IMG/VR virus record: IMGVR_UViG_3300009545_000055
Span: 1-24,954 of that record
Direction: 5' to 3' (one strand)
Length of the DNA: 24,954 bases
From: a virus
Below the pieces are notes generated by a model that saw only the letters and a program-made list of their open reading frames with translations, did not search any database and was not told the origin of the DNA. This document shows, one piece after another, positions 1 through 24,954 of the stretch (position 1 is the first letter of the stretch; each line of letters opens with the position of its first letter). The translations under genes were made by a program, and so were the position numbers.

Positions 1-66
1 CTGTGGTCCGAGGATCGCCAAGCTGTCGTGGCCATGCGCACGGCATTATTGCCGTTTGCAGCCTGA
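1..66 (+). CDS. Possible 3' end of an upstream gene (partial)
   Basis: Frame 1 is open from the first base to a TGA at 64-66 and encodes about 21 residues ending in ALLPFAA. The composition is acceptable for a real C-terminus, but the piece is too short to assign to a family. A hairpin (ACGGCA, loop TTAT, TGCCGT, then TT) lies over its last codons at 40-57. In P2 the genes just before cos are early or accessory genes, so this could be the end of such a gene. That is inference only. Confidence 0.3.
   Translation: MWSEDRQAVVAMRTALLPFAA
40..57 (+). terminator. Short hairpin at the end of the upstream ORF
   Basis: ACGGCA at 40-45 pairs with TGCCGT at 50-55 around a TTAT loop and is followed by only two T residues. 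It sits at the very end of the partial upstream ORF, where a terminator would be expected. The T-run is too short for a confident intrinsic terminator. Confidence 0.25.
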
Positions 67-226
67 GCTGACCGCTTCAATCCGGCTGAAGGTACACCAA
101 CGTTCCAGGCCGGACGCTTACGGGATTAGGAATGTTAGGCCTTCCCGGTAGGGGTCACATCCTAGAAGCCGATCGTTCGAAAAATTCGGACTCCTCCGGA
201 AGGATTGTTCCTGCTCCGTTCGCGTC

Positions 227-541
227 ATGCAGGGGCCGATTCTCACAACACGCGAAGCCGCCGATTTCGATCTGATCGAGGCCGACGACGAGTTTCTCAC
301 CAGCCGCATCCATTGGGCATTGTTGAAGGCCAAGCGGGACGTGTTTCTCGGCGCAGGATCGAAAAGCACCCTTGCCCGCGAGGAGTCGTTGAAAAGCCTG
401 GTCAACGCGGTGGCGGAACAGTTTCGGGACAAGGTGCTCTTGAAGCGCGACTATGGGAACGTCGCTCACAGCATCGATCAGGGTCCGGGCGCGCCGCATC
501 GGGCTGCATCGAATTGCAACGCCGATCCCAAGCCCCTCTGA
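227..541 (+). CDS. Hypothetical protein, 104 aa
   Basis: I recognise no family. Residues 1 to about 80 look like a genuine soluble, mostly helical, charged protein (for example DLIEADDEFL and REESLKSLVNAV). Its codon use fits the phage genes better than that of the arginine-rich frames overlapping it. The last 20 residues change character (GPGAPHRAASNC), which may mean a small frameshift or decay near the 3' end. No good Shine-Dalgarno sequence precedes the ATG: a GGAAGGA lies about 20 nt upstream, too far. The frame is open upstream only to about 152. The ORF lies before the putative cos site, so it would be at the right end of the linear virion genome. Confidence 0.35.
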   Translation: MQGPILTTREAADFDLIEADDEFLTSRIHWALLKAKRDVFLGAGSKSTLAREESLKSLVNAVAEQFRDKVLLKRDYGNVAHSIDQGPGAPHRAASNCNADPKPL

Positions 542-564
542 GCGCCTCCTATGCCCGAAGGCAT

Positions 565-585
565 GCGGAAGCCCCGCAATTCCGC
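565..585. other. Small inverted repeat upstream of the putative cos
   Basis: GCGGAA at 565-570 is complementary to TTCCGC at 580-585 around a 9-nt spacer. No T-run follows. It lies about 75 nt before the cos-like sequence and could be a terminator remnant, a packaging-related structure, or chance in GC-rich DNA. Confidence 0.2.
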
Positions 586-656
586 CCTCGCGTCTGGTGA
601 GCGTCCTGCTGCGTCACACAGGCCCTCTGCATCAAAACCTACACCAGAAGCGGGGG

Positions 657-675
657 GGCGAGGCGGGGGGCCTTG
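657..675 (+). other. cos: Putative cos (cohesive end) site, P2 type
   Basis: Bases 657-668 read GGCGAGGCGGGG. From memory the 19-nt P2 cohesive end is GGCGAGGCGGGGAAAGCAC, so the first 12 bases match exactly and the last 7 differ (here GGCCTTG). The position fits: in P2, cos lies immediately outside the leftward Q-P pair, and here the motif lies beyond the 3' end of Q, with two small genes in between. The marked end assumes a 19-nt overhang. A G-rich run in GC-rich DNA can arise by chance, so position and sequence must be taken together. Confidence 0.55.
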
Positions 676-763
676 CGCGGCGCGCAGGCTCGACGTGCGA
701 ACCGAGCGCGAGGTGCCGGCCTCGCCCTATGAGACGCCGCCCCCGCCCACCCGCGTGCGGGCG

Positions 764-1081
764 ATGCTGTTCGATCGCCCCATCGGGCCATGGCGCGCCG
801 CTCGCCGCGATGCGTGCAACGACGCGATCGCGCGCCGCCTGGGCAGCCGCGAGGCTTGGTCTGAGATGACGTTTCTGAGCGTCGGCGTGTGGATGCAGAT
901 GTCCTACGAGACCGACGAAACTGAGCGCGACATTGAAACCGCACGCCGCGCGCTATGGACAACCGGTCGATCCATGATGGATGTGGCGCATACACCGGCC
1001 GGCCACGCGATGGAGGAACGGCTCGTGCAAATATCACCCCGCGCATGGCGGTCTGAGCGATATCAGGGTTCGCGAGGCTAG
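764..1081 (+). CDS. Hypothetical protein, about 105 aa
   Basis: The frame is open from 551, but the residues encoded before about 755 are low-complexity proline/arginine/glycine and span the cos-like site, so I place the start at ATG 764 (GTG 755 is an alternative). The product begins MLFDRPIGPWRAARRDA and contains a tryptophan/methionine-rich stretch (FLSVGVWMQMSY), followed by an acidic helix and a basic C-terminus. It has no signal peptide and no clear membrane helix. I do not recognise a family. The ribosome-binding site is weak. It is probably a small phage accessory gene between cos and the portal block. Confidence 0.4.
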   Translation: MLFDRPIGPWRAARRDACNDAIARRLGSREAWSEMTFLSVGVWMQMSYETDETERDIETARRALWTTGRSMMDVAHTPAGHAMEERLVQISPRAWRSERYQGSRG

Positions 1082-1101
1082 CTCGCTGAGCTTGCGCGCT
1101 A

Positions 1102-1129
1102 TTGTGACAGTCAACGTCGATCAGATAAT
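1102..1129 (+). promoter_or_regulatory. Candidate sigma70-type promoter for the secreted-protein gene
   Basis: TTGTGA at 1102-1107 and GATAAT at 1124-1129 are separated by 16 nt and lie about 53 nt upstream of the ATG at 1183. This is a reasonable match to housekeeping -35/-10 elements. No late-activator box is found here, so the gene may be expressed in the lysogen, as is typical of morons. Confidence 0.4.
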
Positions 1130-1182
1130 GTCGGCGAGTCGTTGCGTCCGCGTGTCATGCCAGATCAACAGGGGAGATGTTC

Positions 1183-1920
1183 ATGCCATCGCTGGAAAGG
1201 AATGCGCGCGCGTTGAGTAGGGGGATCGCGGCGCTACTATTGTGTGCAGCGGGGACCGCGAAAGCTGCACCCCCAACGATTGACGCAGTCGTACCCGCCC
1301 AGATCAAAAATCGACTTTATCTCGGCGATGCGGACGTTGGTGCGTTGGGGAACTCGCTCGAGCCAGTCGTCTGCTATTTCGGCATGCTCAAAGACGGAAA
1401 GCTTGAAGTGGCATCGATTATGCCAGACTCGTTCGGATCGGGTTCCGCGTTAGTGGGGACGAAGCTCGAGGACGGCAAGGCCGGCTACGACGCAGTCGTC
1501 ACCTCCACGAAGGACGTAAACGCCGGCATCCCGATCCTGAGCCTGACATTGGCCAACAACCAGAAGGCGGAGGTCTCGTTCACAGACACCGCGCGTGTTG
1601 AATGTGCCAAATCACCGAATATGGCAGATTGGGAGAAGCTGCCCGTCGCTGCTGCGGATCGGACATGGGTCTTCATTAACACCGCCACGGTCAGTGTGGT
1701 CAGATCCACCATCCTCACCGAAACGACGTCCGGAATTGCCGGCCTCATTCAGGCTTTCACCGTGGGAGCGAAGACGTACAATGCCCTGGATGGTTCGTCG
1801 TCGGTCCTCGCCGTATCGCTGTTTGTTAAAAAGGATCCGCGCAAGCTTGCGAACCTGCCTGCCGGGCTCCTGCAGGCTACTCGCAGTCAGCGATCCCTGA
1901 GCGACATGGCTAACCAATAG
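1183..1920 (+). CDS. Secreted/periplasmic hypothetical protein
   Basis: The start is placed at ATG 1183 because an AGGGGAG at 1170-1176 lies 6 nt before it; the in-frame ATG at 1177 is too close to that site. The 245-residue product has a typical Sec signal peptide: basic n-region (LERNARALSRG), hydrophobic core (IAALLLCAAG) and a likely cleavage after AKA. The mature part is beta-rich, with patches such as EVASIMPDSFG and PILSLTLANN. I recognise no domain. It is not a usual P2 structural gene and has its own candidate promoter. Its stop codon lies inside the last 11 bases of the convergent portal gene, so it is tightly packed against the late block. It is probably a moron that changes the host envelope or fitness; this is inference. 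Confidence 0.7.
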   Translation: MPSLERNARALSRGIAALLLCAAGTAKAAPPTIDAVVPAQIKNRLYLGDADVGALGNSLEPVVCYFGMLKDGKLEVASIMPDSFGSGSALVGTKLEDGKAGYDAVVTSTKDVNAGIPILSLTLANNQKAEVSFTDTARVECAKSPNMADWEKLPVAAADRTWVFINTATVSVVRSTILTETTSGIAGLIQAFTVGAKTYNALDGSSSVLAVSLFVKKDPRKLANLPAGLLQATRSQRSLSDMANQ

Positions 1921-2956
1921 GCGCGGGTTTGGTGAGCAGGTCGTAGGGCTGGAAGGCCACGGCCTCCTCGCCCACCCACTCGTTCACCTCGAGGAAGCGC
2001 GCCTGCAGCGGCTCGATCTCGTTGCGGAAGAACACGTCGGCCGCCTTCTCGACATCGCCGAAGCCGCCGGCGTTCGCGGGCACCACGCCGAGCAGCTGAG
2101 GCGGCACGCGATGCGCGGCGAGCATATCGTCGCGCGTCGTGTTCTTGATGCCGAGGAATTCGTCCTTGGCCGCCGCCTCGCCGATCGGGATCAGCTGCAG
2201 GCCTTCCTTCTTGCCGCCGGGCACATGGAGGAACAGGTTGCGGAAGTTGCCCACCCCTTTCGTGTTGGCGAGCGCCTCCTCGAGATCGTCGGCATCCTCC
2301 TCGGCGAGACCTTCGTCGGTCGCATACAGGATGAAGCCGGCATGGCTCCCGTTCTGGTAGTAGCGCCGGCGAAACAGGGTTGCGGCCTCATTGAGCAGCG
2401 ACGACTGCAGGGCCGAAAGATATTCCGGGACGCCATAGATTTCCTGCGTCAGGTCGGGCTCTGCGAGCTGGAAGACCGAGCCCTTGTCAAACTGGTGCGG
2501 CATGCGCGTGTTCGTGACGAACCAGAAGGTGTCGAGATCGACGCCCCGGCGCGTATAGACGCCGAGCGACGGCGCGAGCATCATCGATCGGCCCAGCGCA
2601 TTCTCCTGTCGCTCGAGATAGCCGTTGCCGAGCACCAGATAATCGAGCGCCCAACGGCTGAATGCGGCGCTCGACAGCAGCCGCGACGGCGTGAAGGTCT
2701 TGAGCAGCAAGTTCCGCTTTACGAGGATCGCCGAGCTATGATGCGGCGCGATCCGGTAGGCGCGCGCCAGCCCGGCCATGGGCATGGGAGGCTCGAACCA
2801 GCGGGAATTGCGGACGCACTCGAGCATCCCGAAGATGTCGCGCCGGTCGAGCACGGGCTCGGGATCGCCGAAGCTGAACATGCTGACGCCCCTCTTCGGT
2901 GCGCTCGCCTGCTCGGCGCCGGCGACCGCCGGAAGCTGGACGCTGGTCTCCGCCAT
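1910..2956 (-). CDS. Q: Phage portal protein (P2 gpQ family)
   Basis: The 348-residue protein has the length and order of motifs of P2 gpQ (Phage_portal family). It forms the dodecameric ring at the capsid vertex through which DNA enters and to which the tail connector attaches. Recognisable stretches are FSFGDPEPVLDRRD near residue 30, LGNGYLERQ near 115, the PDLTQEIYGVPEYLSAL segment near 170, the RRRYYQNGSHAGFIL segment near 200, and the C-terminal TRDDMLAAHRVPPQLLG segment. The start ATG (2954-2956 on the plus strand) has a good GAGGA 6 nt upstream. It is co-transcribed leftward with the terminase, whose reading frame runs into it. Its 3' end overlaps the convergent secreted-protein gene by 11 nt. 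Confidence 0.97.
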   Translation of the reverse strand: MAETSVQLPAVAGAEQASAPKRGVSMFSFGDPEPVLDRRDIFGMLECVRNSRWFEPPMPMAGLARAYRIAPHHSSAILVKRNLLLKTFTPSRLLSSAAFSRWALDYLVLGNGYLERQENALGRSMMLAPSLGVYTRRGVDLDTFWFVTNTRMPHQFDKGSVFQLAEPDLTQEIYGVPEYLSALQSSLLNEAATLFRRRYYQNGSHAGFILYATDEGLAEEDADDLEEALANTKGVGNFRNLFLHVPGGKKEGLQLIPIGEAAAKDEFLGIKNTTRDDMLAAHRVPPQLLGVVPANAGGFGDVEKAADVFFRNEIEPLQARFLEVNEWVGEEAVAFQPYDLLTKPAPIG

Positions 2957-4748
2957 AATTGATCCTCAGTCTGCTCTTGCGCGGGCGACCGTCGTCCGCG
3001 TCCAGGGGTTCGTTGTAGAGGGCGTGCATGATCGCCCAGGCGAGGTCGGCGTGGCCGATCGCCTCGCTGCGCTGGGCGACATAGGTGATCTGGCGGCCCG
3101 ACTTGGTGAGCTGCGGACGGATCGCCATGAAGCTCGCCGCCACGTCTGCCCAACCGCCGTCGAACTCGATGCGGCCCGAGGTGAAAACGTGCTTGGCCTT
3201 GTAGACCATCGCCGACTTCACCTGCAGGTTGTAGTCGATGCGCTGGGCGCGCGGGAAGAACTTGACCACGCACTGCCACACCGCCGCGCCGGCGCCGGTG
3301 GTGTCGATGCCGATATGCTGGACGTTGTACCGCTGGCAGAGCTTGCGGATTTCCTCGGCCTGCTCGGTGAAATCCTTCCCGCGCCACTGGAATTTCTCGA
3401 GCACACGGAACTTGCCCTTCGGCCCCTTTGGCGGCGCGACGACGACGCATGCCGCCTGGTCGCCATTGGCGCTCTCCTGCGGATCGTAGCCGATCCACAC
3501 CTCGCCCTCGCCGAACGGGCGCGGAAGATAGGAATTGAAATCGCGCCAGGCGTCGAACGCATCGACCATCGCGCGCCGCATCATCGACAGCGGGAACATG
3601 CTCACCGTGTCGTCGACGAAGTTGCACATGTAGAGGTTGTCGAAGACGTCGCCCGGCTTAGTGCGGCGCAGATGCGCGATATCGAACAGATCCGAGCCCG
3701 CCGCCTCGGCATCCTCGATGGTAACGATCTGCCGCCAGATCTCGTCCGGCCCCGGCATCCCGGCTTTCAGCGCGGCACGGCTGATGTCGATCTTTGCGCG
3801 CGCGCTCTTCGGCTGGCTGTCGGCCCACGTCTTGCCGGTCCATTTGGAGTAGGCTTCGTGCGTGATCGAGCTGGGCGTGGAGAAATAGGTCTCGCGATAG
3901 CGCTTCTGCGAGGCCATGCCGGAGGCGACGGCCTCGATCTGCTCGAAGCCGTGGACCCAGAAGCACTCGTCGAAATAGAAATTGCCGTGATAGCCCTGGG
4001 CGGTGCGATAATTGGTGCCGAGGAAATAGATGGTCGGCTGCTCGAGCTGCTTTCCGTCCTCGTCCTGCCCCCGGTCGATCGTGAGGTGCTCGCCCTTCAA
4101 CTGGACGCCGGTGACCGCATAGACCCACTCGACGATGTAGGTACGGAAGATGTTCGCCTGGTTGCGCGAGGCCGACAGGAAAATCTGGTTGCTGCCGGTG
4201 TCGAGCGCATCGATGAACGCCTCGCGCGCGAAATACCACGTAGCGCCGATCTGGCGGCTCTTGAGGATGAAGCGTGTCTTGTGGCTGAGCCGGGCCTCCC
4301 ACCAGACGAGCTGGAAATCGAAGATCGACGCGAAGAAGTCCTCGCGTAACGCCTCGATCTGCTCGGGCGTGAGATAATTGACCTTGGGCTTCTTCTTCGG
4401 CTCGCGGTTCCGATTGGCGACCTTCTCGTTGAGATCGCCCTCATGCCCGCCGGGCGCCTCGTAGCGGCGCACCCGTGCCGTGCGCTCGAGCTGGCGGCCG
4501 AGCAGATCGATTTCCTTGAAATCCCGCCCGCTCTTGTCCTCCTTCATGATCAGGAGCTGCAGGCGGGCATCCAGCGCCGATTCGATTCGCTCGAGCGGCG
4601 CGGTCGTGTCCCACGCATCGCGCTGTTTCCAGCTGCGGATGGTGTTGGCATTCGCGCCCGTCACTTGGGCGATCTGCTCGCAGTCGTAGCCAGCCCAATA
4701 GAGCTGCCGTGCCCGGCGCCGCACGTCGAAGGGGATAGGAACGGTCAT
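2736..4748 (-). CDS. P: Terminase large subunit, ATPase/nuclease (P2 gpP family), lacking its expected stop
   Basis: gpP is the motor ATPase that cuts at cos and pumps DNA into the prohead. Numbering from ATG 4748: an N-terminal helix-turn-helix (residues 8-45, GYDCEQIAQVTGANANTIRSW), a Walker A-like SRQIGATW at 164-171, a Walker B-like YFDE with D260/E261, and nuclease-domain acidic residues including D422 (IGYDPQ) and D482 (IGIDTT). The family-like end NEPLDADDGRPRKSRLRIN falls at residue 597. The frame then continues without a stop for 73 arginine-rich residues read out of frame through the portal gene, giving 670 residues in all. I chose ATG 4748 over ATG 4778 because AAGG lies 9 nt upstream and the late box lies at the standard distance. 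See findings for the lost stop. Confidence 0.93.
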   Translation of the reverse strand: MTVPIPFDVRRRARQLYWAGYDCEQIAQVTGANANTIRSWKQRDAWDTTAPLERIESALDARLQLLIMKEDKSGRDFKEIDLLGRQLERTARVRRYEAPGGHEGDLNEKVANRNREPKKKPKVNYLTPEQIEALREDFFASIFDFQLVWWEARLSHKTRFILKSRQIGATWYFAREAFIDALDTGSNQIFLSASRNQANIFRTYIVEWVYAVTGVQLKGEHLTIDRGQDEDGKQLEQPTIYFLGTNYRTAQGYHGNFYFDECFWVHGFEQIEAVASGMASQKRYRETYFSTPSSITHEAYSKWTGKTWADSQPKSARAKIDISRAALKAGMPGPDEIWRQIVTIEDAEAAGSDLFDIAHLRRTKPGDVFDNLYMCNFVDDTVSMFPLSMMRRAMVDAFDAWRDFNSYLPRPFGEGEVWIGYDPQESANGDQAACVVVAPPKGPKGKFRVLEKFQWRGKDFTEQAEEIRKLCQRYNVQHIGIDTTGAGAAVWQCVVKFFPRAQRIDYNLQVKSAMVYKAKHVFTSGRIEFDGGWADVAASFMAIRPQLTKSGRQITYVAQRSEAIGHADLAWAIMHALYNEPLDADDGRPRKSRLRINYGGDQRPASGGRRRRAGERTEEGRQHVQLRRSRARARPARHLRDARVRPQFPLVRASHAHGRAGARLPDRAAS

Positions 4749-4794
4749 CGCGGCGGACCTTGCCGCGCGCGTGGCCATCGCGCGGCGCCCTGCC

Positions 4795-4817
4795 GTTGTG
4801 GCGGCGGCGCTTACAAC
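4795..4817 (-). promoter_or_regulatory. Late-promoter activator box for the P-Q operon
   Basis: Read leftward, the sequence is GTTGTAAGCGCC-GCCGC-CACAAC. It differs only at the degenerate centre from the boxes before J and V, and its first base is 69 nt from ATG 4748. The ends (GTTGT...ACAAC) form an imperfect dyad with TGT and ACA separated by 13 nt. From memory, P2 late promoters carry TGT-N12-ACA centred near -55 and bound by Ogr/Delta zinc-finger activators. The equivalence is inferred from position and symmetry. Confidence 0.7.
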
Positions 4818-4860
4818 GCCCCCGCGTTGCGATCCGGGCCGCCTTCACCCCTGTTGCCGG

Positions 4861-4885
4861 CTTGCAAGCGCGGCCGGGCCACAAA
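4861..4885 (+). promoter_or_regulatory. Late-promoter activator box (degenerate) for the O-S operon
   Basis: The sequence is CTTGCAAGCG-CGGCCGGGC-CACAAA. The left half matches TTG(T/C)AAGCG of the other boxes and starts exactly 70 nt upstream of ATG 4931, the same distance as the J and V boxes. The right half CACAA is 2 nt further away than in the other three. It is therefore weaker evidence, supported mainly by the fixed distance and the orientation toward O. Confidence 0.5.
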
Positions 4886-4930
4886 TTGCCGACCGGTCGC
4901 GCCGACCGAAATTCAGGAGCGCGCCCCCTC

Positions 4931-5797
4931 ATGCCGAAGACCAAGTCCTTCCGCGTCGCCGTCGAGGGCGACACCGTCGATGGTCGCAAGATCGAGCGTA
5001 GCTGGCTGACCGACATCGCCGCCACCTACAACCCGACCACCTACGGGGCGCGGGTGAACAAGGAGCATATCGTCGGCGTCACCGGGCAGGAGCCGTTCAA
5101 GGCCTATGGCGACGTGCTGAGCTGCTCGACCGAGGAGATCACGCTCGAGATCGGCGGCAAATCCCAGAAAAAGCTGGCGCTCAACGCCGAGGTCGAGGCG
5201 ACCGACGATCTCGTCCAGCTCGTCGCCGACAAGCAGAAGATCTACACCTCGATCGAGGTGGCGCCGAATTTCGCCAACACCGGCAAGGCCTATCTGATGG
5301 GCCTCGCCGTCACCGACACGCCTGCCTCGCTCGGCACCGAGGTGCTGAGCTTCGCCGTCAAGAACCCCGGCCTGCACCCCGGCATGCCACGCCCGAAGGC
5401 GCCGGAGAACGTCTTCTCGCTCGGCCTCGAGACCAGCTTCGCGCTCGTGGATGCGCCCGTCGTGCAGCCCGACAGCCAGACCGCCGGGCTCATCTCGGCC
5501 GCCAAGGAGTTCTTCGCCAGCTTCGCCAAGGCGCCGGAAAAGCCCGCTGACCCGCCCGTCCAGGCGCCGGCGAACGACAACGACGCGCGATTCGCCACGA
5601 TCGGTCAGGGCCTCACCAAGATGACGGAGGCGGTCGAAGCGCTCAGCACCCGCCTCGGCACGATCGCGACCGATGTCGCCGCGGTGAAGACCGGCCACGA
5701 GTCGCTCAAGGCCGACCTCGAGAAGAGGGCGCCGAACGGTTTCACCCCGCGCCCGCCGGCGTCGGGCGGGGACAACGTCATCACGACCGACTGCTGA
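4931..5797 (+). CDS. O: Capsid scaffolding protein with serine protease (P2 gpO family)
   Basis: gpO guides prohead assembly and processes the capsid, portal and itself. The 288-residue product shows the gpO arrangement: an N-terminal protease domain with D17 (TVDGRKI), H46 (NKEHIVG) and S107 (YTSIEVAP). These correspond to the Asp-His-Ser triad of P2 gpO, recalled as D19, H48 and S107. The C-terminal half is the scaffold: a linker rich in Pro/Ala and Lys, then a helical amphipathic segment (GQGLTKMTEAVEALSTRLG). An upstream in-frame ATG at 4760 was rejected because its extra 57 residues are arginine-rich noise crossing the promoter region. AGGAG lies about 11 nt before 4931. It is the first gene of the rightward late operon. 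Confidence 0.95.
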   Translation: MPKTKSFRVAVEGDTVDGRKIERSWLTDIAATYNPTTYGARVNKEHIVGVTGQEPFKAYGDVLSCSTEEITLEIGGKSQKKLALNAEVEATDDLVQLVADKQKIYTSIEVAPNFANTGKAYLMGLAVTDTPASLGTEVLSFAVKNPGLHPGMPRPKAPENVFSLGLETSFALVDAPVVQPDSQTAGLISAAKEFFASFAKAPEKPADPPVQAPANDNDARFATIGQGLTKMTEAVEALSTRLGTIATDVAAVKTGHESLKADLEKRAPNGFTPRPPASGGDNVITTDC

Positions 5798-5840
5798 GCC
5801 CCATCGCCGCCCTGCCCGATCGCCGCCCCGGAGACCCCTG

Positions 5841-6884
5841 ATGCGTAACGCCACCCGCAATCTCTTCAACGCCTACGTTTCGCAGATCGCGCTGCTCAGC
5901 GCCGTCGCGAGCGCCGCCACCTCCTTCACCGTCGATCCCGCCGTCGCCCAGAAGCTCGAAGAGCGCACGCAGGCCTCGAGCGAGTTCCTGACCCGCATCA
6001 ACTTCGTCACCGTCGTCCAGCAGGAAGGCGAGAAGGTCGGCATCGGCGTCGCCCAGCCGATCGCGGGCCGCACCGACACGTCGGGCGCCGGCGAGCGCAC
6101 CCCGACCGATCCGACGTCGATGGACAGCAGCCGCTACCGCTGCGAGCAGACCAACTTCGACACGGCGCTGCGCTACTCCACCCTCGATGCCTGGGCGCAT
6201 AAGCCCGAGTTCCAGACGATCGTTCGCGACGCGATCCTGAAGCGGCAGGGCCTCGACCGTATGCTGATCGGCTGGAACGGCACGTCCGTCGCCGCGACCA
6301 CCAACCGCGTTACCAACCCGCTGCTGCAGGACGTCAACAAGGGCTGGATCCAGCATACCCGCGAGGACGCTGTCGAGCGCATCATGAGCCACGGCTCGCT
6401 CGACAACGCCAGCATCTACATCGACGCCGAGGGCGCGCTCGCCGACGAGCCGACCGCCGATTACGTCAACCTTGACGCCCTCATCTTCGACGTCGTCGAG
6501 CTGCTCGACGAATGGAACCGCGATGACACCGAGCTGGTGGTGATCGTCGGCCGCGATCTCGTCCACGACAAGTACTTCAACATCGTCAACACCGCCGGCG
6601 ACGATGCCGAGAAGCAGATCGCCCGCGACGTCCTGCTCTCGACCAAGAAGCTGGGCGGCCTGCCCGCCGTCCGCGTGCCGGGCTTCCCGGCCGGCAAGCT
6701 CGCGGTCACCCGTCTCGACAACCTGTCGATCTACAACCAGGAGTCGTCGCGCCGCCGGGCGATCATCGACAATCCGAAGAAGGACCGCGTCGAGAATTTC
6801 GAGAGCGTGAACGAGGCCTATGTCGTCGAGGACTATGGCCTGATCGCGGTCGCCGAGAACATCGTCATGGGCAAGAAGGCCTGA
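5841..6884 (+). CDS. N: Major capsid protein (P2 gpN family)
   Basis: The 347-residue protein matches gpN of P2 (about 357 residues) in length and in position after O. It builds the T=7 icosahedral shell. The N-terminal part, ending near FTVDPAVAQKLEERTQASSEF, is the region removed by the O protease in P2. The segments EKVGIGVAQPIAGRTDT (near 60) and VENFESVNEAYVVEDYG (near 315) are typical of the family. GGAGA lies about 8 nt before the ATG. The gap to O is 43 nt and the gap to M is only 2 nt, so all three are co-transcribed. Confidence 0.97.
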   Translation: MRNATRNLFNAYVSQIALLSAVASAATSFTVDPAVAQKLEERTQASSEFLTRINFVTVVQQEGEKVGIGVAQPIAGRTDTSGAGERTPTDPTSMDSSRYRCEQTNFDTALRYSTLDAWAHKPEFQTIVRDAILKRQGLDRMLIGWNGTSVAATTNRVTNPLLQDVNKGWIQHTREDAVERIMSHGSLDNASIYIDAEGALADEPTADYVNLDALIFDVVELLDEWNRDDTELVVIVGRDLVHDKYFNIVNTAGDDAEKQIARDVLLSTKKLGGLPAVRVPGFPAGKLAVTRLDNLSIYNQESSRRRAIIDNPKKDRVENFESVNEAYVVEDYGLIAVAENIVMGKKA

Positions 6885-6886
6885 CG

Positions 6887-7642
6887 ATGAGTCCGGCTCG
6901 CGCGCATCGCCAGCGTATGCTCGCCGCCAAGGCGGCGGGCACCGCGCTCACCTCCGCCCCGGCGCGGCACGCCGGCGGTGCAGCGGGCGAGTATGAGATC
7001 ATGCTCGCCAAGCTCGGCCTCGATCTGCGCGAGCTGCATGACATCCAGTCTCTCGAGCGGAAGATCGACCGCAAGCGCGAGATGCTGCCCGAATACGAGG
7101 CATGGGTCGAAGGCGTGCTCAAGGGCATGCTCGATTCGGGCCACGGTGTCGCGGACGAGATTTTCCCCACCATCATGATCTGGCGCATCGACGTCGGCGA
7201 TTTCGTAGGCGCCCTGCCCCTCGCCGCTGCGGTGCTCCGCTACAAGCTCGCTCTGCCCGAACGCTACAAGCGCACACCCGCCACGCTTATCTGTGAGGAA
7301 TATGCGGACGCAGCGCTCAAAGCGATCGGGCAGGGCGGGGACTTCGACATCCGCGTCCTGCAGGCGGTCGAGCACATGCTCGCCGACGAGGATATCTTCA
7401 ACATCGTCCAGGCCAAGCTCCACGCCGCGATCGGCCGCCTCCTCGCCATGCAGGTGAAGGCGCTCGAGGATTCGGCCGATGGCCCCGCCGGGAACAAGCG
7501 CGCCCTTCTCGCCGCCGCGATCGAGCGCCTCAAGCGCGCCCGCGCGCTGGACGCGAAGATCGGCGTGAAGAAGGAACTCGACGGCCTCGAGCGCCTAGCG
7601 GCGAAGCTGGCCGAAGCCGCTACCACCAACGCCGGCGACTGA
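6887..7642 (+). CDS. M: Terminase small/endonuclease subunit (P2 gpM family)
   Basis: gpM is the partner of gpP in cos recognition and cutting. The 251-residue sequence begins with the basic MSPARAHRQRMLAA stretch of the family. It is helical and charged throughout, with segments such as SLERKIDRKREMLPEYEAWVEG and VLAD-type helices near 165 (EHMLADEDIFNIVQAKL). The start codon is 2 nt after the stop of N. It is followed by a 126-nt gap containing a strong palindrome before L. The length is close to the P2 protein (about 247). Confidence 0.93.
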   Translation: MSPARAHRQRMLAAKAAGTALTSAPARHAGGAAGEYEIMLAKLGLDLRELHDIQSLERKIDRKREMLPEYEAWVEGVLKGMLDSGHGVADEIFPTIMIWRIDVGDFVGALPLAAAVLRYKLALPERYKRTPATLICEEYADAALKAIGQGGDFDIRVLQAVEHMLADEDIFNIVQAKLHAAIGRLLAMQVKALEDSADGPAGNKRALLAAAIERLKRARALDAKIGVKKELDGLERLAAKLAEAATTNAGD

Positions 7643-7659
7643 GCCGGTAAAGCCCTCGC

Positions 7660-7677
7660 CCCCCGAGCGCTCGGGGG
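7660..7677. repeat. 18-bp perfect GC palindrome in the M-L gap
   Basis: CCCCCGAGCGCTCGGGGG is a perfect 18-bp palindrome starting 17 nt after the M stop. A related half (CCCGACTGCTCGGGG) recurs at about 7733-7746, shortly before L. Neither is followed by a T-run, so an intrinsic terminator is unlikely. It could be an mRNA-processing or stability hairpin within the late transcript. Confidence 0.5.
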
Positions 7678-7768
7678 CGGAAGTGACCGGTGAGGCGGCT
7701 TCGGCCCACCCGACCCGCTCGCTCTCCTCACCCCCGACTGCTCGGGGCGAGACAGACCGGACGCCGAC

Positions 7769-8236
7769 ATGAGCCTTTCCGTCACCATCCCGGCACGAAC
7801 GAACGACGGCGATGCCGTGTCGGCTGGAGACTGGTATCCTGCCGTCGCCCCGGCCGATGTGCGCACGGCAATGCGTCTCGGCGAGACGGTGACCCCGGAG
7901 CGCCTACGTGCCGCGATCGTCGGCGCCATCGTCACCGTCAATCGCGATCTCGCCACTTGGGCCGCCCTGCAGGGTGAGGCCGGCTATCCCAAGCTCGAGG
8001 ACGTTCCGGCCGGTCAGGTGGACGGGACCAGCATGATTATCCTCGCCTGGCGCCGGGCGGTCATGTCCTACGCCGCTGCCGATCTGCTCGAGACGCATGC
8101 CGAGATCTCCGCCACCAACGATGGGCTGCAGCGCGCCGCCGAAGTGGCCCTGCCGGTCGAGCAGCACCGGCGCAACGCGCTCCACGCCATCCGCGATATT
8201 CTCGGCAAGCGCCGTTCCAAGGTGGCGCTGGTCTGA
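7769..8236 (+). CDS. L: Head completion/stabilisation protein (P2 gpL family)
   Basis: gpL binds the packaged head and makes the connector that stabilises DNA-filled capsids. The 155-residue protein begins with the N-terminal pattern of the family (SLSVTIPAR, then DWYPAVAPADVRTAMRLGE). It has the PKLEDVPAGQVDG motif near residue 75 and a C-terminal helix with EVALPVEQHRRNALHAIRDI. Its stop codon overlaps the start of X (TGATG), as expected for coupled translation. The Shine-Dalgarno sequence is weak. Confidence 0.92.
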   Translation: MSLSVTIPARTNDGDAVSAGDWYPAVAPADVRTAMRLGETVTPERLRAAIVGAIVTVNRDLATWAALQGEAGYPKLEDVPAGQVDGTSMIILAWRRAVMSYAAADLLETHAEISATNDGLQRAAEVALPVEQHRRNALHAIRDILGKRRSKVALV

Positions 8237-8451
8237 TGGCGGACACTGTCGTCACCGCGTTCGCCGGCGAAAGCCTCGATGCCCTGGTCTGGCGCGCGAC
8301 CGGTCGAGGCGCCGCCGCCGTCGAGGCGACGCTCGCCGCCAATCCGGGGCTGGCGACGGAGTCCGCAGCCCTGCCCGAAGGGCGGGCCGTCACCATCCCC
8401 GAAACCGCTCCGGCCACTTCGACGGTCGATCTCGTCAACCTTTGGGACTGA
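8236..8451 (+). CDS. X: Tail protein X (P2 gpX family)
   Basis: The 71-residue protein is a short LysM-like tail protein. The pattern AGESLDALVWRATGRG, then EATLAANPGLA and LPEGRAVTIPE, is typical of gpX, which is needed for tail assembly. The start overlaps the L stop by one base. The C-terminal VDLVNLWD is also family-like. It closes the head/tail-connector segment and is followed 6 nt later by the holin gene, matching the P2 order L-X-lysis. Confidence 0.93.
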   Translation: MADTVVTAFAGESLDALVWRATGRGAAAVEATLAANPGLATESAALPEGRAVTIPETAPATSTVDLVNLWD

Positions 8452-8457
8452 TCCTGT

Positions 8458-8805
8458 ATGAGCAAGCTCACGGTCGAAATCGCCAACGCCATCGGCACCT
8501 TCGCCAGCGCGCTCGCCCCGGCGGCGATCGGCGCCGCCGTCGCCCAGGCATGGGAAAAGGGCCTGAGCTGGTCTCAGCGCCTCGTCCAGTGGGGTGTCGG
8601 TATCTGCGTGTCCTATTACGTCACGCTCGGCGTCACCGCCTGGCTGCGCCTCGATCCCTTCGTCGCACAGGCGGTCGGCTTCGTGATCGCCATGGTCGCC
8701 TTCCGCGCGACCCCGCGCTTCATCGAGGGTGTCAGCGCCGCCGCCGCCGCGCTTCCGGACGGCCTGCTCGCCAAGTTCGGCATCAATCGGGACTCCGCGT
8801 CGTGA
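8458..8805 (+). CDS. Putative holin
   Basis: The 115-residue protein has three hydrophobic stretches at about residues 12-30, 43-61 and 66-84 (GTFASALAPAAIGAAVAQA, VGICVSYYVTLGVTAW, AQAVGFVIAMVAF). Its tail is charged and short. Size, membrane topology and location directly before an endolysin gene fit a phage holin, which forms the lesions that trigger lysis. The sequence itself does not name the holin class. Its stop overlaps the GTG start of the endolysin. Confidence 0.75.
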   Translation: MSKLTVEIANAIGTFASALAPAAIGAAVAQAWEKGLSWSQRLVQWGVGICVSYYVTLGVTAWLRLDPFVAQAVGFVIAMVAFRATPRFIEGVSAAAAALPDGLLAKFGINRDSAS

Positions 8806-9347
8806 ACCCCGAGCAGCTGATCGAGGCGCTGATCCAGCGGGAGGGCGGCTATGTCGATCATCCGGCCGACAAGGGCGGCCCAACCCGCTACGGCGTCACG
8901 CAGGCCGTCGCACGCGCCCATGGCTATGCTGGTGACATGCGCGCCATGCCGATCGAGCTGGCCAGGACGATCTACGCCGTTTCCTACTGGTCTGGTCCGC
9001 ATTTCGACCAGATCGCGGCGATCGCTCCGCACGTCGCCGGCGAGCTGTTCGACACCGGCGTCAACATGGGCGTCTTCACCGCCGGCAAGTTCCTACAGCG
9101 CGCCCTCAACGTCATGAGCGGTGACGGGTTGCTGGTGGATGGTGCAATCGCCGCCAAGTCCCTCGCCTCCCTGCAGCGCTACATCACGGCGCGGAAGGAT
9201 CAGAACGGCGAGGCCGTGCTCGTCGAGCTGCTCAACTGCTTCCAGGGTGAGCGCTATGCCGAGATCGTCGAGGCCAACGCCGCCCAGCGCGCATTCGTTT
9301 TCGGCCAGGTCCGCAACCGCGTCATGGACAGGAGCCCTTCGGCATGA
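8802..9347 (+). CDS. Endolysin, N-acetylmuramidase of the GH108 family
   Basis: The 181-residue enzyme cleaves the glycan strands of peptidoglycan. The N-terminal EGGYVDHPADKGGPTRYGVT is the GH108 signature, with E14 as the expected catalytic glutamate. The C-terminal part (ELFDTGVNMGVFTAGKFLQRALN onward) matches the peptidoglycan-binding module usually fused to GH108. It has no signal peptide or signal anchor, so release depends on the holin. The GTG start at 8802 is chosen because it overlaps the holin stop (GTGA) and gives the normal family N-terminus. The stop overlaps the next ATG. Confidence 0.93.
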   Translation: MNPEQLIEALIQREGGYVDHPADKGGPTRYGVTQAVARAHGYAGDMRAMPIELARTIYAVSYWSGPHFDQIAAIAPHVAGELFDTGVNMGVFTAGKFLQRALNVMSGDGLLVDGAIAAKSLASLQRYITARKDQNGEAVLVELLNCFQGERYAEIVEANAAQRAFVFGQVRNRVMDRSPSA

Positions 9348-9904
9348 GTGCGATCATCGCGTGGGTGCTCGCCCACACCCTCACCGTGGTGTTGGCCGGC
9401 GCCGTTCCCGGCGCAGGCATTGGCCTGCTCGCCTTCCGCTACGGCGCAGACGCGATCAGCTGGCTTTCGATCCATCGGCAGGACGCCGTCATGCTGCTCC
9501 TCGCCGCCATTGCGGCCGGCATCTACGCATGGGGCGCGATCGCCCGGCACGATCGGGACGCACTGATCGCGTGGGGTAATCAGGTTTGCGCCTCGGCCGG
9601 CTCCGAGCTCGCACCCACCAAGGGCAAGCGCGGTGAGGCCTGCGCGACGAGCGTCGCCCAGCTCGCCCGCGACAGGCTCGCGACGGCACAGCAGAGCGCG
9701 CAGGTTCTCGCCCAGGCGCAGACCGATCACAACGCGCGCGAGACGGCGGATTCCGCTCAGCGCAGCACCGGCATCGCCGCGATCGCGGGCGCCGCCACCA
9801 ACATGGAGAAGGTCAATGCACAGGTCGGTCAGGACGATCGCGTCGATGGCGCTTGGTTCGCTGCTCTCAATCGCGCTGGCGGGCTGCGCGCACCGGCCCG
9901 CTGA
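9344..9904 (+). CDS. Rz: Rz-like inner-membrane spanin subunit
   Basis: The 186-residue protein has two hydrophobic segments (about 4-32 and 46-64), then a periplasmic helical, alanine/glutamine-rich stretch (LARDRLATAQQSAQVLAQAQ) and a C-terminal WFAALNRAGGLRAPAR. This layout fits an i-spanin, which fuses the inner and outer membranes in the last step of lysis. Having two rather than one N-terminal membrane segments is slightly unusual. The assignment rests on the embedded lipoprotein gene Rz1 starting at 9816 and on its place directly after the endolysin. Confidence 0.8.
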   Translation: MSAIIAWVLAHTLTVVLAGAVPGAGIGLLAFRYGADAISWLSIHRQDAVMLLLAAIAAGIYAWGAIARHDRDALIAWGNQVCASAGSELAPTKGKRGEACATSVAQLARDRLATAQQSAQVLAQAQTDHNARETADSAQRSTGIAAIAGAATNMEKVNAQVGQDDRVDGAWFAALNRAGGLRAPAR

Positions 9905-10124
9905 GCCGCTGCCCCCGCCGCCGATCGCTATCGCGGTGAAAGACGTGCCGCCGGCCGAGCTGCTCGCTTGCCCGGTCCCGCCGGCCGGATTTTCCGAGGA
10001 CGCGGCGGCGACCATCCCGCCCGTTGATCGCTCGGCCGCCATGGCGCTCGCGCTGGCCTATGCAGGCGTTAGCCTGCAGCTCGTCCGCCTCATCAACTGG
10101 AATAGCCCCGGCTCCTGTCGCTGA
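9816..10124 (+). CDS. Rz1: Rz1-like outer-membrane lipoprotein spanin, embedded in Rz
   Basis: The 102-residue product starts at ATG 9816 inside Rz in another frame, preceded by GGAGAAGG. The signal sequence (RTIASMALGSLLSIA) ends in the lipobox LAGC with C24 as the lipidated cysteine. The mature part is proline-rich (PAEPLPPPP, VPPAELLACPVPPAGF), the hallmark of o-spanins. It overlaps the Rz C-terminus by 89 nt. It then extends into a hydrophobic tail (MALALAYAGVSLQLVRL) beyond Rz, making it longer than many Rz1 proteins. Its stop overlaps the R start (TGATG). ATG 9846 is an alternative start but gives a very short signal. Confidence 0.85.
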   Translation: MHRSVRTIASMALGSLLSIALAGCAHRPAEPLPPPPIAIAVKDVPPAELLACPVPPAGFSEDAAATIPPVDRSAAMALALAYAGVSLQLVRLINWNSPGSCR

Positions 10125-10615
10125 TGCTCAAGCCGCAATCTCTTGCCGCCGCCCTCGCCAACGCGGTGCCCGATCTGTCGACAGACCCGGCGCGCTTCCA
10201 GTGCCACGTCGAGCGCGGGCGGCTGATAGCGACCGCGACGCTCGGCAGCGGCTTCGAGTATCGATATCAGCTCACCCTCTTCCTGCTGGATTATGCCGGC
10301 CCGACCGACGCGATCTTCTGGCCCTTGCTCGGCTGGATGCAGGTCAATCAGCCGGAGCAGTTCCTGACGCCCGATCTCCGCGAGCAGGCGATCGTCTTCG
10401 ACGTCGATATCCTCGACGGCAATCGGTCGAACATCGAGATCCAGCTGCAGCTGACCGAGTCGGTGATCGTTGCGGCGGGAGAGAATGGCAGCACCGTTCT
10501 CACCCATATCGACGAACCCACGCTCGAGAGCCTGCTCGAGCCGATCGATGGCGTGCCCGCCGGACGCACGCTCGGCTCGATCATTGTAGGCGGCGACACG
10601 ATCCTCGGCGGATGA
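10124..10615 (+). CDS. R: Tail completion protein (P2 gpR family)
   Basis: gpR is a terminator of the tail tube/sheath that joins tail to head. The 163-residue protein starts MLKPQSLAAALANAVPDL. It contains the family pattern YRYQLTLFLLDYAGPTDAIFWPLLGWMQVNQPEQF around residues 45-80 and QLQLTESVIV near 108. The start overlaps the Rz1 stop by one base and the stop overlaps the S start, so R and S are coupled. Confidence 0.92.
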   Translation: MLKPQSLAAALANAVPDLSTDPARFQCHVERGRLIATATLGSGFEYRYQLTLFLLDYAGPTDAIFWPLLGWMQVNQPEQFLTPDLREQAIVFDVDILDGNRSNIEIQLQLTESVIVAAGENGSTVLTHIDEPTLESLLEPIDGVPAGRTLGSIIVGGDTILGG

Positions 10616-11100
10616 GCGACGATCTCGACCAGCTGACCAAGCTCGCCGAGGCGATGATCGCGGGCATGTCGGCCGAGCAGCGCCGGCGCGCCACCCGCGC
10701 GATCGGCGCCGAGCTGCGGCGCTCACAGGCCGCTCGCATCGCGGCGCAGGTCAATCCGGACGGGACGCCTTTCGAGCCTCGCAAGCCTCGCCTGCGCAGC
10801 CACCACAAGGTCGCCGATCGGGCAAAGGCCCGGCGCACCAGCGTTGCGCGCAAGGCGATGTTCGCCAAGCTCCGGACCAACCGCTTCCTTCGCGCCAAGA
10901 CAGACGCCGACACCGTCGAAGTGGGCTTCACGGGACGGGCCGCCCAGATCGCTCGCGTCCATCAGGAAGGGCTGCGCGACAAGGTCGATCCGAAGCACAG
11001 CGGCGTCGAGACCACTTATCCGGTGCGTAGACTCCTTGGCATCGCAGGCGACGATCGAGACATGATTTGCGAGCGGCTGATGGCGATGCTCGCCTCTTAG
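10612..11100 (+). CDS. S: Tail completion protein (P2 gpS family)
   Basis: The 162-residue protein begins MSDDLDQLTKLAEAMIAGMS and carries the basic gpS signature NPDGTPFEPRKPR (about 45-58). Near the C-terminus it has the VHQEGLRDKVDP and YPVRRLLGIAGDD motifs. gpS works with gpR in completing the tail. It is the last gene of the O-S transcript. Its TAG stop shares bases with the stop of the opposite-strand membrane gene ending at 11097, so the two genes converge with no spacer. Confidence 0.92.
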   Translation: MSDDLDQLTKLAEAMIAGMSAEQRRRATRAIGAELRRSQAARIAAQVNPDGTPFEPRKPRLRSHHKVADRAKARRTSVARKAMFAKLRTNRFLRAKTDADTVEVGFTGRAAQIARVHQEGLRDKVDPKHSGVETTYPVRRLLGIAGDDRDMICERLMAMLAS

Positions 11101-11699
11101 CCGAGCGTCGGCAATGTCCTGATGCGCGTGTAGTCGTCTATTAGCTCGTCGATACTGGTGAGAGCTGGACCACAGAAAGAGGCCGCGCCCAACGATATCG
11201 TGTTCGCGTCCGATAAGCTGGTGTTACGAATATCATATTCGAGGCGGCCAGCGGTATCGGCCCCAATTGCCACAGCATCACTCATGGCCAAACGCAATGG
11301 AAAATCGGTGAGATTGGAGTTTTCCAGCGCTTTGCTTGTCAACTCACACGATTTACGTAAACTTCCTATCAATCGACTGGAATTGTTTATTGTCAGCCCT
11401 TGCGACGCCGCTACGCATTCTCTGATTGCGCGGACATGGCGTAGAGCCTCCCGGATCGCCTGACTGCGTTGTGTACGTGCAAGTTCGGCGGCATCACGCT
11501 TCGCCGCCTGACGCTCATGTCGAAACATCAAGATAGCCAAGCTGACGGAGATCATCCCCCCAATCATTGCTCCGGCGACATTGGCTTCAAAGTCGCCGGC
11601 CAACTTCAATGAAACACTGACCCGACCTAACCCCCAAAACAGACCTGAAGCTGCCATTGCTCCGATGCACACCCATCCTGCCCGCTCCTGCCACTTCAT
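11097..11699 (-). CDS. Hypothetical membrane protein, probable moron
   Basis: The start is set at ATG 11699, which has AGGGGGA 5 nt upstream; the in-frame ATG at 11729 lies before this site. The 200-residue product has two membrane helices (about 8-26 and 40-60: GWVCIGAMAASGLFWGLG and VAGAMIGGMISVSLAILMF). A basic cytoplasmic helical region follows (RHERQAAKRDAAELARTQRSQ), then a soluble domain of unknown fold. Base composition is visibly more AT-rich than the structural genes and it is on the opposite strand, both signs of independent acquisition. P2 has no counterpart here. A role in lysogenic conversion or superinfection exclusion is possible but not shown. Confidence 0.7.
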   Translation of the reverse strand: MKWQERAGWVCIGAMAASGLFWGLGRVSVSLKLAGDFEANVAGAMIGGMISVSLAILMFRHERQAAKRDAAELARTQRSQAIREALRHVRAIRECVAASQGLTINNSSRLIGSLRKSCELTSKALENSNLTDFPLRLAMSDAVAIGADTAGRLEYDIRNTSLSDANTISLGAASFCGPALTSIDELIDDYTRIRTLPTLG

Positions 11700-11724
11700 C
11701 GTGTCCCCCTGAAATATGCGCCGT

Positions 11725-11754
11725 ATCATCTGGAGAGCCCGTACCAGCCTTCAA
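11725..11754 (-). promoter_or_regulatory. Weak candidate promoter for the minus-strand membrane gene
   Basis: Read on the minus strand, TTGAAG (11754-11749) and GATGAT (11730-11725) are separated by 18 nt and lie about 25 nt before the AGGGGGA/ATG of the gene starting at 11699. The match is modest. A private promoter would let this gene be expressed in the prophage state independently of the late operons. Confidence 0.25.
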
Positions 11755-11772
11755 AGGTTGCGCCAGAGGGTC

Positions 11773-11795
11773 GTTGTAAGCGCCGATATCACAAC
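11773..11795 (+). promoter_or_regulatory. Late-promoter activator box for the J operon
   Basis: The sequence is GTTGTAAGCGCC-GATAT-CACAAC. Its first base is exactly 70 nt upstream of ATG 11843. The left 12 and right 6 bases are identical to the box before P and differ by one base from the box before V. No good sigma70 -35/-10 pair is visible between box and gene, as expected for an activator-dependent promoter. Confidence 0.72.
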
Positions 11796-11842
11796 GCCAA
11801 CACATGGCGCGCCGCGCATTGCGCGCGCGACATGCCCGCGCC

Positions 11843-12760
11843 ATGGCCGCCACCCTCTTCTCCAGCTCCACGCCGATCGATCTGTCGCGTCTTCCCGCGC
11901 CGACGTTCGTCGAGCAGAAGACCTATGATCAGATCTACGCTGAGCGGCTCGCGGATCACGTGGCGAGATGCCAGGCCGCCGGCGTAGCATTCGACGCCAC
12001 CATCAAGAGCGATCCGGCGATCAAGCTGATCGAGGACGCTGCCTATCGCGAGCTGTTGCTGCGCCAGGCATTCCAGGATGGCTGCGCCCAGCTGCTCGTC
12101 GCGTTCGCGAGAGGCCCGATCCTCGATCATCTTGGTGCCCTCGTCGGCGTTTCGCGCCTGACGGTAACGCCAGCCGATCCGGACACGGGCGCGGCGGCTG
12201 TCCTCGAGGAGGATGACGATTTCCGCAAGCGAATCGTCCTTGCCCCCGAAAGCTTTTCCGTTGCCGGCCCGGAGCTGGCCTATGTTTATTGGGCCAAGAC
12301 GGCTTCTGCGAGCGTCGCCGATGCCAGCTTCACGAGCCCCGATCCGGGGCAAGCTGTCATCAGCGTACTTTCGATCGACGGCGACGGCGCGGCGCCGGAC
12401 GATCTGCTCGATGCGGTGCGCGCCGTTGTCGGCTCCGATGGCATCCGGCCGCAGACGGACGAGGTTATCGTGCGGTCGGCCGAGATCATCGCCTTTTCCA
12501 TCGCCGCCCGTGTCTACACCTATGCGGGGCCGGATTACGCTATCGTCCTCGCTGCCGGGCGGACCAAGCTCGACGCCTACCTCGCATCCTCCCGCCAGCT
12601 CGGCCGTTCGATTACGCTTTCGGGCCTCGAGGCCGCGCTTACCGTCGAGGGTGTCCAGCGGGTGGAGCTGGATGGGCCCCTTGCTCATGTTACCTGCGAC
12701 CTGACGCAGGCGGCGCACTGCACCGACATCCAGATCGCCCATGGCGGCTATGCCAGCTGA
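11843..12760 (+). CDS. J: Baseplate assembly protein (P2 gpJ family)
   Basis: gpJ forms the baseplate wedge periphery. The 305-residue protein starts with the family pattern TPIDLSRLPAP, followed by VEQKTYDQIYAERLADHV. It has RQAFQDGCAQLLVAFARG near residue 75, the LDHLGALVGVSRL segment, and the VLSIDGDGAAPDDLLDAVRAVV region near 175. I prefer ATG 11843 to ATG 11804 because the extra 13 residues are arginine/alanine noise and because 11843 gives the conserved box-to-start distance. No Shine-Dalgarno sequence is visible. The stop lies inside the I coding region. Confidence 0.93.
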   Translation: MAATLFSSSTPIDLSRLPAPTFVEQKTYDQIYAERLADHVARCQAAGVAFDATIKSDPAIKLIEDAAYRELLLRQAFQDGCAQLLVAFARGPILDHLGALVGVSRLTVTPADPDTGAAAVLEEDDDFRKRIVLAPESFSVAGPELAYVYWAKTASASVADASFTSPDPGQAVISVLSIDGDGAAPDDLLDAVRAVVGSDGIRPQTDEVIVRSAEIIAFSIAARVYTYAGPDYAIVLAAGRTKLDAYLASSRQLGRSITLSGLEAALTVEGVQRVELDGPLAHVTCDLTQAAHCTDIQIAHGGYAS

Positions 12761-13400
12761 CGCCCCTGTCCTGCTGCCGCCGAACGCTTCGCCTCTCGAG
12801 CGCGTGCTCGAGCAGGTGATGGCCGGCGCGCTGTCGATCGAAGCGCCGATCGACACGCTGATCGATCCGCAGACGATTTCCGAGGATGCTTTGCCCTTCC
12901 TCGGCTGGGGCCTTTCGGTTGACCGCTGGAGCCCGGATTGGTCCATCCAGCAGAAGCGCGACGCGGTCGCCTCGGCCATTGCCTTGCAGCGCGTAAAGGG
13001 AACGCCAGCCTCGGTGAAGGCGGTGCTCGCAACCTACGATCCGCTGCTCACCTATGTCGAATGGTGGGAACAGACGCCGCGCGGGAGGCCCTTCACCTTT
13101 CAGGTCGAGCTGCCGCTCGACGGCACGGGATCGCCACGCAATAGCGCGGCCTTCGTCGAGGCGATCATCGCCGACATCATGAAGGTGAAGCGCGGCACCG
13201 CCCACCTCGCGATGCTGCAGACGCTCGCGACCGCTGGGCAGATCGGCGTGATCGCCGCTGCCCGTACCTGCCTGTCTCTCCGCTTTGACGGAATTGCCCA
13301 GCCCGACACCTCGGAGGCGTGGGAGAGCTTCCTCCAGACGGAGGATGGCGAACCCTTTCAGGAGGAGGACGGCGATTTCCTGCAGGAGGAAGCAGCATGA
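12741..13400 (+). CDS. I: Tail protein I (P2 gpI family)
   Basis: gpI is a baseplate protein that links wedge and tail fibre. The 219-residue protein has the family core LLPPNASPLERVLEQ, then LPFLGWGLSVDRWSPDW near residue 52 and KGTPASVKAVLA near 85. It overlaps J by 20 nt; a second ATG at 12750 is an equally possible start. Its stop overlaps the H start (ATGA). The C-terminus is unusually acidic with a small internal repetition (FLQTEDGEPFQEEDGDFLQEE), giving pI-altering negative charge at the fibre interface. Confidence 0.92.
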   Translation: MAAMPADAPVLLPPNASPLERVLEQVMAGALSIEAPIDTLIDPQTISEDALPFLGWGLSVDRWSPDWSIQQKRDAVASAIALQRVKGTPASVKAVLATYDPLLTYVEWWEQTPRGRPFTFQVELPLDGTGSPRNSAAFVEAIIADIMKVKRGTAHLAMLQTLATAGQIGVIAAARTCLSLRFDGIAQPDTSEAWESFLQTEDGEPFQEEDGDFLQEEAA

Positions 13401-14521
13401 CGGTCCCCGCGATCGGCCTCACCATCACGACGGCGGGCCTCACCCGCTTCACTCAGGCTCAAGAGGGCGAACCGGTCGATCTGACCGTCTCGACCGTCGC
13501 CTATGGCGGGCAACCGTTCGTCGTTGCCCCGACGCTCACCGCCGTGCCGGGCGAGATCAAACGGATCGCCACCATCGCTGGCGAGGTGCTCGACGACAGC
13601 ATCGTGCATCTGATCATCCGCGACGATACTGCCGACACCTATCAGGTCTACGGTCTGGGGCTTTACCTTGCCGACGGCACGCTGTTCGCCGTGTTCGGGC
13701 AGGAAACCCCCATGCTCGAGAAATCGTCGCAAACGGCCCTTATCGCCGCGCTCGATCTCAAGTTCCCCGCCGTCGATGTGAGTTCGATCAGCTTCGGCGA
13801 CAGCAGCTTCGTGAACCCTCCAGCGAGCGAGGACACCAAGGGTATCGCCGCCATCGCCTCCCAGCCGATGGTGGATGCAGGGACCGATGACGAGACGATC
13901 GTCACGCCTCTGAAACTGGCGGTGCGCCTGACGGCGGCTTTGAGCGGCCTCGTCGCCGGTATCTTCGCGAGCGCGGCTGAGACGATCGCGGGGGCGATCA
14001 GCAACAAGGCCGTGCATCCGGCCGGTCTGAAGGCCGCCCTGGACGATCGGCTCGGTGCCGGCGCGCCGACCGGTTTCATCAAGACGCTGCTCGCGGCTGC
14101 CACGGCGGTGAATGGCCGCGCCACCCTCGGCCTGGGCAACGTCTCGACCCTCAATGCAGCGAGCGCGGCCGAGCTGCTCGCCGCAACGGCCGGCGACAAG
14201 CTGGTGACCCCCGGGAATTTCGGCGCGCTCGGTCATAGGCTCGACGCCACGACCGGCGAGTACATCTACCCTGGCGGCTTCCGCATGAAATGGCTCCACG
14301 CCTCGGTTGGAGGCGATCAGGAAACGACGATCGATTTCGCGACGCCGTTTCCCAATGCCTGCGTCTTTGCCGTTTGCACCGGCGGAAATGCTTCGAACAC
14401 TCAGCAGGATAACGGCCCCTTCGTGCGGGTGTCCTTCGCTGTGGATCACGTGAAAATCTGGAACTCGATCGATACCTCGCAGGGTCTGATCGATGTCGCC
14501 ATCGCCGCCTGGGGCTTCTGA
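13397..14521 (+). CDS. H: Tail fibre protein (P2 gpH-like)
   Basis: The 374-residue protein starts with a tail-collar fibre domain of the gpH type (residues 1 to about 140, with ITTAGLTRFTQAQEGE and YGLGLYLADGTLFAVFGQ). A linker repeat typical of phage fibres follows (TKGIAAIASQPMVDAGTDDETIVTP, about 155-180). The C-terminal domain from about residue 287 (YPGGFRMKW, ATPFPNACVF, final AAWGF) resembles the gp53-like fibre tip. It is much shorter than P2 gpH (about 669 residues), lacking most of the shaft. No gpG-type fibre chaperone follows; two other fibre-like genes do. The start overlaps the gpI stop. Confidence 0.88.
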   Translation: MTVPAIGLTITTAGLTRFTQAQEGEPVDLTVSTVAYGGQPFVVAPTLTAVPGEIKRIATIAGEVLDDSIVHLIIRDDTADTYQVYGLGLYLADGTLFAVFGQETPMLEKSSQTALIAALDLKFPAVDVSSISFGDSSFVNPPASEDTKGIAAIASQPMVDAGTDDETIVTPLKLAVRLTAALSGLVAGIFASAAETIAGAISNKAVHPAGLKAALDDRLGAGAPTGFIKTLLAAATAVNGRATLGLGNVSTLNAASAAELLAATAGDKLVTPGNFGALGHRLDATTGEYIYPGGFRMKWLHASVGGDQETTIDFATPFPNACVFAVCTGGNASNTQQDNGPFVRVSFAVDHVKIWNSIDTSQGLIDVAIAAWGF

Positions 14522-14523
14522 TC

Positions 14524-16176
14524 ATGGCGAAAGTCTCTCTTCTTCCTTCGGCAACCGACATCGCCGACACGGATGCCCTCGCCCTCTCCACCCAAGTGGC
14601 GGGCGTGCCCGCCAGCCGCAAGCTGAGCTGGTCACTCCTCGTCTCGAAGATGATGGGGCCGGTTCAGGCGGCGATCGGCGCGAAGATGGCCAGCCTGACC
14701 ACGCTGGGCACCGGTGGCGGTTTCGTCATCGGCTGGCGGAAGGGCGCCATGTTCAAGGGCCACACGTGGTTCAAGAACGACGACGCCTGCACGATCGTGA
14801 ACCCCTATCTCGACACGATCAACAGCACGGCGGTGCTGGCCGCCGCGCGTGCGCCGAAGCACTTCATGACCGGGCCGCGCGAGCACCTGTTCGCGGTCGG
14901 CTATCAGGCTTCCGTCAAGACGCTCAAGGGTGTGTTCGCCGTGCGGCGCACCGGGCAGATCGACAACGCCTATTTCTCGGGCCTCTACAACGAGGTGCTC
15001 GGGTCGCAGGAAACGGCGGCGAGGCAACAGCTGATGCAGCGCAAGAACGCGCTCGGCTTCGGGCAATTTGGCCTGCGGAAGGCGATGCGCGCAGCGTTGG
15101 GCGGAGGTGTCGTCAATATCGTGCTGGCTGGCGACAGCCTGACCACCAACCTCGTCGCGCTCACCCTGCGCCGCCTGTTCGGGTTCAGGGCCGGCTTCGG
15201 CGGCATGGGGATGTTGCCCTTCGCCGCGCTGGGGCTGGGCTATGACGGCACCAGCGGCGCCATGTCGGTCGATGCCGGCAACTGGACGTTCTGGACCTAC
15301 AATCCTTCCTCGGCGCCCAACCCGCCAGCCGGATTCGATGGCTGGCAGAATTGGTGGATCAAGTCCGGCGCCTGGGCGAAGGCCGGAAACGGCCTCTCGC
15401 GGATCTACGTCAACGCGCCATTCAACACGCTGCCGGAATATGCGTTCGATACCGTTCGCGTTTTCTATTACGCGACGGGAAGCGACTGTGCGTTCCGGCT
15501 GCGGGCCAACGGCGCGACGGCCGACGCCTGGACGGCCAAGACGGCACCCGCATCCACGGTCGCGGCACCCAGCCTCCAATATGTCGACATCACGGGATTC
15601 GGCGCCGCCACGGGCCGATACTCGCTGGAGATCGAGGAGCAGATCGTTGGCGCGGGCGTCCTGAACATCTGCGGCCTCAACTTCATGAATTTGAAGGGCG
15701 GCGTCCGTTTCCACCGGCAATCGTTGGGTGGTTACAAGTCTGGCGACATCGCAGGCCAGTCGGCGGTGTCGAAGGCGTTCTTCTACGCCAATATCGGCGT
15801 GGACATGCTGCATTTGCATCTCGCGCATAACGACAGCGGCACCGCCGATGCGACCTATCGCGCGAACATGCAGACGATCATCACGGACTGGCGCGCGGTG
15901 AACGCGAATTGCTCGCTTGCGCTGACCCAGTGGTTTTCGGCCGCGGCTCTTAAACGCGAGCAGGCGATCAAGGATCTTGCCGTCGCCAATGACGGCACCG
16001 TGTTCGATGTTCGCGACATTATTCCGAGCCGCGATTGGGCGAATCTGCGGGGCCTTTTGCTTGCGCCGGCGACGGCCGACGACCCCCATCTTATCGACGA
16101 TGGGTACGAATATTTCGGCCACAGCCTCGCGCTGCACCTCGGCCTCTACTCCTTTTACTACCCGCTCCAGCCCTAA
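14524..16176 (+). CDS. Tail-associated SGNH/GDSL-type hydrolase (fibre esterase)
   Basis: The N-terminus (VSLLPSATDIADTDALALS) is the small adaptor motif common in phage tail-tip proteins. From about residue 197 an SGNH hydrolase is visible: block I NIVLAGDSLTTN with S205 as nucleophile, a glycine patch GFGGMGM near 225, block III LHLAHND with N436, and block V DDPH with D519 and H522. Between S205 and N436 sits a long insert (about 240-395) rich in aromatic and beta residues (NWTFWTYN, CAFRLRANG, LEIEEQIVG), like a carbohydrate-binding module. The 550-residue protein probably removes acetyl or similar esters from capsule or O-antigen during attachment. It begins 2 nt after H. Substrate is unknown. 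Confidence 0.82.
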   Translation: MAKVSLLPSATDIADTDALALSTQVAGVPASRKLSWSLLVSKMMGPVQAAIGAKMASLTTLGTGGGFVIGWRKGAMFKGHTWFKNDDACTIVNPYLDTINSTAVLAAARAPKHFMTGPREHLFAVGYQASVKTLKGVFAVRRTGQIDNAYFSGLYNEVLGSQETAARQQLMQRKNALGFGQFGLRKAMRAALGGGVVNIVLAGDSLTTNLVALTLRRLFGFRAGFGGMGMLPFAALGLGYDGTSGAMSVDAGNWTFWTYNPSSAPNPPAGFDGWQNWWIKSGAWAKAGNGLSRIYVNAPFNTLPEYAFDTVRVFYYATGSDCAFRLRANGATADAWTAKTAPASTVAAPSLQYVDITGFGAATGRYSLEIEEQIVGAGVLNICGLNFMNLKGGVRFHRQSLGGYKSGDIAGQSAVSKAFFYANIGVDMLHLHLAHNDSGTADATYRANMQTIITDWRAVNANCSLALTQWFSAAALKREQAIKDLAVANDGTVFDVRDIIPSRDWANLRGLLLAPATADDPHLIDDGYEYFGHSLALHLGLYSFYYPLQP

Positions 16177-16188
16177 GAGGACATCAAC

Positions 16189-16956
16189 ATGACCGGCACT
16201 CTCGCTGCCATTCTCGCGCAGGGCGACATTCCCTCCAACGCCTTCGACATCCCGATCCTGCCCGAAGCGCTGGACACGGATGGGCTGACCGGATGGTGGG
16301 ATTTCGACGACGCGACGCTGTTCGACGACAATGGCACGAAGCGGATCATGCGCATCCCGCCCCGAATCGGCGATCTCGGCCTCGTGCCTTCCGATCCCAC
16401 CTCCTCGCCGGCGATCTTTACCAACGCGGCAGGGCGACAGGGCATCGTAACGACAATTGCCCGGCAGGACCGTCTGCTGTTGGAGCCCGCCCCCGCCGGC
16501 GTGGCTTGGCCGCATATGGATGCTGCGGCATTTTCGTTCTTCATCCGTTTCAAGTCGAACGACCTGACGGCCACCATCAAGGGCATCGCCAACCTGTTCG
16601 GCCTGCAGGTGCGCGAGCTGAGCGGCAACAAGGTGCAGATCCAGCGCGCCTATGCGGGCGGCACCGAAAACTATCAGGTGGCCTATGACACCTCCACGGA
16701 GTCCGTCCTCGGCATCGTGGGCGACTTCGGCACGGCGACCCCGACCGTGGCGATCATGCGCAACGGGGTCCCGATCACGCCGCATACGACGGCCAATTGG
16801 ACGGCGCTTGCCGGCACCGTGGCTTGCCTGGGCAGCGTCGGCAATCCCGGCACGCCGGGCGCCGCCAGCATCCTCGACATGCTGATGTACGACGTCGTGA
16901 AATCGGCCGACGAGGCTGTTGCGATCAGCGCGACGCTCCTCGGGGATTACGACTGA
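16189..16956 (+). CDS. Putative concanavalin A-like (LamG-type) tail-tip protein
   Basis: The 255-residue protein opens with a short MTGTLAAILAQGDIPSNAFD stretch, then LTGWWDFDDATLFDD near residue 35. A jelly-roll pattern follows (FSFFIRFKSNDL near 116, PTVAIMRNGVPIT near 186, ILDMLMYDVVKSADEA at the end) that resembles LamG/concanavalin A-like lectin folds, where a strand with V.I..NG is typical. AGAGGA lies 7 nt before the ATG, and the gene follows the esterase by 12 nt. It likely binds glycans or completes the receptor-binding tip. The family call is by pattern only. Confidence 0.6.
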   Translation: MTGTLAAILAQGDIPSNAFDIPILPEALDTDGLTGWWDFDDATLFDDNGTKRIMRIPPRIGDLGLVPSDPTSSPAIFTNAAGRQGIVTTIARQDRLLLEPAPAGVAWPHMDAAAFSFFIRFKSNDLTATIKGIANLFGLQVRELSGNKVQIQRAYAGGTENYQVAYDTSTESVLGIVGDFGTATPTVAIMRNGVPITPHTTANWTALAGTVACLGSVGNPGTPGAASILDMLMYDVVKSADEAVAISATLLGDYD

Positions 16957-16980
16957 GGGGGCCTGTGCTATCGCTCCTGG

Positions 16981-17007
16981 CCATGGCGGGCACAACGCCC
17001 GCTATGG
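16981..17007 (+). terminator. Strong hairpin after the fibre genes (terminator or attenuator without T-run)
   Basis: CCATGGCGGGC pairs over 11 positions (one G-U) with GCCCGCTATGG around the loop ACAAC. It starts 25 nt after the stop of the lectin-like gene and ends 16 nt before the GTG of the next gene. No T-run follows (CTAGGGGGTAAGC), so it may slow or end the J transcript through another mechanism, or control the moron downstream. Confidence 0.5.
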
Positions 17008-17023
17008 CTAGGGGGTAAGCGAC

Positions 17024-18202
17024 GTGTCCGACAAGGGGGACGATAAACTTTCGCGTCTGAGCGATCATTTTCATAAGATACGCATAACGACCATCCTCCT
17101 GTCGACGTCCCTACTGTTATGCTGCATTTCAAAAGGAACAGGAGCCTTATCTCTGTTCTTGAGTTCTTATACGCCAGACGCGGAAAGCTACAATTTTATC
17201 CTAGTTATGCTTGGATTAGCTGTTCTTGTATCCGCTTCTCACATGGCCCTTATATGGTTTGATGAGCGACGAAAGCTTGAATTATTCTACGTGGACGCTC
17301 AAGCGGTGATTACGGCCTCTGGGCAGATGATAGAAATCGCGAACGCAACCTCGTCTCAACTCTTGTCCGCATGTTCAACGAATAGCGAGATCTTTAAGCG
17401 AATAGGGTCGACTGACACGACGGCGCTGCGGCGCGTCATGGAAGAACATCTTGGTGAAGAAGCGCAACGTGTAGCAAAAACGCGGATAATTCAGGATATT
17501 CGGGGTTTGGAGCATTTCTCATTTCACTTTCCAGAAATGCACAACGATGCAGAGGCAGTCGTGAATAAAATCATGGCTCTCTCTTCCATCACGGATAATG
17601 AGAGGAGGGATTTTGTTTCCGATCAACTTCGGCATATAATAGAAAGTTCATGGGCTAATAAGCTTGGCAATATCAGAATGGAACGCGAATCATGGATTCG
17701 CATTGAAGAAATGGCGAAAAACGCCGCCGAGCGAGTCGCGATGGAAATGCAAATGCTCGCCCGAGACATACCAGAGCGAACTGCCCCGGCATTCAGCGAC
17801 ATCATCATCGCAGAGAAAAACCAAACAACCAGCATTAAAAATTTCATGGAGTCTGCAAATACTAATCTTGAAACTGTCAAAAACACAATACCGAGTGTCG
17901 TATCTAGTTTGAAACAACTACGCAGGGCGCTGAACAGATCATCGCGTAGCGTAAAAGCTATAATCTGGATATACGATCTAACGATCCCCCTGATCGCTGC
18001 TTTAATCGCCGAATTGCACCTTGTTGGATTCCTGTTTTTCCCAGTTATCCCCTCCGCGCCGCGCGTATTCAATCTGATCCAGCGCAACGTGTCTGCGCAC
18101 GGTTGGGTATCCTCCATTGCCGCTTTGGTTCTGATTTCCGCTACCGCAATGGTCTGGGTTCGACAGATGAGACTAAGCGCAACCTCGCGCCATCCGGCTT
18201 GA
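17024..18202 (+). CDS. Hypothetical four-helix membrane protein, probable moron
   Basis: The 392-residue product starts at GTG 17024, with AGGGGG about 10 nt upstream. It has two N-terminal membrane helices (about 22-46 and 58-80: TTILLSTSLLLCC and FILVMLGLAVLVSASHMALIWF). A charged helical domain of about 200 residues follows, containing the motif LEHFSFHFPEMHND and possible coiled coils (ESANTNLETVKNTIPSVVSSLKQLRRALNR split by turns). Two C-terminal helices (IYDLTIPLIAALIAELHLVGFLFF and VSSIAALVLISATAMVWV) complete it. The region is clearly AT-richer and uses codons unlike its neighbours, suggesting recent transfer. I recognise no family. The topology is compatible with a superinfection-exclusion or defence membrane effector. 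Confidence 0.75.
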   Translation: MSDKGDDKLSRLSDHFHKIRITTILLSTSLLLCCISKGTGALSLFLSSYTPDAESYNFILVMLGLAVLVSASHMALIWFDERRKLELFYVDAQAVITASGQMIEIANATSSQLLSACSTNSEIFKRIGSTDTTALRRVMEEHLGEEAQRVAKTRIIQDIRGLEHFSFHFPEMHNDAEAVVNKIMALSSITDNERRDFVSDQLRHIIESSWANKLGNIRMERESWIRIEEMAKNAAERVAMEMQMLARDIPERTAPAFSDIIIAEKNQTTSIKNFMESANTNLETVKNTIPSVVSSLKQLRRALNRSSRSVKAIIWIYDLTIPLIAALIAELHLVGFLFFPVIPSAPRVFNLIQRNVSAHGWVSSIAALVLISATAMVWVRQMRLSATSRHPA

Positions 18203-18238
18203 GAAACTGATCGGGCGTAAGTAGCGAGCTATCTCGCC

Positions 18239-18261
18239 GTTGTAAGCGGCCCTGCCACAAC
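18239..18261 (+). promoter_or_regulatory. Late-promoter activator box for the V-D operon
   Basis: The sequence is GTTGTAAGCGGC-CCTGC-CACAAC. Its first base is exactly 70 nt upstream of ATG 18309, as for J. A small hairpin (GCGAG, CTAT, CTCGC) lies just before it at 18224-18237. The box lies in the 106-nt gap after the membrane moron, marking a fresh transcription start for the spike-to-D block. Confidence 0.72.
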
Positions 18262-18308
18262 CCCGCGTCCGCGCATCCTGTAGCCGATCGGAGCAACGAT
18301 GGCGCGCC

Positions 18309-18857
18309 ATGCGCCCATCCGATGACCCCCGCTCGCTCGGCGACCTGATCCGCTTCGGCACCGTCGCGTCCGTCGATCTCGCCGGCGCCCGCTGCACAGT
18401 GCAGGCAGGCGACCTCACCACCGGCCCGATCCGCTGGGTCGAGGGCCGCTCGGGCGCGACGCGCACCTGGTCGCCGCCCACGAAGGGTGAGCAGGTGCTG
18501 CTGATCTGCTGCGAGGGAGAGATCGCCGCCGGAGTCGCGCTGCGCGGCATCGTCAGCGACGCCAACCCGGCGCCGGGCAACAGCCTGCGCGAGCTGATCC
18601 AGTTCGGCGACGGCGCGGCTCTCGCCTATGATCCCGAGGCGCACGCGCTCGAGGTGTTGCTGCCCGCCGGCGCCACCGTCCGCATGGTCGCGGACGGGGG
18701 TGTCGCGATCAAGGGCGACGTCGCCATCGACGGCAATCTCTCCTCGACCGGCACGATCTCCGCCGACGACGACGTCGTCGCCGCCGGCATTTCCGGCAAG
18801 AACCACCTCCACGGCGACGTGAAGGCCGGGACGGATGACAGCGGGAAGCCGAAATGA
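18309..18857 (+). CDS. V: Baseplate spike protein (P2 gpV family)
   Basis: gpV is the membrane-piercing needle at the tail tip. The 182-residue protein has the family start (LGDLIRFGTVASVDLAGARCTVQAG), an OB-fold with GEQVLLICCEGEIAAGVALRGI near 60-80, and a repetitive beta-helix (KGDVAIDGNLSSTGTISADDD). Near the end it has H166-L-H168 in NHLHGDVKAG. In P2 gpV a HxH motif binds the iron at the needle tip, so the metal site is conserved. It is somewhat shorter than P2 gpV (about 211). No Shine-Dalgarno sequence is obvious at the chosen start. An 8-codon ORF (ATG 18299) overlaps it. Confidence 0.94.
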   Translation: MRPSDDPRSLGDLIRFGTVASVDLAGARCTVQAGDLTTGPIRWVEGRSGATRTWSPPTKGEQVLLICCEGEIAAGVALRGIVSDANPAPGNSLRELIQFGDGAALAYDPEAHALEVLLPAGATVRMVADGGVAIKGDVAIDGNLSSTGTISADDDVVAAGISGKNHLHGDVKAGTDDSGKPK

Positions 18858-18976
18858 GGCTGCCCCGTCTCTCCCCGGGAGCGCGCGAGATCGCATCCTG
18901 CATCGCCGTAGCGTGGGCGGCAATCGTCCTCTGCTCGCTGATCGTCGTGGCCGCCGCTCATGGTGCGTTCGCCTGA
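18854..18976 (+). CDS. 40-residue single-pass membrane peptide between V and W
   Basis: The ORF encodes MRLPRLSPGAREIAS followed by one hydrophobic helix (CIAVAWAAIVLCSLIVVAAA) and ends HGAFA. Its ATG overlaps the V stop (ATGA) and its TGA overlaps the W ATG (TGATG). Such exact stop/start coupling on both sides makes chance unlikely and indicates that it is translated. The basic N-terminus predicts an N-in orientation. P2 has no gene between V and W. The function is unknown; possibilities include a small membrane regulator or an accessory of the tail-tip or lysis system. Confidence 0.6.
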   Translation: MRLPRLSPGAREIASCIAVAWAAIVLCSLIVVAAAHGAFA

Positions 18977-19344
18977 TGCTGGGCATGAACGTCCTCACCG
19001 GCGCGCCGATCTCCGGCGATGCACACCTGATCCAGTCGATCGGGGACATTCTTTCGACGCCCATCGGCACGCGCGTGATGCTCCGTGACTATGGCTCGGC
19101 GCTGTTCGAGCTGATCGACGCGCCCTTCAACCCCGCCACGCGCCTCCGCATGTACGCGGCGACGGCCGTCGCCCTGCAGAAGTGGGAGCCGCGCATCGCG
19201 CTCACCGGGGTGTCGATCGTGCCAGACGCGGAAACGCCGGGCGCCTTCGAGATCACCCTCGAGGGCAACCGCACCGATTCGCCCAGCCCCAACAGCCTCA
19301 CCACCCTCACCCTCCCGCTGCGCCTGGCCGGCGTCGCGAACTGA
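18976..19344 (+). CDS. W: Baseplate wedge protein (P2 gpW / T4 gp25-like)
   Basis: The 122-residue protein belongs to the GPW/gp25 family that nucleates sheath assembly on the baseplate. It shows GDILSTPIGTRVMLRDYGSALFELID (about 26-52), the family core that includes the conserved RxxxRDYGS. RMYAATAVALQKWEPRIAL follows. ATG 18976 overlaps the stop of the 40-residue peptide; ATG 18985 (MNVLTG) is a plausible alternative. An upstream frame extension was rejected as arginine-rich noise. It lies 13 nt before the sheath gene. Confidence 0.94.
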   Translation: MLGMNVLTGAPISGDAHLIQSIGDILSTPIGTRVMLRDYGSALFELIDAPFNPATRLRMYAATAVALQKWEPRIALTGVSIVPDAETPGAFEITLEGNRTDSPSPNSLTTLTLPLRLAGVAN

Positions 19345-19357
19345 CAGGAGCACACGC

Positions 19358-20506
19358 ATGGCCCTTGCCCCTCTGCAGCACGGCATCAAGGTCGTGGAGC
19401 CGGTCGCCGGCGCCCGGCCGATCACCCAGACCGCCACCCAGATCATCGGCATGATCGTGACCGGCAGCGACGCGGACGCGGACCGCTTCCCCCTCAACAA
19501 GGCGGTGCTGATCGACGATGTCAGGTCGGACCTCGGCAAGGCCGGCGAGGAAGGCACCTTCGCCAAGTCGCTGGACGCGATCGCCGACCAGTGCTCGCCG
19601 ATCATCGTTGTCGTTCGCGTGGAGGAAGGCGAGACGGACGAGGCGACCGACACCAACGTGATCGGTTCGACCGCGAACAACGCCTATACGGGCCTGCAGG
19701 CGCTGCTCTCGGCCGAGCAGCAGCTCGGCGTCCGCCCTCGCATCCTCGGCGTCCCCGGTTTCGACAGCGAGGATGTCGCCGACGAGCTGGCGATCATCGC
19801 CGCCAAGCTGCGCGGCTTCGCCTATTGCAAGGGCATCGGCGCCGACGTTGCCGCTGCCGTCACCTATCGCGCCAACTTCTCGGCCCGCGAGCTGATGCTC
19901 ATCTGGCCGGACACCACGGGCTGGAACGGCGATGCCATCGCCCGCGCCCTCGGCCTGCGCGCCGCGATCGACGAGAGCACCGGCTGGCACAAGACGCTGT
20001 CCAACGTGCCGATCGCCGGCGTCACCGGCCTTTCGAAGGACGTGCATTGGGACCTGCAGAGTGCGGACACCGATGCCGGCATCCTCAATGGCGCACCCGT
20101 CACCACCCTGATCCGCACGCCGGCGGGAATCCGCTATTGGGGCAACCGCACCTGCTCGGCCGAGCCGCTCTTTCAGTTCGAGAGCGCGGTCCGCACCAGC
20201 CAGGCGCTGTCCGACTCGATCGCCAACGGGCTGCTGTGGGCGGTGGACAAGCCACTCAACACCGGCCTGATTCGCGACATCCTCGAGACGATCAACGCCG
20301 ATTTCCGCAGCCTCAAGGCGGACGGCCGGATCATCGACGCAAACGCCTATTACGATCCGGCGCTCAACAGCACCGTCGATCTCGCCGCCGGCAAGCTGCA
20401 GATCGATTACGATTACACCCCGTGCCCGCCGGCCGAGGCGATCACGCTCAACCAGCGCATCACCGACAAGTACCTCGCCAATATCGGCGCGGGCCTGTCG
20501 TCCTGA
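19358..20506 (+). CDS. FI: Tail sheath protein (P2 gpFI family)
   Basis: The 382-residue protein forms the contractile sheath. The N-terminal HGIKVVEPVAGARPI, the central LLSAEQQLGVRPRILGVPGFD (about 115-138), and the C-terminal NADFRSLKADGRIIDANAYYDPALN and IDYDYTPCPPAEAI segments are characteristic of P2-type sheaths. CAGGAG lies about 9 nt before the ATG. Here it belongs to the V operon; P2 has a separate F promoter at this point, and I find no activator box directly upstream. Confidence 0.97.
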   Translation: MALAPLQHGIKVVEPVAGARPITQTATQIIGMIVTGSDADADRFPLNKAVLIDDVRSDLGKAGEEGTFAKSLDAIADQCSPIIVVVRVEEGETDEATDTNVIGSTANNAYTGLQALLSAEQQLGVRPRILGVPGFDSEDVADELAIIAAKLRGFAYCKGIGADVAAAVTYRANFSARELMLIWPDTTGWNGDAIARALGLRAAIDESTGWHKTLSNVPIAGVTGLSKDVHWDLQSADTDAGILNGAPVTTLIRTPAGIRYWGNRTCSAEPLFQFESAVRTSQALSDSIANGLLWAVDKPLNTGLIRDILETINADFRSLKADGRIIDANAYYDPALNSTVDLAAGKLQIDYDYTPCPPAEAITLNQRITDKYLANIGAGLSS

Positions 20507-20550
20507 CGCGCCGCTAGCTCCCGACCGCTCCCACTCGAAAGGACCCCGCC

Positions 20551-21066
20551 ATGGCCGGCCTTCCGCCCAAGCTGAAAAACTTCCTCACTTTCGTGGATGG
20601 CGGCCCCATGGCCGGCCTCTGCCTGTCCCTCAAGCTGCCCGTCCTTTCCCGCCAGATGGAGGATTATCGCGGGGGCGGCATGTCCGGCCCGGTGAAGACC
20701 GACATGGGCATGCAGGGCCTCGAGGTGGAGCACAAATATGGTGGCTTCGTTCCCGCCATCTTCTCGAGCTTCGGCGCGCCGACCCACGATGCGACGATGA
20801 TCCGCTTCGCCGGCGCCTACCAGTCCGACTCCAGCGCGGTGCCGATGGCCGTCGAGGTCATCATGCGCGGCCGTCATGAGGAGATCGACGGCGGTGACAG
20901 CGAGGCCGGCAAGGATAGCGAGCTGACCGTCAAGACGGCCTGCAGCTATTACAAGCTCAGCGTGAACCGGCAGACGCTGGTCGAGATCGACTTCGTCAAC
21001 ATGATCGAGATCATCGACGGCGTCGATCGCCTGGCCGCGATCCGCGCCGCCCTCCTCCTCTCCTGA
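20551..21066 (+). CDS. FII: Tail tube protein (P2 gpFII family)
   Basis: The 171-residue protein forms the inner tube through which DNA passes. It starts with the family pattern LPPKLKNFLTFVDGG, has GMQGLEVEHKYGGF near 55, and ends with YYKLSVNRQTLVEIDFVNMIEIIDGVDRL. The length equals that of P2 gpFII (about 172). AAAGGA lies 9 nt before the ATG. Gene order FI-FII is as in P2. Confidence 0.97.
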   Translation: MAGLPPKLKNFLTFVDGGPMAGLCLSLKLPVLSRQMEDYRGGGMSGPVKTDMGMQGLEVEHKYGGFVPAIFSSFGAPTHDATMIRFAGAYQSDSSAVPMAVEVIMRGRHEEIDGGDSEAGKDSELTVKTACSYYKLSVNRQTLVEIDFVNMIEIIDGVDRLAAIRAALLLS

Positions 21067-21072
21067 TCCGCC

Positions 21073-21088
21073 GGGCCGGCCACGGCCC
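21073..21088 (+). other. Short hairpin between FII and E
   Basis: GGGCCG pairs with CGGCCC around a GCCA loop, 7 nt after the FII stop. No T-run follows. It may protect the 3' end of the highly expressed FI-FII message or lower downstream expression; it is not a clear terminator. Confidence 0.35.
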
Positions 21089-21118
21089 ATACCCCTCCTC
21101 TCGCAGACGAGACCCGTT

Positions 21119-21427
21119 GTGACCGATCAGCCCATCATCCGTACCGTCGAGCTCGAAACCCCCGTCCAGCTCGGCGACGCGCCGGCGATCACCAGCCTGC
21201 AGCTGCGCAAGCCTGTCTCCGGCGATTGCCGGGGGCTCAGCCTCGCCAAGCTCAGCCAGGTGGACGTAACGGAGGTGCTCACCCTCCTGCCGCGCATCGC
21301 CACGCCGCTCATCACCCCCGTCGAAGCCGCCGCGATCGAGCTGCCCGACCTGATGGCGATCGCGGAGATCGTCGCGGATTTTTTACTCTCGAGGGCGCAG
21401 AAGGCGACGCTCTCCCAGACCGCGTAG
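21119..21427 (+). CDS. E: Tail assembly chaperone gpE (frame 0 product)
   Basis: The 102-residue protein starts at GTG 21119 (family-like N-terminus TDQPIIRTVELETPVQLGD). It contains VSGDCRGLSLAKLSQVDV and a helical end, typical of P2 gpE, which binds the tape measure during tail assembly. It lies after FII and before T, where tail-assembly chaperones sit. A slippery sequence inside codons 87-89 allows a longer product. Its Shine-Dalgarno sequence is weak, fitting low expression. Confidence 0.88.
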   Translation: MTDQPIIRTVELETPVQLGDAPAITSLQLRKPVSGDCRGLSLAKLSQVDVTEVLTLLPRIATPLITPVEAAAIELPDLMAIAEIVADFLLSRAQKATLSQTA

Positions 21428-21555
21428 AGCCCGCGATGGCGAACCTGTTCGTCATTTTCCACGGCTGGAACCCGGCCATCTGCGACCCGATGCCGCTCGC
21501 CGAGCTGATGCGCTGGCACGCGCTGGCGATCGAACGTCTCCCCAAGGAAGCCTGA
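21119..21555 (+). CDS. E': Tail assembly chaperone gpE+E', product of a -1 ribosomal frameshift
   Basis: Ribosomes slipping back one base at 21379-21385 join the first 89 codons of E to a second frame that runs to TGA 21553-21555, giving about 145 residues. The extension (FFTLEGAEGD on the shifted frame, later NLFVIFHGWNPAICDPMPLAELMRWHALAIERL) is the small tryptophan-rich domain expected of E'. P2 makes E+E' by the same mechanism, and a short/long chaperone pair is general in long-tailed phages. The T gene starts 2 nt after the E' stop. Confidence 0.85.
21379..21414 (+). other. -1 programmed frameshift signal (slippery heptamer plus hairpin)
   Basis: T TTT TTA at 21379-21385 is a canonical X XXY YYZ heptamer in the E frame (GAT TTT TTA). 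Five nt later GAGGGCG (21391-21397) can pair with CGCTCTC (21408-21414), 7 bp with one G-T wobble, around a 10-nt loop. Spacing of 5 nt is in the usual range for a stimulatory structure. P2 uses, as I recall, T TTT TTG at the same place. Confidence 0.85.
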
Positions 21556-21556
21556 T

Positions 21557-23887
21557 ATGGCCGATCGCAACCTCTCGATTCTGATCAAGTTCGCGGCGCT
21601 GGACAAGTTCAGCGCCCCTCTGCGCCGGATCGCCGGCGGATCGAGCGCGCTCAAGCGGACGATCGCGGAAACGCGCGGCGAGATCGGGAAGCTGGGGGCA
21701 ACGCAGGCGCGTGTCGGCAAGCTCAAGGCGCTCGAGGAGCGCTTCGGCGCCGACACCCGCGCGCTCGCCAAGGAGCGCGCGGAGATCGAGCGCCTCAAGA
21801 AGGCCATGGCATCTGCCGAGGGGTCGACCGACAACATGGCGAAGGGCCTCGCCAATGCGGAGAAAGCCGCCGAGGCGCTCGAGCGTCGCCTGCAGGTGAC
21901 GGGTAATGAGATCGGGCAGACCAGCCGCAAGCTCGAAACCGCCGGCGTCGAAGTGGCCGATCTCGCCCGGCACGAGGATCGGCTGGCGAATAGCGTGTAT
22001 GAGGCCAACCAGCGGCTGCAACAGCAGCAGGGCCATCTGGCGCGCGTCGAGAAGGCGGGTGAGCGCGCAGCCAAGCTGCAGGCGGCTGCTGGGAAGCTGG
22101 CGGCGGGCGGCGCCGCAGCGGTGGGCATTGGGGCTGTAATCGGCGGTCCTCTCTTGGCAGCGACCCGCGACGCAATGTCCTTTCAGGCGGGCTTGGCGGG
22201 GATCGCCCAGAAGGCGGGTGAAGCCGGGAAAAATATGCCCATCGAGGAGGCCCGGAAACTCGGCGATCAGTTCCTCGCGCTCTCCACACAGGTCAATCAG
22301 CTGCCCGAGGACGTCCAGAAGGGCGCGGACACGTTGCTCGGCTTCGGCGCGAGCATGGATCAGACGCGGCAGATGCTTCCTGCCGTGGGCAAGGCCGCGA
22401 CGGCAACCGGTGCGGAGTTCAATGATCTCGCCGAGGCCAGCTATGCCCTCGTTCACAATCTCGGTGTTCAGGCGAAAGATACCGAAGCCGCGCTCGGCGC
22501 GATGAACGTGGCGGGCAAAGCCGGTAAGGTCGAGCTGAAGGATATGGCGCAATATTTCCCGCAGCTGGCGGCCTCGGCCGCCGCGCTGGGGGCGAAGGGC
22601 GTCCCGGCGGCAGCTGATCTCGCTGCGGCGCTGGAAGTCGTCGGCGGTGCCAGTGGCGACGCCAGCCAGGCGGCGAACAATCTGCAAAACCTCCTCTCGA
22701 AGATCACGTCGAACGACACGGTGAAGAACTTCAAGAAGCAGGGCATCGATCTGCTCGCCGAACTGGAAAAGGCGAAGAAGGCCGGCACCAGCCCGATCGA
22801 GATGATCGCAACGCTCACCGATAAGGCGTTGAAGGGCGACATGGCGAAGCTGCCCCAGCTATTCGGGGATATGCAGGTTCAGCAGGCGCTCAGGCCGCTG
22901 ATCGCCGGCATGAAGGAATATCGGGACATCCGCGACGCGGCGAACAAGGGCGGAAAGTCGATCCAGATGGATTTCGACTTCCAGATGAAAAATAATCCCG
23001 AGCAGATGATGAAAGCTGCCGAGGTTGCCTTCGCCAAGCTCAGGATTGTCGTGGGGACCGAGCTGATCCCTTTGATGACGCGGGGAGCGCTCGAGGTCGC
23101 GGCCTTCGCCAATAAGTTCACCGGCTTTGCCCGCGCGCACCCTACTCTCATTCGAACCGTTGCTGTGCTTGGGGGATTGCTCACCGTAGTGGGCGGGCTG
23201 GCGATCGGTATGAGCGCGATGTTGATACCGCTGGCTGCAATGGTCCCGCTCGCAGCCGGCTTGGGTATCGGATTCCTCCCGCTCGTTGCGATTGTTGCGG
23301 CGGTCTCAGCCGGCATCGTGGCCCTGATAGCGGCGGGCGTCTATCTCTACACGCATTGGGATGCGATCGTCGCCAAACTGAAGACTTTGTGGTCCGGCTT
23401 GCCTGCGTGGCTGCGAACGATCGGAGTCGCGATGATGGACGGCCTGCTTAACGCGCTCGTGCCTGGCCGACTGATCGCGCGCATAGCATCGCTCGGGTTG
23501 GCAGCGGTGAACACTTTCAAGCGCGTGCTCGGCATCCATTCGCCCAGCCGCGTCTTCATGCAGCTCGGCGGCTTTATGACCGAGGGCCTAGCGCACGGCA
23601 TTGACGGGGGCGGGCGATCGGCGGTGCGATCGATCCAGCGTGTCGCGACGGGTGTGACGACGGCTGCGGTCGCGGCCATCGCTCCCATGGGGCCGGTCGC
23701 GGCCCGTGCCCCTGATCGGGGGTCGAACATGCCGGTTGCCAGTGCGGCCTCCGCGCCGGCGCCGGTCACCCTCCATTACCACGCCGCGCCGGGTGAAGAT
23801 CACCGTGTCGCCGCTCGAAAAATGTGGGAGGAGATCAAGCGCCTGCAGGCGGCCGAGGCGCGCAGCACCTATCGGGATGACGACTGA
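21557..23887 (+). CDS. T: Tail tape measure protein (P2 gpT family)
   Basis: The 776-residue protein sets tail length and helps DNA entry. It begins with a long coiled-coil region (residues 30-200, heptads rich in Leu/Glu/Lys). A TMP core domain follows (FQAGLAGIAQKAGEAGKNM near 212, LVHNLGVQAKDTEAALGAMNVAGKAGKVELKDMAQYFPQ, split near 300-330). A hydrophobic segment of several helices (about 530-600) and the HSPSRVFMQLGGFMTEGLAHGI motif near 660, typical of this family, come next. The length is close to P2 gpT (815). The start is 2 nt after the E' stop. Confidence 0.95.
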   Translation: MADRNLSILIKFAALDKFSAPLRRIAGGSSALKRTIAETRGEIGKLGATQARVGKLKALEERFGADTRALAKERAEIERLKKAMASAEGSTDNMAKGLANAEKAAEALERRLQVTGNEIGQTSRKLETAGVEVADLARHEDRLANSVYEANQRLQQQQGHLARVEKAGERAAKLQAAAGKLAAGGAAAVGIGAVIGGPLLAATRDAMSFQAGLAGIAQKAGEAGKNMPIEEARKLGDQFLALSTQVNQLPEDVQKGADTLLGFGASMDQTRQMLPAVGKAATATGAEFNDLAEASYALVHNLGVQAKDTEAALGAMNVAGKAGKVELKDMAQYFPQLAASAAALGAKGVPAAADLAAALEVVGGASGDASQAANNLQNLLSKITSNDTVKNFKKQGIDLLAELEKAKKAGTSPIEMIATLTDKALKGDMAKLPQLFGDMQVQQALRPLIAGMKEYRDIRDAANKGGKSIQMDFDFQMKNNPEQMMKAAEVAFAKLRIVVGTELIPLMTRGALEVAAFANKFTGFARAHPTLIRTVAVLGGLLTVVGGLAIGMSAMLIPLAAMVPLAAGLGIGFLPLVAIVAAVSAGIVALIAAGVYLYTHWDAIVAKLKTLWSGLPAWLRTIGVAMMDGLLNALVPGRLIARIASLGLAAVNTFKRVLGIHSPSRVFMQLGGFMTEGLAHGIDGGGRSAVRSIQRVATGVTTAAVAAIAPMGPVAARAPDRGSNMPVASAASAPAPVTLHYHAAPGEDHRVAARKMWEEIKRLQAAEARSTYRDDD

Positions 23888-24264
23888 TGCTGGCCGCCCT
23901 CGGTCTCTTCGTCTTCGACATGGGTACGCTGCCCTATGACGAACTGCGCCGGCGCTCCGAATGGCGACACGCGACAGCCGCCCGCGTCGGCGCGCGCCCT
24001 GCCAGCCAATATGTCGGCCCCGGCGAGGATGCCATTTCGGTCTCCGGCCTGCTCGTGCCGGAGCTTGCCGGCTCGCAGTCTGCGATCGAGCTGATCCGCA
24101 CCATGGCCGACGCCGGCGAAGCGTGGCCGCTCATCGATGGCGAGGGTCGGGTCTTCGGCCTCTATGTCATTCGCGGGCTGGACGAGCGGCAGGGTGCCTT
24201 CATCGCCACCGGCCTTCCACGCCGCGTCGAGTTCACCCTCGATCTCGAGCGGATCGACGGATGA
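23887..24264 (+). CDS. U: Tail protein U (P2 gpU family)
   Basis: The 125-residue protein begins MLAALGLFVFDMGTLPYDELRRRSEW. It has VGARPASQYVGPGEDAISVSGLLVPELAG, both hallmarks of gpU, a tail-tube end protein needed for the hub. It is coupled to T (stop/start overlap by one base) and to D (ATGA overlap). The length is close to the P2 protein (about 159 residues, slightly shorter here). Confidence 0.94.
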   Translation: MLAALGLFVFDMGTLPYDELRRRSEWRHATAARVGARPASQYVGPGEDAISVSGLLVPELAGSQSAIELIRTMADAGEAWPLIDGEGRVFGLYVIRGLDERQGAFIATGLPRRVEFTLDLERIDG

Positions 24265-24954
24265 GCGGCGTCGCCAATAGGGCGAAGATCGTGCTGTCGG
24301 TCGATGGCGCCGATCTGGCGGCGAAGCTCGACCCGCGCCTGCTGTCCTTCTCGCTGACGGAAAAGCGCGCCGGCGAGGCCGACGAGTTTACCCTGCAGGT
24401 CCATAATTTCGACGGCAAGCTCGCGTTCCCGCCCAAAGGCGCGATCGTGAAGATCGCGCTCGGCTGGGCGTCAGGCGCGGACGTGATGGTCGGCATGATC
24501 GACAAGGGCAGCTTCAAGGTGGACGAGCGCGAGTTTTCGGGACCGCCGAATGTCTTCCAGCTGCGCGGACGGTCGGCCGACTTCACCAGCTCGATCCGCG
24601 TGCGAAAGGACGAGGCGCATCTCGACACGACGCTCGGCGCGGTCGTCAGCAAGGTCGCGGCCCGCAACGGCCTCGCACCCAGCATCGACCCGACGCTCGC
24701 GACGATCGCGATCCCGGCGCTGGGGCAGACGGCAAAGAGCGACATGGCGCTCGTGCGCGAGCTGGGCCGGCGTTACGACGCGCGCGCGACCGTGAAGGCT
24801 GGCAAGCTGATCTTCGCGCCGATCGGCGCCGCGACGACATCGAGCGGCAAGGTAATCGCGGGCGCGACGTTGGCCCTTGCCGCCAACGATACCTATCGAC
24901 TTACCGATGCCAGCCGGGACGCCTATGATGGCGTGTCGGCCGCCTGGCACGATA
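24261..24954 (+). CDS. D: Tail protein D, late control protein (P2 gpD family), cut at the window end
   Basis: gpD is the baseplate hub protein on which the spike sits; P2 gene D mutants gave the name late control. The 231 visible residues open MSGVANRAKIVLSVDGADLAA. They contain LLSFSLTEKRAGEADEFTLQVHN, a GPPNVFQLRGRSADFTSSIR segment near 95, and GRRYDARATVKAGKLIFAPIG near 175, as in the family. P2 gpD is about 387 residues, so roughly 40 percent is missing beyond the window. The ogr activator gene lies after D in P2, so it may be just outside. Confidence 0.94.
   Translation, partial: MSGVANRAKIVLSVDGADLAAKLDPRLLSFSLTEKRAGEADEFTLQVHNFDGKLAFPPKGAIVKIALGWASGADVMVGMIDKGSFKVDEREFSGPPNVFQLRGRSADFTSSIRVRKDEAHLDTTLGAVVSKVAARNGLAPSIDPTLATIAIPALGQTAKSDMALVRELGRRYDARATVKAGKLIFAPIGAATTSSGKVIAGATLALAANDTYRLTDASRDAYDGVSAAWHD

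Follow-up and report, generated by a model that had tools for sequence, protein, structure and literature searches.

The terminase large subunit gene of a P2-like phage, found in the window (the whole 24,954-base virus record IMGVR_UViG_3300009545_000055), has no stop codon at the end typical of its family and runs out of frame into the downstream portal gene, with which it shares 221 nt on the minus strand. We propose that this is an inherited and largely neutral stop-loss overlap of an already known kind, a reading to which we assign a probability of roughly 0.78. The overlap is old and tolerated in phages of Sphingomonas-type bacteria rather than a fresh break, and when a GC-rich phage gene lacks its stop and gains an Arg-rich tail it is not necessarily broken. 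The junction represents a well-sampled natural case of recurrent stop loss in which close relatives that have kept the stop serve as controls, and for this reason it offers real sequences on which to test neutral models of how genes come to overlap.

The terminase matches the Pfam families Terminase_5, Terminase_6N and Terminase_6C above the cut-off and up to residue 589, which identifies it as the P2 gpP type, and the product of the downstream ORF matches Phage_portal; the PHROG assignments agree for both proteins. This domain architecture, together with the order of terminase and then portal on one strand, is that of the gpP terminase and gpQ portal of P2 and 186, and the window protein is ~52% identical to the terminase of phage 186. 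Counted from its first ATG (4778) the ORF encodes 680 aa; the 670 residues given in the initial annotation correspond to the ATG at 4748. Residues D270, E271, D432, D492 and D578 do not vary across the 26 sequences aligned, and we take these acidic residues to be those of ATPase and nuclease catalysis. At the junction the terminase frame reads ...CGC AAG AGC AGA CTG AGG ATC AAT TAT GGC GGA... (minus strand), and the family-typical end, RKSRLRIN, has its last base at 2958 with no terminase stop at that point. The initial annotation had described a frame that continues 73 codons into the portal gene, and both the ORF coordinates and the extent of the overlap agree with this. Whereas the ordinary P2/186-type members shown end 12–22 residues past the core with a sequence resembling STMEIF, in the window ME is changed to LR and the protein extends 87 residues beyond the core; the usual length is not a defining character, as 37 of 207 junctions depart from it. 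AlphaFold predicts the terminase core with confidence and no structured domain in the tail. The coordinates of these features are collected in Table 1.

Table 1. Features of the terminase-portal junction in the window.
Feature	Coordinates	Strand	Evidence
ORF of the gpP-type (P2) terminase large subunit, 680 aa counting from the first ATG	4778..2736	-	ORF list, Pfam, PHROG
Terminase portion that closes with the family-typical SRLRIN; core folded until ~residue 593	2958..4778	-	Alignments with relatives; AlphaFold confident to ~residue 590
Out-of-frame C-terminal tail of terminase, 73 codons, Arg-rich, predicted unstructured	2739..2957	-	Translation; pLDDT 31-37, residues 600-680
Terminase stop TAG, made of portal codons CAT AGC	2736..2738	-	Sequence
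Portal protein ORF, 348 aa, ATG at 2956	1910..2956	-	PF04860, phrog_68
GAGGA, Shine-Dalgarno-like site for portal, within the last ordinary terminase codons	2963..2967	-	Sequence; kept in relatives via otherwise rare codons

According to one option in the initial annotation, a one-base deletion at 2954–2962, either real or a sequencing error, had broken the terminase stop and may have damaged the prophage. In most of the family the two genes overlap by 1 or 4 nt, and the frame relation in the window is indeed one base off from that. However, a second IMG/VR record (L032), 99.97% identical to the window over 7.8 kb, has an identical junction, which rules out a base-calling slip there. The two records differ at only two places, both away from the junction: a substitution near window position 6356, and one extra base in L032 at 4894/4895, within the leader that separates the terminase gene from the divergently oriented scaffold gene. 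Judged by its sequence, L032 looks like another assembly of the window's phage. Furthermore, the four nearest relatives (L002, L003, L074 and L111), the first of which has a terminase core 97% identical to that of the window, all keep the same terminase-portal frame relation, as does a large clade of further phages. Between the window and L003 there is an in-frame length change at the junction (AATTATGG versus AATCGGAATGG) that leaves the frame unchanged, and the suggested TAATG junction was seen in no relative of the window group. A recent loss is refuted by this distribution, and as an explanation for the window we regard it as extremely improbable. Both terminase and portal have since been under purifying selection within the lineage. 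For the terminase, pN between the window and L002 (0.006–0.028) lies far below pS (0.22–0.32), with pN/pS ~0.05, so the protein has been kept functional, and the suspicion that the prophage was damaged is not sustained. The option of an extended terminase, also offered by the initial annotation, is supported. Relatives with the same frame, which it had sought as a sign that the extension is ancestral, do exist; the selection on the tail residues that it had sought alongside them was not found.

The distribution of the overlap was assessed in 207 distinct terminase-portal junctions gathered from genome, viral and family searches. In 37 of them the terminase extends 65–165 residues beyond the core and shares 152–413 nt with the portal gene. 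At the remaining 170 junctions the terminase ends no more than 22 residues past the core, and tails of 23–64 residues are absent from the whole set. All 37 long overlaps place the portal in the +1 frame of the terminase, with an overlap length that leaves a remainder of 2 on division by 3. The isolate bacterial genomes with such an overlap include Sphingomonas sp. PR090111-T3T-6A, S. kyeonggiensis and Sphingomonas sp. PL-96. On trees of the terminase and the portal the long overlaps comprise the five-member window group, a main clade of ~23, L181, and L057/L058, and the trees require at least 3–4 changes between overlapping and ordinary junctions. A single origin of all the long overlaps was rejected on these grounds, although recombination at the junction could mimic such a pattern. 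Prophages in five Sphingomonas genomes found later (L288, L289, L292, L293 and L296) have junctions like those of L057/L058 and were left off the trees. They retain an ME[ILV] end, unlike the window, and most of them have a partly acidic tail start (e.g., DGEAED) as opposed to the basic tail of the window. A literature search on terminase C-terminal extensions and on P2-like phages of Sphingomonas returned nothing directly on point in titles or abstracts.

The stop may have been lost in more than one way. On the terminase tree the main clade has L050 and L193 as its sisters, in both of which a single base separates the stop from the portal ATG (GAG ATT TAC TGA T ATG and GAG ATC TCC TGA C ATG, respectively), and the main-clade junction, AGG ATC TTC GGA C ATG, has the same spacing. 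Because the spacing is unchanged, a substitution within the stop codon would be the simplest path in the main clade. The L057/L289 lineage has GATG where its relatives have TGATG or GAATGA, to which an old loss of one base would fit. The one-base shift put forward in the initial annotation, although not supported for the window, does fit this other lineage. In L162, a relative of L181, the terminase stop lies three codons inside the portal gene.

We propose that the usual tight junction between terminase and portal was present in an ancestor and that, once the terminase stop had been lost, the terminase frame ran on into the portal gene in a +1 relation. The ribosome would add to the terminase a mostly basic, unstructured tail of 50–150 residues, and translation would end wherever the portal codons happen to permit. 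The portal would be initiated independently from its own Shine-Dalgarno site within the last ordinary codons of the terminase, and the tail would be tolerated and at most weakly useful. We infer that the tail is produced, that it is harmless and that portal initiation is internal.

Null models in which 3' extension of an upstream gene gives long phase-1 overlaps without selection have been published (Fonseca et al. 2013, PMC3887535; Sabath et al. 2008, PMC2542354), and a correlation of overlap enrichment with high GC was reported in the latter (PMC2542354). The window overlap fits the long phase-1 same-strand class (>60 nt, length mod 3 = 2, both genes with homologues), and it resembles the published 3'-extension overlaps in its single strand, its phase, the lost upstream stop and a length set by the frequency of frame-shifted stops; enrichment at high GC is a further point in common. 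Two things set it apart: several related phage lineages show such an overlap at one and the same junction, and stops in the first 50 portal codons are slightly fewer than predicted.

The length of the tail can be accounted for by composition. Inside the portal gene, the terminase frame meets a stop only where AA, AG or GA comes directly after a portal codon whose last base is T. The third positions of these portals are 84% G+C, stops occur at ~1.3–1.7% of codons in the terminase frame, and since frame-closing codon combinations are this rare in GC-rich portals the read-on is long by composition. When the window portal was resampled synonymously, 46% of trials matched or exceeded the observed run in length (p = 0.46), and the 72-codon open run in the window is therefore ordinary. 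In relatives whose genes do not overlap, the hypothetical read-on has a median of ~42 codons. The same holds for the arginine fraction, which is 0.24 in the real tails; non-overlapping portals read in this frame give 0.21, and the description of the tail in the initial annotation as a shadow translation of the portal gene is in agreement with this. Arg-richness was accordingly rejected as a sign of function. Every tail stop listed sits at an NNT portal codon. In L111, CAC CAC stands where L074 has CAT CAT, and the tail measures 165 rather than 86 aa with the portal residues there unchanged. Many long tails (L004, L009, L025, L036, L047, L049 and L051) end at one portal motif, (E)RRD or QRS, at a CGT codon, whereas at this site the Arg before D/N/S/E/K is never encoded by CGT in the 9 non-overlapping relatives checked. 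This common end could be due to shared ancestry or to selection against longer overlaps.

A different reading takes the tail for a selected extension at the C-terminus, such as a disordered, basic arm that touches DNA or the portal, kept open because its length and charge, rather than its sequence, are under selection. Several observations point in this direction. Among 24 representatives, a frame-closing T was observed once in portal codons 1–50 against 16.7 expected, while elsewhere (other regions and groups) the count is mostly 0.5–0.9 of expectation, with a range of ~0.3–1.0. Open runs longer than 26 codons have medians of 104.5 in overlapping and 62 in non-overlapping (ordinary-stop) relatives (p = 0.017 by sequence cluster, 0.08 by event), and no tail of 23–64 residues occurs. 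Portal-synonymous divergence is slightly lower inside the overlap: the median inside/outside ratio is 0.88 for overlapping pairs as against 0.94 for the controls (p = 0.09), and in several close pairs synonymous divergence reaches its minimum in the overlap. Together these observations hint at some selection for an open tail. Against this reading, the effects are marginal at the level of events, the length varies over the full 65–165 residues and jumps through changes that are synonymous in the portal, and no structure is predicted. Moreover, the charge equals that of the shadow frame of non-overlapping portals and is ~0 in L289 and L296. No conservation of tail residues in the terminase frame was detectable across relatives, and NN/NS for the alternative frame, pooled over pairs, amounts to 1.20 within the overlap and 1.41 downstream of it, i.e., not below 1. 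With portal-synonymous divergence reduced only mildly as well, purifying selection on the alternative frame was not found in the pooled pairs. A selected extension is on balance unlikely. The broader proposal, that sphingomonad P2-like phages repeatedly gained a translated terminase arm, selected for charge and length and encoded inside the portal gene, is quite unlikely; were it true, the two partners of the packaging motor would share DNA and co-evolve. In keeping with the largely neutral overlap that we prefer, we read the tail residues as near-neutral, with a possible weak preference for an open frame that shared ancestry renders uncertain.

At window-type, main-clade and L181 junctions the ordinary part of the terminase finishes with the codons xTG or xTA and then AGG, AGA or GGG. 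Elsewhere in the same genes GTA makes up 1.9% of Val codons, and AGG and AGA together account for 2.5% of Arg codons. As read from codon choice, this pattern is consistent with conservation of a Shine-Dalgarno site (GAGGA, 2967..2963) serving the portal ATG at 2956, and with such a site the portal could start without a nearby terminase stop. A second in-frame portal ATG, at 2881, also follows a purine run; its use would reduce the overlap to 146 nt without abolishing it. In the window-type (2963–2969), main-clade and L181 junctions shown, a portal-frame stop triplet (TGA, TAA or TAG) lies 12–18 nt before the portal ATG. This triplet would suit a +1 frameshift on the terminase message that ends the protein at the portal-frame stop, giving a terminase of ordinary length and a coupled portal start, with the long tail as a side product. 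However, the upstream codons vary freely with no conserved slippery codons among them, and the L057/L289 lineage lacks the stop triplet. The triplet is, in addition, explained by a hydrophobic residue (T at position 2) followed by the AGG of the Shine-Dalgarno site, of which it is probably a by-product. A programmed +1 frameshift was rejected for want of a conserved slippery site at the junctions, and we consider the mechanism very improbable.

At its other end, the portal gene meets the end of a 247-aa ORF with a signal-peptide-like start, which is encoded on the opposite (plus) strand at 1177–1920.

Follow-up and report, generated by a model that had tools for sequence, protein, structure and literature searches.

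A passage in PMC6823313 describes three moron regions in P2-like phages, one of which lies between S and V, and one in PMC3091744 names orf30 as one of three regions where genes not present in P2 are very common. In P2 itself, orf30 (NC_001895, 9439-10224) is a minus-strand gene, annotated as nonessential, found after S and ahead of the activator site for the late operon that follows. It is AT-rich (GC 0.34 vs 0.54 for S), and hydrophobic stretches are visible by eye in its product, which matches phrog_2407 at 2.9e-148. In P2-like coliphages, anti-phage cargo is found at two other sites, and the parts of PMC9122126 and PMC9519451 that treat these defence hotspots place them at cos/portal and fun, not at orf30. 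According to a passage of PMC7067206, lysogens often express accessory prophage loci at high levels. For phage Smp131, part of the text of PMC3931495 describes four late promoters (PP', PO', PJ' and PV'), with the JIHG genes ahead of the V group.

The window analysed here, the full 24,954-base stretch of a virus record, was read as the late half of a P2-like phage, with R, S, J, I, V and W assigned by Pfam. The arrangement of its operons, in which P, O, J and V each have a late promoter and JIHG precedes the V group, is already known from Smp131. The gene that follows the orf30 slot is J, in contrast to V in P2. Between S (Phage_tail_S; PF05069, E 3e-31) and J (Baseplate_J; PF04865, E 3.1e-26) lies an open reading frame that we refer to as MORON1.

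An antisense open reading frame between S and J

The features of the S-to-J gap are as follows.

10612 to 11100, plus strand: gene S (tail completion), with a stop codon that overlaps that of MORON1
11097 to 11699, minus strand: MORON1, an orphan open reading frame of 200 aa with two predicted N-terminal hydrophobic helices and a predicted helical domain
11700 to 11729, minus strand: possible 10-codon extension of MORON1 from ATG 11729, giving 210 aa
11704 to 11710, minus strand: Shine-Dalgarno-like AGGGGGA, 5 bases before ATG 11699, with an ACG-type spacer as read from the leader
11843 to 12760, plus strand: gene J, baseplate; start chosen by us, the listed start being 11804

For J, we preferred ATG 11843 over 11804 because of the starts of its homologues and the promoter spacing described below. 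The first-pass annotation had described an AT-richer gene on the opposite strand, tail to tail with S and sharing stop bases with it, and this description is accurate: two stop-codon bases are common to S (TAG, 11098-11100) and MORON1 (TAA, 11099-11097), and the gap has a GC content of 0.55 compared with 0.65 for the whole window. MORON1 thus resembles P2 orf30 in strand, in composition and in its place after S and ahead of the next late-activator site. The two differ in that P2 has a putative terminator between S and orf30, whereas MORON1 shares the stop bases of S. They are also unrelated in sequence (E 4.9), and MORON1 falls outside phrog_2407. The earlier claim that MORON1 lacks P2 homology is therefore correct for sequence, but it overlooks the antisense, AT-rich gene that P2 carries in the same slot.

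There are reasons to ask whether the open reading frame is a gene at all. One of at least 200 aa appeared in 25 of 2000 dinucleotide shuffles, and one of at least 190 aa in 71 of 4000 shuffles of 11051-11850. GC content is flat across the codon positions of MORON1 (0.54/0.51/0.57), codon usage favours its frame only narrowly (-4.534 vs -4.593 for the next frame), and we found no diverged copy on which selection could be tested. These observations would fit a gap made of non-coding or regulatory DNA. Against this, none of the 4000 shuffles combined an open reading frame of at least 190 aa with a hydropathy peak of at least 2.0 (the real peak is 2.14), both cut-offs having been set only after the open reading frame had been seen. 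In addition, the Shine-Dalgarno-like AGGGGGA precedes ATG 11699, and antisense genes occupy the same slot in P2 and in a related prophage locus, L130. A search for tRNA and Rfam matches returned none. Because no shuffle paired such length with such hydrophobicity, MORON1 is probably a real gene, and we consider a non-coding gap very unlikely.

Predicted topology of MORON1

MORON1 had been described as a two-helix membrane protein with a helical domain. The second helix is the better supported of the two, with the strongest hydropathy peak of the protein (2.14, residues 41-59). The first (residues 7-25) makes a weaker claim to be a membrane helix because the N-terminal peak reaches just 1.37. 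Basic residues are found at the N-terminus and directly after helix 2. Under the positive-inside rule, basic residues lie on the cytoplasmic side of a membrane. From hydropathy and charge, MORON1 would be placed in the inner membrane, and the position of its basic residues suggests that both termini are cytoplasmic. A single-sequence AlphaFold2 model is all-helical, with helices at 3-27, a long helix at 34-101 and three further helices. The mean pLDDT of this model is 63.6, so the helical bundle it depicts is only a suggestion.

The sole PHROG to match MORON1 is PHROG 1350, annotated "holin", which covers residues 43-90 only (E 0.0012). MORON1 is antisense, lies outside the lysis cassette and has a long C-terminal part. 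PHROGs identified a separate holin in the window (phrog_2359, E 7.7e-18) as well as an endolysin. Since the phage has a holin of its own, we read the PHROG 1350 match as a membrane helix common to both.

Homologues of MORON1

The first-pass annotation had called for a homologue search, which gave no family. The only relative found among viral contigs was a near-identical contig with 1 mismatch in 6908 aligned bases (position 6356, outside MORON1). Searches of phages and plasmids (tblastn, E 0.01) gave no match, all Pfam and NCBIfam matches were below cut-off, and PADLOC recognised no described defence or exclusion family. Among solved structures the best match had an E of 0.31. Fold searches with the low-confidence model returned nothing at E ≤ 0.001, the best viral match being A0A516M1U8 (E 0.038). 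Nothing on MORON1, or on S/J cargo in sphingomonad phages, was found among the papers listed by our searches of open-licence PubMed Central. On these searches, MORON1 is a new orphan. The slot that it occupies is the known orf30 locus, which the first-pass annotation did not name.

Partial matches in bacterial genomes were rejected. A Paraburkholderia match in genome contigs (34 aa, 47%; E 1e-5 among candidate stretches, E 0.007 against the whole genome) was taken as chance because the scan itself demanded one peptide and the surroundings looked like ordinary chromosome. Partial matches in 9 of 396 genomes from the order of G354 (E 0.0016-0.0098), three of them with in-frame stops, were likewise dropped as chance. 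None of the 397 genomes from the family of G664 matched MORON1; that search had no positive control, so its empty result shows nothing.

Outside the slot, orf1 of the Haemophilus phage HP1 (P51700) is similar in layout: its product, of 205 aa, shows by eye two hydrophobic segments near the N-terminus and a rest that looks soluble, as in MORON1. The fold match is weak (E 1.2) and there is no sequence similarity (E 2.8). Unlike MORON1, HP1 orf1 sits between int and cI.

The S-to-J gap as a cargo site in related prophages

Among 396 genomes of one order, 29 carried a J relative, at 30 loci in all, and these loci were surveyed. Sphingomonadales is the probable order, since Zymomonas is the source of the closest named record that shares the gene order. 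Four loci with no S upstream of J (L131, L141, L142 and L145) were dropped. In the remaining 26 prophage loci, the gap between S and J is shorter than 300 bp in 9, 0.4-3.2 kb in 13 and longer than 5 kb in 4, where the long open reading frames may be structural. Three more records with the same gene order (L028, L031 and L032) have gaps of 54-73 bp. The gap has a lower GC content than its own stretch in 12 of the 13 loci with a 0.4-3.2 kb gap, and in 9 of these 13 the first open reading frame, by a crude longest-frame call, is antisense; one of the 13 (L137) carries what we read as a transposase. Among 18 loci with the usual P2 gene order, the S-to-V gap exceeds 800 bp in seven, and the first open reading frame is antisense in four of these.

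One counterpart of MORON1 is the antisense gene of L130 (7158-7904), which has the same slot and strand and also shares its stop with S. Like MORON1 it is AT-rich (GC 0.45), with an N-terminal hydrophobic segment and a Shine-Dalgarno-like sequence (AGGAG). The two are unrelated in sequence, however, and the L130 protein has one hydrophobic segment by our cut-off and a different soluble part.

Of 21 cargo proteins listed, ten were scanned. Four of them pass Pfam cut-offs (an SRAP protein, a LuxR-type HTH protein, a DUF2806 protein and an OB-fold protein) and the other six of the ten have no Pfam match. PADLOC gave weak hits for the HTH protein only (best E 5.8e-4) among the same ten. The SRAP (SOS response associated peptidase) gene lies antisense after S in L143 (6720-7400, minus strand; E 2.1e-26). 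By eye, we noted PEP-CTERM-like ends on S-adjacent cargo of two loci with gaps longer than 5 kb, L132 (1547-2110) and L135 (1915-2460), and perhaps on that of L127 (6804-7571). An insertion of about 3 kb with a large open reading frame occupies an unusual place in L028, between V and W (12800-15920).

MORON1 thus has the features of a moron: it sits after S and ahead of the next late operon, it is absent or replaced in relatives, and its composition is foreign. Because the slot is near-empty or filled with unrelated genes in relatives, and because it matches the orf30 moron region of P2-like phages, the original proposal that MORON1 is cargo is well supported, and we regard cargo at the orf30 locus as highly probable.

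Late-activator sites and the transcription of MORON1

A J promoter had been asserted, and not shown, in the first-pass annotation; we have now located an activator-like site in front of J. The window contains exactly three copies of the motif TTGT-N13-ACAA, one each in front of P, J and V, compared with 0.02 expected from shuffles, and a degenerate version lies before O.

4796 to 4816, minus strand: activator-like site of P; the ATG at 4748, 47 nt away, is our choice of start
4862 to 4884, plus strand: degenerate site TTGC-N15-ACAA upstream of O; the ATG at 4931, 46 nt away, is our choice of start
11774 to 11794, plus strand: activator-like site for J, TTGT-N13-ACAA, which ends 48 nt upstream of ATG 11843
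18240 to 18260, plus strand: activator-like site of V, 48 nt from ATG 18309

Three of the four starts behind this 46-48 nt spacing (P, O and J) were chosen by us and are not the listed open reading frame starts. We also tried the P2 consensus TGT-N12-ACA, the form quoted for Smp131 in a passage of PMC3931495. It gave three matches in the window, with 1.66 expected and none at an operon start; the N13 spacing fits instead. The annotated pV activator site of P2 contains TTGT-N11-ACAA, which by hand count ends 47 nt before V.

Across the related loci and the window, a site was found before 17 of 34 J genes and 17 of 33 V genes, and where it is present, the start codon lies 44-49 nt from it in 15 of 17 J and 16 of 17 V cases. 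The other 17 J and 16 V genes gave none, so the site is not a general feature of this set. A looser scan for palindromic TGT-N13-ACA gave 72 sites, of which 47 were near an operon start; its palindrome filter misses the sites of the window itself, which are symmetrical at their ends only. In L032 and L117, which are without cargo, the activator site overlaps the S stop. Sites thus end 44-49 nt before start codons both in the window (4748, 11843 and 18309) and in related loci, and the annotated transcription start of P2 V is the first base of V. This spacing, together with the P2 V transcript that starts at the start codon, suggests that late mRNAs in this phage group are leaderless or nearly so.

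MORON1 lies at an operon boundary, after S and before the J activator site, with 673 nt from S to the site. In a different reading, the J site would also drive MORON1, divergently and as a late gene, from a start near ATG 11729 (210 aa), and the product would act in lysis or assembly. The J site is symmetrical at its ends, ATG 11729 is 44 nt away, within the 44-49 nt seen for J and V of relatives, and the "holin" match to PHROG 1350 would fit such a role. Several observations argue against it: (i) each of the four sites holds one of the window's four copies of the half-site TTGYAAGCG, which always points towards the site's own gene; (ii) P and O, though divergent, have separate sites; (iii) we saw no Shine-Dalgarno-like sequence upstream of ATG 11729; and (iv) the starts of other antisense cargo are scattered at 27, 113, 344, 390, 391, 427 and 622 nt from the site, small open reading frames that overlap the site and more distant ones of the loci with gaps longer than 5 kb being left out of these distances. 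The phage also already has the holin and endolysin noted above. Given the site orientation, the separate P and O sites, the lack of a Shine-Dalgarno-like sequence at 11729 and the scattered cargo distances, late co-expression of MORON1 is disfavoured, and we consider the late-gene reading unlikely.

A possible role in lysogens

The reading we prefer is that MORON1 is an orf30-locus moron that is expressed in lysogens and excludes other phages; we assign this reading as a whole a probability of roughly 0.4. MORON1 would have entered just past the last gene of the O-to-S operon and ahead of the activator site that serves J. It would have its own promoter upstream of ATG 11699 and be expressed in the lysogen with the late operons switched off; a consensus promoter scan found no minus-strand site in front of MORON1. 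Expression in lysogens is, in our judgement, likely. During lytic growth, read-through from S would run antisense to MORON1. The product would most likely protect the lysogen against other phages at the level of the membrane, either by blocking DNA entry or as a membrane-active effector.

Phage exclusion comes first among our guesses because anti-phage genes are abundant at other P2 cargo sites, on the evidence of the hotspot passages in PMC9122126 and PMC9519451. Against it count the empty PADLOC result for MORON1, the lack of a convincing PADLOC hit among the ten scanned cargo proteins, and the location of those hotspots away from orf30. The abundance of anti-phage genes at other P2 sites is the only counterpoint to another reading, in which MORON1 is a moron whose benefit is other than exclusion (stress, envelope or signalling) or is near-neutral cargo. 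None of the orf30-locus cargo identified in relatives (SRAP, LuxR-type HTH, DUF2806 and OB-fold) is a clear defence gene, and the PEP-CTERM-like ends read by eye in L132 and L135 also fit such a role. We hold this to be a real possibility, at somewhat less than even odds. The broader proposal, that the S/J (orf30) gap is a third phage-defence cargo hotspot and that MORON1 founds a family of small membrane exclusion proteins, appears doubtful.

Taken singly, MORON1 is of modest interest. In these probably sphingomonad hosts, a different group from those of the coliphages, the orf30 slot is often occupied by short genes of high AT content, many of which belong to no known family. Looking between S and the late-activator palindrome offers a sharp way to find such cargo, and the genes recovered there form a test set for lysogen-benefit or defence genes.

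Two other open reading frames of the window were noted. The first (17024-18202, plus strand; 392 aa), just before the V activator site, is a second AT-rich cargo candidate, with a GC content of about 0.45-0.50 and no relatives in viral contigs. Its protein has hydrophobic N- and C-terminal segments and a weak PADLOC match to Cas13-ApeA (residues 146-227, E 0.0033), and its structure model was too poor for use (pLDDT 43.4). The second (1177-1920, plus strand; 247 aa) gave no Pfam, NCBIfam or PADLOC family and weak PHROG hits only; it has a signal-peptide-like start and is convergent with the portal gene.
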